Assembly (NCBI RefSeq): GCF_000495475.1
Contig: NZ_ASGZ01000052.1
Coordinates: 1 to 58,711, forward strand
Length of the DNA stretch: 58,711 nt
Origin: Candidatus Halobonum tyrrellensis G22
GTDB lineage: Archaea; Halobacteriota; Halobacteria; Halobacteriales; Haloferacaceae
Direction: 5' to 3'
The notes beneath the pieces were generated by a model. That model worked only from the letters and a program-made list of their open reading frames with translations. It searched no databases and was not told where the DNA came from. Of this stretch, positions 1 to 58,711 are shown piece after piece (the first letter of the stretch is position 1; the number at the start of each line of letters is the position of its first letter). Position numbers and translations under genes: made by a program.

Positions 1-174
1 CCCCGCCTCGTCGGGGGTCCCCCCGAGACCGGCGTCGCCGTCGGACTCGCCGCCGGCGTCGTCGGCGCCGCGGCGGCGTACCGCTACCCGCGCCCGGCGG
101 ACGACGACGGGTCCGGGGACGGCCGCGACGGGAGCCGGGGCGGCGCCGAGGCGGGGAGCGGGAGCGACGCGTGA
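1..174 (+). CDS. C-terminal fragment of a small membrane protein
   Basis: The window opens inside a reading frame that ends at the TGA at 172-174; 57 residues are visible. They contain one hydrophobic Gly/Ala/Val-rich segment (GVAVGLAAGVVGAAAAYRY) that could be a transmembrane helix. A hydrophilic Asp/Gly/Ser-rich tail follows, of the kind common at haloarchaeal C-termini. The start lies outside the window, so the family cannot be named. Codon use matches its neighbours. Confidence 0.55.
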   Translation, partial: PRLVGGPPETGVAVGLAAGVVGAAAAYRYPRPADDDGSGDGRDGSRGGAEAGSGSDA

Positions 175-235
175 GTCGGACGCCCGTGCCGCGGGGCGCG
201 TAACGCTTACCGCCCGCCCCTCCCACCCTCCCCGC

Positions 236-904
236 ATGCGAATCGCGCTCCTCGGCGGCACCGGCGACGTCGGCGCGGGTCTCGCGCTCCGGTGGGGCCA
301 CGACACGAACCACGAACTCCTGGTCGGCTCGCGCGACCCCGAGCGGGCGCGCGAGGCGTCCGAGCGGTACGCGGCGGCCGTCGCCGACCGCGACCGCGAG
401 GCGACCGTCAAGGGGTTCGACAACGCGATGGTGACCGACCGGGCGGACGTGGCCGTACTCTGCGTCCCGGCGTACCACGTCGCCGACACCGTCGCGTCGG
501 TCGCGAGCGGACTCGACGGCGACACCGTGGTCGTCACGCCCGCCGCGGGGACGAGACGCGACGACGAGGGGGTCCACTCCCACCCGCCGAGCGCGGGCAG
601 CGTGGCCGCGCTCGTCCGCGGGGCGGTTCCCGACGAGGCGCCCGTGGTGGGCGCGTTCCACACGCTCGCCGCCAGCCGACTCGCCGACCTCGACGCGGCG
701 TTGGGCGTCGACACGCTCGTGTTCGGCGACGACGACGACGCGAAGGCGACGGTGGCGCGACTGGCCGAGGAGATAGACGGCCTGCGGGCGCTCGACGCCG
801 GCGGGCTGGCGAGCGCGCCCGAGGTGGAGGCGACGACGCCGCTGTTGGTCAACGTGGCGGCGAACGACGACGACGTGTCCGACCCCGGGATCAGGTTCTC
901 GTGA
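236..904 (+). CDS. npdG: NADPH-dependent F420 reductase (F420:NADP oxidoreductase)
   Basis: A 222-residue cytoplasmic protein of the NpdG/Fno family, which moves hydride between coenzyme F420 and NADP. The N-terminus has the Rossmann dinucleotide motif GGTGDVGAGLA (residues 7-17). It is followed by GSRDPERA (about 31-38), where Ser-Arg after the second beta strand is typical of NADP 2'-phosphate recognition. The length matches the family (about 210-230). ATG at 236 is the first start, 61 bp after the previous stop. It appears to be a single-gene unit. The family call is firm; the physiological direction of electron flow is not shown by the sequence. Confidence 0.9.
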   Translation: MRIALLGGTGDVGAGLALRWGHDTNHELLVGSRDPERAREASERYAAAVADRDREATVKGFDNAMVTDRADVAVLCVPAYHVADTVASVASGLDGDTVVVTPAAGTRRDDEGVHSHPPSAGSVAALVRGAVPDEAPVVGAFHTLAASRLADLDAALGVDTLVFGDDDDAKATVARLAEEIDGLRALDAGGLASAPEVEATTPLLVNVAANDDDVSDPGIRFS

Positions 905-967
905 GCGGCCGGCGGGCCGCGCGGGGCAGGTATCGGGTGGCCGGCGGGCCGTGCGGTCGCGAGCGTC

Positions 968-1739
968 TCAGAACAGCCCGAGGAGGAACCCGACGCCCAT
1001 GACGACCAGTACGGCCGCCGAGAACAGCGGGAGGTAGCCGGCGTACGCCTCGACGCGCGCCTCGAACCGGTAGTAGCCCGCGACCAACGGGAGCGTCAGC
1101 GCCACCAGCGCGGCGATCACCGCGAGCGCGTACGCCGCCATGAGTTCGAGACAGAACGTCGACCCGGTACACAGCGCGATTATCTCGAACTCCTCCTCGT
1201 GGGCGAACCCGAGCACGAACGCGGCCGACGCGATGCCCCACAGCCCGCGGTCCGCGGCGTCGTCGAGCGAGCCGTGGTCGTGCGAGTGGTCGTGGTCGTC
1301 GTGCGAGTGGTCGTGCGAGTGGCCGTTGCGGTACTCGCGTACGCGAGGAGTATCAGGAGGACGCCCGCGACGATGCCCATCCGGCTCCCGACGGTTACGG
1401 CGGCGTCGCCCGCGCGGAGGACGACCGGGTCGGTCAGGCCGGCCAGGTCGAACTGCCGTCTCGCGAGGAAGGAGACGCCGACCATCGCGACGCTGCTGAC
1501 GAGGTGGCCGACGCCGAGGAGGAGACTCGCCGCCAGCCCCGAGAACCACCTGTTCGACCGGTCGAGCGCGTACGCGGCGGCGACGGGCCAGCCGTGACCG
1601 GGTTCGACGCCGTGGACGACACCGAGCAGGACCGCCCCGGCGCCGGGAGCGCGAGCCCCGTCGGGACGACGCCGACGGGCGGAACGGGCACGTGCACGGT
1701 CGGTGTCGGGCCGGGGGTCGAATGAGGGTTGTTATGCAC
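968..1739 (-). pseudogene. NicO/RcnA-type nickel/cobalt transporter, broken by two frameshifts
   Basis: Reading leftwards, protein similarity runs through three frames. A first frame (1739 to about 1640) encodes the N-terminus ending PTGLALPAPG. A second (about 1635 to 1340) carries LLGVVHGVEPGHGWP, the His/Asp-Glu metal motif of the NicO/RcnA family, and several membrane helices. A third (about 1338 to 968) carries a His/Asp-rich loop (HSHDHSHDDHDHSHDHG), FAHEEEFEIIALCTG and the last helices. Each junction is repaired by adding one base: one at the CCCC run at 1635-1638, one near 1331-1347. The gene is divergent from nikR, so its role would be nickel or cobalt handling. It is either a decaying pseudogene or an intact gene with two sequencing deletions. 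The start is uncertain (GTG at 1739 or a later GTG). Confidence 0.75.
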
Positions 1740-1761
1740 GCGGCCGGGAAACCGTAATAAC
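1731..1761. promoter_or_regulatory. Candidate NikR operator / divergent promoter
   Basis: Between the exporter and nikR lies an interrupted inverted repeat, GTTAT (1731-1735) and ATAAC (1757-1761), separated by 21 bp. The sequence CCGTAATAAC (1752-1761) also looks like a TATA element about 35-40 bp before the nikR ATG. NikR proteins bind spaced inverted repeats in the promoters they control, so position and symmetry fit an operator. The half-sites are short and do not match the E. coli GTATGA-N16-TCATAC site, so this is tentative. Confidence 0.35.
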
Positions 1762-1795
1762 GACCTCTTAGGCGCCCGCCGCCGAGCCTCCGGGT

Positions 1796-2194
1796 ATGCG
1801 AACGAGCGTGAACCTGCCCGCCGAGACGCTGGCGGCGTTCGACGAGGTGTGGGAGGCGGAGGGGTTCGACTCGCGGTCGCGGGCGGTTCGGGAAGCCGTC
1901 CGCGAGTACGTCGAGCGACACGACCGACTCGAACGCGTGACCGGCGACGTGGTGGCCGCCATCGCGTTCGACTACGAGCACGCCACGGTCATCGGCGAAC
2001 TCCACGCGCTCCAACACGAGTACCAGGACGTGATCCGGACGACGGCGCACGCCCACGAGGGCGAGTGGTGTCTCGAAACGGTGTTCTGCCGGGGCGACGC
2101 CGCGGAGATACGCGAACTCCTCTACCGACTCCGCGACTTCGACGCCGTCGGCCGCGCGAACGTGATGTTCCTCGAACGCGTCGACGGGGAGTGA
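1796..2194 (+). CDS. nikR: Nickel-responsive transcriptional regulator NikR
   Basis: A 132-residue ribbon-helix-helix repressor. Residues 1-45 form the DNA-binding arm (RTSVNLPAETLAAFDE, then SRSRAVREAVREYV). The C-terminal half is the ACT-like metal-binding domain. The square-planar nickel ligands of NikR can be placed at His74, His85, His87 and Cys92; the 11-residue gap between the first two matches E. coli NikR, while the last loop is one residue shorter. The gene is divergent from the nickel/cobalt transporter, the expected target. ATG 1796 is the only sensible start, since it sets the beta-strand arm at the N-terminus. Whether it represses or activates the neighbour is inference. Confidence 0.9.
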   Translation: MRTSVNLPAETLAAFDEVWEAEGFDSRSRAVREAVREYVERHDRLERVTGDVVAAIAFDYEHATVIGELHALQHEYQDVIRTTAHAHEGEWCLETVFCRGDAAEIRELLYRLRDFDAVGRANVMFLERVDGE

Positions 2195-2246
2195 ACTGGA
2201 ACCGGGGGTGAGCCGGGACCGGGGGATGAGCCGGGACGGGTGCCGG

Positions 2247-3260
2247 TTACTCGCCGTCGGGGTCGGCCACCTTCACGACCTGCTTGCCGACGTTCTCGCC
2301 CTCGAAGAGGCCGAGGAACGCGTCGGGCGCGTTCTCGAACCCCTCGGTCACCGTCTCCCGGTAGGAGAGGTCGCCGCTCGCCACCCGGTCGCGGAGGAAG
2401 GCGGTCGCCTCGGCGAACCGCGGCGCGAAGTCGCCGACGAGGAACCCCTCGACGCTGGCGCGGGTCCGGATCAGGTCCGAGAGCTTCCGGGGACCGGTGG
2501 GGCGCTCCTCGGCGTTGTACAGCGCGATCTGTCCACAGACGGCGACGCGGGCGTCGACGTCGAGCCGCGGGAACACCGCGTCCGTCACGGGACCGCCGAC
2601 GTTGTCGAAGTAGGCGTCGACGCCGTCGGTCAGGTCGTTGAGGCGGGCGCCCACGTCCTCGGTGTCGTAGTTGATACCCGCCGAGAAGCCCAACTCCTCG
2701 GTGAGCCACTCGACCTTCTCGTCGGTGCCGGCGACGCCGACGGCGTCTGCACCCTGTAGCTCGGCGAGTTGGCCGACGACGGAGCCGACCGCCCCCGCCG
2801 CCCCCGAGACGACCATCGTGTCGCCCGCGCGGGGCTGTGCCACCTCGCGGGTGCCGAAGTAGGCGGTCCGACCGGGCATCCCGAGCACCCCGAGCGCCGT
2901 CGAGACGGGGAGTTCGCCCGTGTCGACGGGCGTGAGGTCGCTCCCGTCGACGGCCGCGTACTCCGCCCACGGGACGTTGCCGACGACGGTCGCCCCCTCG
3001 TCGACGGTCGCGCCGTTCGACTCGATCACCTCACACACCGCGGCGCCGTACAGCGGCCCGTCGACCTCCCACGGGTCGGCGTACGACTCCGCCGCGCTCA
3101 TCCGGCCGCGCATGTACGGGTCGACCGAGAGGAACAGCACCCGCACGAGCGCCTCGCCCGGTCCGGGGTCGGGCCGGTCGACCTCGCGGAGGTCGAACGT
3201 GTCGTCGCCGGGCGTTCCCTCGGGTCGCTTCGCCAGGTGGAACCGACGGTTGTCCGTCAC
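2247..3260 (-). CDS. NADP-dependent oxidoreductase, MDR superfamily (CurA/prostaglandin reductase-like)
   Basis: A 337-residue medium-chain reductase without the catalytic zinc cysteines, as in leukotriene B4 12-hydroxydehydrogenase and CurA-type enone reductases. Residues about 1-125 form the GroES-like domain (FLSVDPYMRGRM is the family hallmark). A Rossmann domain follows with SGAAGAVGSVVGQLA and AGTDEKVEWL for NADPH. Such enzymes reduce alpha,beta-unsaturated ketones or aldehydes; the substrate here is unknown. The start is GTG at 3260. It is transcribed alone, convergent with nikR. Confidence 0.85.
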   Translation of the reverse strand: MTDNRRFHLAKRPEGTPGDDTFDLREVDRPDPGPGEALVRVLFLSVDPYMRGRMSAAESYADPWEVDGPLYGAAVCEVIESNGATVDEGATVVGNVPWAEYAAVDGSDLTPVDTGELPVSTALGVLGMPGRTAYFGTREVAQPRAGDTMVVSGAAGAVGSVVGQLAELQGADAVGVAGTDEKVEWLTEELGFSAGINYDTEDVGARLNDLTDGVDAYFDNVGGPVTDAVFPRLDVDARVAVCGQIALYNAEERPTGPRKLSDLIRTRASVEGFLVGDFAPRFAEATAFLRDRVASGDLSYRETVTEGFENAPDAFLGLFEGENVGKQVVKVADPDGE

Positions 3261-3355
3261 GGCCGCTGTTCGGCCGCGCGACCCAAAAGGGGCCGGAAGT
3301 CGGAACCCGCCATCGGGAGCCGAACCCGAGCGTCGGCGCCGGCGGTCGTGCCGGG

Positions 3356-3886
3356 TCAGTCGGCGGTGACCGACTCGGCGCCGTCGGCGTCGTCGGTCAG
3401 GTCGAGGTCCACCTCGGCGTCGGCGAGCGCGTCGCCCGCCTCGTCGAGGGCGCCGCCCGCGTCGTCGTCGCTCCCGTCGGCGTCGCCGCCGCCGCCGCCG
3501 TCGTCCGACGAGCGCGCGTGGCCGACGAACGCCAGCGCGGCCGCGAACAGGCCGACGTTCTTGAGGAAGTGGAGCCGCTGCCGTTCGCGTTCTCCCTCGT
3601 CGTCGGCGTTCCAGAAGTCGTGCATCGTCGGCGTGGTGCCGGCGAGGAACGTCGCCACCGCGCCCGCCGCGAGCGTCGGCAGCCGCCAGAGCACGACGCC
3701 GACGGCGCCGACCGTCGCCATCCCGCTCGCGAACGGGACGAGCACGTCCGCCATCGGGACGTCGTTCGCCTCTGCGTACTCGACGGCTCCCTCCATGTCC
3801 CGGAAGTTACCGCCCACCAACGCGACGATGGCGCCGCCGAACAGCAGGCGCGCCAGCCGCGAGGGCGCCGAGCCGTCGTCGCTCAC
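3356..3886 (-). CDS. DoxX family membrane protein
   Basis: A 176-residue integral membrane protein with about four hydrophobic segments (residues about 12-30, 45-65, 68-90, 110-130). The conserved DoxX-like segment FLAGTTPTMHDFWN and a terminal LKNVGLFAAALAF helix are present. An acidic Gly/Asp-rich tail of about 50 residues follows. DoxX relatives act in redox or quinone-linked complexes, but no reaction can be assigned. I chose GTG 3886 (VSDDGS...) because upstream in-frame sequence is not protein-like and the ATG near 3918 is out of frame. Confidence 0.75.
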   Translation of the reverse strand: MSDDGSAPSRLARLLFGGAIVALVGGNFRDMEGAVEYAEANDVPMADVLVPFASGMATVGAVGVVLWRLPTLAAGAVATFLAGTTPTMHDFWNADDEGERERQRLHFLKNVGLFAAALAFVGHARSSDDGGGGGDADGSDDDAGGALDEAGDALADAEVDLDLTDDADGAESVTAD

Positions 3887-4097
3887 CGTTCCACCCCGTC
3901 GGATCCGATCGAATCCATGAGCGGTGGGGCGTACGGGGGACGGTGGCATAATCCCGGCGGCCGCGGCGGCGCCGCCTCGCTCCCGTTGGGTGCGGCCGTC
4001 GACGGTCCCGCCGCGGGTCGGCGGCGCCGCGACCGCTCCCGGCGCGGATCGGTCGCCGGACCGTGGGCTTATTCGCGCCGGCCGCCAAGCCGGGCGC

Positions 4098-4913
4098 ATG
4101 AGCGGACTCTCGCTCGACGCCACCCAACTCGACCGCTACTCCCGGCACATCATCCTCGACGGGGTCGGGCCGGAGGGGCAGGCCGCGCTACTCGACGGGT
4201 CGGTGCTCGTCGTCGGCGCGGGGGGACTCGGGGCGCCCGCGATCCAGTACCTCGCGGCGGCGGGCGTCGGGCGGGTCGGGGTCGCCGACGACGACGCCGT
4301 CGAGCGGTCGAACCTCCAGCGGCAGGTGGTCCACGCCGACGCCGACGTGGGGCGACCGAAGGCCGAGTCGGCCGCCGAGTACGTCCGCGACCTCAACCCG
4401 GACGTCGACGTGGAGGCGTACGAGACGCGCGTCGGTCCCGACAACGCCCGCGAACTGGTCGAGGGGTACGACGTCGTCGTCGACGCCTCGGACAACTTCC
4501 GGACGCGCTACGTCGTCAACGACGCCGCGAGGCTGGCGGGCGTCCCCGTCGCGCACGCCGCCGTCTACAAGTTCGAGGGGCAGGCGACGACGCTGGTCCC
4601 CGGCGGGCCGTGCTACCGGTGTCTGTTCCCCGAGGCGCCCGACCCCGGCGAGGTGCCCGACTGCGCGACGACAGGCGTGCTCGGCGTGCTCCCGGGGACG
4701 CTCGGCTGCATCCAGGCGACGGAGGCGGTGAAACTCCTCCTCGACGCGGGCGAGACGCTCGCGGGCCGCCTCCTCTTTTACGACGCGACGGCGCTGTCGT
4801 TCGAGACGGTGCCGTACCGCCCGAACCCCGACTGCCCCGTCTGCGGCGACGAACCTATCGACTCCATCGAGGGCGTCGAGTACGCCGACGGCTGCCGCAT
4901 CTCCGCGGACTGA
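4098..4913 (+). CDS. ubaA: SAMP-activating E1-like enzyme UbaA (ThiF/MoeB/HesA family)
   Basis: A 271-residue E1-like adenylyltransferase. In Haloferax the single UbaA activates the ubiquitin-like SAMPs for protein conjugation, tRNA 2-thiolation and molybdopterin synthesis. Visible features: ATP-binding VVGAGGLGAPAIQYLAAAG (about 34-52), DDDAVERSNLQRQ, VDASDNFRTRY, the CYRC (about 172-175) and CPVC (about 247-250) zinc pairs, and a Cys in PDCATTG near residue 189 at the position of the UbaA catalytic cysteine. It starts at ATG 4098, with a TATA-like GGGCTTATTC about 27-34 bp upstream, so it is probably leaderless. No rhodanese domain is fused. Confidence 0.9.
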   Translation: MSGLSLDATQLDRYSRHIILDGVGPEGQAALLDGSVLVVGAGGLGAPAIQYLAAAGVGRVGVADDDAVERSNLQRQVVHADADVGRPKAESAAEYVRDLNPDVDVEAYETRVGPDNARELVEGYDVVVDASDNFRTRYVVNDAARLAGVPVAHAAVYKFEGQATTLVPGGPCYRCLFPEAPDPGEVPDCATTGVLGVLPGTLGCIQATEAVKLLLDAGETLAGRLLFYDATALSFETVPYRPNPDCPVCGDEPIDSIEGVEYADGCRISAD

Positions 4914-5225
4914 GCCGCCGTCGCCCGGCGCGTCGTCCCGGCCGTACGCCCCGGCGACCCACCCACGGCGACCAATCCCCGCCGCACCCGCCCGACCTGC
5001 CGGTCGCTCGCCGACCGCACGGCCGCGCCCCGCCTCCAATCCGACCGGTGAAAGAGGACGCAATCGGGTAACACGCTTCAGAGGCCGCATGGGCCGTGAA
5101 TTCTGGTTTCCTATTTTATAATTCGGGCGCAAAATACCCGATCACTTATGAGCATCCCTCCCCTAACTGTGAGTGAAGTCGTCCCGTCCCGGGCGCGGTC
5201 GGACGGGCGGCCTCCCCGTTTCACA
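4914..5225 (+). promoter_or_regulatory. Gene-free stretch with the TFB promoter
   Basis: About 235 bp after ubaA hold no recognisable gene. An AT-rich block, CCTATTTTATAATTC (5110-5123), is a strong TATA element. It lies about 30 bp before ATG 5148, so a transcript would begin at about 5144. From there to ATG 5226 is either an 80-nt leader or a 26-residue N-terminal extension of TFB (see that entry). Confidence 0.6.
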
Positions 5226-6221
5226 ATGAGTCAGTCAACACGCCACGAGTCCACCGAGCGGGATGTAACTCGAACGAACGAGCAGGAGCGAGAACAGGAA
5301 GGGGGCGACGAGCGCGAGCGCTGTCCCGAGTGCGGCGGCAAACTCGTCTCCGACGACGCGCGCGCCGAGACGGTCTGTGCGGACTGCGGGCTAGTCGTCG
5401 ACGAGGACGAGATCGACCACGGGCCGGAGTGGCGCGCGTTCGACGCCGGCGAGAAGGACCAGAAGAGCCGGGTCGGCGCGCCGACCACGAACATGATGCA
5501 CGACAACGGGCTGTCGACCAACATCGGGTGGCAGAACAAGGACGCGTACGGCAACTCGCTGTCGAGCACCCAGCGCAAGAAGATGCAGCGGCTCCGCACC
5601 TGGAACGAGCGGTTCCGCACCCGAGACCACAGCGAGCGGAACCTCAAGCAGGCGCTCGGCGAGATCGAACGGATGGCCAGCGCGCTGGGACTGCCCGAGA
5701 ACGTCCGCGAGACCGCGAGCGTCATCTACCGGCGGGCGCTCGACGAGGACCTCCTGCCCGGCCGCTCCATCGAGGGGATCGCCACCGCGAGCCTCCACGC
5801 GGCCGCCCGGATGGCGAACGTCCCCCGGTCGATCGACGAGGTGACGCGCGTCTCGCGGGTCGACGAGGCGACGTTCGAGCGGGCGTACCGCTACATCGTC
5901 CGCGAACTCAGCCTGGAGATCCAGCCCGCCGACCCCGTCGAGTACCTCCCGCGGTTCGCGTCGGACCTCGAACTGTCCGACGAGACGGAGCGGCGGGCGC
6001 GGGAACTGCTCGAGACCGGCAAGCGCGAGAACGTCCACTCCGGCAAGTCGCCGGTCGGACTCGCGGCGGCGGCCATCTACGCCGCGGGCATCCTCACCAA
6101 CGCGTCGCTGACGCAGGCGGAGGTCAGCGAGGCGACCGACATGAGCGAGGTCACGATCCGGAACCGCTACCAGGAACTGCTCGCGGCCGAAGAGCAGGAC
6201 TACCCGCTCGCGGACGCGTAA
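5226..6221 (+). CDS. tfb: Transcription initiation factor IIB (TFB)
   Basis: A 331-residue general transcription factor that bridges TBP-bound promoter DNA and RNA polymerase. The N-terminal zinc ribbon is seen as CPECGGKL...VCADCGLVV (about residues 33-58). It is followed by the B-reader/linker (EWRAFDAGEKDQKSRVG) and two cyclin-like repeats (about 120-215 and 220-320); the second ends in a helix-turn-helix for the BRE (ATDMSEVTIRNRYQEL). Haloarchaea carry several TFB paralogues, so the promoter set it serves is unknown. An in-frame ATG at 5148 would add 26 residues and would give a leaderless mRNA from the TATA box at 5110-5123. I chose 5226 because typical TFBs begin close to it, but 5148 is possible. 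Confidence 0.93.
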   Translation: MSQSTRHESTERDVTRTNEQEREQEGGDERERCPECGGKLVSDDARAETVCADCGLVVDEDEIDHGPEWRAFDAGEKDQKSRVGAPTTNMMHDNGLSTNIGWQNKDAYGNSLSSTQRKKMQRLRTWNERFRTRDHSERNLKQALGEIERMASALGLPENVRETASVIYRRALDEDLLPGRSIEGIATASLHAAARMANVPRSIDEVTRVSRVDEATFERAYRYIVRELSLEIQPADPVEYLPRFASDLELSDETERRARELLETGKRENVHSGKSPVGLAAAAIYAAGILTNASLTQAEVSEATDMSEVTIRNRYQELLAAEEQDYPLADA

Positions 6222-6497
6222 GCCGGACGGACTCGACGTGCGCGGGGGAAGCCGCGCGACCGACTGAGGTTCGACTTTTCGCCGACGTGACGGCGTGGGA
6301 GGTTCTCGCCAGCGACGCCCGACTCGGAGCGGCGCCGCCCGCCGATCGACCGGGAGGATCACGAAGGAGAACCCGCAGACGGCGCGGCTGTCGGTGGCGG
6401 CGGCGCGAGCCGCACGCTGGCGGGACGAGGCCCGCGGTTCGCGGCCGCAGCCGTCGCAACGACAACGCTTTTCGGCGGTCCGCTGGAAATTCGAGCC

Positions 6498-7640
6498 ATG
6501 TCCGACGAACTCAAGCGTGGACTCGAGGGCGTGCTGGTCGCCGAGTCCGGTCTGAGCTACATCGACGGCGGCGAGGGACGGCTCGTCTACCGCGGGTACG
6601 CCATCGAGGACCTCGCGGAGCACGCCACCTACGAGGAGGTGCTGTACCTCCTGTGGGAGGGTGAACTCCCCACCCGGTCGGAGTTGGACGAGTTCGAGGA
6701 GGCCATGTCCGCCGAACGACACCTCTCGGAGGACGCGATGGAGACGGTTCGGCGGCTCGCGGAGGCCGACGAGGAGCCGATGGCGGCGATGCGGACCGCG
6801 GTGTCGTCCTTCTCGGCGGCCGACGAGGACGCCCGCGCCGACGCCGACCCGCAGGACCGCGAGGCCAACGTCCGGAAGGGCCGGCGGATCACCGCGAAGA
6901 TGCCCACCGCGCTCGCGGCGTTCGCGCGGATCCGCGACGGCGACGACCCGGTCGAACCCCGCGAGGACCTCGACCACGCGGCCAACTTCCTCTACATGCT
7001 CAACGACGAGGAGCCGAACGACGTCCAGGCGGACGTGTTCGACCAGGCGCTGGTGCTCCACGCCGACCACGGGCTGAACGCGTCGACGTTCTCCGCGATG
7101 GTGACCGCCTCGACGCTCGCGGACATCCACTCGGCGGTCACGTCGGCGATCGGCACGCTGTCGGGCGGGCTCCACGGCGGCGCGAACGCCAACGTGATGC
7201 GGATGCTCAAGGAGGTCGACGACGCCGACCGGAACCCCACCGAGTGGGTGGAGACCGCCCTCGACGAGGGCCGCCGGGTCGCCGGCTTCGGTCACCGCGT
7301 CTACGACGTGAAGGACCCCCGCGCGAAGATCCTCGGCGCGCGCTCGGAGGAACTGGGCGAGGCGGCGGGCGACACCAAGTGGTACGAGATGTCAGTCGAC
7401 ATCGAGGAGTACGTGATGGACGAGAAGGGGCTGGCGCCGAACGTCGACTTCTACTCCGCGTCGACGTACTACCAGATGGGGATCCCGATCGACGTGTTCA
7501 CCCCCATCTTCGCCGTCTCGCGCGTCGGCGGCTGGGTCGCGCACGTGTTGGAGCAGTACGAGGACAACCGGCTGATCCGGCCGCGGGCGCGGTACGTCGG
7601 CGAGACGGACGCCGAGTGGGTCCCGGTCGACGAGCGGTAG
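6498..7640 (+). CDS. citZ: Citrate synthase
   Basis: A 380-residue type II citrate synthase, condensing oxaloacetate and acetyl-CoA at entry to the TCA cycle. The catalytic triad positions are visible: His in VLHADHGLNAS (about 186-196), His in SGGLHGGANANV (about 223-234) and Asp in NVDFYSAS (about 314-321). RVAGFGHRVY and the C-terminal RPRARYVG, which bind CoA and citrate, are also present. The length is typical of archaeal enzymes. ATG 6498 is followed directly by the family N-terminus (LKRGLEGVLVAESGLSYIDG). It is monocistronic, preceded by a 276-bp spacer with no other gene. Confidence 0.95.
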   Translation: MSDELKRGLEGVLVAESGLSYIDGGEGRLVYRGYAIEDLAEHATYEEVLYLLWEGELPTRSELDEFEEAMSAERHLSEDAMETVRRLAEADEEPMAAMRTAVSSFSAADEDARADADPQDREANVRKGRRITAKMPTALAAFARIRDGDDPVEPREDLDHAANFLYMLNDEEPNDVQADVFDQALVLHADHGLNASTFSAMVTASTLADIHSAVTSAIGTLSGGLHGGANANVMRMLKEVDDADRNPTEWVETALDEGRRVAGFGHRVYDVKDPRAKILGARSEELGEAAGDTKWYEMSVDIEEYVMDEKGLAPNVDFYSASTYYQMGIPIDVFTPIFAVSRVGGWVAHVLEQYEDNRLIRPRARYVGETDAEWVPVDER

Positions 7641-7837
7641 AGGCGAGGAGTCGGGTCGTCGGCGTCGCGGCGCGGAGACGGACGGGTGCGCGGCGCCGAC
7701 GCTTCCGTCGTCGGTGTCGCAGACGCCCGGATCGGCGGTGGTTCGACGGGCGATAGCCTGACGGGCGGGGTCGGATTTCGGATCACGGAGTCGCACGGCC
7801 AAGAAACTTATATCTTCAGGGATACGTACTATCCAGT

Positions 7838-8101
7838 ATGGATATCAAACTAACACCCGAGCAGCGACGAGAGTACACCGAACGCGTCCGCGAGGAGACC
7901 ACCAAGGCCCGCGAAGAGGCCGGAGAGCGCGGCGACGAGATGCGGAGCCAGGTCGGCGACCGACTGCTCGACGTGATGGCCGAGAACTTCCCCGAGGAGT
8001 ACGAGTCGCGCCGCCGCGCGGCGATGCTCAAGGGGTTCGGCGTCGGCGTCGCGGTCGGTCTGCTCGGCCGCGAGGCGCTCCGGATGCGACGCTCGGAGTA
8101 G
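7838..8101 (+). CDS. Small hypothetical protein with C-terminal hydrophobic segment
   Basis: An 87-residue protein. It has a highly charged helical N-terminal part (residues 1-58, rich in Glu/Arg, likely coiled) and a short hydrophobic Gly/Val stretch (GFGVGVAVGLLG, about 66-77) that could form a membrane hairpin or a single tail anchor. I do not recognise the family. A clear TATA-like CTTATAT at 7807-7813 lies 25-31 bp before ATG 7838, so the mRNA is probably leaderless and the gene real. It stands alone between citrate synthase and a convergent MATE transporter. Confidence 0.65.
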   Translation: MDIKLTPEQRREYTERVREETTKAREEAGERGDEMRSQVGDRLLDVMAENFPEEYESRRRAAMLKGFGVGVAVGLLGREALRMRRSE

Positions 8102-8143
8102 GTCGCGACACGTCGGCCGACGACGACCGGTCAACCCGCCACG

Positions 8144-8148
8144 TTTTT
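8144..8148 (+). terminator. Oligo-T terminator
   Basis: A TTTTT run 43 nt after the stop of the 87-residue protein, in an otherwise GC-rich convergent intergenic gap. Archaeal terminators are commonly short T-runs. No stem precedes it. Confidence 0.35.
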
Positions 8149-8222
8149 CGAGACGACACCCGATAGCCGACGGCTCGTCGGCCCTCGCGCGGGCCGCACC
8201 GACGGGTCGGCCGGTCGGCCGG

Positions 8223-9623
8223 TCAGCCCGTCTCCTCCACTTGCGGGTCCTCGTTCTCCTCGCTCCCGCTGCCGCGTTCGGCCATCATCGCCGCCGCCCG
8301 CGACGCCCACCCGGAGTAGCGGAACCCGGCCGCGACGACGAGCGCCATCCAGACGAACTGGAGACCCACGCCCCAGTACGCCCCGACCGGCCCGTAGCCG
8401 AGGGTGTCTCCGAGGAGGTACGACAGCCCCAGAAGGAAGCCGAACGTGCCGGTCAGCCGCGCGACGAGCGGGATGCGGGTCTCGCTGGCGCCCTGGAGCG
8501 CGCCCGACAGTACCGAAAACGCGATGAGGAACGGCGCGGTGACGCCGTAGACGCGGGCGAACGCGACGCCGTACGGGACCGCGGGGGCGGCCACGTCGAA
8601 CACGCGCACGAACGCGGGCGCGAGCGCCACGAGCGCCGCGCCGACGGCGCCGACGGTGAGGAGGCCGAGCGCGACCACGGCGTACCCCTGATAGCGCGCA
8701 CGGTCGGGGTCGCCGTCGCCGAGCGACTGCCCGACGAGGACGCTCGCGGCGACGTTGTACCCCCGCGAGAGCGGGCCGGTCACCTGCTGGTACATCCGCC
8801 GACCGATCTGGAACCCCGCGTTGACGGGCGTGCCGAACGCCAACAGGAGGCTGTTGAACGGGAACTCGGCGACGGCGGCCGAGAAGCCCTCCAGCACCCG
8901 CGGGGCCGACACGCGAACGAGTTGCCGCGCGACGACGGGGTCGCGCGGCCTGACGAGGGTGGCGCCCGCCCACGACGTCGCGAACGCGAGCACGAGCAGT
9001 AGAGCGGTGAAGACGTTCGCGCCCGCGGTGGCCAGCCCCACCCCGACCACGTCGAGGCGGGGGAACGGCCCGACGCCGAGGCCGAGCGCGACCGACCCCG
9101 CGATGTTGAGGCCGTTGGCGACGACGTTGACGTACATCGGCGTGCGGGTGTCGCCGGTGCCCTGGAGCGAGCGCGCGCCGATGAGCGCGACGTGGCGGGC
9201 GGGCGCGGTGGCGAAGACGACCGCGAGGTACGTCCCCCCGAGCCGCGCGGTTTCGGGGGCGGCGCCGAGAAGCGCGATCAGGTCCCGGCCGAAGAGCGCG
9301 CCGACGGCGACGAACGGCAGTCCGAGGAGCGCGCCCATCACGAGCGCCTGCGTGACCGCCTCGTCGCGGTTGGCGGCGGCCGCCGCGCCGGTGTCCTGAC
9401 TGGAGAGCGCGATGGCGCCGCCGCCGAGACCGAGACCGATCCGCAGCGGGAACCGCGCGTACAGGTCGGCGAGACCGATGGCGACGACCGCGGCGGGGGA
9501 GAACTGCGCGGTGACGATGACGTCGGTCGTCCGCATCGCCGTGCGGAACGTCTGTTCGGCCATGACCGGCCACGCCAGCGAGAGCACCCGCTTCCAGACG
9601 CCCGTCAGCCGGCCGGTATCCAT
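8223..9623 (-). CDS. MATE family efflux transporter
   Basis: A 466-residue multidrug/toxic-compound extrusion (NorM/DinF type) membrane antiporter with about 12 hydrophobic segments in two pseudo-symmetric halves. The family pattern is visible: VLSLAWPVMAEQTFRTAMRTTDV near the N-terminus and repeated LQG(T/A)(G/S)(D/E)TR motifs, SLQGTGDTRTPMY (about 167-179) and ALQGASETRIPL (about 383-394). Substrates cannot be predicted. It starts at ATG 9623. It is transcribed alone; 121 bp separate it from the convergent small gene. Confidence 0.9.
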   Translation of the reverse strand: MDTGRLTGVWKRVLSLAWPVMAEQTFRTAMRTTDVIVTAQFSPAAVVAIGLADLYARFPLRIGLGLGGGAIALSSQDTGAAAAANRDEAVTQALVMGALLGLPFVAVGALFGRDLIALLGAAPETARLGGTYLAVVFATAPARHVALIGARSLQGTGDTRTPMYVNVVANGLNIAGSVALGLGVGPFPRLDVVGVGLATAGANVFTALLLVLAFATSWAGATLVRPRDPVVARQLVRVSAPRVLEGFSAAVAEFPFNSLLLAFGTPVNAGFQIGRRMYQQVTGPLSRGYNVAASVLVGQSLGDGDPDRARYQGYAVVALGLLTVGAVGAALVALAPAFVRVFDVAAPAVPYGVAFARVYGVTAPFLIAFSVLSGALQGASETRIPLVARLTGTFGFLLGLSYLLGDTLGYGPVGAYWGVGLQFVWMALVVAAGFRYSGWASRAAAMMAERGSGSEENEDPQVEETG

Positions 9624-9741
9624 GGAGCGGCGTCGGCCGGTCGCGGTTTCACGCTACCGGAACCGGAACGCGTCGGCGCGAGCCACGGGCCGCGGGCCGC
9701 GCGGCGGCGGACCGTCGACGGCGGGGTCGGCGAGCGCCGAA

Positions 9742-9783
9742 CCGGCGAATCGTCGGACCGACCCGGCGAACCGCCGGACCGAC
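9742..9783. repeat. Two-copy 21-bp direct repeat
   Basis: Copies 9742-9762 and 9763-9783 differ at two positions (CCGGCGAATCGTCGGACCGA versus CCGGCGAACCGCCGGACCGA), and a partial third copy follows. It lies in the spacer between the MATE gene and the cyclotransferase-like gene, upstream of the latter's start. Confidence 0.7.
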
Positions 9784-9828
9784 CCAGCCGGCGAAACGGC
9801 CAAGCGCTCGCGGGGCGTCGACCGGCGT

Positions 9829-10284
9829 GTGTACGCGTTCGTCTACGGGACGCTCACGGAACCCGAGCGGGTCCGGGCGGTGCTCGACTCGTTCGTGTTC
9901 GTCGGGACCGCGACCCTCGAGGGACTCCGCGTCGTCGAGGGGGAGTACCCGACGCTCGCGCCGCCGGCCGGCGCGGACGCCGGGGCGGGCTGGGACCGCG
10001 GGGGCGGCGAGAGCGGCGGCGGTCCCCCGGCGGTCGGCGGCCGCCTGCTCCGGACGGAGGAGGTGGCCGCGCTCGACGCCTACGAGGGGGTCGACGACGG
10101 CCTGTACGTCCGCGTGACCCTGCCGTACGCGGGCGACGCGGACGAACCCGACGAGGTGGCGACGTACGTGGGCGACCCGGAACGGCTGGGTGCGGACGCC
10201 CGCTGGCCCGGCGACGGCCCGTTCGCCGAGCGCGTTCGGGCGTACCTCGACGGGGCCAGCGTCCGGGTCGCGAGTGGCCACTAA
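9829..10284 (+). CDS. Gamma-glutamylcyclotransferase-fold (AIG2-like) protein
   Basis: A 151-residue protein of the GGCT/BtrG superfamily. The glycine-rich substrate loop FVYGTLTEPERV is at residues 3-14 and ALDAYEGVDDGLYVRV at about 81-96; the Glu in YEGV is at the usual acid/base position. The domain cyclises gamma-glutamyl peptides or transfers related groups; haloarchaea use gamma-glutamylcysteine, but a role here is only a guess. I chose GTG 9829 because it places the YGTL motif at the N-terminus as in the family. Gly/Pro-rich residues 45-65 form a longer loop than usual. Confidence 0.75.
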   Translation: MYAFVYGTLTEPERVRAVLDSFVFVGTATLEGLRVVEGEYPTLAPPAGADAGAGWDRGGGESGGGPPAVGGRLLRTEEVAALDAYEGVDDGLYVRVTLPYAGDADEPDEVATYVGDPERLGADARWPGDGPFAERVRAYLDGASVRVASGH

Positions 10285-10482
10285 CTTCATACGTGGGACG
10301 GGCGGCGGACGGCCGTCATACACCGACACGATCCCGTCGCCGTCTATCGATTTCACTTCCGCCGCGCGTGACTCACATTTATGTATCCGCGGCCGCTTCG
10401 TACACCTGCACGTCACACGCGTGCATTCCCCCATTCCCTTTCGACGGAAACGGCTAAACCGCGAGCGCCGGCTACCCCACGT

Positions 10483-11694
10483 ATGCTCTCGTTCGACGAC
10501 GTGCTGGCGGCGCGCGACCGCGTGATGGAGGTGGCGCGGGAGACGCCGCTGGAGTACTCCTACTCCTTCTCCGAGATGACCGGCGCCGACGTCCACCTCA
10601 AACTGGAGAACACCCAGCGGACGGGGTCGTTCAAGATCCGCGGCGCGACCAACCGGATCGCGGACCTCTCGGCGGTGGAGCGCGACCGCGGGGTGGTGAC
10701 GGCGTCGGCGGGCAACCACGCCCAGGGGGTCGCGCTCGCGGCGACGCGGGCGGGCGTCGACTCGACCATCGTGATGCCGAAGTACGCGCCCGTCTCGAAG
10801 GTGGCCGCCACCCGCCGGTACGGCGGCGAAGTCGTCCTCCACGGGGTCGACTACGACGAGGCCCAAGGGCGCGCACACGAGATCGAAGCCGAGGAGGGGC
10901 GGACGTACGTCCACGCGTTCGACGACGAGGCGGTGATGGCGGGGCAAGGCACCATCGGCCTGGAGATAGCCGAGCAGTGTCCCGAGGTGGACACGGTGGT
11001 GGTGCCCATCGGCGGCGGCGGCCTCATCTCGGGCGTCTCGACGGCGCTCGACGGCCGCCTCGACGACGTGCGCGTGGTGGGCGTGCAGGCCAGCGGCGCC
11101 TCGTCGGTCGCCGACTCGCTGACGAAGGGCGCGCGACAGGAACTCGACAGCGTCGACACCATCGCCGACGGCATCGCGGTTCGGGAGGTGGGCGAGCGCA
11201 CGTTCGAGGTGATCCGCGAGCGGGTCGACGAGGTGGTGACCGTCGAGGACGAGGAGATAGCGGTCGCGCTCACCCACCTGCTCGAACGCTCGAAGACGCT
11301 GACCGAGGGCGCGGGCGCGGCGCCGCTGGCGGCGCTTCTGACCGGCGCGTTCGACTACGAGGCGGGCGAGACGGTCGTGCCCGCGCTGTGTGGCGGCAAC
11401 ATCGACATGAACACCCTCACGACCGTGATCGTCCGCGGGCTGGTCGAGATGGGTCGCTACCTCAAGATCCGAACCGAGTTGAAGGACCGCCCGGGCGCGC
11501 TCGAACGGCTGGTCGAGGTGATCGCGGCCGCCGACGCCAACATCTACGCGATCCACCACGACCGGACCTCCCGCGACATCGCGGTCAACGCCGCCGAGGT
11601 GGAGATAGAACTGGAAACCCACGACGACGACCACGCCGCCGAACTCGTGGCCGCACTCGAAGCGAACGGCTACACCGTCGACGTGCTTGCGTAG
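10483..11694 (+). CDS. ilvA: Threonine ammonia-lyase (threonine deaminase) with ACT domain
   Basis: A 403-residue PLP enzyme converting threonine to 2-oxobutanoate and ammonia, the first step to isoleucine. The PLP lysine is Lys51 in RTGSFKIRGA; SAGNHAQGVA and GGGGLISG bind substrate and the PLP phosphate. Residues about 325-403 form one ACT domain (YLKIRTELKDRPGALERL), which usually gives amino-acid feedback control. A TATA-like GGCTAAACC (10452-10460) lies about 25 bp before ATG 10483, suggesting a leaderless mRNA. A second candidate, ATTTATGTAT at 10377-10386, would give a leader with a TGCACG-N7-CGTGCA hairpin (10407-10425). RidA is encoded about 1 kb downstream. Confidence 0.93.
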   Translation: MLSFDDVLAARDRVMEVARETPLEYSYSFSEMTGADVHLKLENTQRTGSFKIRGATNRIADLSAVERDRGVVTASAGNHAQGVALAATRAGVDSTIVMPKYAPVSKVAATRRYGGEVVLHGVDYDEAQGRAHEIEAEEGRTYVHAFDDEAVMAGQGTIGLEIAEQCPEVDTVVVPIGGGGLISGVSTALDGRLDDVRVVGVQASGASSVADSLTKGARQELDSVDTIADGIAVREVGERTFEVIRERVDEVVTVEDEEIAVALTHLLERSKTLTEGAGAAPLAALLTGAFDYEAGETVVPALCGGNIDMNTLTTVIVRGLVEMGRYLKIRTELKDRPGALERLVEVIAAADANIYAIHHDRTSRDIAVNAAEVEIELETHDDDHAAELVAALEANGYTVDVLA

Positions 11695-12663
11695 TCAGGC
11701 GTCGGGGTCCGAACCCGGGGGCGCGTCGGAGTCGGACGGAGCGGCGCCCGCCGACCCCGCGGGCACCGCGCGGTACGTGACCGTCAGGAAGCGCCGGCCG
11801 AACAGCCACATGCGGTGGTCGGCGACCACGCCCGCATCGGTCCCGGCGGCCGCGTCCGAGAGCCGTGATACGTCGGGGGCGTCGACCGAGTACGCGCCCG
11901 TCGCTCCGGCGGGCCACACGCGGAACGCCTGGTCGACCGGGAGCGCGAACGCCCCCAGCGGCGTGACGAGGTACAGTCCCGGGTCGTCGCCGTCGGTGTG
12001 GAGGCGGACGCCGGTTCCGCCCGTCTCCCCCCTCTCGGCGTCGCTCGCGTCGCCGTCCGCGTCGAGGTGGTCGACCCGGAGCACCGTCGAGAGGTTGCCG
12101 CCCGGCAGCGGGACGGCAACGTTGACGAACCGCTCGCCCCCGGACTCGTGGTGGGCGTACGCCGCGACGAACACCGCGGTCCCGTCGGGGCGGGTGCGGA
12201 CCCACGCCCGCGCCCCCTCGCGGGGGTCCGCATCGGCTGTGACGGCCGCGAACCGGCTCCGGAGGCGGCCGCCGCCGCCGCGGCCGGGGAGGTTCAGTTG
12301 TCCGAGGAAGCTCGTGAGCGGCGAGACGAGCGCGGCGCCCGACCGGAACGGGGCGTGCCAGCGGGCGCGGTAGGCCATCCGGTAGTCGCCGGTCCGCTCG
12401 TAGAACGCGCGGACGGCGGGCGCGACCCGGTCGGGGTCGAACCCCGGCCGCGCGAACTCGGTCAGGTCGTCCATCTCGCCGGCGGGCGCCTCGTCGGTGA
12501 CGACGCCCGCCCGTTCGGGCCAGTCGGCGCCGACGCGGCCGCCCGCCGACAGCGGCGACAGCGGGACAGCGGCGGCCGCCCGGCGGGCGCGCGCGAGGGC
12601 GGCTCCGAGGAGGGCGAGCGACGCGAGGAGGACGGCTCCGACCGCGGGGCGGCGGCGTGACAC
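11695..12663 (-). CDS. Conserved haloarchaeal membrane-anchored protein of unknown function
   Basis: A 322-residue protein I do not recognise. An Arg-rich N-terminus (VSRRRP) is followed by one hydrophobic helix (AVGAVLLASLALLGAALA, about 8-25), so it is probably anchored with the rest outside. The body is Trp/Tyr-containing, with YRMAYRARWHAPFRSG near residue 95 and beta-rich sequence toward the C-terminus (MWLFGRRFLTVTYRAV). I chose GTG 12663: it sits right before the helix and avoids overlap with divergent ridA at 12716. Its stop directly abuts the stop of ilvA (convergent). Confidence 0.6.
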   Translation of the reverse strand: MSRRRPAVGAVLLASLALLGAALARARRAAAAVPLSPLSAGGRVGADWPERAGVVTDEAPAGEMDDLTEFARPGFDPDRVAPAVRAFYERTGDYRMAYRARWHAPFRSGAALVSPLTSFLGQLNLPGRGGGGRLRSRFAAVTADADPREGARAWVRTRPDGTAVFVAAYAHHESGGERFVNVAVPLPGGNLSTVLRVDHLDADGDASDAERGETGGTGVRLHTDGDDPGLYLVTPLGAFALPVDQAFRVWPAGATGAYSVDAPDVSRLSDAAAGTDAGVVADHRMWLFGRRFLTVTYRAVPAGSAGAAPSDSDAPPGSDPDA

Positions 12664-12715
12664 GTCCGCGGGTACGTCGCCGCGATTTAAGGTGATCCCG
12701 GTCCCGTCTGGAGCC

Positions 12716-13096
12716 GTGAAGCGAGTCATCTCCACCGACGACGCGCCCGCGGCGGTCGGCGCGTACAGTCAGGCGACGACGAACGGGTCGCTCATGTTCA
12801 CCGCGGGGCAGATCCCGCTGACGACCGACGGCGAACTGCTCGACGACGCGGACATCGCGACCCAGACCGAACAGGCGCTCGACAACCTGCTCGCGGTCGT
12901 CGAGTCGGAGGGCGCGAGCGCCGACGACGTGTTGAAGACGACGGTGTTCCTCGCGGACATCGGCGACTTCGAGGAGATGAACGAGACGTACGCGTCGTAC
13001 TTCCGCGACGACCCGCCCGCGCGGTCGGCGGTCCAGGCGGGCGCGCTCCCGAAGGGCGTCGGCGTCGAGATCGAGGCGGTCGTCGACGTCGAGTGA
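12716..13096 (+). CDS. ridA: RidA family reactive intermediate deaminase
   Basis: A 126-residue YjgF/YER057c/UK114 protein. The family hydrolyses enamine/imine intermediates released by PLP enzymes, above all 2-aminoacrylate made by threonine/serine dehydratase. AVGAYSQATTNG near the N-terminus and PPARSAVQAGALPKGVGVEIEAV at the C-terminus are typical; the Arg in PARS is the catalytic carboxylate-binding residue. The start is GTG 12716 (VKRVISTDDAPAAVG). The closeness to ilvA fits the known functional link. It overlaps the next gene by four bases (GTGA). Confidence 0.93.
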   Translation: MKRVISTDDAPAAVGAYSQATTNGSLMFTAGQIPLTTDGELLDDADIATQTEQALDNLLAVVESEGASADDVLKTTVFLADIGDFEEMNETYASYFRDDPPARSAVQAGALPKGVGVEIEAVVDVE

Positions 13097-13290
13097 GCGG
13101 CCGGCGGCGACGGTCGGCGCTGCTGTGGGGCGCGGTCGGCGCGCTCGCGTTCCTGGTGCTCGCGCAGGGAGCGACGCTCCTCGGGGTGCCCCTCCCGGTC
13201 GACGTCCCCGGTCGACTCGGTCTCGCGGTCGTCGTCGGGGGGGTCGCCGCCGTCGCGGCGTACGCGGCGGAGCGCCGGCTGGTCGGGTGA
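13093..13290 (+). CDS. Small two-helix membrane protein
   Basis: A 65-residue protein with an Arg-rich start (SGRRRRS) and two hydrophobic segments (about 9-30 and 40-58). Its GTG start overlaps the ridA stop codon (GTGA), implying translational coupling in one operon. Positively charged N-terminal residues suggest a cytoplasmic N-terminus. Function unknown. Confidence 0.65.
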   Translation: MSGRRRRSALLWGAVGALAFLVLAQGATLLGVPLPVDVPGRLGLAVVVGGVAAVAAYAAERRLVG

Positions 13291-13295
13291 AAAAA
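13290..13295 (-). terminator. Oligo-T terminator of the PRC-barrel gene
   Basis: Six A's on the + strand read as TTTTTT on the - strand, 45 nt after the stop of the PRC-barrel gene and directly after the stop of the + strand small membrane protein. It is a plausible intrinsic archaeal terminator for the leftward gene. Confidence 0.4.
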
Positions 13296-13340
13296 CGGAG
13301 GACGGAGGGGTCGGTCGGGGAGCGGTCGCCGGCCGCGCGG

Positions 13341-13580
13341 TCAGACGTCGCCCGTCAGTCTCACCTCGTCGTCGGTGACCGTCTCGACGGAGTCGAACGG
13401 GAGTTCGAGGTCGTCGGAGTCGGTGTCGGCGTGGCCGAACGCCGCGAGCACCCCCTCCGAGACGCTCGGGTCGGGGTCGAAGTACGCCGTCCCGTTTTCC
13501 ACGCCGGTCACGATTCCGAGCTCTTCCCCCTCAGCGTCGACGAGGATCTTACCGGAGTCCTCCTCGGTCAGCGTCGCCAT
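13341..13580 (-). CDS. Small PRC-barrel-like protein
   Basis: A 79-residue acidic protein. ILVDAEGEELGIVTGVENGTAYF (residues 10-32) matches the first strands of a PRC-barrel, a small beta-barrel found in RimM and photosynthetic reaction centre H subunit and common as stand-alone proteins in haloarchaea. The start MATLTEEDSGK is at 13580; longer in-frame extension runs back into the tRNA and is rejected. The partner is unknown. Confidence 0.75.
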   Translation of the reverse strand: MATLTEEDSGKILVDAEGEELGIVTGVENGTAYFDPDPSVSEGVLAAFGHADTDSDDLELPFDSVETVTDDEVRLTGDV

Positions 13581-13676
13581 TACGTCGTGGCTCGGCCCGG
13601 GGTGACGTGTACCTGACGGCCGCCGGGTCGGGCGAAAGGAAGAACTTAAACGGCGCAGGGCGGTAGGTTCGACCGA

Positions 13677-13757
13677 GCCGGGATGGCCGAGTGGTAAGGC
13701 GCACGCCTGGAAAGCGTGTTCCCTTTGGGATCCAGGGTTCAAATCCCTGTCCCGGCG
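13677..13757 (+). tRNA. tRNA-Ser (anticodon GGA)
   Basis: The acceptor stem GCCGGGA (13677-13683) pairs with TCCCGGC (13750-13756). The D arm is GCC...GGC, the anticodon stem CACGC/GCGTG encloses loop CTGGAAA (anticodon GGA, reading UCC/UCU), a long variable arm TCCC-TTT-GGGA marks a class II tRNA, and the T arm CAGGG/CCCTG encloses TTCAAAT. CCA is not encoded. No intron is seen. A TATA-like CTTAAAC lies near 13644. The last 21 bases recur downstream (see the repeat). Confidence 0.95.
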
Positions 13758-13872
13758 TGTTCTCGGGCCGCACCGCGAGCGGAGCGAGCCGCGGTCCGTT
13801 CCACCCGTTCGACGGGGATTCGAGCAGGGAGTGGAGTGACGGAGCGATACTCGCTCCGAACGGAACGACCGT

Positions 13873-13897
13873 GTTCAAATCCCTGCCCCGGCGTTCT
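13873..13897 (+). repeat. Duplicate of the tRNA-Ser 3' end (possible att site remnant)
   Basis: GTTCAAATCCCTGCCCCGGCG (13873-13893) repeats tRNA-Ser positions 13737-13757 with one mismatch, 136 bp downstream in the same orientation. The match continues with TTCTC after a 2-base gap. Tyrosine integrases typically recombine in tRNA 3' ends and leave such direct repeats. Only 115 bp lie between the copies. They hold no gene but do hold hairpins (GGAGCGA-TAC-TCGCTCC at 13841-13857 and ACCGCG...CGCGGT near 13770-13793). There is no acceptor or D arm, so it is not a second tRNA. Confidence 0.7.
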
Positions 13898-13949
13898 CCG
13901 TCTACTGTCTCCCCGAGCGACGGTGTTCGCGGCGTCCGCTCGCGACGGC

Positions 13950-14738
13950 TCACCCGGGCGCGACGAACCGCAGACAGAGGAAGTTGGGGTGGGTCGACTC
14001 GTAGGCGTACCGCTCGGGGCGTTGCTCCGCGAACGCCGCCGTCGGCGTCGGCTCCACCAGTTCGTCGAGCCGGAACCCCGCGGCCAGCGCCGGGTCGAGC
14101 ACCGCCGACAGCGGCCGGCGGTAGGCGGGCACCTCCACCCGCTCGCCGAACGACTCCCAGACGGCCGACACCCGCTCGACCTCGTGGTAGTTCTCGCTGT
14201 CGTCGTACTCCTCGAAGTCGGCGTGGGGGTGTTGGACCGAACAGACCACCCAGCCACCCGGGCGGAGCACGCGCCGGAGTTCCGCGAACAGCGGTCCCCA
14301 CTCGCGGACGTAGTGGAACGCGAGCGAGCTCGCGACGCCGTCGAACCGGTCGGCGTCGAACGGCAGCCCCGTCCCCAGGTCCGCGCGGACGAACCCGGCG
14401 TCGGGGACGCGCCCGCGGGCGTAGCCGAGCATCGCCGCCGAGGCGTCGAGACCGACGACCGCCGCGCCGCCGTCGGCGAGTCGGTCCGCGAGGTGGCCCG
14501 CCCCACAGCCCGCGTCGAGAACGGTCCGCCCGGAGACGTCGGGCAGCAGCGACCGGGTCGCGGGGCGTTCGAGGTGAGCGTTCGACGGCTTGCTCGCCCC
14601 CTCGCGGTCGTAGCCCGCCGCCAGCCGGTCGTACGCCGCGCGCGCGAGCGGTCCCGTCGAGTCCGACCCGTCGGCCGGACCCGAGCCGTCCTCCGGGTCG
14701 GCGCCGGCCCGCGGGTCCGGCCTCGGGTCGTCGGCCAT
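13950..14738 (-). CDS. Class I SAM-dependent methyltransferase
   Basis: A 262-residue Rossmann-type methyltransferase. SAM motif I is VLDAGCGAGHLADRLA (about 74-89), then GLDASAAMLGYARG (motif II) and PFDADRFDGVASSLAFHYV, followed by RVLRPGGWVVCSVQHP. The first 30 residues are an acidic, likely disordered extension. It is closest in feel to UbiE/ubiquinone-type or small-molecule methyltransferases; the substrate is unknown. Its ATG directly follows the riboflavin synthase stop (TAG then ATG), so the two are probably co-transcribed. Confidence 0.85.
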   Translation of the reverse strand: MADDPRPDPRAGADPEDGSGPADGSDSTGPLARAAYDRLAAGYDREGASKPSNAHLERPATRSLLPDVSGRTVLDAGCGAGHLADRLADGGAAVVGLDASAAMLGYARGRVPDAGFVRADLGTGLPFDADRFDGVASSLAFHYVREWGPLFAELRRVLRPGGWVVCSVQHPHADFEEYDDSENYHEVERVSAVWESFGERVEVPAYRRPLSAVLDPALAAGFRLDELVEPTPTAAFAEQRPERYAYESTHPNFLCLRFVAPG

Positions 14739-15386
14739 CTACTCGGCGGGCGGCGACTCGGAAGCGGGCGCGAGTCGCTCGGCGTACCCCTCCAACATGC
14801 GCTCGACGTACTTCGCGACCACGTCCACCTCCAAGTGGACCGGGTCGCCGACCGCCTTCTCGCTCAGGCTCGTCAGGTCGTACGTCGTCGGGATGACCGC
14901 CACGTCGAACTCCCCCTCCCGGCGGTCGGCGACGGTGAGCGAGATACCGTCAAGCGTGACCGACCCCTTGTCGACGACGTAGTTCCCGTAGCCGTCGGGC
15001 AGCGCGAACGTGAACCGCCAGTCCTCGCCGACGCGTTCCCGCCCGGTCACGCGGGTCGTGGTGTCGACGTGCCCCTGGACGACGTGGCCGTCGAACCGAC
15101 CGTCGGCGGGGAGCGCGCGCTCGACGTTGACCGCGTCGCCCTCGCGGAGGTCGCCGAGGTACGTCTTCGCCACCGTCTCGGCCGCGAGGAACACCGAGAA
15201 CCAGTCGCCCGCCCCGTCCGTCCCGCAGTCCTCGACCGTGAGACAGACCCCGCTGACCGCGACCGACTGGCCGTGGTGGAAGTCGGGGTCGTCGAGGCCC
15301 GCGATGCGGAGTCGGAGCCGGAGCCCCTCGTCGGTCGACTCCCGGCGGACCACCTCTCCCGTCGTCTCGACGATACCGGTGAACAC
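14739..15386 (-). CDS. ribE: Riboflavin synthase (bacterial-type alpha subunit)
   Basis: A 215-residue enzyme that dismutates two 6,7-dimethyl-8-ribityllumazines to riboflavin. The sequence shows the two tandem lumazine-binding barrels: MFTGIVETTGEV at the start, SVAVSGVCLTVED in barrel 1, GHVVQGHVDTT at the junction and DGISLTVADR in barrel 2. Many archaea use an unrelated pentameric enzyme, so this bacterial type suggests old lateral transfer into haloarchaea. It is first in a two-gene unit with the methyltransferase. Confidence 0.93.
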   Translation of the reverse strand: MFTGIVETTGEVVRRESTDEGLRLRLRIAGLDDPDFHHGQSVAVSGVCLTVEDCGTDGAGDWFSVFLAAETVAKTYLGDLREGDAVNVERALPADGRFDGHVVQGHVDTTTRVTGRERVGEDWRFTFALPDGYGNYVVDKGSVTLDGISLTVADRREGEFDVAVIPTTYDLTSLSEKAVGDPVHLEVDVVAKYVERMLEGYAERLAPASESPPAE

Positions 15387-15490
15387 ACCCCGAGTTCGAT
15401 CCCACAGCTGGAAAGCGTTCCGACACCGTGACGCACGGCGGCCCGCGAGAGCGGCGGAAGCTATTTGCTCGGCGCCGGGCGGGGAACAGC

Positions 15491-16132
15491 ATGGACCTGT
15501 TCGCGCGGCTCCGGGGGAGTTTCATCGCCGGCGTGTTCATCGTCGCGCCGCTGGCGGTCACGCTGTTCGTCCTGGCGTTCGCCGTCGACTGGGTCGGCGG
15601 CTTCCTCCGGCCGTTCGTCCGCGAGACCAACCTCGCGGCGCTGGTCGGCGGGAGCGAGCCCCTCGCGCAGGGGCTCGCGGCCGTCCTCATCGCGGTCGGC
15701 ATCATGCTCGTCGGGTTCGTCGCCTCCAACGAGGCCGGCCGGCGGCTGTTCGGCGGGTTCGAGCGCGGCGTCGCGCTCCTCCCGGTCGTCAGGGCGGTCT
15801 ACTTCGGCGTCAGGCAGGTCAGCGAGTCGCTCGCCTCCCCGGGCGAGGGGTTCGACCGGGTGGTCGTCGCGGAGTTCCCCCACGACAACACGTACGCCAT
15901 CGGCTTCGTCACCAACCCCGCACCCCGCCGGGTCAGCGACGCCGTCGGCGCCGACCTGAAGGCGGTGTTCTTCCCGCACAGCCCCAACCCGACGGCGGGG
16001 AAGTTGGTGATGATGCGCCCCGACGACTTCGACGAACTCGACATGAGCGTCGCCCGCGGGCTGCGACTGCTCGTGACCACCGGCCTGTCTGTCGACAACG
16101 TCGAGGAACTCCCCGACCCGGTCGCGCGGTGA
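15491..16132 (+). CDS. DUF502 family membrane protein
   Basis: A 213-residue protein with two N-terminal membrane helices (about 9-32 and 57-80) and a cytoplasmic-looking domain. SFIAGVFIVAPLAVTLFVL, PVVRAVYFGVRQV, VVVAEFPHDNTYAIGFVT and FFPHSPNPTAGKLVMM are the conserved DUF502 segments. Function is unknown; plant homologues (LCV/COV) affect vascular patterning. ATG 15491 opens directly at MDLFARLRGSF; earlier in-frame sequence is not family-like. Confidence 0.85.
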   Translation: MDLFARLRGSFIAGVFIVAPLAVTLFVLAFAVDWVGGFLRPFVRETNLAALVGGSEPLAQGLAAVLIAVGIMLVGFVASNEAGRRLFGGFERGVALLPVVRAVYFGVRQVSESLASPGEGFDRVVVAEFPHDNTYAIGFVTNPAPRRVSDAVGADLKAVFFPHSPNPTAGKLVMMRPDDFDELDMSVARGLRLLVTTGLSVDNVEELPDPVAR

Positions 16133-16280
16133 ACCCGCGTCCGGTCGGTCGACCCCCATCCGGTCGAGGTCCGCCGGCTCCGGGTCCGCCCCGCGGTGTG
16201 CCGGCAGGGACGCCGACGGGCCGGCGTCGCCCGGCGACGCCACGGCACCGCTTTTGTCCGCTCCCGTCCAACGGGTCGGC

Positions 16281-16550
16281 GTGGCACTCGGCATCCTCGA
16301 TCTGGTCGGACTGGGCGCGAGCCTGCTGTTCGCCATCCCGCTGGCGGGCTACGGTCTCGGGCGGCTCTCGGACGGTGACCCGCTCGTCGGCGCCGCGTTC
16401 GTCGCCGTCGCGGCGCTGATGGTGTACCTCCCCCAGCGACTCACCACGCCCGGCGACATCCCCGGGAAGATAGCGGAACGGACGGTCGGGTCGGCGGTGA
16501 CGACGCCCGACGGCGAGGAGGAACCGGTCGAGCGGTCCGACTCCGAGTGA
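16281..16550 (+). CDS. Small two-helix membrane protein (DUF7533-like)
   Basis: An 89-residue protein with two hydrophobic segments (about 7-25 and 32-52) followed by PQRLTTPGDIPGKIAERTVG, a conserved cytoplasmic segment in small haloarchaeal proteins of this kind, and an acidic tail. GTG 16281 (VALGILDLVGLG) is chosen over the track-like longer start at 16254, because it puts the first helix at the N-terminus. Function unknown. It may be co-transcribed with the DUF502 gene 148 bp upstream. Confidence 0.65.
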   Translation: MALGILDLVGLGASLLFAIPLAGYGLGRLSDGDPLVGAAFVAVAALMVYLPQRLTTPGDIPGKIAERTVGSAVTTPDGEEEPVERSDSE

Positions 16551-16607
16551 GTTCGACGCCGAGCGACCCGGCCGCTCGATCCCGGGTGGGCAGGCCGGCG
16601 GGTCGGC

Positions 16608-17834
16608 TCACCCGCGGTCGTGCGGCACCAGGCTCCGCGGGTACTCCCCGAGCAGTTCGTAGCCGTCGTCGGTGACGACCGCGAGGTCCTCCAGGCGCAC
16701 CCCGCCCGTTTCGGGGTCGTACACGCCCGGCTCTACGGTGACCACGTTCCCGGCTTCGAGTTCGTCACTCCCCGAAGTCGACAGCGACGGCGCCTCGTGG
16801 AGCGAGACGCCGACGCCGTGGCCCGTCGAGTGGACGAACCCGCGGTCGGCGCCGTCGACGCGGAAGCCGTGAGCGGCGAGTTCCGCGGCGGCCTCCTCGT
16901 GGACGGTCGAAGCGGGCACGCCCGCCGCGAGTTCGTCGAGCGCGGCCTCGCGGGCCGCCTCGACGGCGACGTACGCCCGGCGCTCCCAGCCGCCCCCCGA
17001 GTCGACCGCGAACGTCCGCGTCACGTCGCCGTAGTAGCCGTCGGGACCGCGCGGCGAGACGTCGAGCAGGACGGTCTCGCCCGGCCGGACCGCGTCGAGT
17101 CCGGTGAAGTGGAGGTCGGCGGCGGTCGGGCCACAACCCACGACGGTGTTGCCCGCGTCGCGGACGCCGTGGGCGGCGAGGACGCCGTTCACCTGCCGGC
17201 GGAGCCGCTCGGTCGACAGCGGCCCGCCGTTCCAGGTCACCCGGTCGCCGTCCGCCTCGCCGGCCGCGAGTATCGCCTCCGCGCGCGCCACCCCGCGGAG
17301 CGCCGCCCGCTGGACCCGCCGGAGGCGGTCGAGCTCCGCGTCGGCCTTCACGCGGCGCGCCTCGCGGACCGCGGCGGTCGATTCGAGGTCGAATCCCGCG
17401 TTCTCCAGCCGGACCGCCGCGTCGTGCGGGATACCCTGCGGGACGAGCAGCGTCCCGCCGTCGACCCCGCGGGCGTCGAGCGCCGCCGCGGCGCGGACGC
17501 CCGCCGGCGCCCCCTGGTCGGCGGTCCGCACCGTCCCGCCGGGGAACTCCCGGCGGGCCTGGTCGTCGAACAGCGCCGGCGCGCACAGCGTCGCCTCGCC
17601 GGCGGCGAAGACGAACGCGTACGCCCGGTCGGGACCGGAGAAACGGGTCAGATAGCGCAGGTCGTCGTCGAACCGGTCGCCGACCGCGACGAACCCGACC
17701 GCCCCGCGCGCGTCGAGTTCGGCCGCCAGAGAGCCGTAGTCGGTCGCGAGCGCGTCGAGATCCGAGTCCGGCGCCGACTCCGGGTCGGCGCCGGCGGCCG
17801 CGTCCGTCGGGTCCGCGTCGGGGCGGGGTGCCAT
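16608..17834 (-). CDS. M24 family metallopeptidase (Xaa-Pro aminopeptidase-like)
   Basis: A 408-residue protein with an N-terminal creatinase-like domain (about 30-165) and a C-terminal pita-bread peptidase. The five metal ligands of M24 are in place: Asp in VLLDVSPRG, Asp in YGDVTRTF, His in HSTGHGVGVSLHE, Glu in VTVEPGVY and Glu in VRLEDLAVV. It probably cleaves Xaa-Pro dipeptides or N-terminal residues. Residues 1-30 are an acidic Asp/Ala/Pro extension. It starts four bases after the helicase stop, so they form an operon. Confidence 0.9.
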   Translation of the reverse strand: MAPRPDADPTDAAAGADPESAPDSDLDALATDYGSLAAELDARGAVGFVAVGDRFDDDLRYLTRFSGPDRAYAFVFAAGEATLCAPALFDDQARREFPGGTVRTADQGAPAGVRAAAALDARGVDGGTLLVPQGIPHDAAVRLENAGFDLESTAAVREARRVKADAELDRLRRVQRAALRGVARAEAILAAGEADGDRVTWNGGPLSTERLRRQVNGVLAAHGVRDAGNTVVGCGPTAADLHFTGLDAVRPGETVLLDVSPRGPDGYYGDVTRTFAVDSGGGWERRAYVAVEAAREAALDELAAGVPASTVHEEAAAELAAHGFRVDGADRGFVHSTGHGVGVSLHEAPSLSTSGSDELEAGNVVTVEPGVYDPETGGVRLEDLAVVTDDGYELLGEYPRSLVPHDRG

Positions 17835-17838
17835 CCGA

Positions 17839-19695
17839 CTACGCTTCGGGTTCGGGGGCGTCCTGTTCGTCGACGACCTCGCCGACCAGCTCCGCGGGCG
17901 ACTCCTCGCGGGGTTCGTTGTGGAGGAGGACGCTGATCGGCAGCGTGGGCGCGCCGCTCACCAGGCTCTCCATCAGGACGAGCCGCTCTCTCGCGCGGGA
18001 CATCCCGACGTAGAACACGCGCCGCTCGTTGTCGGTGAGGATCGGCACCGGGGTGGTGGTCTTGGTGAACTCCTCGCCGTCGGGCAGGCCGTCCACCTCG
18101 ATCCCCTGCTGGTCGACGCGGGCCGCCATCTGTTCGACCACCTTCTCGGTCAGGTCGGTCGAGACGAACACGTGGTCGGCCTCGCGACCCTTCGCGGAGT
18201 GGATGGTGCCGAGGCGGACCCGGTCGGGGTCCATCTCGGTGTACTCGCCCGCGAAGTACGCCTTGATCGACTTCCGCTGGAACGACGTGATCTTCCGCGC
18301 CATGTCGGCCGCCGACGGCCCGTCGGGCATGAACGGGATGAACCCGGTCACGTCCTCGGGCGAGACGGGGATCTCCGCGAGGTCGTCCTCCTCGGCGGTC
18401 TCCTCTACGTCGTCGATGAAGTCGTACAGGTCGTCGCGGTCGCTCGACCCGAACGCCGAGTCTTGGAGGATGTCGGCCAGCCGGCGCGCCTGGAGCGCGG
18501 TCATCACCTCGTCGCGTTCGGCCGCCTCGACCGCGCGGACGTAGTCGGTCAGCCGGTCGGTCCACATCCGCTGGTCGGTGAGACAGGAGAAGGGGATCCC
18601 CTCGCTGATGAACTCGTCGATGAACTGGAACATCTGGTAGCGCGCGCGGAACAGCACCATCAGCGTCTCGTCGGTGCCCTTGACCGTCGCGCGCACGTTC
18701 CGCACCAAGTCGAGCATCGACGGCGACTCCACCGCCTCGACCGACCCGCCCTCCTTGCGCGGGTGGAGGTCCTTCTCCTGGCGCTTGTCGATGTGGCGGA
18801 TCTCCCGGTTGACGACGTTGAGGATGTTCGACGGCAGGCGGTAGGAGTTGGGCAACACCTCGTCGTGGGTCACCTCGGTGTCCAACAGGAGGTCGGGGTC
18901 GGCGCCCTGCCAGGCGTACACGACCTGGTCGTCGTCGCCCGCGATCAGGCACTTCCGCATGTGGGGGCGCCACTCCTCGTACACCGCGTACTGCAGCGTC
19001 GTGATGTCCTGGAACTCGTCGATGATCAGGTAGTCGACGTTCGGCAGCAGCGACCGCTGTTGGACCCGTTCGAGCATGTCCGCGAACCCGACCAGGTCGT
19101 GGTCGCCCTTGTAGTTGCGCCAGCCGCGGATCGCCTCGGGGATGTCGACCCGGTCGTCGTCGGACGGCCACGTCGGGGTGTACTTGTTCCCCTCCTGGGC
19201 GTTGGGGTCGATGTCCGGCGGGAGCCGCACCTCCTCGACGTCCCACTGGAAGGGGACGTCGTACCAGTCGGCGACGTCGCGGTTCGTCCGCTGGAGCCAC
19301 TGGGAGGTGGCGATCACCTTGTTGCCGAGCGTCGTCGACCGGGCGGTCCGCCGGCCGCCGCCGGAGTACTCGTCCTCGTACTCGATGCCGTAGTCGTCAC
19401 AGAACCCCTCCTTGTCGTCCTCGCCGACCACGTCCCCGCGCGAGAGGTCGAGCAGTTCGTACGCCTTCGCGTGCATCGTGGCGACGTTCCCCTGCAGGTG
19501 ACGGGGCGTGGTGTCGAGCCGCTCGGCCAGTCGCTCGCGGATCTCCGCGGCGGCGGCGCGGGTGTACGAGACGACGAGGATGTCGCGGACGCTGACGCCC
19601 TCCTCGGAGATGATCCCCTCGACGCGGTCGAGGAGCGCGGTCGTCTTCCCGCTGCCGGGCCCACCGAACAGTCGGGTGACCGTCGGGTCGCTCAT
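17839..19695 (-). CDS. UvrD/Rep-like superfamily 1 helicase
   Basis: A roughly 618-residue ATP-dependent DNA helicase. Motifs in order: LFGGPGSGKTTALLD (Walker A), VSYTRAAAAEIRERL (Ia), DYLIIDEFQDIT (II), LIAGDDDQVVYAWQGA (III), LPNSYRLPSNI (IV), TIHSAKGREADHVFV (V) and VFYVGMSRARERLVLM (VI). It is shorter than bacterial UvrD and has an insertion between Ia and II (about 70-190). I prefer ATG 19695: GGTGA lies just upstream and a TATA-like GCTTATG lies about 27 bp before. ATG 19722 would add nine residues. It probably acts in repair or replication restart. It is upstream of the M24 peptidase in an operon. Confidence 0.9.
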   Translation of the reverse strand: MSDPTVTRLFGGPGSGKTTALLDRVEGIISEEGVSVRDILVVSYTRAAAAEIRERLAERLDTTPRHLQGNVATMHAKAYELLDLSRGDVVGEDDKEGFCDDYGIEYEDEYSGGGRRTARSTTLGNKVIATSQWLQRTNRDVADWYDVPFQWDVEEVRLPPDIDPNAQEGNKYTPTWPSDDDRVDIPEAIRGWRNYKGDHDLVGFADMLERVQQRSLLPNVDYLIIDEFQDITTLQYAVYEEWRPHMRKCLIAGDDDQVVYAWQGADPDLLLDTEVTHDEVLPNSYRLPSNILNVVNREIRHIDKRQEKDLHPRKEGGSVEAVESPSMLDLVRNVRATVKGTDETLMVLFRARYQMFQFIDEFISEGIPFSCLTDQRMWTDRLTDYVRAVEAAERDEVMTALQARRLADILQDSAFGSSDRDDLYDFIDDVEETAEEDDLAEIPVSPEDVTGFIPFMPDGPSAADMARKITSFQRKSIKAYFAGEYTEMDPDRVRLGTIHSAKGREADHVFVSTDLTEKVVEQMAARVDQQGIEVDGLPDGEEFTKTTTPVPILTDNERRVFYVGMSRARERLVLMESLVSGAPTLPISVLLHNEPREESPAELVGEVVDEQDAPEPEA

Positions 19696-19894
19696 TGTCA
19701 CCCAGTCGGGGTCCTGCGGCATAAGCGCCGTGTTTCACCTCAACCCGCGGAGACGAACGGCTCGCGGACGGACGAGCGGCCCGCGTCCCGCGGGTCGGGC
19801 GCGGGGTGGGAGTCGACTAACGGAGTCGGCTCCCGGTCGGCCGGCACCGCTCGCGGATGCCGGCGCGAAGAAGGTCGTATCGGAGCCGTTCGAC

Positions 19895-20083
19895 TCAGTC
19901 GGAGGCGGGTCGCCAGCCGCAGACGCCGCACTCGTCGGCCCCGTCGTCGTGGAGGCCCCCGCAGTCGGGACACTGTTTCTTGTTATACGACTCCTCCCAG
20001 CCCGGTGAGTCGGGCTCGTGACCGCGGCTGGTGAGGAACTCGTCGAACAGGTCGTCGTCGTCGGAACGGGGTGCCGACGCCAT
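19895..20083 (-). CDS. Small zinc-ribbon protein
   Basis: A 62-residue protein with a disordered acidic N-terminus (SDDDDLFDEFL), a central GWEESYNKKQ and a C-terminal zinc ribbon CPDCGGLH...CGVCGW with four cysteines. This kind of tiny zinc protein is abundant in haloarchaea, and several influence growth or biofilm behaviour in Haloferax; a role here is not shown. AT-rich sequence with a TATA-like ACATAG lies just upstream of its start (20084-20120). Confidence 0.8.
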   Translation of the reverse strand: MASAPRSDDDDLFDEFLTSRGHEPDSPGWEESYNKKQCPDCGGLHDDGADECGVCGWRPASD

Positions 20084-20241
20084 ACATGCTACGCTATGTC
20101 ATACCACTACATAGGTCTTTGGGTGGCTCCCACCGTCCGAGAATCGGCAGACGGGAGCGGTGTGGGCGGCCACGTGCGGCGGTTTCGGTGACCCGGCGGT
20201 CCACGGGGGCACGCCCGGGCGTCGGGGGTTCCCTCGGTGGG

Positions 20242-20272
20242 GACCCCCACGACTAACGTCGTGGGAGGGGTC
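20242..20272 (-). terminator. Hairpin at the 3' end of the M32 carboxypeptidase gene
   Basis: GACCCC (20242-20247) pairs with GGGGTC (20267-20272), and inside it CACGAC (20248-20253) pairs with GTCGTG (20258-20263) around loop TAAC. The structure overlaps the stop codon of the leftward carboxypeptidase gene. It could end transcription or protect the mRNA 3' end. There is no T-run. Confidence 0.45.
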
Positions 20273-21800
20273 AGAGGTCGTAGAGGTCGCCGAACTTCGA
20301 CTCGACGTAGTCGACGAAGTACTCCGCCGTGAGCGGTTCGCCCGTCGCCTCCGCGACGAGTTCGTCGGTGGGGTAGCGTCGGCCGTGGCGGTGGACGTTG
20401 TCGGTCATCCACTCCCACAGCGGTTCGAGGTCGCCCTCGCGGATCAGCGCGTCCACGTCGCCCAGGTCGTCGCACATCGCGGCGTCGAGTTGGGCCGCGA
20501 GCACCGAGCCGATGGTGTAGCTCTGGAACGCCGCGAACCGCCCCGACCAGTGGATGTCCTGGAGCACCCCCTCCGCGTCGGTGTCGGGCGTGACGCCGAG
20601 GTACTCCTCCATCTTCTCGTCCCACACGTCGGGGAGGTCGTCGGCCGCGGTATCGCCCTCGACGAACGCGCGGTCGACCTCACACCGGAGGATTATGTGG
20701 AGGTGGTAGGTGAGTTCGTCCGCCTCGACGCGGATGAGGTTGTCCGGGTAGACGTGGTTGATCGCGGCGTACGCCTCCTCGGCGCTCGCGTCCGTTCCGA
20801 GGTGTTCGTTGACCGTGTCGACGAACCGCTCCCAGAACGGCCGGGTGCGCGCGACGTGGTTCTCCCAGAAGCGCGACTGCGACTCGTGGACGCCGCTGGA
20901 GAGCGACTCGCCCAGCGGTTCGCCGAACCGGCCCCGGGGCAAGCCGAGGTTGTAGCTGGCGTGGCCGAACTCGTGGACCGTCGACGTGAGCGCCCCCAGC
21001 GGGTCGTCGGGGTCGTAGCGGGTGGTGATCCGCGAGTCGAACTGGTTGCCCGACGTGAACGGGTGCGCGGAGACGTCGAGGCGGCCGCGGTCGTCCGGGA
21101 AGTTCAGCAGGTCGAGTACGTCCTCCGAGAGCGCCCGCTGGGTCGCGTCGTCGTACGGGCCGGCGTCGGCGAACGGCGTGGGGAGGTCGGTCCCGGTGGC
21201 CCTGATGTCGTCGATGAGCGGGATCAGCGCCTCCTTCAACTCCTCGAATATCTCCGCCATCCGGGAGATGGGGAGGTACGGCTCGCCGTCCTCGTACATC
21301 ACCTCGTACGCCGGCCGGTCGGGGTCGATCGCCTCCGCGCGGTCGACGTGGAGCTCGCGGAGCGTCTCCAGTTCCGGCGCGAACGACGCGAAGTCGTCCG
21401 CCTCTTTCGCCTCCTGCCACACCTGCTGGCTGTGCGACCGGTGTTCGGTCAGTTCCTCGACCAACTCGCCGGGGAGGCTCCGGTTGCGGTCGTGCCGTCT
21501 GCGGACCTCGCGGACGTTCGCCGCGCGCTCGTCGTCCAACTCGCACCCCTCGGCGGCGTCGAGGGCGTCCGCCATCGCGTCGCTCGTCAGCTTCTCGTGG
21601 GTCGTCCCCGACAGCGCCGCCAACTGCTTGCCGCGGGCGGGCGTGCCCCCCTCCGGCATCGTCACCTGCTGGTCCCAGTAGAGGACGCCCGCCCCGCTCT
21701 CCAGGTGGGCGATCCGGCGGTACCGCTCCATCAGGTCGCGGTACGCCGCCGGGCTGTCGTCGGTCACCGTCGAGTCGAGGTCGGTCGAGGCCTGGCTCAC
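20271..21800 (-). CDS. M32 family metallocarboxypeptidase
   Basis: A 509-residue zinc carboxypeptidase of the thermostable carboxypeptidase 1 (Taq) family, removing C-terminal residues from peptides. The zinc motif HEFGHASYN is preceded by LTSTV, and the third ligand Glu is in GVHESQSRFWEN. The conserved GNQFDSRITTRY and IRVEADELTYHLHIILR are present. The length is typical (about 500). It starts at ATG 21800 and is probably cytoplasmic since no signal peptide is seen. A hairpin overlaps its 3' end. Confidence 0.93.
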   Translation of the reverse strand: MSQASTDLDSTVTDDSPAAYRDLMERYRRIAHLESGAGVLYWDQQVTMPEGGTPARGKQLAALSGTTHEKLTSDAMADALDAAEGCELDDERAANVREVRRRHDRNRSLPGELVEELTEHRSHSQQVWQEAKEADDFASFAPELETLRELHVDRAEAIDPDRPAYEVMYEDGEPYLPISRMAEIFEELKEALIPLIDDIRATGTDLPTPFADAGPYDDATQRALSEDVLDLLNFPDDRGRLDVSAHPFTSGNQFDSRITTRYDPDDPLGALTSTVHEFGHASYNLGLPRGRFGEPLGESLSSGVHESQSRFWENHVARTRPFWERFVDTVNEHLGTDASAEEAYAAINHVYPDNLIRVEADELTYHLHIILRCEVDRAFVEGDTAADDLPDVWDEKMEEYLGVTPDTDAEGVLQDIHWSGRFAAFQSYTIGSVLAAQLDAAMCDDLGDVDALIREGDLEPLWEWMTDNVHRHGRRYPTDELVAEATGEPLTAEYFVDYVESKFGDLYDL

Positions 21801-21902
21801 ACCCGCGGGTGTGTGCGGGTCGGTATCAACTCCCGGGTGGACCGCGTGGATCGCCGACTTCGGGGCGGGGCGCGGCGTCGCGGGTCGGTACGAGCGGCCC
21901 GC

Positions 21903-22769
21903 TCAGTCCGCGCGGAACCCCTTCACGCGGTCGATGTTCCACGCGAACGACTTGCCGTTCTCCGTCGGCGTCTCCAAGACGAGGGGAACGTCCAGGAGCT
22001 CCTCGTGGTTGACGAACGCGCGCATCCCCTCCTCGCCGATGTGGCCCTCGCCGACGTGGGCGTGTTCGTCCTTGTTGGTGCCGCGGGCGTGTTTCGAGTC
22101 GTTGAGGTGGACACACTGGAGGTGCTCCAGTCCGACCACGTCGTCGAGTTCCGCCACCGTCTCGCGGACGCCGTCGGCCGTCGAGAGGTCGTACCCCGCG
22201 GCGAACGCGTGGGCGGTGTCGAGACAGACGTCGAGGGCCTGGGCGGAGCGGTCGAGCACCGCCGCCAGGTGTTCGAACTCGCCGCCGAGTTTGGTTCCCG
22301 ACCCCGCGTCCGACTCCACGAGGACGGTGACGCCGTCGGGCACGTCGAGTTCGTCGAGGGCGCTCGCGGCGTTGTCGAGGCCCTGCTCGACGCCCGCGCC
22401 GGTGTGCGCGCCGAGGTGGACGTTGACGTAGGGAACGTCGAGCGCCGCGGCGGCGTCGACCTCCGCTTGCATCGACTCGACCGACTTCTCGCGCAGGTCC
22501 GGCTTCGGCGTACAGAGGTTCACGAGGTACGACGAGTGGATCACCCACGGCCCCACGTCGTGTTCCGCGGAGGTGGAGCGGAACCGCTCGGCCTCCTCGT
22601 CGTCGATGTTGGGCGCCTGCCACACCTGCGGCGAGTGGGTGAATATCTGCCCGCAGTTCCCCCCGTCGTCGACGACGTCGTCGACGGCGTTGTACACCCC
22701 GCCGGCTATCGACTCGTGGGCGCCGACCCGGAGGTCCGTGTCCGCGTTCGCGTCCGCGTCCGTACTCAT
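21903..22769 (-). CDS. nfo: Endonuclease IV (AP endonuclease, Nfo)
   Basis: A 288-residue TIM-barrel enzyme that cuts DNA 5' to abasic sites in base excision repair. Metal-binding segments: GAHESIAGG near the N-terminus, [17 protein letters not shown] (Glu), [34 protein letters not shown] and [11 protein letters not shown] 22769 gives an acidic leader ([11 protein letters not shown]) before the family start. Upstream in-frame sequence overlaps the neighbour and is rejected. It lies 44 bp downstream of the lipoate ligase-like gene on the same strand. Confidence 0.93.
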
Positions 22770-22813
22770 ATCCCCCCTCGCGGGTCGGGCGGCAAAGCCG
22801 TATCGAAACCCGG

Positions 22814-23641
22814 CTACCGTCCGCCGGGGTCCCGCCGCACCCACTCGTCGGCGCGGTACTTCTCGTCGGCTATCGCCTCCGCGCGGTCGAGTTCGGCGTC
22901 GGTCCACGCGCCCTCGTCCGCGCCGGCCCACTCCCCGAGCGCACCCTCGAACGCCGCCACCGCCTCCGCGCGGGAGGCGTCTGTCAACTCGGCGATACCG
23001 ACGACCCGCTCGCGGAACTCGGCCGCACTCACGCCCGAGTCGGCGAAACACCCGAGGTGGGCGTCGGGCAGCGACTCGTACGTGACCGAGCCGTGCTGGA
23101 TGACCGCGTCGTCGCGGCGGTACTGGGCGTTGCCCGAGAGCTTCCGGCCCCCGCCGCCCCCCGAGAGCACGTCGTGTGCGGGGTGGAGTCCCCGGAGGTA
23201 GCACGCGGGCTGGTAGACGGCGGGGCGCTCCTCGTCGGCGTAGCCGGCGTCGACGCCCAGCCGCGCGAACGCGTCGAGGACGGGCGTACACAGCAGGTGG
23301 TAGGCGTCCAGCAGGTCCCCGGGGAGTTCGTCGGCGGGCGCGGCGATACTGTACGAGATATCACCCGCCGAGTCGTGGTAGATGCCGCCGCCGCCGGTCT
23401 GTCTGCGCGTCACGTCGACGCCCGCCGTCCGACACCCGTCCCAGTCGACGGTGTCGGGGTCCTGGTGGTAGCCGAGCGAGAGACACGACGGTGCCCAGCG
23501 GTACACCCGGACGGTGCGGGGGCCGCCCGCGGCGGCCGTCTCGGCGGCCACCTCGTCGAGCGCCATGTTCAGCGGTCCCGGACGCGCCTCCTCGCGTATC
23601 AGTCGCCACTCCCCGTCGGGGACACCGTCTGCGGGCTCCAT
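22814..23641 (-). CDS. Lipoate-protein ligase A family protein
   Basis: A 275-residue protein of the BPL/LplA/LipB superfamily. Visible: MALDEV, the [13 protein letters not shown] segment, [14 protein letters not shown] (the RRxTGGGxVxHD lipoyl-AMP motif), SYSI and [13 protein letters not shown] with the active-site Lys. The domain adenylates lipoate or octanoate and attaches it to E2 or GcvH lysines. It carries extra C-terminal sequence of about 60 residues. It could be a true ligase or an octanoyltransferase; that cannot be settled here. Confidence 0.85.
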
Positions 23642-23762
23642 GCGCGTCGTCGGCCGCGGGCGGGCAAGTCGCTTGCGACCCGAGCGACCCGCGGCGGGGC
23701 GAGAGACCGCCGTCGCGGGCCGCGACCGACCCCTTTTACCGCACGGCGGGCCACGCACACCC

Positions 23763-24674
23763 ATGGTCGAGAACGTCGCGGGGGTGATGGCCGAACTCGA
23801 AGCCGGCGACTTCTACCTGCTGTCGGGCGTCGAGCAGGGGATGCGCTTCTCCGAGTGGGTGAAACGGGAGAAACTCCCCGACTACGCCGACCTCACCGAC
23901 GAGGAGGTGGACTACCGGGTGCAGCGCTGTGCCGAGCGGGGGCTGGTCCAACGGAAGACGATCCAGTACGAGGGCTACCAGCTCACGTTCGAGGGGTACG
24001 ACGCGCTCGCGCTCCGGACGTTCGCCGAACGCGAGACCATCTCCGGCGTGGGCGCGCCGCTCGGGGTGGGCAAGGAGAGCGACGTCTACGAGGTGGAGTC
24101 GTACCGCCCGTTCGCGCTGAAGTTCCACCGCGAGGGGTTCACCAACTTCCGGCAGGTCAGCAAGGAGCGCGACTACACCGCGGACAACCACCACGTCTCG
24201 TGGCAGTACACCGCCCGGAAGGCGGCCGAGCGGGAGTACGCCGCGCTCGAAGACCTGTATCCGCAGGTGTCGGTGCCCCAGCCGGTCGACCACAACCGCC
24301 ACGCCATCGTGATGGAGAAGCTCCCCGGGCCGGAACTCGCGAACGCGAAGCTCCGCTCCGAGCAGGTGGTGGGCGTGCTCGACCTGGTGCTCAGGGAGAT
24401 GGACGCCGCCTACCGCGCGGGGTACGTCCACGCCGACATGAGCGAGCACAACGTCGCCATCAGCGACGAGGGCGTCGTCGTGTTCGACTGGCCCCAGTCG
24501 GTCGAGACGGACCACGAGAACGCCGACGAGCTGCTCGCGCGCGACGCCGGGAACGTGGTGGGCTACTTCGAGCGGAAGTACCCCAACGAGACGCCCGACG
24601 TGGACGCCGACGCCGTCGCGAACGCCGTCGCCGACGGGCGCTTCGAGTCCATCCGAGAGCTGAGCGAGGCGTGA
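23763..24674 (+). CDS. rio2: RIO2 family atypical serine kinase/ATPase
   Basis: A 303-residue protein with an N-terminal winged helix (about 1-85; LLSGVEQGMRFSEWVKRE, then DEEVDYRVQRCAERGLV) and a RIO kinase domain. The nucleotide loop is GVGKESDVYEV, the ATP Lys is in FALKFHREG, the catalytic loop is YVHADMSEHNVAI and the metal Asp is in VVVFDWPQS. Rio2 acts in 40S/30S ribosomal subunit maturation. A TATA-like CCTTTTACC at 23732-23740 lies about 25 bp before ATG 23763, so the mRNA is probably leaderless. Confidence 0.95.
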   Translation: MVENVAGVMAELEAGDFYLLSGVEQGMRFSEWVKREKLPDYADLTDEEVDYRVQRCAERGLVQRKTIQYEGYQLTFEGYDALALRTFAERETISGVGAPLGVGKESDVYEVESYRPFALKFHREGFTNFRQVSKERDYTADNHHVSWQYTARKAAEREYAALEDLYPQVSVPQPVDHNRHAIVMEKLPGPELANAKLRSEQVVGVLDLVLREMDAAYRAGYVHADMSEHNVAISDEGVVVFDWPQSVETDHENADELLARDAGNVVGYFERKYPNETPDVDADAVANAVADGRFESIRELSEA

Positions 24675-24811
24675 CCGGCCGCAGGGGGCGAACGACGCCT
24701 CGAACGGCGGCGAGCCGCCCGGGAAACGGGACGCGGAACGGTGCGACACTGACGCACGGTCGAGCGGCGTTCGAAGTGCTTAACAGCGCCGCACCGGTAC
24801 GTCCGCCAACT

Positions 24812-24916
24812 CGCTGGCACGTGGGCCGCCAGCGGGCACCCGGTCCGCCCGGGACGACATGTGGTCGGCGGGCGTCGTCCGACGCCCGAGGGCGGGGGAC
24901 CCGCCCGACCGCCGAC
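24812..24916 (+). ncRNA. Hairpin-rich leader upstream of eL15 (possible structured RNA)
   Basis: A TATA-like GTGCTTAAC (24776-24784) would start RNA near 24807, about 138 nt before the eL15 ATG. Perfect pairings follow: CGCTGGC (24812-24818)/GCCAGCG (24828-24834); CCCGG (24839-24843)/CCGGG (24849-24853); and a three-way junction. In that junction GTCGGC (24864-24869)/GCCGAC (24911-24916) encloses GGGCGTCG/CGACGCCC (24870-24887) and GGGCGGG/CCCGCCC (24890-24906). It may be an autoregulatory leader or an independent small RNA. No kink-turn or C/D box is seen. GC content raises the chance background. Confidence 0.4.
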
Positions 24917-24944
24917 TGAATCGCAAGCGCCCGCGGAGCAACCC

Positions 24945-25535
24945 ATGGCACGAAGTTTCTACTCGCACATCAAGGAAGCCTGGCGGAACCCGGACGACGG
25001 GAAACTCGCCGAGCTACAGTGGCAGCGCAAGCAGGAGTGGCGCGAGCAGGGCGCCATCGTCCGCATCGACCGACCGACGCGGCTCGACAAGGCGCGCGAA
25101 CTCGGCTACAAGGCCAAGCAGGGCGTCGTGATGGCGCGCGTCTCCGTCCGGAAGGGCGGCGCGCGCAAACAGCGGCACAAGGCCGGCCGCCGGAGCAAGC
25201 GGCAGGGCGTCAACCGGATCGGCCGCCGGAAGTCGATCCAGCGCATCGGCGAGGAGCGCGTCTCGCGGAAGTACCCCAACATGCGCGTGCTCGCCTCCTA
25301 CCCCGTCGGGCAGGACGGCTCCCAGAAGTGGTTCGAGACGATCCTGGTCGACCCCGAACACCCCGCCATCGAGTCCGACGACGACCTAAACTGGATCTGT
25401 CAGGACACCCAGAAGGGGCGCGCGTTCCGCGGGCTGACGAACGCCGGCAAGAGCAACCGCGGCCTCCGCACGCGCGGGAAGGGCGCCGAGAAGACCCGTC
25501 CCAGCGTGACGAGCAACCAGCGCGGCGGGAAGTAA
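24945..25535 (+). CDS. rpl15e: Large-subunit ribosomal protein eL15
   Basis: A 196-residue archaeal/eukaryotic ribosomal protein of the 50S subunit. MARSFYSHIKEAWRNP, the basic QGVVMARVSVRKGGARKQR segment, RRKSIQRIGEERVSRKYPNMRVL and the C-terminal KSNRGLRTRGKGAEKTRPS are the family pattern. It is strongly basic, unlike most neighbours, as expected for an rRNA-binding protein. It is a single gene, preceded by the structured leader described separately. Confidence 0.97.
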   Translation: MARSFYSHIKEAWRNPDDGKLAELQWQRKQEWREQGAIVRIDRPTRLDKARELGYKAKQGVVMARVSVRKGGARKQRHKAGRRSKRQGVNRIGRRKSIQRIGEERVSRKYPNMRVLASYPVGQDGSQKWFETILVDPEHPAIESDDDLNWICQDTQKGRAFRGLTNAGKSNRGLRTRGKGAEKTRPSVTSNQRGGK

Positions 25536-25589
25536 CGCCGCCGCGCGGTCCGGCGACGGACTCTTTCGCGGACCGACCCTACCCGGTCC

Positions 25590-26105
25590 ATGGACGGCCT
25601 ATCGACGCTGGCGGTCGGGGTCGCGGCGACCGCGATCCTGCTGTTGTGTAGCGCGTTCTTCTCGAGTTCGGAGACGGCCATCTTCTCGTTGCCCCCCGAG
25701 TGGGTCGAGCGACAGGCGACGACCGACGACCGCCGGGCGCGGGTGCTCAAGGAACTCCACGACGACCCCCACCGCCTCCTCGTGACGCTGCTGGTCGGGA
25801 ACAACATCGTCAACGTCGCCATCTCGAGCATCGTGACCGTTCTCGTCGCCGAGTCGCTCCCGACGGGACCCGCGGTGGTCGTGACGACGGTGGTGACCAG
25901 CGTCCTCCTCCTGATCGGCGGCGAGATCGTCCCGAAGTCGGTCGGCCTCGCGAACGCGCGGACGTGGTCGCTGACCGCCGCGCCGGTCGTCCGACTGGTC
26001 GAGCGCACGCTCGCACCGGTGATCGGGCTGTTCGACTGGATCACCCGCCGCATCAGCGCGCTCGTCGCCGCCGAGAGCGCCATCGAGCGGCCGTACCTCG
26101 ACTGA
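25590..26105 (+). CDS. Stand-alone DUF21 (CNNM transmembrane) domain protein
   Basis: A 171-residue membrane protein with three hydrophobic segments. CSAFFSSSETAIFSL near the N-terminus, LLVTLLVGNNIVNVAISS and GGEIVPKSVGLANA define the CNNM/CorC DUF21 domain, which handles Mg2+ or Na+ export in full-length relatives. The CBS pair and CorC-HlyC domain that normally follow are absent; the protein stops soon after the amphipathic region. The stop at 26105 is followed by unrelated sequence, so it is either a genuine short form or an old truncation. Confidence 0.85.
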   Translation: MDGLSTLAVGVAATAILLLCSAFFSSSETAIFSLPPEWVERQATTDDRRARVLKELHDDPHRLLVTLLVGNNIVNVAISSIVTVLVAESLPTGPAVVVTTVVTSVLLLIGGEIVPKSVGLANARTWSLTAAPVVRLVERTLAPVIGLFDWITRRISALVAAESAIERPYLD

Positions 26106-26158
26106 ACATCGGTCACCGGGTCGTCGGTCGGGTCGGCGGGTGCCCGTCCGACCCGCGC

Positions 26159-26782
26159 TCAGTAGTCGCCCAACCGCGACTGCCCGCCGCCCTCGCCGTC
26201 GCCCGCACCCGACAGCTCCGCGGCCCGCGCGACGGTCGACTCGAACGTCTCCGCCTGACTCCGGTCGTACAGCGTCGCCGCGGGGTGGACGCAGACGAGC
26301 AGCCGGACCGCCGTCTCGCCGACGCGGGCGTCGAACACCTCCCCCGCCTCCTTCGTGACCGCGACCGAGCGGTCGAGCAGGTGCTCGGAGGGCACCTTTC
26401 CGAGCGTCACGACCAGGTCCGGGTCGAGGCGGGCGAGTTCCGCCGCGAGGTAGCCCCGGCAGTTCGCCAACTCCTCCGCGCTGGGGTCGCGATTCTCCGG
26501 CGGCCGACACCGGACGCAGTTGGTGATCCGGACGTCCGCGCGGTCGAGACCGGCGTCCCGCAGCGCGTCGTCGAGGACGGTGCCCGACCGGCCGACGAAC
26601 GGTTCGCCCTCGCTGTCCTCGTTCGCCCCGGGCGCCTCGCCGACGAAGACGAGGTCCGCGTCGGTCGGACCGACGCCGTTGACGATCCGCGAGCGCGACT
26701 CCACCAGCGCGGGACAGCGCGTACACTCCTCGACGCGGAGGTCGGCGTCGAGCGCGTACTCGTCGTCCGGACTCTCGCTCAT
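26159..26782 (-). CDS. Family 4 uracil-DNA glycosylase (Fe-S UDG)
   Basis: A 207-residue enzyme removing uracil from DNA in base excision repair. Motif A is VGEAPGANEDSEGEPFVGRSG and motif B is VHPAATLYDRS. The 4Fe-4S ligands can be placed at Cys20, Cys23, Cys92 (in CRPPENR) and Cys108; the 16-residue gap between the last two matches Thermus UDG. A Gly-rich tail ends the protein. It is downstream of DUF5786 and DUF99 genes on the same strand (31 bp after DUF99), suggesting one transcript. Confidence 0.93.
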   Translation of the reverse strand: MSESPDDEYALDADLRVEECTRCPALVESRSRIVNGVGPTDADLVFVGEAPGANEDSEGEPFVGRSGTVLDDALRDAGLDRADVRITNCVRCRPPENRDPSAEELANCRGYLAAELARLDPDLVVTLGKVPSEHLLDRSVAVTKEAGEVFDARVGETAVRLLVCVHPAATLYDRSQAETFESTVARAAELSGAGDGEGGGQSRLGDY

Positions 26783-26813
26783 ACCGGGAACCCCGAGCGC
26801 CGCGGAGTTACAG

Positions 26814-27431
26814 TTACCCCTTTCGGTCGCCGCCCGCGCCGTTCCCCGACTCGCGCTCGCGGTACGCCCGGCCCGCGGCGGCCGCGACGCTCGCGACCCG
26901 GAGCGGTTCGGGCCGGGCGGCCCCGTCGGGCGTCAGCGCCGCGAGCGTCTCGCGCGCCTCGGCGTCGGTCGCGCCCACCGAACGGACCCACAGCGTCCGA
27001 CCGTCGCCCGCGGCCCCGGAGTCACCGTCGAGTTCGACGCGCGTCCGCGGCGGCTGGCGGTCGTAGACGGCGAGTCGGTGGGCGAGCGCGTCGCCGGAGA
27101 ACTGCTCGCACAACGCGGGTTCGAGCCCCCCGCTCGCCTCGAAGGAGACGGAGAGGACCGGTCGCTCGACGGCGTCGTGCAGTCGCCGGAGGTCGAGGAC
27201 GTTGAACCACGCGGGCGCGACGCCCGCGACGAGCAGTAGCCGAACGTCCTGCCTACCGAGTTCGTCGAAACAACGGAGTACCGCGTCGGTCGCGTCGGTC
27301 CCGCCGACGGCACACGACGCGAACGCTAACCCCGAGAGCGCGCGGTCGGCCCGAACCAGCGCGCCCGCGAGCGTCGACCGCTCGGACCCGTCGGAGAACG
27401 CCACCCCGAGTGCCCGCGCGCCCGACTTCAC
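26814..27431 (-). CDS. DUF99 (UPF0215) family protein
   Basis: A 205-residue protein beginning MKSGARALGVAFSDG, the typical DUF99 start, with VLRCFDELGRQDVRLLLVAGVAPAWFNVLDL in the middle, where family members have a conserved Gly-Phe-Asn segment. DUF99 is structurally related to endonuclease V, but no activity is established. Its position directly upstream of uracil-DNA glycosylase supports, without proving, a nucleic-acid repair role. The C-terminal 20 residues are Gly/Arg-rich. Confidence 0.8.
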   Translation of the reverse strand: MKSGARALGVAFSDGSERSTLAGALVRADRALSGLAFASCAVGGTDATDAVLRCFDELGRQDVRLLLVAGVAPAWFNVLDLRRLHDAVERPVLSVSFEASGGLEPALCEQFSGDALAHRLAVYDRQPPRTRVELDGDSGAAGDGRTLWVRSVGATDAEARETLAALTPDGAARPEPLRVASVAAAAGRAYRERESGNGAGGDRKG

Positions 27432-27440
27432 CCGCCGACC

Positions 27441-27623
27441 TCAGGAGTCGGCGTCGCCCTTAATGTCCTGCAGGCGGTCGAGGAGTTCGTCGTTCGACGC
27501 CCCCGCCTCGAAGCTCACGTCGCCCTTGTGGTCGGCCTCGCCGGAGTCGACCGTCTCGTCGTCGAGGTCGGCGTCGAGCTCCTGGTTCTCCTGTTCGGAC
27601 TCGTCGTAGCTACCGAATCCCAT
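27441..27623 (-). CDS. DUF5786 family small acidic protein
   Basis: A 60-residue, very acidic protein (MGFGSYDESEQENQE... ending LLDRLQDIKGDADS). The conserved start GFGSYDESEQ and the C-terminal amphipathic helix are the marks of this haloarchaeal family. Its function is unknown. It is first in a three-gene unit with DUF99 (9 bp gap) and UDG. ATG 27623 is the only start that keeps the family N-terminus. Confidence 0.8.
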   Translation of the reverse strand: MGFGSYDESEQENQELDADLDDETVDSGEADHKGDVSFEAGASNDELLDRLQDIKGDADS

Positions 27624-27746
27624 ACGTCCTTTGCTAGCCGGGTAGCACGGAAAAGTGTACGGGTTCGCGTGTGCGGTGGTAGCGCTCCCCACGGGAGTGA
27701 GACCGTCTGACACCCCATTTAACACCGCCGCGGCCGTGGGACGACC

Positions 27747-28367
27747 GTGAACGTCGTCAACGTGACCGCGGACGCCGAGGAGTTCACCTGTAACGCGTAC
27801 TTCGTCGACGGGGAGACGCCCGCGCTCGTGGACGCGGGGTCGATGTCCGGCGTCGAGGACGTACTCGCCGACCACACCTCGACGCTCGACCGGGTGGTGC
27901 TCACCCACCAGCACCACGACCACGTGGGCGAACTCGACGCGGTGCTCGACGCGTACGACGCGGACCTGTACGCGTACGCCGACCACCCCAGACGCGACCG
28001 GGCGCTCGAAGCCGGCGACGAGGTCGACCTCGGCGACGAGTCGTTCGAGGTGGTGTACACGCCGGGACACGCCGCCGACCACGTCTCCTTGGCGGGCGAG
28101 ACGGCGCTGTTCTCCGGCGACGTGGTCGTCTACAACGACGGCGCGTTCGACGACGGCTCGTTCGGCCGGACGGACATGTCGGGACAGTCGCGCGAGCGAC
28201 TGGTCGAGAGCCTCCGCGACCTGCTGGAGCACCTCCCCGACTCCGTCACGGGGATGTACGCGGGTCACGGCGACGCCTTCCACGCGAGCGACGAGGAGTC
28301 GGTGGGCGACGTGATACAGCGCGCGCTGGAGCGGGCGGAGCGACGCGAACCCAAGTACGACGAGTGA
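27747..28367 (+). CDS. MBL-fold metallo-hydrolase
   Basis: A 206-residue metallo-beta-lactamase-fold protein. The dinuclear metal motif is THQHHDHVGE (about 53-62), with further ligands in VYTPGHAADHVS, FSGDVVVYNDG and MYAGHGDAF. It resembles glyoxalase II-like or general thioester hydrolases; the substrate is not predictable. It starts at GTG 27747 (the family N-terminus VNVVNVTADAEEFTCNAYFV fits). It is divergent from the DUF5786 gene with a 123-bp shared spacer. Confidence 0.88.
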   Translation: MNVVNVTADAEEFTCNAYFVDGETPALVDAGSMSGVEDVLADHTSTLDRVVLTHQHHDHVGELDAVLDAYDADLYAYADHPRRDRALEAGDEVDLGDESFEVVYTPGHAADHVSLAGETALFSGDVVVYNDGAFDDGSFGRTDMSGQSRERLVESLRDLLEHLPDSVTGMYAGHGDAFHASDEESVGDVIQRALERAERREPKYDE

Positions 28368-28553
28368 GCGACCGAGCCGACGCGCGGCCGCGTACCGTCA
28401 GCGGTGCGGCGGCGCGTCCGTGCGGCGACGGCTGTGGCGGGTCGAACGACCGGTCGCTCGTCGCGGACGGAGGAGACAGTAACGACGTGAAACTGGGTCG
28501 AACCGAGCGATGCGTCTACGGAAGCGCCGCGACGGCCCGGCCGCCGACCGGCC

Positions 28554-28703
28554 TCACGCGGTCCGCGGTTCCTTCGCCTTGGGGCGGAGCCGCGAGTAGC
28601 CGCACTTCCGACAGCTGTCGGCGCGCGGGGAGTTACGGGCGTTACACCGCATGCAGATCATCTTGTTGAGGATGCGGTCCTCGGCCGCTTCGAAACTCGC
28701 CAT
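28554..28703 (-). CDS. rpl40e: Large-subunit ribosomal protein eL40
   Basis: A 49-residue archaeal ribosomal protein ([20 protein letters not shown]...) with a zinc ribbon CMRC...CRKCGY and basic C-terminus [13 protein letters not shown]. Archaeal eL40 lacks the ubiquitin fusion found in eukaryotes. I translated it by hand because it is below 60 residues. A TATA-like GGTTAACA (28729-28736) lies about 25-30 bp upstream of ATG 28703. The spacer further upstream holds a 21-bp tandem repeat. Confidence 0.95.
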
Positions 28704-28760
28704 ACATACCCCGAGCGGCCGGAGCCGTGTTAACCGTTGCGAGTCGGACGGGACGGCGCG

Positions 28761-28830
28761 CGGCGGGAGTCGGGTGGTGTGCGGCGGGAGTTCGGTGGTG
28801 TGCGGCGGGAGTCGAACCGCACGCGGCGGG
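28761..28830. repeat. 21-bp tandem repeat, about 3.5 copies
   Basis: The core CGGCGGGAGT(C/T)CGG recurs with starts at 28761, 28782 and 28803, and a partial copy (CGGCGGG) starts at 28824: an exact 21-bp period. The units read roughly CGGCGGGAGTCGGGTGGTGTG with a few substitutions. The array lies between thioredoxin and eL40 (both leftward), about 30 bp upstream of the eL40 TATA-like box. No gene is read through it. Confidence 0.8.
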
Positions 28831-28890
28831 CCGGCGCGGCCGCTCGGCGGGCGGTCGGCGGAGGAACGGGGCGGAGCGGTGGGAACCCGA

Positions 28891-29157
28891 CTACGCGCCG
28901 GCGTCGGCGAGGGCGGCTTCGAGGTCCTCGCGCTGGGTCACGCCGACGAACCGGTCGACGACGCCGTCGTCGTTCTCGACGATGAGGGTGGGGAGCGAGC
29001 GAACCTGGTACTGGTTCGCCACCTCCTGTTCGCTCTCGACGTCGACCTTCTCGAAGTTGACGTCCGGGTAGTCGGATTCGAGTTCTTCGAGGATGGGGTC
29101 CTGCGTCTTGCACGGCCCGCACCAGTCCGCGTAGAAGTCCTTCAATCGAACGGTCAT
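28891..29157 (-). CDS. Thioredoxin
   Basis: An 88-residue thioredoxin-fold protein with redox motif DWCGPCKT (Cys14, Cys17), the cis-Pro in RSLPTLIV and a C-terminal helix [10 protein letters not shown]. It lacks the N-terminal strand and helix of full-length thioredoxins, as in other short archaeal forms. I chose ATG 29157 ([16 protein letters not shown]), since the GTG 30 nt upstream adds a Gly-rich non-family stretch. Confidence 0.88.
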
Positions 29158-29281
29158 TCCGACCCCGACTTGCCCCGCGCCGCGCATAAGGGTTACTCAC
29201 TCGGGAGGACGCCCCGGGAACGCGGCCGCGTCCGGGAGGCGAGGCGAAAAGCTTACGCGGACGTACGCCGACGGTTCGCGC

Positions 29282-29443
29282 ATGAGCAGCGGCCAAAACA
29301 GCGGGGGGCTGATGTCGAGTGCGGGGCTGGTCCGCTACTTCGACGCCGAGGACCGGAACGCGGTACGGATCGACCCGAAGACGGTCGTCGCGTTCGGCGT
29401 CCTCTTCGGCGTCCTCGTGATGCTCCTGCGGTTCATGGTGTAG
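29282..29443 (+). CDS. secG: Preprotein translocase subunit Sec61-beta (SecG)
   Basis: A 53-residue tail-anchored membrane protein. The cytoplasmic part [20 protein letters not shown] is the archaeal SecG/Sec61-beta signature, and a single C-terminal helix [17 protein letters not shown] follows. It is the small non-essential subunit of the SecYE translocon. Found by hand because it is too short for usual ORF cut-offs. It is monocistronic, divergent from thioredoxin. Confidence 0.93.
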
Positions 29444-29559
29444 CGTCGGACCGGACCGACCGCGGGCCGACGACTCCGACCCCGGTTCCGCGTTCGTACC
29501 GACCGGACTCGACGGCCGACAGCGACAGCTTTTCACGACGGCCTCCCCCACGTGTGTCC

Positions 29560-30225
29560 ATGAGAGCGGGCGTCATCGCCGTCCAAGGCGACGTCTCCGA
29601 GCACGCCGAGGCGATCCGGAACGCGGCCGCGAGCCACGGCGTCGACGCCGAGGTCGTGACCGTCCGCGAGGCGGGCGTGGTCCCCGACTGCGACGTCCTC
29701 CTGATGCCGGGCGGGGAGTCGACGACCATCTCCCGGCTCCTCGCCGAGGAGGGTATCGACGAGGAGGTCCGCGCGCACGTCGACGCGGGCAAACCCGTCC
29801 TCGCCACCTGCGCGGGGCTGATCGTCGCGTCGACGGACGCGAAGGACGACCGCGTGCAGACGCTGGGCGTCCTCGACGTGAGCGTCGACCGCAACGCGTT
29901 CGGCCGGCAGACCGACTCGTTCGAGGCGCCGCTCGACGTGACGGGGCTCGACGAGCCGTTCCCCGCCGTGTTCATCCGCGCGCCCGTCATCGACGAGGTG
30001 GGCGACGGCGTCGAGGTGCTCGCCCGCTGGGAGGGCGACCCCGTCGCGGTCAAGCGGGGTCCCGTGGTCGCCACCTCCTTTCACCCCGAACTCACCGACG
30101 ACTCGCGGGTCCACGACCTCGCGTTCTTCCGGCAGGCGTACGCCGACGCGGGCGACGGCGGCGAGCGGGCCGTCGACGAGGGGGCCGCGGCCGACGGGGA
30201 GCCGACGGCGGAGGCGGACGAGTGA
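29560..30225 (+). CDS. pdxT: Pyridoxal 5'-phosphate synthase glutaminase subunit PdxT
   Basis: A 221-residue class I glutamine amidotransferase supplying ammonia to PdxS for vitamin B6 synthesis. VIAVQGDVSEHAEAI at the start, LMPGGESTTISRLL, the nucleophile Cys in LATCAGLIV and His/Glu in SFHPELTDD give the triad. The C-terminal 25 residues are an acidic extension. The stop overlaps the hisE GTG (GTGA), so the two are translationally coupled. pdxS is not in this window. Confidence 0.95.
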   Translation: MRAGVIAVQGDVSEHAEAIRNAAASHGVDAEVVTVREAGVVPDCDVLLMPGGESTTISRLLAEEGIDEEVRAHVDAGKPVLATCAGLIVASTDAKDDRVQTLGVLDVSVDRNAFGRQTDSFEAPLDVTGLDEPFPAVFIRAPVIDEVGDGVEVLARWEGDPVAVKRGPVVATSFHPELTDDSRVHDLAFFRQAYADAGDGGERAVDEGAAADGEPTAEADE

Positions 30226-30557
30226 GCGACCCCGCCGACGCGGGCACGAGCGACGACGCGGACGCGGACGACGCCGACCGCGTGCTCGACGACCTGTTCG
30301 CCACCATCGAGGACCGCCGGGAGACGCTGCCCGACGACTCGTACACCGCGTCGCTGTTCACCCACGAGAAGGGGGAGAACGCGGTGTTGGAGAAGCTCGG
30401 CGAGGAGACAACCGAGACCATCCTCGCGGCGAAGGACGACGACCGCGAGGAACTCGCCGCCGAGAGCGCCGACCTGGTCTACCACCTGCTCGTGCTGTAC
30501 GCCGCGAAGGGGATGGACCTCGACGACCTGCGCGGGGAGTTGCGCGCGCGCTTCTGA
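30222..30557 (+). CDS. hisE: Phosphoribosyl-ATP diphosphatase HisE
   Basis: A 111-residue all-helical MazG-like enzyme, catalysing the second step of histidine synthesis. Acidic metal-binding residues lie in EKLGEETTETILAAKDDD and ELAAESADLVYHLLVL. Residues 1-25 are an acidic haloarchaeal extension. It is a stand-alone domain, not fused to HisI. GTG 30222 overlaps the pdxT stop by four bases. Confidence 0.95.
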   Translation: MSDPADAGTSDDADADDADRVLDDLFATIEDRRETLPDDSYTASLFTHEKGENAVLEKLGEETTETILAAKDDDREELAAESADLVYHLLVLYAAKGMDLDDLRGELRARF

Positions 30558-30623
30558 GCGGGGGCGGGAGCAGGTGTCTCCCCGAGCGGTCGCTACTTGT
30601 ACCCGCGGCGGTAACCCCGACCC

Positions 30624-31292
30624 ATGAGCGAGGCCCGAACCGAGACGGGGAGCGAGGAGCGCCTGGCGGACGTGGTCGTGGTCGACTACGGGCTGGGCAA
30701 CCTCCGGAGCGCGACCCGCGGACTCGAACGCGCGGGCGCGTCGGTGACCGTCACCGACGACCCCGACGCGTTCGCCGACGCCGACGGGGTCGTCCTCCCG
30801 GGCGTCGGCGCGTTCCGCGAGGGGATGGAGAACGCCGGCCCCTACCGGGAGGCGCTGGTCGACCACGCCGAGGCGGGTCGCCCGCTGTTCGGCATCTGTC
30901 TCGGCATGCAGATGCTCCTGACGACGAGCGAGGAGGCCGAACGCGCCGGTCAGGGCGACGTCGAGGGGCTGGACCTGGTGCCGGGGCGGAACGTTCGCTT
31001 CTCCACCGACCGGAAGGTGCCCCACATGGGGTGGAACGAACTCGACGTCGAGCGCGACCACCCGCTGGTCGACGGCGTCGACGGCGAACACGCCTACTTC
31101 GTCCACTCGTACTACGCCGTCCCCGACGACGGCGACGCGGTGGTCGCGTCGACGGAGTACGGCGAGCGCTTCCCCGCGGTGGTCGCCACCGAGGCGGGGA
31201 ACGTGATGGGCACCCAGTTCCACCCCGAGAAGTCGGGCGAGACCGGTCTCCGCATCCTCCGGAACTTCGTGGAGTACTGCGCCGAGCGGTAG
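30624..31292 (+). CDS. hisH: Imidazole glycerol phosphate synthase glutaminase subunit HisH
   Basis: A 222-residue class I glutamine amidotransferase that feeds ammonia to HisF. VVVDYGLGNLRSATRGLERAG at the start, the nucleophile Cys in PLFGICLGMQML, PHMGWNEL and His/Glu in GTQFHPEKSGETG are characteristic. It lies 66 bp after hisE on the same strand. HisF is not in this window. Confidence 0.95.
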   Translation: MSEARTETGSEERLADVVVVDYGLGNLRSATRGLERAGASVTVTDDPDAFADADGVVLPGVGAFREGMENAGPYREALVDHAEAGRPLFGICLGMQMLLTTSEEAERAGQGDVEGLDLVPGRNVRFSTDRKVPHMGWNELDVERDHPLVDGVDGEHAYFVHSYYAVPDDGDAVVASTEYGERFPAVVATEAGNVMGTQFHPEKSGETGLRILRNFVEYCAER

Positions 31293-31400
31293 TCGGCGCC
31301 CCTCCCGGGTCGTCGTCGCGCGCGCTCGACCGTCCCGGTTCCCTCCGCGGGCGCGGCCGCACCCGATGGGCTTATCCGGAGCCGTTGCACACGCGGGGGC

Positions 31401-32225
31401 ATGCAGGTCGTCACCCTCGGACCCGCCGGGACCTACTCCCACCGCGCGGCGCGCGCCGTCGCCGACGACGTCGCCTTCCGGGAGTCGGTCACGGCGATCG
31501 TCGGCGCGGTCGTCGACGGGGAGTGCGAGCGCGGAGTCGTCCCGGTCGAGAACAGCATCGAAGGCAGCGTCACCGAGAGCCTCGACGCGCTCACCGACGG
31601 CGACGTGGCCGTCGTCCGCGAGATCGTCACGCCGATCCGACACGCGCTACTCGCGCAGTCGGGGGAGTTCTCCGTGGTCGCCTCCCACTCGCAGGCGCTC
31701 GCGCAGTGCCGCGACTACCTCGAACGCGAACACCCCGGCGTCACCCGCGAGGCGGTCGCCTCGACCGCCCGCGGGGTCGAACGCGCCCGCGAGGACCCCT
31801 CCGTGGCCGCGATCGGGCACCCGTCGAACGCCGAGCCCGCGTCGGGGTCGGGCGTGTCGCTGCGGGTGCTCGCCGAGGACATCCAGGACCGCGACTCGAA
31901 CGCGACGCGCTTCCTCGTGGTCGCGCCCGCCGACGAGCGGTCCGACGCGGGCGGGAAGACGTCCGTCGTCGTCTACCCCGGCGCCAACTACCCGGGGCTC
32001 CTGCTCGAACTCCTCGAGGCGTTCGCCGAACGCGACATCAACCTCACGCGCATCGAGTCGCGCCCCAGCGGCGAGCGCCTGGGCGACTACCTGTTCCACT
32101 TCGACTTCGAGGCGGGGATGTACGAGGACCGCGCGCGCGCCGCGGTCGACGACCTCGAAGCGCTCGCCGCCAACGGCTGGGTCCGCGTGCTCGGGTCGTA
32201 CGACACCGACCACGTCGTCGACTGA
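31401..32225 (+). CDS. pheA: Prephenate dehydratase with ACT domain
   Basis: A 274-residue enzyme turning prephenate into phenylpyruvate in phenylalanine synthesis. The catalytic domain (about 1-180) shows TLGPAGTYSHRAA, VPVENSIEGSV and the DSNATRFLVV catalytic motif. The ACT domain (about 192-270) has PGLLLELLEAFAERDINLTRIESRPSGE, where ESRP marks the phenylalanine-binding site for feedback control. There is no fused chorismate mutase. ATG 31401 opens directly on the family start. Confidence 0.95.
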   Translation: MQVVTLGPAGTYSHRAARAVADDVAFRESVTAIVGAVVDGECERGVVPVENSIEGSVTESLDALTDGDVAVVREIVTPIRHALLAQSGEFSVVASHSQALAQCRDYLEREHPGVTREAVASTARGVERAREDPSVAAIGHPSNAEPASGSGVSLRVLAEDIQDRDSNATRFLVVAPADERSDAGGKTSVVVYPGANYPGLLLELLEAFAERDINLTRIESRPSGERLGDYLFHFDFEAGMYEDRARAAVDDLEALAANGWVRVLGSYDTDHVVD

Positions 32226-32347
32226 GCCGCCCGCGTGCGGGGCCGGACGCCGACGGTCGACCCGCTGACCGCGCGTCCGGGCGGCCGGGCGCATCCCGTC
32301 GTCGGACGCACGACAAATTCAAGCCGGCGGGCCACGCAGGGTCGGGT

Positions 32348-32791
32348 ATGTCCCGACGGAATCCGTTCGAAGACGTCGAGGCCCTGTTCGACCGGATGAA
32401 CCGCGAACTGGAGGAACTCGGACGCCAGATGGAGGGGGGCGGCGGCGCCGCCGGCCGTCCCGGCGCGGACGTGGCGGAGACCGACGACTCGCTGGTCGTG
32501 ACCCTCGACCTGCCGGGGTTCGACCTCGACGACATCACCGTCACCGTCGACGACCGCGAACTCGTCGTGACCGCCGACCGCGAGGAGTCCGAGTCGTCGG
32601 CCGCCGCCGACGAACCCGGCGCGCGCTACCACCGCCGCGAGCGCTCCCGGCGAGGGACGAGCCGCCGCCTCCGCCTCCCGGTCGACGTCCGCGGCGAGGC
32701 GGCGAGCGCCGAGTACGAGCGCGGCGTCCTCACGGTCACGCTCCCCAAAGAGCGGACCGGCGGGGGCGGGACCCGGATCGACGTGGAGTAG
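32348..32791 (+). CDS. Hsp20/alpha-crystallin small heat shock protein (copy 1)
   Basis: A 147-residue chaperone. The N-terminal region (FEDVEALFDRMNRELEELGRQM) precedes a Gly-rich hinge. The alpha-crystallin domain runs from about residue 42 (VAETDDSLVVTLDLPGFDLDDI) to 142, with the conserved Ala/Tyr...GVLTVTLPK motif near the end. The C-terminal I-x-I/V motif is reduced to RIDVE. ATG 32348. It faces the 3' end of the large secreted hydrolase; a second Hsp20 lies past that gene's start. Confidence 0.93.
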   Translation: MSRRNPFEDVEALFDRMNRELEELGRQMEGGGGAAGRPGADVAETDDSLVVTLDLPGFDLDDITVTVDDRELVVTADREESESSAAADEPGARYHRRERSRRGTSRRLRLPVDVRGEAASAEYERGVLTVTLPKERTGGGGTRIDVE

Positions 32792-32857
32792 GTCCGAAAC
32801 GGGGAGCGCGGACGGCGACCCGGGCGGTCGGCGGGTCCGCTCCGCGCGTCGGCCCGC

Positions 32858-35800
32858 TCAGTCGCTCCCCGGCGCGGGGAGCGTGACCGTGATGGTGTGT
32901 TCGCCGGGACCGTAGGTTCCGGTGGCGGCTTCGAGCAGTTCCTGGTCGTTGGCGGTGTCCGTCGAGAACTCGTCGCCGGGCATGGAGTAGGCGACGAGCG
33001 ACAGCGTCACCGCCTCGCAGTCGTCGGCGACGGTGAACGTGACGCTCGCCGTGCCGTCGTCCTCGACGATGTGACCGTAGTCGACGCAGTCCCGTATCTC
33101 CGCGCTCGGCCACGCGGTGTCCTTCTCCGTAATGCCCTCGTCGGCCGACCCGAACGCGAACCGCATCAGGCGGTCCTGGTCGGCGTACAGCCCCTCCTCG
33201 CCGAGGTTCTCGATGGGTTGGCCGGCGACGAAGTCCACCTGGTAGTGAGTGACCCCGTCCCCCCCGTCGCCGGGCGCGTCGCCGCCGTCGCCCGTCTCGC
33301 CGCCCGACCCGGTCAGCCGCCGAGCGAACCCGAGCGTCGGGTCGTGCTCCCACGACTTATCGAAGAAGCCGGCCGCGAGCATCGCGTTCCACCCCTCGAC
33401 CCGGACCCGGTCGTCGAAGACCAGGTAGTCGGCGGTCGGCGTCTGGGTCGGCGTCCAGTCGCGCGCGCCCGTCAGCCGAAGACCGTCGGCGCTGGTGCCG
33501 CTCTCGACTTGGACCAGGCGGTCCGACTCGGGGTTGGGCGCGACGAACGAGACACCCAGGTCGCCCTCGTACGTCTCGCCGCCGACGGTCACCTCCCCGT
33601 CGCCGACCGCCACGGGGAGGTCGTCGGCGTACTCCGCGAGCAGGCTGTTGGTCTCCGGCCGGCCGAACAGCACGAGGTGGTTGCTCGCCGCGTCCGCCTC
33701 GGTGACCGCGGTGTCGGGGACGACCGTCGCCGGGGCGCGGGCGCGCGAGACCAGACGCCCCGAGCGGAGGTTGGCCAGGTCGCGCGCGGCCTCGGTCTCC
33801 GCGTCGCTCCCGGCGGTACCGTACACCAGCAGGTAGCGGTCCTGGTGGACCTCCTTCAGGGGGCCGTACTGGTCGGGACCCTTCGCGGCGGTTGTGGGGT
33901 CGCTTGCGGTCGCCCGCGTCGCGTCGTCCCGGAAGTCGAGGTAGACCGTGTCGCCGTCGGGCAGCGACACCGACTCGCCGTCGACGAGCGCTCGCCGCGG
34001 CCCGCCGCGTTCGTCGAACACCGTCGCGTCGAGTTCGAGCACCGCGACGTTCTCGGTTTCGATGGCTACCCCGTCGTCGGTCACCCGGGCGTCGACGCGC
34101 GTGGGGTCGTACACCCGGACCTGCTCGGGGACCGCCACCCAGTACTTCGCGTGTTCGACCCGGAGGTTGGTGGTGAAGAGGTGGACGTGTTCGGGGTACG
34201 GGTCGCGGGTCGTCGACAGGAGGAACTCCATCAGGTCGGGATGGTTGACCGTGTCCGCCCCCTCGCCGATGTCGGCGTCCCACCAGTGGCCCTGCCCCGG
34301 CACCTCCAGAAGCGCGGCGTCCACCTCGTCGGGGTCGGGGTTCGAGTAGCGCCGGCCCACCTCGCCGCGGACGGTCAGCCCGCGGTTGGCGAGCGCTCGG
34401 ACGTACGTCCGCGGGTGGACCGACGGGACGGAGGTGTCCTGACCGCCGTGGAGCACGAACGTCGGGAGCGTGCCGTCGGCGGCGTTCTCGGTCTTGGGGA
34501 GCGCGAGGTTCTTGTACAGCGACGTCTCGGCCAGCGACTTGAGCCGGGGGTGGGTGTACAGTTTGTCGCGTTCGAACGGCACCACGATGTACGTCTCGTG
34601 GTCGGTCCATCCCGCGGAGGGCGCCAGCCCCGCGAACCGGTCGGGGTTGGTGAGTCCGACGTGCCACGTCCCGTGGCCACCCATCGAGTGCCCCGTCAGG
34701 TAGACCGCGTTCTCGTCGATGTCGTACCGGCGCTTCATCTCCGCCATCGCATCGAGGTCGTCGACCCGGCCGAGGTCCTCGTGGTCGTAGTTGGCCGGGC
34801 CGCGCGCGCCCGGCGCGACGAAGTACGTGTTCTCCCGCTGGGTGTACGCCCCGACCCCGTTGATCGAGGGGACGTTCGCGCCGTGGAGCGCCACCACAAG
34901 GTCGAACGGTCCCTCCGAGTCGGGGTTCGGCGGTTCGCGCACCGAGAACTCCTGGACGCTCCCGTCGACGTCGGAGACGAACGTGGTCTGGAATCGCGTC
35001 TCCTCCTCGGCGCGCACTCGGAGCGGTATCGACCGCTCGGCCGTGACGCCGTCGGCGGTGACCCGCGCGAGCACCGACACCGGTGACGACGCGACCGGGA
35101 AGTCGGCGGCGGCCCCGGTCGTCCCGCCCGAGCGGTCGGCGTCGACCGCGTCGGGCCCGACGGCTGTCGAGGTCATGGCGAGACCGGGCGGGCCCTCGCC
35201 GCCCGCGTCGGGGGACGCCGCGTCGACCGCGGCCGCCTCGCCGTCACCGTCGCCGGCGAGAACGACCGGGCCGTCGGTCCGGACGCGGGTCTCGATCCGG
35301 CGCGTCTCGTACGGCGCGAGCGGCCGTTCCGTCTCGGTCGTCACCGTCAGCAGGCCGTCGCTCTCGGGCGCGAACGTGAGGGTCACGTCCCGCTCCTCGG
35401 CGGTCGTGTTGGTCACCCGGACGGAGGCGGGCCGGTCGAGCGACTCGCCCGCGCGCAGGTCGGGGAGGACCGCGTTCTGTGGCGTCCCGCGGAACGGCGC
35501 GAGGTCGTTCACCTCGACGGGCGCGCGCGGCGGACGGAACGAGACGCTCACCGACCCGGCGCCGAGCGTGACGGTGTTCTTCACCAGCACCACGTTGGTC
35601 CCCGCCTGGAGGGTTAGCCCCGCGGGCGCCTCGTCGTACCGCGACCCGTTGACCCACGCCGCGGTGGCGTCCGTCTCCAGGACCGCACGGCGCGGCGCGT
35701 CCAAGTCGAACGTGGTGATGGCGTAGCCTGCCGAGTAGACCACGCCCCCGTAGCCGAACCAGTCCTGGAGGTCGTCGGTCAACCCGTCGGCGTCGACCAG

Positions 35801-36211
35801 CGGCATCAACCCCTCCGTCGGCGTGATCCGGTCGGAGAACTCCAGCGGGACCGACCCGTCGCTCGCCTCGACCGCGCCCCAGCCGACCGTGGCGCCGGCC
35901 GCGAACGCCGACTGGAGCGGCGCGTCGGTGTCGCCCTCACCCGCCGCGAACGCGTCCTCGCCACCGGCGGGGAACAGCCACCCGGTCTCCACCCCGCGGC
36001 GCTGGTACTGGAACGGGCCGACCGCGAGCCACGACCGGGGCGTGAACGCCTCCGACACCGGGTCGGCGTCGGTGTCGGCGACCGCGGGCCCCTCGCGTAG
36101 CTCCGCGGCGGCCGCCGGGTCGCTCGCCGCCGCGAGCACACCGCCGCCGGCCGCGGCCGCGAACGCACGCCTGCTCAGGTTCGGTTCGTCGAAGTCGACG
36201 TCTCGTCGCAT
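32858..36211 (-). CDS. Tat-exported multidomain alpha/beta hydrolase (esterase-like)
   Basis: A 1117-residue protein. The N-terminus has a twin-arginine signal (LSRRAFAAAAGGGVLAAAS, about 11-29). A beta-rich region follows (about 50-400). An alpha/beta hydrolase domain (about 430-680) has nucleophile motif GHSMGGHGTWH (Ser near 508), HGGQDTSVPSVHP (Asp near 591) and GQGHWWDAD (His near 642), as in PHB-depolymerase/feruloyl-esterase-like enzymes. Residues about 690-980 are a further mixed domain. The last ~100 residues (ITLSL-type VAYSMPGDEF...TYGPGEHTITVTLP) resemble a C-terminal module seen in other haloarchaeal secreted proteins. ATG 36211 puts the RR motif at the N-terminus. The substrate is unknown: polyester, polysaccharide ester or peptide. 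Confidence 0.85.
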   Translation of the reverse strand: MRRDVDFDEPNLSRRAFAAAAGGGVLAAASDPAAAAELREGPAVADTDADPVSEAFTPRSWLAVGPFQYQRRGVETGWLFPAGGEDAFAAGEGDTDAPLQSAFAAGATVGWGAVEASDGSVPLEFSDRITPTEGLMPLVDADGLTDDLQDWFGYGGVVYSAGYAITTFDLDAPRRAVLETDATAAWVNGSRYDEAPAGLTLQAGTNVVLVKNTVTLGAGSVSVSFRPPRAPVEVNDLAPFRGTPQNAVLPDLRAGESLDRPASVRVTNTTAEERDVTLTFAPESDGLLTVTTETERPLAPYETRRIETRVRTDGPVVLAGDGDGEAAAVDAASPDAGGEGPPGLAMTSTAVGPDAVDADRSGGTTGAAADFPVASSPVSVLARVTADGVTAERSIPLRVRAEEETRFQTTFVSDVDGSVQEFSVREPPNPDSEGPFDLVVALHGANVPSINGVGAYTQRENTYFVAPGARGPANYDHEDLGRVDDLDAMAEMKRRYDIDENAVYLTGHSMGGHGTWHVGLTNPDRFAGLAPSAGWTDHETYIVVPFERDKLYTHPRLKSLAETSLYKNLALPKTENAADGTLPTFVLHGGQDTSVPSVHPRTYVRALANRGLTVRGEVGRRYSNPDPDEVDAALLEVPGQGHWWDADIGEGADTVNHPDLMEFLLSTTRDPYPEHVHLFTTNLRVEHAKYWVAVPEQVRVYDPTRVDARVTDDGVAIETENVAVLELDATVFDERGGPRRALVDGESVSLPDGDTVYLDFRDDATRATASDPTTAAKGPDQYGPLKEVHQDRYLLVYGTAGSDAETEAARDLANLRSGRLVSRARAPATVVPDTAVTEADAASNHLVLFGRPETNSLLAEYADDLPVAVGDGEVTVGGETYEGDLGVSFVAPNPESDRLVQVESGTSADGLRLTGARDWTPTQTPTADYLVFDDRVRVEGWNAMLAAGFFDKSWEHDPTLGFARRLTGSGGETGDGGDAPGDGGDGVTHYQVDFVAGQPIENLGEEGLYADQDRLMRFAFGSADEGITEKDTAWPSAEIRDCVDYGHIVEDDGTASVTFTVADDCEAVTLSLVAYSMPGDEFSTDTANDQELLEAATGTYGPGEHTITVTLPAPGSD

Positions 36212-36359
36212 ACTTTCTACCACAGTTAGATGTTGTGTGATTAATCTACTTTCCTCTTGGTTGAACAAACACCCCCAACAGTTTGTCGTGTACAGGGATA
36301 TCACGTATCCAGCTACGTTTAATATTTCAGCCGCCCTCTCTGTAGTCGGTAACACTCCG
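36212..36359. promoter_or_regulatory. AT-rich divergent promoter between the hydrolase and Hsp20 copy 2
   Basis: This is the most AT-rich stretch in the window. GATTAATC (36239-36246) is a palindromic TATA-like element about 30 bp before the leftward hydrolase start. TTTAATAT (36318-36325) lies about 35 bp before the rightward Hsp20 start. Between them are two inverted repeats: ACAAAC (36265-36270)/GTTTGT (36281-36286), and GGATA (36296-36300)/TATCC (36306-36310), the latter just upstream of the Hsp20 TATA element. They are candidate regulator sites. Confidence 0.55.
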
Positions 36360-36803
36360 ATGACCCGAATGACTCCCTTCGACGACATGAACCGCATGTT
36401 CGACCGCATGACCCGCGGCTTCGACGAGAACTGGGGGCAGGGCTGGAACGGCGGTCGCGGCCGGTTCGGCCGCTTCAGCATCGACCTCGCCGAGTACGAC
36501 GACGAACTCGTCGTGGTCGCCGACCTCCCCGGCTACGACACCGACGAGCTCGACGTGAGCGTCGACGACGGCCGGCTCACCATCGCGGCCGAACACGCCG
36601 CCGAACGCGAGGAGGGCGACGAGGGCGCGTACCTCCGCCGCGAGCGCCACAGCGCGTCCGCCCGGCGCACCGTCTCGCTGCCCGCCGAGATCCGCGAGGC
36701 GGACGCGAACGCGACGTACACCAACGGCGTGCTCACCGTCACCCTCCCCAAACTCCACGTCGAGGACGGCGACGAGGACGCCCACCGCATCGACGTCGAC
36801 TGA
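36360..36803 (+). CDS. Hsp20/alpha-crystallin small heat shock protein (copy 2)
   Basis: A 147-residue chaperone. The N-terminus is Met/Phe/Trp-rich (PFDDMNRMFDRMTRGFDENW), a class seen in haloarchaeal Hsp14/Hsp20. The alpha-crystallin domain (about 42-140) includes IDLAEYDDELVVVADLPGYD and ATYTNGVLTVTLPK. ATG 36360 or 36369 are both possible; 36360 is nearer to the expected transcript start. It is divergent from the Tat-exported hydrolase gene. Confidence 0.93.
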   Translation: MTRMTPFDDMNRMFDRMTRGFDENWGQGWNGGRGRFGRFSIDLAEYDDELVVVADLPGYDTDELDVSVDDGRLTIAAEHAAEREEGDEGAYLRRERHSASARRTVSLPAEIREADANATYTNGVLTVTLPKLHVEDGDEDAHRIDVD

Positions 36804-36922
36804 GCCGCGGGAGGGTAGAACCGACCTCGGGTCGACCCGCGTCGGCCGAACTCGGCCGGGCGGGTGACCGTTCCGACGTTTCGAACACCGCGTTTTCCGA
36901 CCGCCGCGACCGGCGAGCCGCG

Positions 36923-39610
36923 CTACTCCGCGATGTCGATCGCCGGCCGGCCGGGTTCGGCCTTCCGGGCGACGCTGTCGTCGGCCTCGTCGGCGCGCAG
37001 GACGCGGACGGGCGCGTCGAACTCGCGTTCGACCAGCCACGCCGCCGCGGTCAGCGCGTCGTACTCCGCGTCGGGCGACAGCGCGGGCGTCAGCGCCTCC
37101 CGCTCGGCCTGAAGGTCCTTCCCGTAGTCGGCGGCCGCGTCGCCGTGTTCGCGGATCTCGTCGTGACCCATCAGCTCGCCGACCAGGTTGGGCGCGTCGC
37201 TGTCGAGCGCTATCTCCAGCGCGCGGTGTTTCCAGTCGGGCGCGACCACCACGTCGACCCGTTCCGGCTCGTCGATCCCCGCCACGTCGACGATGTTGCG
37301 CACGTCGCCGCGGGTGTTCTCGACCAGCCGCCGCCGCCGCTCGGCCGTCTCGACGTCCGCGTCCGACGCCGGCCAGTCGGCGTCGACGACGAACCCCTCG
37401 CCGCCCAGTTCCTCGTGGAGCGTCTCACACAGGTGCGGGGCGACCGGCGCCAGCAGGCGGACCGCGACCGTCAGCCCCCGCCGGAACACGGCGTCGTCCA
37501 CCCCGTCGGCGTGCTCGCGGTAGTTGCGGAGCGTGCTCACCAGCCCCTGCGCCTCCCGCAGCGCGGTGTTGAACGTGAGCGTGTCGTACTCCTCGGTGGC
37601 GACGGCGACGGCGGCGTCCACCTCGCCGTCGACGTACGCCGCGACCGGGTCGTCGGGGTCGACCCCGCTCGCGTCGGCCGCGTCGGCGTCGAACGCCTCG
37701 ACCGTCCGCTTCAGCCGCGTCAGGAACCGGTAGGTCGAGCGCACCCCCTCCTCCGACCAGTCGAAGTCGCGTTCGGGCTGGGCGGCCTGCATCATGAACA
37801 GCCGCGCGGTGTCGGCGCCGTACTCGTCGACGATCCGCTGGGGCGAGACGACGTTCCCCTTCGACTTCGACATCTTCTCGCCGTCCAACTGGACCATCCC
37901 CTGTGCGAGCAGGCGCTCGAACGGTTCGCGGTGTTCGAGCATCTCCATGTCGGCGACGACCTTCGTGACGAACCGCGCGTACAGCAGGTGCATCACCGCG
38001 TGTTCGATCCCGCCGACGTACTGCTCGACGGGCATCCAGTCGTTCGCCCGGTCGACGTCGAACGGGGCGTCGCCCAGGTCGGGCGAGACGTACCGCAGGA
38101 AGTACCACGAGGAGTCGACGAACGTGTCCATCGTGTCCGTCTCGCGGACCGCCTCGCCGCCGCAGTCCGGGCAGGTGGTGCGTTTCCACTCCTCGGCGGC
38201 GTCCAGCGGGTTGCCCGTCGTGTTGACGAACTCCGGCAGTTCCACGGGCAGTTCCGCCTCCGGGACGAGGACGGGTCCGCAGTCGTCGCAGTGGACGACC
38301 GGGATCGGCGTCCCCCAGTAGCGCTGTCTGGAGATGCCCCAGTCGCGCAGGCGGTACTGGACGTGCGACTCGGCGGAGTCGATGGCCGCGGTCAGCCGCT
38401 CGCGCGCCTCGGCGCTCGCCAGCCCGTCGTACTCGCCGCTGTTGACCAGGACGCCGTCGTCCGTGTAGGCGGCGTCGCTCACGTCGGGCGGGGTCGGCTC
38501 ACCGTCGTCGGCCTCCCCGTCCGCGGGGGCGGGCGCGACCACCGGCACGATGTCGACCCCCATCTTCTCCGCGAACGCGTGGTCGCGGTCGTCGTGGCCG
38601 GGCACGCCCATCAGCGCGCCCGTCCCCACGTCCGAGAGCACGAAGTCCGCGACGAAGACGGGCACCTCCTCGCCGGTCGCCGGGTTCGTCGCCGTCAGGT
38701 CGGTGGCGACGCCGTTCGGTTCGTCGCCGTCGGGGTCCGCCTCCTCCTCGAGGAACCGCCGCACGTCGTCGTCCGCCGCGGCCAGTTCCTCGCTGATCGG
38801 GTGGTCGGGCGCGAGCGCGAAGAACGTCGCGCCGTGAATCGTGTCGAGGCGGGTGGTGAACGCCTCCACCTCGCCGCGCCCCGACACGTCGAAGCTCACG
38901 CGCGCGCCCTCCTGCCGGCCGATCCAGTTGCGCTGCATCTGCCGGACGCTGTCGGGCCACCCCTCCAGGTCGTCGAGTCCGTCGACCAACTCGTCGGCGT
39001 ACTCGGTGATCTTCAGGAACCACTGGTCGAGTTCGCGCTGTTCGACCGGCGTGCCGCAGCGCCAGCAGCGCTCGTCGTCGCCCTCGACCTGTTCGTCCGC
39101 GAGTACCGTCTCGCAGTTGGGACACCAGTTGACCTCGGCGGCCTCCCGTTCGACCAGCCCCTCCTCGGAGAAGCGCTCGAACAGCCACTGGTTCCACTTG
39201 TAGTAGTCGGGCGTGCAGGTGGTCACCTCGCGGTCCCAGTCGTAGCCGAACCCCATCGACTCCATCTGCCCCCGCATCGTCTCGATGCAGTCGAGCGTCC
39301 AGTCGCGGGGGTTGGTGTCGCGCTCCTTGGCGGCGTTCTCGGCGGGCAGGCCGAACGCGTCCCACCCCATCGGGTGGAGCACGCTGTCGCCGCACATCCG
39401 ACGGTAGCGGGCGTACGCGTCCGTGATCGTGTAGTTGCGGACGTGGCCCATGTGGAGCTGTCCGGACGGGTAGGGGTACATCCCCAGCACGTACGTCGGG
39501 TCCGTCGCGTCGTCGGGCGTCCGGTACGCGTCGGTCTCATCCCACGCCTCCTGCCAGCGTCGTTCGACCGCCGCGTGGTCGTATCCCTCCTCGGGTGGGG
39601 ACTCGGACAT
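36923..39610 (-). CDS. leuS: Leucyl-tRNA synthetase (bacterial type)
   Basis: An 895-residue class I aminoacyl-tRNA synthetase charging tRNA-Leu. The HIGH motif appears as YPSGQLHMGHVRNYT (about 47-61) and KMSKS in GEKMSKSKGNVV (about 580). The CP1 editing domain shows the Thr-rich FTTRLDTIHGATFF and the editing Asp in GVPGHDDRDHAFA. CPNCETVL...CWRCG and CPDCGGEA are zinc clusters. Motifs and insertions match bacterial LeuRS, known for haloarchaea, rather than the archaeal/eukaryotic form. It is monocistronic. Confidence 0.95.
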   Translation of the reverse strand: MSESPPEEGYDHAAVERRWQEAWDETDAYRTPDDATDPTYVLGMYPYPSGQLHMGHVRNYTITDAYARYRRMCGDSVLHPMGWDAFGLPAENAAKERDTNPRDWTLDCIETMRGQMESMGFGYDWDREVTTCTPDYYKWNQWLFERFSEEGLVEREAAEVNWCPNCETVLADEQVEGDDERCWRCGTPVEQRELDQWFLKITEYADELVDGLDDLEGWPDSVRQMQRNWIGRQEGARVSFDVSGRGEVEAFTTRLDTIHGATFFALAPDHPISEELAAADDDVRRFLEEEADPDGDEPNGVATDLTATNPATGEEVPVFVADFVLSDVGTGALMGVPGHDDRDHAFAEKMGVDIVPVVAPAPADGEADDGEPTPPDVSDAAYTDDGVLVNSGEYDGLASAEARERLTAAIDSAESHVQYRLRDWGISRQRYWGTPIPVVHCDDCGPVLVPEAELPVELPEFVNTTGNPLDAAEEWKRTTCPDCGGEAVRETDTMDTFVDSSWYFLRYVSPDLGDAPFDVDRANDWMPVEQYVGGIEHAVMHLLYARFVTKVVADMEMLEHREPFERLLAQGMVQLDGEKMSKSKGNVVSPQRIVDEYGADTARLFMMQAAQPERDFDWSEEGVRSTYRFLTRLKRTVEAFDADAADASGVDPDDPVAAYVDGEVDAAVAVATEEYDTLTFNTALREAQGLVSTLRNYREHADGVDDAVFRRGLTVAVRLLAPVAPHLCETLHEELGGEGFVVDADWPASDADVETAERRRRLVENTRGDVRNIVDVAGIDEPERVDVVVAPDWKHRALEIALDSDAPNLVGELMGHDEIREHGDAAADYGKDLQAEREALTPALSPDAEYDALTAAAWLVEREFDAPVRVLRADEADDSVARKAEPGRPAIDIAE

Positions 39611-39777
39611 TCTCGTGTCCGTTCATCGTCCGCTTTTACCCCTATACCTTTCCATCCGACTGTCGTTCGGGCCGACCCCCGCGGTCGCACCCCGCCGGCG
39701 CCGGGCGACCGTCGGGTCCGGCCGCCAGTCGGACCCACACCGGTTCGGTTTTAGTGACGGCGGGCGTCCGTACGGGT

Positions 39778-39996
39778 ATGAGCGACGAGACCAGCGACGA
39801 CCCGGGACCGGTGAGCCGAGTGTACCGGACCGTCACGCCCGGCTATCGCGGACACGACGACCCCGGGATGAACGCGGTCGGGTGGGCGATCCTCCTCGGA
39901 CTGATGGTGATGTTCGCGCCGTTGTTGCCGTTCATCGTGATCGTCTGGCTCATCAGCAAGGTCGTCGACGCGCTCACCCCCGGCAACCACCTGTAG
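39778..39996 (+). CDS. Small membrane protein (DUF7535-like)
   Basis: A 72-residue protein. A hydrophilic N-terminus with VSRVYRTVTPGYRGHDDPGMNAVGW is followed by a long hydrophobic region (AILLGLMVMFAPLLPFIVIVWLIS, about 38-61), likely one hairpin or a long helix. It matches my recollection of a haloarchaeal family of unknown function. A TATA-like GGTTTTAG (39747-39754) lies 25-30 bp upstream of ATG 39778, which supports the start. Confidence 0.7.
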   Translation: MSDETSDDPGPVSRVYRTVTPGYRGHDDPGMNAVGWAILLGLMVMFAPLLPFIVIVWLISKVVDALTPGNHL

Positions 39997-40080
39997 AACG
40001 ATTTCCGAAACCGGACGGGACGGGAGGGGAGGGAGCCGCTCCCCGAGCGGACGCGTCCGCCGGCCCGCAGTCGCGTTCTC

Positions 40081-41079
40081 CTACTCCCGGTCGCCGAGAC
40101 CGAGCAGGTCGAACGGGTAGCCGTTGTCGCGTTCGTCCGCGTGTTCGTAGACGACGTGTGCGGCCGCGACGTCCTGGATCGCGAGACCGGTCGAGTCGAA
40201 CACCGTGACCCCGTCGTCGTCGGTCCGGCCCGCGCGGTCGCCGACGACGATCTCGCCGATCTCCCCGTAGATGTCGTCGTCGGTCAGCGTCCCCGCGGCG
40301 TACGGGACGTTGATCTCCCCCGAGTGAGTGGTCTGTGCGTGGTCGTCGATCACGAGTTTCGCGTCGAGCAGTAGCTCGTCGGCGAGTTCGTGTTTCCCCT
40401 CGGCGTCGGCGCCCATCGCGTTGATGTGGGTGTGTTCGCCCACGTCCGCCCGCGAGACGACGGGCGACTCGACCGGCGTCACCGTCGAGAGCACGTCGCA
40501 CGACGCGGCCTCCGCGATCGACCCCGCGCGCACGTCGAACCGGTCGTCGAACGCGTCGACGAACCGCGCGACGCGCTCCTCGTCCAGGTCCGACACCACC
40601 ACCTCCTCGATCGCTCGAACCGTGGCGATCGCTTCCAACTGGGTGTACGACTGGACGCCAGCGCCGACGATGCCGAGCGAGGTAGCGTCCGCCACGGCGA
40701 GGTGGTCGGTGGCGACCGCCGCCGCCGCGCCCGTCCGCTTCATCGTGAGTTCCGTCCCGTCGAGGATCGCCAGCGGGAACGCGGTCTCCGGGCTGGAGTA
40801 CACCATCGTCCCCATCACCGTCGGCAGGTCGTACTCCGCCTCGTTGTCGGTGTGGACGTTGACCCACTTGACGCCCGCGGCGTCCCACTCGCCCGCGTCG
40901 AGGTAGGCGGGCATCGACCGGAAGTCGCCGTTGTACTGCGGGAGGTCGACGTAGCTCTTCGGCGGCATCTGGGCGTCGCCGCGCTCGTACGCCGCGAACG
41001 CCTCCTCGACCGCCGGCACGAGTTCCCCCATCGCCGCGTTCTCGTGGACCGCGTCGCTGTTGAGTAGGAGCGTCTCCAT
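40081..41079 (-). CDS. Ornithine cyclodeaminase / alanine dehydrogenase family protein
   Basis: A 332-residue NAD(P)-dependent protein of the mu-crystallin family. KSYVDLPQYNGDFRSMPAY and GVKWVNVHTDN line the substrate pocket (Lys, Arg). LTMKRTGAAAAVATDHLA, the nucleotide motif GIVGAGVQSYTQLEAI and HINAMGADAEGKHELADELLL follow. Members convert ornithine to proline or act as archaeal alanine dehydrogenases; sequence alone does not tell which. ATG 41079. It is monocistronic. Confidence 0.88.
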   Translation of the reverse strand: METLLLNSDAVHENAAMGELVPAVEEAFAAYERGDAQMPPKSYVDLPQYNGDFRSMPAYLDAGEWDAAGVKWVNVHTDNEAEYDLPTVMGTMVYSSPETAFPLAILDGTELTMKRTGAAAAVATDHLAVADATSLGIVGAGVQSYTQLEAIATVRAIEEVVVSDLDEERVARFVDAFDDRFDVRAGSIAEAASCDVLSTVTPVESPVVSRADVGEHTHINAMGADAEGKHELADELLLDAKLVIDDHAQTTHSGEINVPYAAGTLTDDDIYGEIGEIVVGDRAGRTDDDGVTVFDSTGLAIQDVAAAHVVYEHADERDNGYPFDLLGLGDRE

Positions 41080-41220
41080 TCGCTGGCAAGTTTTACGCGA
41101 CCCGTTAGAAAGCCACCGGTCGCGGCGTCGAGACGGTCGACCGGGCGCGTCTCCCGGCGCCCCCCGGAAGACCCATGCCGTTCGACTCCGTCGCGGGTCG
41201 TGATGTCACCGCCCTCCAGC

Positions 41221-41694
41221 ATGCGTCTCGCGGTCGTACTCGCGCTCGTCGTCCTCGCCGCCGGCTGTCTCGACGGCACGCCCGGGGGCACGCCGACCGC
41301 GACTCCGACACCCACGCCCACCGGGTCGGTTACGTCGACGACGCCGACCGGGACGTTCCCCGGCAGCGAACACGCCGCCGACCGGCCCGAACCGAGCCAC
41401 CCGGTCACGCTCTCCAACCGGTGGAACCGCAGCGTCGAGATGCGCGTGACGGTCGTCCGCGAGGCGACCGACGGGACGGTCCACGAGGCGACGTACGACG
41501 TACCGGCCGGGAGCGAGCGCGCGGTCTACGACACCGCGGAGGCCGACCCCGACGGCGTCGAGGCGTTCACCGTGACCGTGAGCGCGCGGAACGCGACCCA
41601 GTCCGTGACGATAGAGAGCTCGCAGTGTTACGGCGACGTGTACGCCGAGGTCGGGGCGGACGGCGACCTGTTCGTCACGTACGCGGTCTGTTGA
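41221..41694 (+). CDS. Predicted lipoprotein, function unknown
   Basis: A 157-residue exported protein. The signal peptide MRLAVVLALVVLAAGC ends in lipobox LAAGC with lipidated Cys16. A Thr/Pro-rich stalk (TPTATPTPTPTGSVTSTTP) follows, typical of haloarchaeal surface proteins. A small beta-sandwich-like domain comes next (SVEMRVTVVREATDGTVHEATYDVPAG), with two cysteines near the end (QCYGD, AVC) that may pair. I chose ATG 41221 because it starts the signal peptide; GTG 41200/ATG 41203 would add non-signal residues. Confidence 0.75.
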   Translation: MRLAVVLALVVLAAGCLDGTPGGTPTATPTPTPTGSVTSTTPTGTFPGSEHAADRPEPSHPVTLSNRWNRSVEMRVTVVREATDGTVHEATYDVPAGSERAVYDTAEADPDGVEAFTVTVSARNATQSVTIESSQCYGDVYAEVGADGDLFVTYAVC

Positions 41695-41816
41695 GCGCCG
41701 GACGGAGCCGCGGCTATCGGGTGGTGTCGAGCGGGTCGAAAGAACGGGAAGTCGAGCGTTCGGTCGGGAGGCGGTGCGGCAGTCGTCGGTGGGGGTGAAC
41801 AGCTCGTCGGCCTACT

Positions 41817-43487
41817 TCACATCGCGCCGCCCATGCCACCCATCCCGCCCATGCCGCCCATGCCGCCGCCGGGCGCGCCGCCCTCCTCGTCGCCGCCGGA
41901 CGTCGAGAGGTCGCCCGCGGCGATGATGTCGTCGATCTTGAGCACGAGGTTCGCGGCCTCGGTGGCACTCGAGAGCGCCTGCTCCTTCGAGTGGGCGGGT
42001 TCGACCACGCCGGTGTCGAACGTGTCCGACACGTCGCCGGAGAACACGTCGAGACCCGCGTTCTGGTCGCCGTTCTCGTGGGCCGCCCGGAGGTCGACCA
42101 GCGTGTCGATCGAGTCGAGACCCGCGTTCGCGGCGAGCGTGCGCGGTACGATCTCGAGCGCGTCGGCGAACGCCTCGACGGCCAACTGCTCGCGACCGCT
42201 CACGGAGTCGGCGTAGTCGCGCAGCCGGGAGGCGACCTCCACCTCGATGGCGCCGCCGCCCGCGACCACGCGGCCGTCGGAGACGGTGGTGGCGACCACG
42301 TCGAGCGCGTCCTGAACGCCGCGTTCGAGTTCGTCGACGACGTGCTCGGTCGAGCCGCGCAACAGCAGCGTCACGCCGTGGGCGTCGTCGCCGCCCTCGA
42401 CGTAGAACAGTTCGTCGGCGTCGTCACGCGACACCGTGCCGTGCCCGAGGTCGTCGGCGGTCGCCGACTCGACGTCCGAGACGATGGCGGCGTCGAGGAT
42501 GTTCTTGAGGAACTCCAGGTCGGACTTCTTCACGCGGCGGGCCGCGAGGATGCCCTCCTTCGCGAGGAAGTGCTGGGCCATGTCGTCGATGCCCTTCTGA
42601 CAGAAGACGACGTTCGCGCCCGTCTCCTTGATCGCCTGGACCTTCTCCTTGAGCTGGGTCTCCTCCTGGTCGAGGAAGCTCTGGAGTTGGTCGGGCGAGT
42701 CGATGGAGACGCTGGTGTCGGCGTCGGCCTCCTCGACCTCGATGGGGTCGTCGAGCAGCAGGACGTTGGCGTCGTCGAGCGACGTCGGCATGTCGTCGTG
42801 GACGGGGTCCTTGTCGATGACCGCACCCTGGAGGAGTTCGGACTCGGCGGCCGAGCGGCCCGTCTGGGTCTCCATCTTCACGTTCGCCAGGTCGACGACG
42901 TGCGAGCCGTCGTCCGCCTCGACGGACACCTGCTGGACCGCGCGGTAGACCAGGTCGGCGAGGACGTCCTTGTTGAGTTCGGCGCCCTTGCCGGTCATCG
43001 TGGTCTCGGCGACCTTCTTGATCCGCTCCTCGTCGTCGGGTTCGACCTGCTGGGCGACCTCGTCCACGGCCTCGCGCGCCTGCTCGCTCGCGAGGTGGAA
43101 CCCGTTAATGATCGCCGACGGGTGGATCTCCTGCTCGATGAGGTCCTCGGCGTTCTTGAGGAGTTCGCCCGCGATGGCGACGGCCGTCGTCGTCCCGTCG
43201 CCGGCCTCGTCCTCCTGGGTCTCGGCGACCTCGATGATCATCTCGGCCGTCGGGTTGTCGATGTCCATCGTCGTCAGGATGGTGACGCCGTCGTTGGTGA
43301 TGGTGACGTCGCCCATCGAGTCGACGAGCATCTTGTCCATCCCTTTCGGCCCGAGCGTCGAGCGGACGGCGTCCGCCACGGCGCGGGCCGCCGAGATGTT
43401 GTATTCCTGCGCGTCGCGGTCCTTCACACGCTGGGAGTCGTCACCCATGATGATCATGGGCTGACCCTGCATACGCCGTTGGCTCAT
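41817..43487 (-). CDS. thsA: Thermosome subunit (group II chaperonin)
   Basis: A 556-residue CCT/TRiC-type ATPase chaperonin. DAVRSTLGPKGMDKMLVDS, TITNDGVTIL and DEAGDGTTTAVAIAGELL form the N-terminal equatorial ATP site; VVAGGGAIEVEVASRL lies in the C-terminal half, and NAGLDSIDTLVDLRA is conserved. The protein ends in a Gly-Gly-Met repeat tail (GGMGGMGGMGG). Haloarchaea have two to three paralogues; I cannot tell which (the symbol is approximate). A heat-shock-like promoter lies just upstream. Confidence 0.95.
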   Translation of the reverse strand: MSQRRMQGQPMIIMGDDSQRVKDRDAQEYNISAARAVADAVRSTLGPKGMDKMLVDSMGDVTITNDGVTILTTMDIDNPTAEMIIEVAETQEDEAGDGTTTAVAIAGELLKNAEDLIEQEIHPSAIINGFHLASEQAREAVDEVAQQVEPDDEERIKKVAETTMTGKGAELNKDVLADLVYRAVQQVSVEADDGSHVVDLANVKMETQTGRSAAESELLQGAVIDKDPVHDDMPTSLDDANVLLLDDPIEVEEADADTSVSIDSPDQLQSFLDQEETQLKEKVQAIKETGANVVFCQKGIDDMAQHFLAKEGILAARRVKKSDLEFLKNILDAAIVSDVESATADDLGHGTVSRDDADELFYVEGGDDAHGVTLLLRGSTEHVVDELERGVQDALDVVATTVSDGRVVAGGGAIEVEVASRLRDYADSVSGREQLAVEAFADALEIVPRTLAANAGLDSIDTLVDLRAAHENGDQNAGLDVFSGDVSDTFDTGVVEPAHSKEQALSSATEAANLVLKIDDIIAAGDLSTSGGDEEGGAPGGGMGGMGGMGGMGGAM

Positions 43488-43514
43488 AGTCACTCGAAAT
43501 GATGTTGTGGTTCT

Positions 43515-43528
43515 ACATAAATCTTCGG
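43515..43528 (-). promoter_or_regulatory. Thermosome promoter (TATA/BRE)
   Basis: On the - strand the sequence reads CCGAAGATTTATGT, centred about 31 bp before ATG 43487. A CGAA element followed by a TTTAT(A/G) box is the arrangement described for heat-inducible Haloferax cct promoters. It fits near-leaderless, heat-regulated transcription; inducibility itself is inference. Confidence 0.55.
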
Positions 43529-43673
43529 AAAGCTGCCCGGGACCCTCCCGTCCCCCTCCGCCGGCGCGACCGGAGAATTCGCGGGTCACGAGTGCCCTAT
43601 ACGCTGGTAGTTGTTCTCACACCGCACGAGTATCCCGGCGTCACTGCCGGGGGTACGCGCCCGTTTTATATCC

Positions 43674-44069
43674 TCACTCCTCGTCGACCGGCGCCTTCCA
43701 GTTGACCCAGACGGTGCCGACGGCGAACGCGTCGCGCGTGTCGGTGTCGCGGGCGACTTCCAGCGTGTTGGTGCCCCGCGTCAGCGACGCCCCCGTCACG
43801 GAGTCGACCCAGTACTGCCAGCCGTCGCCCGGCGGGATGTCGAACCCCGAGAGCGGGTCGTCGTTGAGCAGGAGTTCGTGGCCGTACTCGCTGACGTCGA
43901 ACGCCTGCACCCCGAGGAACGCGTCGCGGGGGTCGGCGGTCGCCACCTCGAACTCGTGGGCGTCGGTCCGGTCGCCGGCGTCGTCGGCCCACTCAAGGTT
44001 CAGGCTGCGCCCCTCGGGGGCGAGTTGTGCACCGACGTTGACGGACGCGTAGGTCGCACGGGTTCGCAT
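43674..44069 (-). CDS. Haloarchaeal protein of unknown function (DUF7383-like)
   Basis: A 131-residue, beta-rich acidic protein. DAFLGVQAFDVSEYGHELLLNDDPLSGFDIPPGDGWQYW is a lectin/galactose-binding-like strand pattern. The C-terminus DTRDAFAVGTVWVNWKAPVD is typical of the small haloarchaeal family I recall as DUF7383. It has no signal peptide, so it is cytoplasmic. A TATA-like TTTTTA (- strand, 44095-44100) lies about 28 bp upstream of ATG 44069. Confidence 0.75.
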   Translation of the reverse strand: MRTRATYASVNVGAQLAPEGRSLNLEWADDAGDRTDAHEFEVATADPRDAFLGVQAFDVSEYGHELLLNDDPLSGFDIPPGDGWQYWVDSVTGASLTRGTNTLEVARDTDTRDAFAVGTVWVNWKAPVDEE

Positions 44070-44095
44070 ACGGAGCGGCTTCGGGACGGCGCGGT

Positions 44096-44100
44096 AAAAA
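44096..44100 (-). terminator. T-run serving as terminator and/or TATA element
   Basis: The + strand AAAAA reads TTTTT leftwards, 22 nt after the stop of the 56-residue gene and about 28 bp before the next leftward start at 44069. It can act as the terminator of the first and part of the promoter of the second. Confidence 0.4.
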
Positions 44101-44121
44101 GGACTGTCGTCCGGCGGGCGG

Positions 44122-44292
44122 CTACTCCTCGCGCGGCGGCGCGGGGAGGAGGTCCGACTCGGACTCCGCGGGCGGGTACTCGGGTTCGGCCTCCTCGTCG
44201 AGCGTGGCGACCTCTCGCTCGGCGAGGTGGGTTTCGAGTTGCTCGCGCTTCTTCCGGCCCTGCCGTTCGCGCCCGCGCTTCGTGTCTGGCAT
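44122..44292 (-). CDS. Small charged hypothetical protein
   Basis: A 56-residue protein: a basic N-terminal half (MPDTKRGRERQGRKKREQLE) followed by an acidic half rich in Glu/Pro (EEAEPEYPPAESESD). Such split-charge mini-proteins starting PDTK-GRE are common in haloarchaea; the function is unknown, and nucleic-acid or ribosome binding is only a guess. ATG 44292 is chosen over the upstream in-frame start at 44307. Confidence 0.65.
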   Translation of the reverse strand: MPDTKRGRERQGRKKREQLETHLAEREVATLDEEAEPEYPPAESESDLLPAPPREE

Positions 44293-44594
44293 CGTCACCC
44301 GTGACAACGATACCCACGGTTAAGAGTCTTTCCGCTCGAACGATCGGGGCGGATATCCGGTCGTACGCGGGTCGAGCGCCGCGTTCCGTCGTGGACTCGG
44401 TCGCCCGACCCGTCCGGCCCGGTGGAGCGACGGCGGCGCGAACCGGAACCGCCGGGTCGGCATAAGCGCCCGGCCGGCGAGTGCGGTCGGCCGATGACGC
44501 GCCCGTTAAGTGGCTCGGAGGCGTGATCCGGTGTAATGACCGATCGGGAGCGGGGAGCGAGTCGGAACGGACACCGGGTGCGGGGTGAGTTGTA
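44293..44594. other. Gene-poor spacer upstream of uvrA
   Basis: About 300 bp between the divergent small gene and uvrA. Apart from the leader ORF candidate at 44536-44595 and a TATA-like CCGTTAAG (44503-44510), I see no gene, RNA or repeat. AT-rich ACGGTTAAGAG (44317-44327) is the likely promoter of the leftward small gene. Confidence 0.5.
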
Positions 44595-44595
44595 G
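44536..44595 (+). CDS. Possible 19-residue leader peptide before uvrA
   Basis: ATG 44536 opens a short frame (MTDRERGASRNGHRVRGELL minus the stop) that ends at TAG 44593-44595 and shares its last base with the uvrA GTG (TAGTG). The TATA-like CCGTTAAG at 44503-44510 would place the transcript start near 44533, right before this ATG. It may be a translated leader coupled to uvrA, or chance. GGTGA at 44584-44588 could serve as the uvrA ribosome binding site inside it. Confidence 0.3.
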   Translation: MTDRERGASRNGHRVRGEL

Positions 44596-47500
44596 TGTCG
44601 AAGGAGTTCGTCCGGGTGACGGGGGCGGAGGAACACAACCTGAAGGACCTCGACGTGGAGATTCCGCGCGAGGAGTTCACGGTCGTCACCGGGCTGTCGG
44701 GGTCGGGCAAGTCGTCGCTCGCGTTCGAGACCATCTACGCCGAGGGGCAGCGGCGGTACATCGAGTCGCTGTCGGCGTACGCCCGGAACTTCCTGGGTCA
44801 GATGGACAAACCGCAGGTCGAGAGCGTCGAGGGGCTCTCGCCCGCCATCTCCATCGACCAGAAGAACGCCGCCAACAACCCCCGGTCGACCGTGGGGACG
44901 GTGACGGAGCTACACGACTACCTCCGCCTGCTGTACGCGCGCGTCGGGACGCCCCACTGTCCGGAGTGCGGCCGCGAGGTGGGCGAGCAGTCCGCCCAGC
45001 AGATGGTCCGCCGGGTGTTCGACCTGCCCGAGGGGACGCGCGCGATGATCGCCGCCCCCGTGGTCCGCGACCAGAAGGGCGCGTTCGAGGACCTGTTCGC
45101 CGACCTCCGCTCGGAGGGGTACGCCCGCGTCGAGGTGGACGGCGAGGAGTACGACCTCGCGTCGGAGGCGCCGGAGCTCGACGAGAACTACGACCACACG
45201 GTCGACGTGGTCGTCGACCGGATCAAGGTCCGCGAGGCGGACCGCTCGCGGATCACCGACTCCGTGGAGACGGCGCTCGAGGAGGCCGACGGCGTGATGA
45301 AGCTGATCGTGCCCGACCCGCCCGAGGAGGCGGGCGACCTGGGGACGACCGCCCGCTCGACGGGCGACCTGGCGGGCGACGGCGACTCGCGGGTCGTCGT
45401 GGAGTTCTCCGAGGAACTCGCCTGCACCCACTGCGGGATCGACTTCTCGGAGATCGAGACCCGCTCCTTCTCGTTCAACTCGCCGCACGGCGCCTGCCCG
45501 GAGTGTGAGGGGATCGGCTCGACCAAGGAGGTCGACGAGGACCTCGTCGTGCAAGACGAGTCGAAGCCGATCAAGTCGGTGTTCGAGCCGTGGAGCTACA
45601 ACCGGTCGTACTACCGGACGCGGCTGGACAACGTCGCGAACCACTTCGACGTGAGCGTGAACACGCCGTTCGAGGAGTTGGACGACGACGTGAAACGCCA
45701 GTTCCTCTACGGCACCGACCGCCAGGTGGAGTTCACCCAGCAGACGAAGAACGGCGTCCGCCGGAAGACCCAGCGGTTCGAGGGGGTCATCCCCAACCTC
45801 GAACGCCGACACGTCGAGACGGACTCCGACCGCACGCGCGAGCACATCGAGGACTTCATGGCGACCACGACCTGCCCCGCCTGCGACGGCACGCGGCTCA
45901 AGCCGCAGTCGCGGTCGGTGCTGGTCGAGGGCACGGCGATCACCGAGGTCAACCGGATGAGCATCGGCGACGCGCTCGTCCACTTCGAGGGGATGGAGTC
46001 GGCGCTCACGGACCGCGACCGCACCATCGCCGAGGAGATCCTCAAGGAGATCCGCGCGCGTCTCGGCTTCATGGAGGAGGTCGGGCTGGAGTACCTCACG
46101 CTCGACCGCGAGGCGGCGACGCTATCGGGCGGCGAGTCGCAGCGGATCCGCCTGGCCACGCAGGTCGGCTCCGGGCTGGTGGGCGTGCTGTACGTCCTCG
46201 ACGAGCCGTCGATCGGTCTCCACCAGCGCGACAACGACAAACTCCTCGACACGCTGGAGGGACTCCGGGACCTCGGCAACACGCTGATCGTGGTCGAACA
46301 CGACGAGGCGACGATGCGCCGCGCCGACACGATCGTCGACATGGGTCCCGGCCCGGGCAAGCGCGGCGGCGAGATCGTCGCGCAGGGCGACTTCGACGAC
46401 ATCGTCGCGGCCGACGACTCGCTCACGGGCGACTACCTCGCGGGGCGGAAGGGCATCCCGGTGCCCGACGAGCGCCGCGACTCGGAGGCGGCGCTCACGG
46501 TCGAAGGCGCCCGCCAGCACAACCTCGCGGACCTCGACGTCGACATCCCCGTCGGCACGTTCACCGCCATCACCGGCGTGTCGGGGTCGGGCAAGTCCAC
46601 CCTGATGCACGACGTGCTCTACAAGGGACTCGCCCGCGAGATGAACGACAACACCGAGGTCGACCCCGGCGAGCACGACGCGATCACGGGGGTGGAGCAC
46701 CTCGGCGGCGTCCGGCTGATCGACCAGTCGCCGATCGGCCGCACGCCGCGGTCGAACCCCGCGACGTACACCGACGTGTTCGACTACGTCCGCGAACTGT
46801 TCGCGGAGACGAAGCTGTCGAACCAGCGGGGGTACGACAAGGGCCGCTTCTCGTTCAACGTCAAGGGCGGCCGGTGTGAGGAGTGCGGCGGGCAGGGCAC
46901 CGTGAAAATCGAGATGAACTTCCTCTCGGACGTGTACGTCCCCTGCGAGGAGTGCGGCGGCGACCGCTACAACGACGAGACGCTCGACGTGACGTACAAG
47001 GGCGCGACCATCGCGGACGTACTCGACATGAGCGTCGACGAGGCGTACGAGTTCTTCGAGTCGCACTCGGGACTCAACCGTCGCCTGGGCCTGCTCCGGG
47101 ACGTGGGGCTCGGCTACATGCGGCTGGGTCAGCCGTCGACCACGCTCTCGGGCGGGGAGGCCCAGCGGGTCAAACTCGCCGAGGAGTTGGGGAAGAAGGA
47201 CGGCGGCGAGACGCTGTACCTGCTCGACGAACCGACCACGGGGCTCCACAAGGAGGACGAGCGGAAACTGATCGACGTGCTCCACCGCCTGACCGACAAG
47301 GGCAACACGGTGGTCGTGATCGAACACGAACTCGACTTGGTGAAGAACGCCGACCACGTCGTCGACCTGGGTCCGGAGGGCGGCGAGGGCGGCGGCGAAC
47401 TCGTCGCCGCGGGTACGCCCGAGGACGTCGCGCGGACCGACGGCTCGTACACCGGCGAGTACCTCCGCGACTACCTCCCCCGGGTTGACGTCGAGGGACC

Positions 47501-47609
47501 GCGCGCCGACCGCCGCCTCCCCGCCGAGGACGACGGCCGGACGGCCGGCGACGAGGCGGAGACGGAGGAGACGGACGAGGCGGAGGCGACCGCCGCGAGC
47601 GACGACTAG
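44595..47609 (+). CDS. uvrA: Excinuclease ABC subunit UvrA
   Basis: A 1004-residue DNA damage sensor of nucleotide excision repair. Two ABC ATPase halves: Walker A GLSGSGKSSLAF (about 35-46) with signature SGGESQRIRLA and DEPSIGLHQRD; and GVSGSGKSTLMHD with SGGEAQRVKLAEELG and DEPTTGLHKED. The zinc modules are CPECG...; CTHCG...CPECEG; CPACDGTRL and CEECGGQG...CEECGGDRY. The last 40 residues are an acidic extension. It is bacterial-type, acquired by haloarchaea; uvrB and uvrC are not in this window. The start is GTG 44595, with GGTGA six bases upstream. Confidence 0.95.
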   Translation: MSKEFVRVTGAEEHNLKDLDVEIPREEFTVVTGLSGSGKSSLAFETIYAEGQRRYIESLSAYARNFLGQMDKPQVESVEGLSPAISIDQKNAANNPRSTVGTVTELHDYLRLLYARVGTPHCPECGREVGEQSAQQMVRRVFDLPEGTRAMIAAPVVRDQKGAFEDLFADLRSEGYARVEVDGEEYDLASEAPELDENYDHTVDVVVDRIKVREADRSRITDSVETALEEADGVMKLIVPDPPEEAGDLGTTARSTGDLAGDGDSRVVVEFSEELACTHCGIDFSEIETRSFSFNSPHGACPECEGIGSTKEVDEDLVVQDESKPIKSVFEPWSYNRSYYRTRLDNVANHFDVSVNTPFEELDDDVKRQFLYGTDRQVEFTQQTKNGVRRKTQRFEGVIPNLERRHVETDSDRTREHIEDFMATTTCPACDGTRLKPQSRSVLVEGTAITEVNRMSIGDALVHFEGMESALTDRDRTIAEEILKEIRARLGFMEEVGLEYLTLDREAATLSGGESQRIRLATQVGSGLVGVLYVLDEPSIGLHQRDNDKLLDTLEGLRDLGNTLIVVEHDEATMRRADTIVDMGPGPGKRGGEIVAQGDFDDIVAADDSLTGDYLAGRKGIPVPDERRDSEAALTVEGARQHNLADLDVDIPVGTFTAITGVSGSGKSTLMHDVLYKGLAREMNDNTEVDPGEHDAITGVEHLGGVRLIDQSPIGRTPRSNPATYTDVFDYVRELFAETKLSNQRGYDKGRFSFNVKGGRCEECGGQGTVKIEMNFLSDVYVPCEECGGDRYNDETLDVTYKGATIADVLDMSVDEAYEFFESHSGLNRRLGLLRDVGLGYMRLGQPSTTLSGGEAQRVKLAEELGKKDGGETLYLLDEPTTGLHKEDERKLIDVLHRLTDKGNTVVVIEHELDLVKNADHVVDLGPEGGEGGGELVAAGTPEDVARTDGSYTGEYLRDYLPRVDVEGPRADRRLPAEDDGRTAGDEAETEETDEAEATAASDD

Positions 47610-47959
47610 CGGCGGCGACGGCCGGGCGGTACCCCCGCGGGCGGGAGCGGCCGACGAGACGGCTTTGCCCGCTTCTGCCGTCGAGCGAGCGACGCCGCGC
47701 CCGCTCGACGACGTGGGGTACGCGTTCGTCGGCTGGTTCCGTCGCGGTCGTCCCCGTCGCGTTCCTCCTCGGGGCAGTCGCGCCCGCGCGTTCGAGCGAA
47801 CCCACACCCCTGCACCTCGCCGGGGCCGCCGCGCCCCCGTTCGCCGGGACGCCGGCCGGGCGGTCGGCCCGCTGGGGGCGACGCTCTTGTGGGCGGTGGT
47901 AGGGCGTCGGACTACCCGTCTACGTTCTCTCGGGGCGGGATCCGCCCGCCTGACCGCGC
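47610..47959. other. Gene-free convergent spacer, possible remnant
   Basis: About 350 bp between the ends of uvrA and the leftward SnoaL-like gene. One + strand frame contains a hydrophobic stretch (SVAVVPVAFLLGAVAPA, near 47738-47788) with no start codon and a stop at 47897-47899. It may be the decayed end of a small membrane protein, or chance in GC-rich DNA. No repeat or RNA is seen. Confidence 0.3.
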
Positions 47960-48466
47960 TCAGTTCGACGGCCGGTCGCGCGCGCCGACCGCGAGCCGGG
48001 CGGCGTCGTCGGCGGCCTCCGGGAGCGCGTCGAGTTGCCGTGCCGCGCCGAGCGCGTCGGCCATCCACCACCACTCCGCGACCTGCCAGTCGGAGAAGCG
48101 GAGCCGGTGGACGACGTCCACCTCGAACGAGTCGCCGGCGTCCGCCGGGATGTCGGGACGGTCCGCCTCCAGCGTCCCCCGGCGCGTACAGAACAGCACG
48201 ACCGTGTCGTCTTGAACGACCACGTCGTCGACGGCGTCCTCGCCGTCGGGCACCGCCTCGTGCCACGCCGCGAGCGCGTCCGCGAACGCGTCGATACCCC
48301 TCGTCGTCGCGTCGCCGAACCCGTGGACCACGACCCCGTCGGCCACCAGCTCCCGCATCGCGTCGGGGTCCCCGCCGTCGACCACGTCGGTGACGACGCG
48401 GCGACTGCGCGCGGCGAGTTCCCGCGACCACTGTTCGCGCTGGCTCGGTTGATCCGGTTCGTTCAT
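47960..48466 (-). CDS. SnoaL-like / ester cyclase-type NTF2-fold protein
   Basis: A 168-residue protein of the NTF2-like superfamily. VVTDVVDGGDPDAMRELVADGVVVHGFG, GIDAFADALAAWHEAVPD and DSFEVDVVHRLRFSDWQVAEWWWMAD follow the SnoaL polyketide-cyclase-like pattern. Such proteins range from isomerases to small-ligand binders; none is predictable here. ATG 48466; longer in-frame sequence belongs to antisense of the neighbouring gene. Confidence 0.75.
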   Translation of the reverse strand: MNEPDQPSQREQWSRELAARSRRVVTDVVDGGDPDAMRELVADGVVVHGFGDATTRGIDAFADALAAWHEAVPDGEDAVDDVVVQDDTVVLFCTRRGTLEADRPDIPADAGDSFEVDVVHRLRFSDWQVAEWWWMADALGAARQLDALPEAADDAARLAVGARDRPSN

Positions 48467-48601
48467 GCTAGATTCGACGCCCCGTCGAGGGATAGTCGTT
48501 GTCGCCGCACGTGCAGGGTCGGCCGCGAGTCGTTCCCACACGGCGGCGAGATGGTTCCCGCCGACGGCGGCTTTTCGGTCCCCGACGACGTACGGACGCG
48601 C

Positions 48602-49594
48602 ATGGTCACGGCATACGCCGCCCTGGGGGACGGCCTGGTGGTCGTCGACACCGAACGGGAGACGGCGACCCGCGCGTCGGCGCTCGACGGCCGCGCGCTG
48701 GAGTGTCTCGCCGTCCACCCCGACGCGCCCGACCGGCCGGTCGTCGGGACGTTCGAGTCGGGGCTGTACCGTTCGACCGACGCGGGCGAGACCTTCGAAC
48801 GGGTCGACGAGTTCGGCGCCGACGCCGTGATGTCGGCGGCGTTCGCGCCCGGCGACCCCGACGAACTCTGGGCGGGGACGGAGCCGTCGCGCGTCTACCG
48901 GTCGACCGACGCGGGCGACTCGTGGGCCGAACTGGACGGGCTGACCGACCTCGACTCCGCCGACGAGTGGTCGTTCCCGCCGCGGCCGCACACCCACCAC
49001 GTCCGGTGGCTTGAACCCCACCCGACCGACCCCGAGCGGTGGTACGTCGCCGTCGAGGCGGGCGCGCTCGTCCGCACCGACGACCGCGGGGAGACGTGGC
49101 GCGACCGGGTGCCCGACGGGCGTATCGACAACCACACGCTGGCGACCCACCCCGACGCCCCCGACCGGGTGTGGGTCGCCGCGGGCGACGGCTACGCGGA
49201 GTCGGACGACGCGGGCGAGACGTGGCGCGTACTGGAGGAGGGACTCGACCGCACCTACTGCTGGAGCGTCGCCGTCGACGCGGGCGACCCCGACCGGGTG
49301 CTCGTCTCGGCCGCCCGCTCCGCCCGCGAGGCGCACACCGCGGCGCGCGCGGAGACGTACGTCTACCGCAAGGAGGGGGACGGCGAGTGGGAACGGCTGG
49401 ACGACGCCGGCCTGCCGGTCGGCGAGGGGGTCACTCGGCCGGTGCTCGCGCGCGGCGACGCGGGCGAGTTCCTCGCGCTGTCGAACCGCGGGCTGTTCCG
49501 GACCGACGACGCGGGCGACTCGTGGACCGCGGTCGACGTGCAGTGGCCCGAGGGGTTCGAGTCCGCGACGGCGCGCGGACTCGCGGTCGTCTGA
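48602..49594 (+). CDS. Asp-box (BNR-like) beta-propeller protein
   Basis: A 330-residue protein with five Asp-box repeats: RSTDAGETFE, RSTDAGDSWAE, RTDDRGETWRD, ESDDAGETWRV and RTDDAGDSWTA. Each caps a propeller blade as in sialidases, VPS10 and Ycf48. HTHHVRWLEPHPTDPERWYVAVEAGALVR is the family core of the glycosyl hydrolase/WD40-like haloarchaeal protein. There is no signal peptide, so it is likely cytoplasmic and probably not a sialidase. ATG 48602 is divergent from the SnoaL-like gene. Confidence 0.82.
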   Translation: MVTAYAALGDGLVVVDTERETATRASALDGRALECLAVHPDAPDRPVVGTFESGLYRSTDAGETFERVDEFGADAVMSAAFAPGDPDELWAGTEPSRVYRSTDAGDSWAELDGLTDLDSADEWSFPPRPHTHHVRWLEPHPTDPERWYVAVEAGALVRTDDRGETWRDRVPDGRIDNHTLATHPDAPDRVWVAAGDGYAESDDAGETWRVLEEGLDRTYCWSVAVDAGDPDRVLVSAARSAREAHTAARAETYVYRKEGDGEWERLDDAGLPVGEGVTRPVLARGDAGEFLALSNRGLFRTDDAGDSWTAVDVQWPEGFESATARGLAVV

Positions 49595-49820
49595 GCCGGC
49601 GACGGACGATTTTCTGGGGCCGGCACCGACCCGCACCGGCGAGTCGGAGGCCCGCCGCCTCGACTCGATAAACCGCTCGGCGCGATATCGAATCCCCTTC
49701 GGCGACGAACGGCCGGTCGAACACCGGGGCGACGGACGGGGCCGGACTCCGTCCCTCTCGCGTGACAGCCGGCGATACTCCGACCGCGAAACCTATCAGC
49801 CTCCGCGCGTACCGGCGGGT

Positions 49821-50900
49821 ATGTACGACTTCGTCGTGGTCGGCGTCGGCCCGGCCGGCGCGCGGTTCGCCCGCCGGGCGGCCGAGGCCGGGTACGACGT
49901 GCTGGCGCTGGAGAAGGGGGAGGTGGGGACGCCGCTGGCGTGTTCGGGACACGTCTCGACGGACCTCTGGGAGTACGTCCCGGAGGAGGCGAAGGGCCGA
50001 CTGCTCCAGAACCGGGTGTACGGCGCGGACTTCCACGTCGGCGGGCCGGGGACGGACGCCGAACGGTTCTACAAGCGCGAGGAGGTGTCGAACGTCGTCG
50101 ACCGCGTGGAGTTGGACCGGACGCTCGCCGACGCCGCCCGCGACGCCGGCGCGGACGTACGCGAGGGCCACACGGTGACGAGCGTCCGCGAGCGTCCGGG
50201 CGGCGTCGACGTGACCGCGAGCGTCGCCGGCAGCGAGGAGACGTTCGAGGCGCGGATGGTCGCGGGCGCCGACGGGCCGGTGTCGCGCGTCCGCGACCAG
50301 TTGGGGCTACCGGGGCCGGGGGAACTCCTCCACGGCGTGCTCGCGTTCGACGACGAACCCGACTTCGGCGACCACGTGAGCGTCCACCTCACCGCGCCGC
50401 GCTTCTTCGCGTGGCGCATCCCCCGCGGCGAGGCGGGCGTCGAGTACGGACTCGGCGCGCCGCCGGGCCACGAGGTGCGCGCCCTGTTCGACCGGCTGAC
50501 CGACGCGTACGGCGTCGAGACCGACCGGTTCTGCTCGGGCGCGATCCCGGTCGGCCCGCCCGCCGAGACGGTGTCGACCCGGGGGTTCCTCCTCGGCGAC
50601 GCGGCGGGGCAGACCAAGCCGTTCACCGGCGGCGGCATCCTCTACGGGATGCGCGCGGCCGACGTCGCGGCCGAGGTGATAGAGCCGACCGACCCCACGA
50701 CGCTGGAGCGGTACGAGTCGGGGTGGCGCGCCGACCTCTCGCGGGAGATAGCGCTCGGCCGGTGGATCCGGCGGGCGTACTCGCTGCCCGAACCCGTCCA
50801 GCGACTGGGACTGGGGGCGCTCTCGGGGGAGATTGCCGTCCACATGGACGAGCCGAGTTCGTTCTTCTCCCGCGAGCACCTCCGAACCCTGTTCTCGTGA
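49821..50900 (+). CDS. Geranylgeranyl reductase family flavoprotein
   Basis: A 359-residue FAD enzyme of the family that saturates isoprenoid chains (archaeal lipids, menaquinone side chains). The FAD motif VVGVGPAGARFARRAAEAG is at 5-23, PLACSGHVS is the conserved loop near the flavin, FFAWRIPRGEAGVEYGLG is the substrate-cavity motif and GDAAGQTKPFTGGGILYGM is the second FAD motif. TATA-like AAACCTATCA (49789-49798) lies about 25-30 bp before ATG 49821, so it is leaderless. Haloarchaea have several paralogues; the exact substrate is uncertain. Confidence 0.9.
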   Translation: MYDFVVVGVGPAGARFARRAAEAGYDVLALEKGEVGTPLACSGHVSTDLWEYVPEEAKGRLLQNRVYGADFHVGGPGTDAERFYKREEVSNVVDRVELDRTLADAARDAGADVREGHTVTSVRERPGGVDVTASVAGSEETFEARMVAGADGPVSRVRDQLGLPGPGELLHGVLAFDDEPDFGDHVSVHLTAPRFFAWRIPRGEAGVEYGLGAPPGHEVRALFDRLTDAYGVETDRFCSGAIPVGPPAETVSTRGFLLGDAAGQTKPFTGGGILYGMRAADVAAEVIEPTDPTTLERYESGWRADLSREIALGRWIRRAYSLPEPVQRLGLGALSGEIAVHMDEPSSFFSREHLRTLFS

Positions 50901-51284
50901 GCCGGCGACGAGTCCGGGTCGGCCGCGGCGTGGCTCGTCGGTAACGACCCTCGTTCGGCGCTCCGGGCGATCACCGCGTTCGCGAGCCCCGTCGCCCAGG
51001 GACTCACCGGGAGCACGACCCGGAGTCGGATAGTCGAGCCGCCGCCCCGACTGTCGGCCGGGCGTCGCTCCGACGACCTCCTCGCCGACCGATCGGGATT
51101 CGATATAGCGTCGTTCGGTGTACACCGACGGGTCAGACGGGCGACGGCGACCGCGGTCGCTCGGCGGGGAGGGTACCGGCAGGATGGACACGACGGCGCC
51201 CCCGAGGGCCGCGGCCGGGTCGAGCGGAGGAGGCGAGGGGTTTCGGGTGTCCAGGTGATTCGTGCCGCTCGGGGTAACTCGGGA
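50901..51284. other. Gene-free convergent spacer
   Basis: 384 bp between the stop of the geranylgeranyl reductase gene and the stop of the leftward YgfZ-like gene. I see no start codon with protein-like sequence, no RNA gene and no T-run terminator. Near 51271-51297 the string CTCGGGGTAACTCGGGATTA contains short direct repeats of CTCGGGGTA. All frames are open only because GC is high. Confidence 0.5.
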
Positions 51285-52373
51285 TTACTCGGGGTACGTC
51301 GGGAGTCGCTCCGAGCGCGCGCTCCCCTCGACGAACGGGAGGTCGACCCGCTCGGCGGCGACCTCGCGGCCGTCGACGCGGACCTGCAGGTCGGTCCCCT
51401 CGGCGTCGAAGTCGACCAGCGCGAGCGCCACCGGTCCCTCGAGCGTGACCGAGTCGGCGGCGCGCGTCACCTCGCCGACGCTCGCGTCGCCGTCGAACAC
51501 CGCCGCGCCCGCGTCGGGTCGCTCGTCGGGCCGGAGACCGACCAGTCGCTTGCTCGGCTGCCCGCGGTTCTCCACCTTCGAGACCACCTCCTGGCCGACG
51601 AAACAGCCCTTCTCGAAGTCGACCGCGTTCCGGAGGCCGAGCACGTTCGGGAGCCGTCCCTCCAACTCGGTCTCGAACAGCGGCGTCCCCGCCTCGGCCG
51701 TGAGTGCGTCCCAAGTGGCGTAGCCGAACGGGACGGCGTTCAACCCCCGGGTGAGCAGCGTGTCGAACACGTCCGCCGCCTGGTCGGCCGCACAGACCAC
51801 CTCGTACCCCTCCTCGCCGACGAGCGCGTCGCTCGCGACCACCGTGACGCCCACCTCGTCCATGCGCCCGCGGACGAACGACAGCGCGGGTTCGGGCGCG
51901 CCCGCGCCGTCGAGCACGGACGCCACCTTCTCGGTCGCCTGCGGGCCGTGGACGCCGAACACCCCGAACTCCGCGCTCGCGTCGCGCAGTTCAACGTCGT
52001 CGATGAACACCTTCCCCGACCAGTCGTCGACCAGCGGGTCCGCCCGCCCGGGTGGCGTGAACAGCAGGAGCCGCTCGCCCGCGTTGTAGACGTACATGTC
52101 GGTCTCGATGCCGCCCTGCGGGTCGCACAGCAGGGCGTACGTTCCCTCGCCGTCGGCGGCCGGGACGCGGTTGGTCACCGCGTCGTCGACGAAGCCGACG
52201 CGGTCGTCACCCTCGACCACGACGACGCCGTACCCCATCTCGATGGTGCCGGCGCCGTTGCGGACGGCGCGGGCTGTCGTGGCCGGACGGCCGTAATCGA
52301 CGACGACGTCGCGGCCGCCGCGCTCGTCGAACGTCGCGCCGTAGTCCGCGTGGAGATCACCGACGAGACTCAT
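51285..52373 (-). CDS. ygfZ: YgfZ/GcvT-like folate-binding protein (Fe-S cluster assembly type)
   Basis: A 362-residue protein with the GcvT (aminomethyltransferase) fold. The YgfZ/COG0354 signature KGCFVGQE is present (about residue 254-261), with its conserved Cys, and a C-terminal barrel follows. YgfZ/Iba57 relatives use tetrahydrofolate and assist radical-SAM and other Fe-S enzymes. No gcvH or gcvP lies nearby, so a glycine-cleavage role is less likely. ATG 52373, 66 bp after a wHTH gene on the same strand. Confidence 0.85.
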   Translation of the reverse strand: MSLVGDLHADYGATFDERGGRDVVVDYGRPATTARAVRNGAGTIEMGYGVVVVEGDDRVGFVDDAVTNRVPAADGEGTYALLCDPQGGIETDMYVYNAGERLLLFTPPGRADPLVDDWSGKVFIDDVELRDASAEFGVFGVHGPQATEKVASVLDGAGAPEPALSFVRGRMDEVGVTVVASDALVGEEGYEVVCAADQAADVFDTLLTRGLNAVPFGYATWDALTAEAGTPLFETELEGRLPNVLGLRNAVDFEKGCFVGQEVVSKVENRGQPSKRLVGLRPDERPDAGAAVFDGDASVGEVTRAADSVTLEGPVALALVDFDAEGTDLQVRVDGREVAAERVDLPFVEGSARSERLPTYPE

Positions 52374-52439
52374 TGCCGGGGGTTACGCGCCGCACCGGAA
52401 AAGGCGTCCGCTACGCCGGAGCGGCGTTCGCGCGCCGGC

Positions 52440-52739
52440 TCACAGCCCGAGTCTGTCGCGGATGCTGTCGATGACGCTCCGCTCCGTCTCGGGCTGTTCG
52501 GTCGGGTCGGGCACCACGCGGTCGGCGGGGTAGATGCGGAGCGTCCCGCCCTCGTCGTTCACGTCGATGAGTCCGTCCGCCTTCAGGTTCGACAGCGCGT
52601 CTTCGATGTCGTCGATGTCGGCGTCGACGTGCGCGCGGAGTTCGAGGACCGTCATGCCGTCGTCGGGCCGCCCGACGAGCGCGTCGAGGACGGTCACGTC
52701 AACCTCCGCCCGGTCGCGGAACTCGGGCCGCGCTTTCAT
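52440..52739 (-). CDS. Winged-helix protein (DUF6432-like)
   Basis: A 99-residue protein. MKARPEFRDRAEVDVTVLDALVGR leads into a winged helix (MTVLELRAHVDADIDDIEDALSNLKADGLIDV, about 33-63) with the wing GGTLRIYP. The C-terminal SVIDSIRDRLGL is a short amphipathic helix. It is likely a DNA-binding or regulatory protein; it resembles a small haloarchaeal family of unknown target. ATG 52739; longer in-frame sequence is not conserved in look. It may be co-transcribed with the YgfZ-like gene. Confidence 0.75.
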   Translation of the reverse strand: MKARPEFRDRAEVDVTVLDALVGRPDDGMTVLELRAHVDADIDDIEDALSNLKADGLIDVNDEGGTLRIYPADRVVPDPTEQPETERSVIDSIRDRLGL

Positions 52740-52987
52740 GCGCGATACATCGACCGACCGAGGGATACGTGTACCGGTGGATCTACCGTCGTACGTTACC
52801 ACATGGCACGGATCTCGGGTGGCCGCCCGGTCGCGCCGGACGCTCCCGGCGGGGTCCGACGGGACCGCTCCGGGCGGTCGGACGGGCCGGTTCGGGACCG
52901 TTGCGGGCCGTACGCGGCGTACGCCCGGGCCGTCGGGCGTCAGACGGTAAGGAACCCTTTTGGTCGCGCGGGCCGGCTGGGACGGTA

Positions 52988-54118
52988 ATGGGACTCAGGT
53001 GCCTCCTCGGTCACGACTTCACGGAGCCGACGACCGAGCGCGAGCGGGAGGAACGCGGCGACGAGGTGATCGTCGCCGTCCGGCGTGTCAAGGAGTGCAA
53101 GCGCTGCGGCGAGCGGCGGGTCGTCTCCGAGAACAAGGAAGTGACGTCGCTCGACAGGCCGCTCGGGGCGTCGGAGTCCGACTCCGCGGACGCGTCCGCC
53201 CGAGCGAGCGGCGCGACCGGGTCGTTCGACGCGAGCGGCGACGGCGACGACGGCGTCGCCCCCTCGGCTGGCGGCGGCTGGGCCGACAGCGGCGACCGGG
53301 GGAACCCGCTCGTCGACTCGGACGACGGCGACGAGTTCGACCACCCCGAGGCCGACCTCGACGGCGTCGACACCGACGTGGAGGACGACGCCGAGATCAT
53401 CCGCTCGGGACCCGACGACGACGCGCCCGACGACGCCGCCGGCCGCGGGCGCGGCGAGTGGCCCGACGCGGACGTGAACCGCTCGACCGGCGCGGTCGGC
53501 CGCGCGACCGCCGGCGACGACCCCGCGGCCGACGGCGCGAACGACGACACGAGCGACGACCGAGCGGCGACCGACGACGGGGGGAGGACCGACCCCGCCG
53601 ACGAGGACGCCGAGTTCATCGACGCCGATGCCGACGCCGGGACCGACGACGCGGGTGACGACGGGCGGGTGCCGTGGCCGGACCACGACGGCGCCGACGA
53701 GGGGTTCGACGCCACGTTCGGCGACGACGACGGCGCCGACGGGAGCCCCGAAACCGCGGCGGCGGCGACCGACGACGACGCGGGCGGGGAGTACATCGAG
53801 GCGGAGTCGGAGCCGCTCGACGGCGGCGAACCCGTCGGCTCGACCGGCGTCGGCGACGACGGCGGGTCGTGGGGAGCGACGGCGACGGGCGGGACCGACC
53901 GCTCCGACCGGTCGGAGCGGTCCGAGCGGTCGAACGGGTCGGGCGGCGGGTCGGCGACCCCGGCGGTCGAACTCCGGACGGTCTCGGGCGACCCCGACGC
54001 GGAGTACGTCTGCCCCGAGTGCGGGGCGCGCGAACCCGTCGGCGCCTCCTCGACGCGCGCGGGCGACATCTGCCCCGACTGCAAGCGGGGCTACATCGAG
54101 GAGCGCGAACTGGAGTAA
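52988..54118 (+). CDS. Acidic protein with terminal zinc ribbons (DUF7093-like)
   Basis: A 376-residue protein. The N-terminal module MGLRCLLGHDF...VKECKRCGERRVVSENKEVTSL (1-58) has Cys5 and a CKRC pair. The C-terminal module CPECGAREPVG...GDICPDCKRGY (about 338-371) is a zinc ribbon. Between them lie about 270 residues of low-complexity Asp/Gly/Ala/Ser sequence, surely disordered. The function is unknown; zinc ribbons on a flexible acidic linker suggest a scaffold or nucleic-acid contact. ATG 52988 directly precedes the conserved start. Confidence 0.8.
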   Translation: MGLRCLLGHDFTEPTTEREREERGDEVIVAVRRVKECKRCGERRVVSENKEVTSLDRPLGASESDSADASARASGATGSFDASGDGDDGVAPSAGGGWADSGDRGNPLVDSDDGDEFDHPEADLDGVDTDVEDDAEIIRSGPDDDAPDDAAGRGRGEWPDADVNRSTGAVGRATAGDDPAADGANDDTSDDRAATDDGGRTDPADEDAEFIDADADAGTDDAGDDGRVPWPDHDGADEGFDATFGDDDGADGSPETAAAATDDDAGGEYIEAESEPLDGGEPVGSTGVGDDGGSWGATATGGTDRSDRSERSERSNGSGGGSATPAVELRTVSGDPDAEYVCPECGAREPVGASSTRAGDICPDCKRGYIEERELE

Positions 54119-54302
54119 CCCGACGGCCGGCCCCCGCTCCCCGTCCGACGGGTCCGGCTCTGTCCCCGCACCGTCGCCGATTCTCGCTCCCTGGGGCGGC
54201 CGCCGACGCGGCGTTTTCGACCGCGCCCGGGAGCCGCGGACAGACGGCCCGTCGCCGTCGTCTGACGAAACTCGTTTACCGCCCCCCACCGAACGGCCGT
54301 CC

Positions 54303-54686
54303 ATGAAGGAGTACAAGATGCGGCGGGGAGAGCATCTGGAAGACCGGATGCCCGACCTGGAAGCCGAGATCGAAGAGCGGTTCGGTCCGGTCACCGGCAC
54401 CGAGGAGTGGAACGGCCACGAACTGTACGTCGTCGAGGAGCCGACCAACCCCGTGTTCGACCGGATCGTCGCCGGGGCGGCGGCGTACTCGGGCAAGAAG
54501 GACAAACTCGCGGTCCACTTCGAGGAGCGACCCGCCGAGGAGGTCATCGCCGAGGGGAACGCCGACGCCGCCGCAGACGCGGTCGACGCGAAAAACGAGT
54601 TCCTGCTCGACGCGACCGGCCGGGACGCCAAGTCGCGGCGCGAATCGCTCAAGCGCGAAGTCGAGGACGACGCACCCGAGTACTGA
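54303..54686 (+). CDS. DUF5611 family protein
   Basis: A 127-residue protein: MKEYKMRRGEHLEDRMPDLE, then FGPVTGTEEWNGHELYVVEEPTNPVFDRIVAGAAAYSGKKDKLAVHFEERP and a helical acidic tail. The pattern matches the small archaeal DUF5611 family, which has no known function. ATG 54303. It appears alone; 184 bp follow the zinc-ribbon gene on the same strand. Confidence 0.8.
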   Translation: MKEYKMRRGEHLEDRMPDLEAEIEERFGPVTGTEEWNGHELYVVEEPTNPVFDRIVAGAAAYSGKKDKLAVHFEERPAEEVIAEGNADAAADAVDAKNEFLLDATGRDAKSRRESLKREVEDDAPEY

Positions 54687-54822
54687 CTCGCCCCCGCGGG
54701 CGCGCGGATTCTCCGGAGACGCACGCTCCCGTCGGCCGCCGGTCCGCGCCGCCCGTCTCGTTCGTCCCGTCCGTCCCGCCCGTCGCGTTCGAGCACCGCC
54801 GAACCCGAACCAGGGTCCGGTA

Positions 54823-55581
54823 CTACACCGACTCGGGTAGGTAGCCGCCGTCGACCTCCACGTTCTGGCCGGAGACGTAGCTCGCGGCGTCGCTCACGAA
54901 GAACAGCAGCACGGCCGTCAGGTCGTCGACCGTCGCCCACCGCCCCCGCGGGGCGTCGTCGGGGAACGCGTCCGAGGTCTCGACGACGTACGGCGATATC
55001 GCGTTGACCGTGACCCCGTCGTCTTGGGTATCGGCCGCGAGCATGCGCGTGAACATCAACACGCCCGTCTTGGCGATGAAGTACGGCGCGTTCTTCGGTT
55101 CGATCAGTCCCTTCTCGCTGCCCGCGTACCCCACGTTGACGATCCGCCCCCACTGGCGGTCGCGCATGGCGGGGAGGGCGCGCTTCGAGCAGAGGTAGGT
55201 GGCGGTGAGGTTCGTGTCCATCACCGTCCGCCACGTCGAGTAGTCCATCTCCGCCCAGTGGCGGGGCGCGAACGCCCCCACGTTGTTGACGAGGAGGTCG
55301 ACGCTCCCCACCGCCGCTTCGACGGCGTCGAACACCGCGTCCACGTCGTCGGGGTCGGTCACGTCGCCCTGGACGGTCGTCGCCTCGACGCCGCGGTCGC
55401 GCGCCTCGGCGGCGGTGGCTTCCGCCTCCTCCGCGCTCGACCGGTAGTGGACCGCCACGTCCGCGCCGCAGTCCGCACACGCCAGGAGGAACCCCCGACC
55501 GATCCCGGACGAACTGCCGGTGACGAGCGCCGTTCGGCCGCGCAGGTCGGGGTCGGCGTCCGGGTCCGCGTTCGTACCCAT
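54823..55581 (-). CDS. Short-chain dehydrogenase/reductase (SDR)
   Basis: A 252-residue classical SDR. The nucleotide motif is ALVTGSSSGIGRGFLL (about 18-33), VQGDVTDPDDV binds the adenine, the NVGA motif is VNNVGAFAPRHW, the catalytic Tyr/Lys are in APYFIAKTGV, and GQNVEVDGGYLP is near the end. The catalytic Ser region reads NVGYAGSEKG, with Ser 12 residues before Tyr instead of the usual 13. It resembles FabG-like enzymes; the substrate is unknown. ATG 55581 (acidic NADPDADPDL leader) is preferred to the longer 55836. Confidence 0.87.
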   Translation of the reverse strand: MGTNADPDADPDLRGRTALVTGSSSGIGRGFLLACADCGADVAVHYRSSAEEAEATAAEARDRGVEATTVQGDVTDPDDVDAVFDAVEAAVGSVDLLVNNVGAFAPRHWAEMDYSTWRTVMDTNLTATYLCSKRALPAMRDRQWGRIVNVGYAGSEKGLIEPKNAPYFIAKTGVLMFTRMLAADTQDDGVTVNAISPYVVETSDAFPDDAPRGRWATVDDLTAVLLFFVSDAASYVSGQNVEVDGGYLPESV

Positions 55582-55716
55582 ACCTGTCCCAGACGCGCCG
55601 GGACCAAAACCCCCGCGACGGCGTCCGGATGGCTCTCGCCGCGCGGTCGTGGGAGTCGCCCGGAGCGGGGAGGGGCCTCTGCACGTTTTATCATGTACAA
55701 GCTGTAAGGGACCGAC

Positions 55717-56157
55717 ATGGCCATCGAGACGATCATGTTGACGGTCGGTCGGAGCAACGAGTCCCGGGTCGACAAGCTGACGCAGTCGGCGGTCGAACTC
55801 GCGGAGACGACGGGCGCACGCGTCGTCATCGGACACGCGTTCGAGACGCAGGACGACGCGGACGCGGTCCGCGACCGCCTCGACATGACCGAGGGGGACG
55901 CGACCGACGTGGCCAACCGCATGGAGACCGTCCGCCGCGCGAGCAAGGCGCTCCGCGCGGCCGGCGTCGACTTCGAGGTGCAGGCGGTCGTCGGCGACCC
56001 CGGCGAGGTGATCGCCGACCTCGCCGAGGAGGTGGGCGCCGACCGCATCCTCGTGGGCGGCCGGAAGCGCTCGCCCGCGGGCAAGGCGGTGTTCGGCAGC
56101 ACCGCCCAGCGGATCCTGCTGTCGGCACCCTGCCCGGTGACGTTCGTCCGCGAGTGA
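55717..56157 (+). CDS. Universal stress protein (UspA family)
   Basis: A 146-residue protein with the Usp fold. The C-terminal ATP-binding signature is ILVGGRKRSPAGKAVFGSTAQRILLSAPCPVTFV (Gly-x2-Gly-x9-Gly-Ser/Thr). MAIETIMLTVGRSNESRVDKL at the start replaces the usual Asp of strand 1 with a Gly-Arg pair. A TATA-like GTTTTATCATG (55684-55694) lies about 25-30 bp upstream of ATG 55717. It is divergent from the SDR gene. Confidence 0.9.
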   Translation: MAIETIMLTVGRSNESRVDKLTQSAVELAETTGARVVIGHAFETQDDADAVRDRLDMTEGDATDVANRMETVRRASKALRAAGVDFEVQAVVGDPGEVIADLAEEVGADRILVGGRKRSPAGKAVFGSTAQRILLSAPCPVTFVRE

Positions 56158-56339
56158 GCGGGCGGCGGGACGCGACGGGTCGGTCGAGACCCGCCGGCGC
56201 GCGGACGTACCGGCCCGCCAGCCCGCCGGGACGGCGACTCGCCGACCCGGGTCGGGAGGCCCGGCGTCCGTGCGGGAAACTCACTCGCGGCCGAGTAGAA
56301 ACACCTTGATTAAGTAGCACGGGAGCGAGCGATGCACCG

Positions 56340-57314
56340 ATGGCTTCGTACGTCGGCGTCGACCTCGGCGCGACGAACGTCCGCGCGGTGGTCGGCGACG
56401 AACGCGCGCAGATCCGGGGACGGGCCGCCAGCTCGACCCCGGAGGGACCGACAGGGATCGACGTCACCGAAGCGGTGCTCGACGTGACCCGCGCGGCCTG
56501 CGACGACGCCGGGGTCGACCCCGAGACGGTCGCGGCCGCGGGCGTCGCCTCCATCGGCCCGCTCGACCTCGCCGAGGGACTCATCGACGGTCCCGCGAAC
56601 TTCCCCGACTCGGTCGGGCAGGTGCCGCTGACCGGCCCGCTGTCGGAACTGCTCGGCACCGACGAGGTCCACCTCCACAACGACACCGTCGCGGGCGTCA
56701 TCGGCGAGCGCTTCCACAGCGACCGCAACCCCGACGACATGGTGTACCTCACCATCTCGTCGGGCATCGGCGCGGGCGTCTGCGTCGACGGGAACGTCCT
56801 CGAAGGGTGGGACGGCAACGCGGGCGAGGTGGGCCACGACATCGTCGACCCCGCGGGCGCGATGACGTGTGGCTGCGGCCGCGACGGCCACTGGGAGGCG
56901 TACTGCTCGGGCGACAACATCCCCCGGTACGCCCGGCACCTCCACGAGGCCGAGTCGGTCGACACCGACCTCCCGGTCGGCGACGACGGGTTCGGCGCGC
57001 CCGAGGTGTTCGACGCCCGCGGCGACGACCCGCTCGCGGACCTCACGCTCGACCGCGTCCGGCAGTGGAACCTCATCGGGATGACCAACCTCGTCCACTC
57101 GTACGCCCCGCTCGTCGTGTTCGTCGGCGGGTCGGTCGCGCTCCACAACCCCGAGGAGGTGGTCGACCCGCTCCGCGACGGCCTCGCCGAGTCGGTGTTC
57201 ACGAACGTCCCCGACATCCAGCTCACCACGATGGGCGACGACGTGGTCGTGAAGGGCGCGCTCGCGTCCGCGCTGACCGACGGCACGGGCGACCGCTCGC
57301 AGATGCAGGCGTGA
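56340..57314 (+). CDS. ROK family sugar kinase
   Basis: A 324-residue kinase. The ATP phosphate loop is GVDLGATNVRAVVGD, the catalytic Asp is in HLHNDTVAGVIGE, and the ROK zinc site is EVGHDIVDP with CGCGRDGHWEAYCSG (three Cys plus His). VFVGGSVALHNPE closes the domain. It is most similar in layout to ATP-dependent glucokinases; the sugar specificity is inference. A TATA-like TGATTAAGTAG (56307-56317) lies about 27 bp before ATG 56340. Confidence 0.92.
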   Translation: MASYVGVDLGATNVRAVVGDERAQIRGRAASSTPEGPTGIDVTEAVLDVTRAACDDAGVDPETVAAAGVASIGPLDLAEGLIDGPANFPDSVGQVPLTGPLSELLGTDEVHLHNDTVAGVIGERFHSDRNPDDMVYLTISSGIGAGVCVDGNVLEGWDGNAGEVGHDIVDPAGAMTCGCGRDGHWEAYCSGDNIPRYARHLHEAESVDTDLPVGDDGFGAPEVFDARGDDPLADLTLDRVRQWNLIGMTNLVHSYAPLVVFVGGSVALHNPEEVVDPLRDGLAESVFTNVPDIQLTTMGDDVVVKGALASALTDGTGDRSQMQA

Positions 57315-57449
57315 GAGCGAGCGCGTAAGACGCGCGGCTCGCGACCGGTCACGGCCGTCCCCTTCCATCCACGGCTCCCTACCCGACCGAGCGCCCCGCT
57401 CGCCCCGCCGCTCCGCTACCCCTTTCCTCCCGGAACTCCGAACCCGGTC

Positions 57450-58711
57450 GTGCGACGACGCGACGCCCTCCGTGCCGGCGCGCTCCTCGCCGCGGGCGGG
57501 AGCGCAGTCCCGGCGACCGCCGCGACCGCGGCGGACGAGTCGTACGGGCCGCTCGGCCGCCTCGACTGCCGCGGGACGAAGGAGGCGGTCGTCTCCGCCG
57601 ACGGGTCGACCGCGTTCCTCGCGCTCACGGACGGCTACGCGACGGTCGACGTGCGCGACCCCGCGGCGCCGACGCTCCTCGCGGAGCGCCGCTCGCTGCT
57701 CGCCGACCGCGAGGGCGGCCCGATGGTCGGGGTACACGACGTGACGCTGTCGGGCGACACGCTCGCGGTCGTCGGTCCCGCGAACCCCGCCCCCTCGGCG
57801 CCGAGCGGCGCGCTCTTCGTCGACGTGAGCGACCCCGCCGACCCCGTCCGGCGCGGCTTCCACCCCACGACCTTCCCGGTCCACAACGCGTTCCTCGACG
57901 GCGAGTACCTCTATCTCACCGGCAACGACGGCGAGCGGAACCCGCTGGTCGTCGTCGACGCCGGCGCCGACCCGCCCGCGGAGGTCGCGCGGTGGTCGCT
58001 CGTCGACCGCGACCCCGCGTGGGGCGAGGTGCGCTCGCCGCTCCGCGTGCTCCACGACGTGTGGGTTCGCGACGGGCTGGCGGCGCTCGCCTGCTGGGAC
58101 GCGGGAACGTACCTGCTCGACGTGAGCGACCCCGCCGACCCCGCGTTCGTCGGCCGCGTGCCCGCGGGCGACCCCGCCGGCCTGCGCGACCCGCCCGCCT
58201 CGGAGTCGCTGACGCCGCCCGGCAACCACCACTACGCCGCCACCGACCCCGGGAACGACCTGCTCGCCGTCGGCGAGGAGTCGTGGGCCGCCCGGCGCGA
58301 CGGGCGGACGGTCGGCGGGCCGAGCGGCGTCGGCCTCTACGACCTCTCGGACCCCGCCGCGCCCGCCCACCTCGCGTCCATCGACCCGCCGCCGACCGCG
58401 GAGCCGACGCTCGACGGGACGTGGACCACCGCCCACAACCTCGAACTCCGCGGGGGGACGCTGTACACCTCGTGGTACCAGGGGGGCGTGAAGCGTCACG
58501 ACGTCTCCGACCCCGCGAACCCGGTCGAGGAGACGTGGTGGGTCGACCCCGCGGCGGCGCGCTTCTGGACCGCCCGGACCGCGGGCGACGCGTTCGTCGC
58601 CTCGTCGATGGGCACCCGGTCGGGCGCGCCCGCGGGGCTGTGGACGTTCCCCGACGCGGCGGGGGGCGGCGGCGACCCGGCGGCGCTGACCGCGACGCCG
58701 ACGACGGCGGC
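57450..58711 (+). CDS. Tat-exported LVIVD-repeat protein (3' end missing)
   Basis: At least 420 residues, running off the window without a stop. GTG 57450 starts a twin-arginine signal (RRRDALRAGALLAAGGSAV). The mature part has repeated blades ending in V(D/S)xxDPA(A/D)P: TVDVRDPAAP, FVDVSDPADP, LLDVSDPADP, LYDLSDPAAP, RHDVSDPANP. This is the LVIVD propeller repeat of surface proteins. The last visible residues (ALTATPTT) begin a Thr-rich stalk, so a C-terminal anchor probably follows. It was read by hand as no stop closes it. The function is unknown, probably cell-surface. Confidence 0.85.
   Translation, partial: MRRRDALRAGALLAAGGSAVPATAATAADESYGPLGRLDCRGTKEAVVSADGSTAFLALTDGYATVDVRDPAAPTLLAERRSLLADREGGPMVGVHDVTLSGDTLAVVGPANPAPSAPSGALFVDVSDPADPVRRGFHPTTFPVHNAFLDGEYLYLTGNDGERNPLVVVDAGADPPAEVARWSLVDRDPAWGEVRSPLRVLHDVWVRDGLAALACWDAGTYLLDVSDPADPAFVGRVPAGDPAGLRDPPASESLTPPGNHHYAATDPGNDLLAVGEESWAARRDGRTVGGPSGVGLYDLSDPAAPAHLASIDPPPTAEPTLDGTWTTAHNLELRGGTLYTSWYQGGVKRHDVSDPANPVEETWWVDPAAARFWTARTAGDAFVASSMGTRSGAPAGLWTFPDAAGGGGDPAALTATPTTA

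Follow-up and report, generated by a model that had tools for sequence, protein, structure and literature searches.

A candidate family of gene-less integrative cassettes behind the tRNA genes of haloarchaea

The window analysed here, a stretch of 58,711 nucleotides from Candidatus Halobonum tyrrellensis G22 (contig NZ_ASGZ01000052.1), probably carries a gene-less integrative cassette that was inserted at the T-loop of a tRNA gene and belongs to a haloarchaeal family; we assign this reading a probability of about 0.6. As we envisage it, such a cassette would comprise the terminal 21 nt (nt 53-73) of a given tRNA gene, a left part that often forms a hairpin, an inverted core complementary to nt 54-65 and a right arm, and would enter the T-loop of a matching tRNA gene near nt 53/54. 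The copy of nt 53-73 brought in by the cassette would restore the tRNA, the old 3' end would be pushed downstream behind the cassette, and repeated insertion at the same tRNA would give rise to polarised arrays. The recombination may be carried out in trans by an enzyme, most likely a tyrosine-family recombinase, that acts on a folded single strand formed by core and copy in the manner of integron attC sites, and the cassettes would be selfish, with no host function.

The insertion target in the window is the tRNA-Ser(GGA) gene at 13677-13757, on the forward strand like the parts of the unit behind it, for which the ARAGORN and Rfam placements agree. Its last 21 nt (13737-13757) form the left copy of a direct repeat whose displaced second copy lies at 13873-13893, is identical at 20/21 positions and is followed by a T-rich TTCTCC, so that the single-mismatch recurrence of the tRNA 3' end in the original prediction is confirmed. 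In tRNA numbering the repeat covers nt 53-73, its first position being the one that precedes the T-loop and its last the discriminator base; the untrimmed repeat search paired 13737-13758 with 13873-13894 at a spacing of 136 and 21/22 identity. The unit between the copies (13758-13872, an insert of 115 bp) begins with a left part of 55 bp that opens with TGTTCT (13758-13812), continues with the inverted core CGGGGATTCGAG (13813-13824), complementary to nt 54-65 of tRNA-Ser(GGA) at 9/12 positions, and ends with a right arm of the kind we call type A (CAGGGAGTGGAG...CGGAACGACCGT, 13825-13872). This arm contains an additional internal hairpin (CGGAGCGA/TCGCTCCG, z -4.2); the folding of the window's left part is not significant (z -0.4), and the left parts of many other units form hairpins.

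A search of the genome with the pattern GTTCAAATCCCTGYCCCGGC, allowing up to two mismatches, returned four matches: the two copies in the window, tRNA-Thr(CGT) and, 110 bp downstream of the latter, a copy of its own tail. At tRNA-Thr(CGT) the intervening DNA is visibly related to the 115 bp of the window, and the same pattern at a second tRNA makes the repeat in the window one of a series. For each of the 44 tRNA genes reported by the search, the DNA 70-260 bp downstream was examined for a second occurrence of that gene's nt 53-73. Nine genes had one that matched at 20/21 positions or better, and three tRNAs of this genome were followed by several copies in a row. Upstream of the same genes there was none (0/44), and permuted tails gave a mean of 0.23 and a maximum of 2 in 200 permutations, which places the repeat far beyond chance. 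With the threshold lowered to at least 16/21, 14 of the 44 tRNAs had a downstream copy, compared with a mean of 2.27 for permuted tails.

The units are spread through the class. The type-A motif matched in 39 of 292 Halobacteria genomes, and at 28 of the 30 type-A loci examined, out of a larger number of matching places, a tRNA lies just upstream on the same strand. In a search of 84,980 species, a right-end motif matched 60 sites on 59 stretches; the record titles of 58 stretches name haloarchaea, and the remaining one reads simply 'Euryarchaeota archaeon'. Of the 60 sites, 52 have an upstream tRNA whose tail matches at 17 letters or more. Six right-end sites have no detected tRNA in the stretch; two of these, L138 and L174, on short contigs, lack any clear sign of one and may mark secondary insertion sites or the termini of longer elements. 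An architecture pattern that is blind to sequence and demands a T-loop, an inverted T-loop and a T-loop with free spacing was searched in 392 genomes of the phylum: it was present in 66/81 Halobacteria genomes and in 0/311 genomes of the other classes, and the reversed pattern, used as a control, gave 0/392. In total, units were collected at 108 loci under 33 tRNA names (the ARAGORN name of one locus, L031, is doubtful on account of its length), and homologous inner sequences occur behind different tRNAs and in different genera. The original prediction had read the 115 bp as what remained between the copies after the apparent loss of an element; they belong instead to a family of non-coding units whose layout is conserved across 33 kinds of tRNA. 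What looked like a scar leads to a widespread set of tiny elements, probably still on the move, that lie directly behind essential genes in most of the Halobacteria sampled.

The usual order 3' of the tRNA is left part (often a hairpin), inverted core, right arm and second copy of nt 53-73, the core being an inverted copy of the T-loop and one T-stem strand (nt 54-65; for example GGAGGGATTCGAA behind tRNA-Thr). The length from copy to copy has a median of 123 bp (5-95% range, 104-184), with inserts of about 90-130 bp between the copies. Among 102 units whose copies match at 19/21 or better, 88 have the inverted core, and the median distance from its end to the copy is 39 nt. In the inspected examples a T-rich stretch tends, by eye, to come after both copies, as if the old terminator of the tRNA had been displaced together with its old 3' end. 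The boundaries were assessed on the first units (32 in all) at tRNAs of the own genome and at the type-A motif loci, with copies picked at 19/21 or better over nt 53-73: outside the repeat, identity to the tRNA is 0.31 at nt 49-51, and past nt 73 it is 0.5 and then 0.25. Position 52 is mostly G in both tRNA and copy; in 11 rows of the right-end-motif set A52 of the tRNA stands against G52 of the copy, a position at which the search pattern itself demands G. In Halomarina oriensis (L062 and L169) a unit follows the tail GGTTCGACTCCGACCGGGGAGCC, at which no tRNA was found by ARAGORN or, for L062, by Rfam; this tail perhaps belongs to an unusual or decayed tRNA.

Such constant boundaries could also have been set by a Cas1-like integrase, casposase or transposase that cuts any tRNA gene with a 21-nt stagger, between T-loop and 3' end, and leaves nt 53-73 as a target-site duplication. 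A mechanism of this kind accounts for copies that match the own tRNA and for a repeat that covers nt 53-73, at a fixed distance, in every tRNA. It gives no account, however, of a core inside the unit that matches the host tRNA, and units are as common in genomes without a match to Cas1 (41/48) as in those with one (24/31), though a mobile Cas1 from elsewhere might have acted in the former. We consider this explanation unlikely.

The inverted core is specific to its own tRNA. For this comparison the core was located by a generic pattern, in a set free of units found by the architecture pattern, and 14 of the 102 units, those with no core-like site, were dropped. Complementarity of the core to the own tail, compared with permuted tails, was 0.89 vs 0.75 at nt 59-60, 0.85 vs 0.71 at nt 61-62 and 0.56 vs 0.35 at nt 63-65 (z 8.2), and the excess at each of these three places was reached in 0/2000 permutations. 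There is no own-tRNA match at nt 66-68 (0.28 vs 0.29 for permuted tails), and a weak excess at nt 69-72 (z 2.8). With a single unit per tRNA kind (30 kinds), specificity remained at z 5.5 or higher throughout 50 draws, and the 8 tRNAs of the own genome, taken alone, gave z 4.0; kinship among loci of the same tRNA is therefore not the cause. R57 agreement was 120/133 (78/90 without the architecture-pattern units), a count that does not serve as main evidence because the core was placed there by its best match to the own tail. The cassette model predicts a match between core and tail as well as entry next to the tRNA, and both are seen.

Paired stems within the units co-vary. The folding and covariation sets held each distinct unit once, with a core at 9/12 or better and parts within the length limits, and included architecture-pattern units in the covariation test, in which 5' and 3' halves were exchanged among cluster representatives. 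Pairing in left parts was 7.16, compared with 4.93 after exchange (z 18.4; 79 representatives), and in right arms 4.54, compared with 3.57 (z 5.7; 28 representatives). Median z values for folding energy were -1.27 for the left part and +0.18 for the arm. This disagreement between energy and covariation in the arm arises chiefly because type A, the commonest arm, does not fold by ordinary pairs and is no more stable than shuffled sequences. Folding energy thus did not demonstrate a right-arm hairpin for type A, and the support for such a hairpin is that of the covariation test. In a fold resembling an attC site, the inverted core and the copy would make up the outer stem, and the co-varying arm, with its median folding z above zero, the inner one.

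Presence of the unit differs among orthologous loci. For tRNA-Ser(GGA), 30 of 39 orthologous loci from one genus were compared, each anchored on the tRNA and its upstream flank; a neighbouring PRC-barrel-like protein was dropped as an anchor, having many paralogues. Eleven loci have no unit, 15 have one and four have two, so that this tRNA is indeed a hot spot in relatives (19/30 loci), as had been proposed from the window alone, and the reading of the copy as a mark of integration at a tRNA 3' end is supported. One locus, L238, is the empty site of another, L237: a 386-bp upstream query is 96% identical, 45/47 letters agree right after the last tail, and L237 carries a 136-bp unit plus tail where L238 has none. 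Insertion of units at the tRNA is well supported by these comparisons; a deletion that joined the two 21-bp repeats could likewise leave an empty site.

Units also stand in tandem, as many as five in one array. Those behind tRNA-His grow at the tRNA end, with the newest unit adjoining the tRNA: the array at L078 reads U1-U2-U3, those at L147 and L170 start with U2, and that at L077 starts with U3. At L224 (G007 C1, 704000-707500), five units of alternating kinds follow tRNA-Ser(TGA) within 620 bp. Across the congeneric tRNA-Ser(GGA) loci (L237-L266), three left parts and two arms are found in all six combinations among the 20 of 23 units that could be classed, the other three being left out since the script recognised no core in them. 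This points to units exchanging left parts and arms at the inverted core.

These observations bear on two further explanations. Local duplication of the tRNA 3' end by slippage, which the original prediction would have favoured had all relatives shared the repeat and never an insertion, might have looked plausible from one locus alone; it is refuted by loci with zero, one or two units, by clean empty sites, by the polarised order of arrays and by homologous inner sequences across tRNAs and genera. Alternatively, the unit might work as RNA, either as a trailer of the tRNA or as a small RNA with a role in termination, processing or regulation, and have been copied between loci by gene conversion, an idea to which the co-varying stems, and left parts that often open with a T-rich stretch directly behind the tRNA, lend some weight. 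A needed RNA is nevertheless hard to reconcile with the 11 loci of a single genus that do without it and with the clean empty sites, a trailer has no need to end in an exact repeat of the acceptor strand, and at ten loci compared with Rfam no family other than tRNA reached the gathering score. We regard a functional RNA as improbable.

A further alternative, the view of the original prediction, is that the repeat is the attachment-site footprint (attL/attR) of an ordinary island or provirus with a tyrosine integrase, of which a short remnant survived its loss. Integration of haloarchaeal proviruses at tRNA 3' ends is described in PMC7911831, and small islands of the ordinary kind occur in the own genome at tRNA-Glu(CTC) and tRNA-Ala(GGC). 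At L027 (G000 C23), the repeat of tRNA-Glu(CTC) extends from the anticodon loop to the 3' end and encloses a 1.26-kb insert with one ORF of 268 aa and no integrase; the attachment site is of the ordinary type, and any movement of the insert would be in trans. At L191 (G000 C49, 726-3092), nt 53-73 of tRNA-Ala(GGC) recur without mismatch about 2.35 kb away, where they follow further tRNA sequence (GAGAGGCCCCG), in a small island near a contig end. Against the lost-island explanation, the repeat of the tRNA-Glu island is longer than that of the units, reaching the anticodon loop, and remnants of separate islands would not have a common layout across 33 tRNA kinds. The inserts at the type-A and right-end loci are short throughout: no kb-sized insert with the same right end was present at the tRNA-linked loci (28 of 30 type-A, 52 of 60 right-end). 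The viral contigs searched likewise gave no unit. We take this explanation to be largely refuted, with little probability left to it, and short tRNA fragments in haloarchaeal genomes accordingly need not trace lost viruses.

No integrase-bearing element with the ends of the units was found at the type-A and right-end motif loci or in viral contigs. IMG/VR contigs yielded no unit, and two relaxed patterns gave 0 matches there; an 18-mer match (L057) was rejected as chance, as it reads as a coding region and has no tRNA, and so were two matches to the architecture pattern, which lie in dense tRNA clusters where neighbouring T-loops are suitably spaced by chance. These two viral contigs, L222 and L223, of 55 and 105 kb, have 31 and 18 tRNAs in the stretches examined. 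In plasmid and phage searches with two units, the matches listed covered the tRNA part only (query end at or before letter 79). Among 79 genomes of the class, the integron integrase model TIGR02249 scored above its cut-off in none, tyrosine recombinases (PF00589) were present in all, so that their presence does not discriminate, and Cas1 (PF01867) was present in 31. Neither an integron integrase nor Cas1 thus finds support as the enzyme. Bending double-stranded DNA into a circle of about 120 bp is difficult, and a plain circle of this kind is therefore not a favoured intermediate.

Several findings count against the cassette model: the type-A arm folds no better than shuffled sequences and the left part in the window not significantly so, no autonomous partner with the ends of the units was found, no integron integrase scored above its cut-off in the 79 class genomes, and 23 of 156 units lack an inverted core at 9/12 or better. 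Moreover, six combinations of left part and arm at one locus are not predicted by a simple version of it. A more far-reaching proposal, which we put forward tentatively and hold to be somewhat doubtful, is that the tRNA genes of an entire archaeal class serve as integron-like platforms, at which gene-free, folded single-strand cassettes adapted by tail and inverted core to a given tRNA would be captured at G53^T54 in the T-loop, restoring the tRNA, building polarised arrays and exchanging parts, and that these cassettes would form a separate class of mobile element with a recombination system and enzyme of its own. If the cassette reading holds, the units would rank among the smallest known site-specific integrative elements, their arrays would be a natural ordered record of insertions at tRNA genes, and they would make it practical to test whether Archaea recombine folded single strands outside integrons.

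We found no description of such units in the open-access literature, the subscription papers being mostly beyond the reach of the search, and in that literature they appear undescribed. Non-autonomous integrative elements are a known kind, and among short, gene-free and numerous elements the units resemble MITEs, PATEs and SMRs; like MITEs, they are short and have no transposase gene. PMC3119063 gives a length of about 110 bp for SMR-A of Haloquadratum walsbyi, describes its targets as the palindromes of PATEs and IS605-type elements, with no target duplication, and calls the mode of SMR mobilisation enigmatic; the units differ from SMR-A in their position behind tRNA genes and in having the tRNA 3' end as their boundary.

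The inverted core is, to our knowledge, not part of the usual description of tRNA-gene islands. In such islands, according to PMC4383910, the 3' end borne by the element restores the tRNA and a displaced fragment marks the far end, and both the restored tRNA and the displaced 3' fragment are found in the haloarchaeal units. These differ from islands in their length of about 120 bp and in having no integrase, no genes and no kb-sized cargo; they could not have appeared in Islander, which rejects candidates below 2 kb (PMC4383910).

Pairing of inverted sites would have a precedent in CTX phage, in which attP(+) is formed from single-stranded DNA when two inverted recombinase sites pair into a double-stranded core, which is used by the host's Xer recombinases. 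The units would share this pairing of inverted sites, but no phage or virus carrying them was found in the viral contigs searched or among the phage matches listed. For integrons in Archaea, the part of PMC9668308 that was accessible contains no word beginning 'halo' or 'tRNA'.

The units depart from integrons in being gene-free, in occurring where no integron integrase scores above the cut-off, in having a tRNA T-loop as their platform and in carrying the tRNA 3' end on the cassette. They share with integrons the small cassettes beside a fixed platform, assembled in arrays with the newest nearest to it, an order seen at the tRNA-His arrays of four genomes, and their putative recombination site would likewise set an inverse core and a core (here GAA...GTTC) on either side of an arm that is variable and may be partly paired. 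An integron attC site combines pairing of its cores with an unpaired spacer, an arm stem and a GTT at the point of exchange, and the haloarchaeal units may resemble it in these features.
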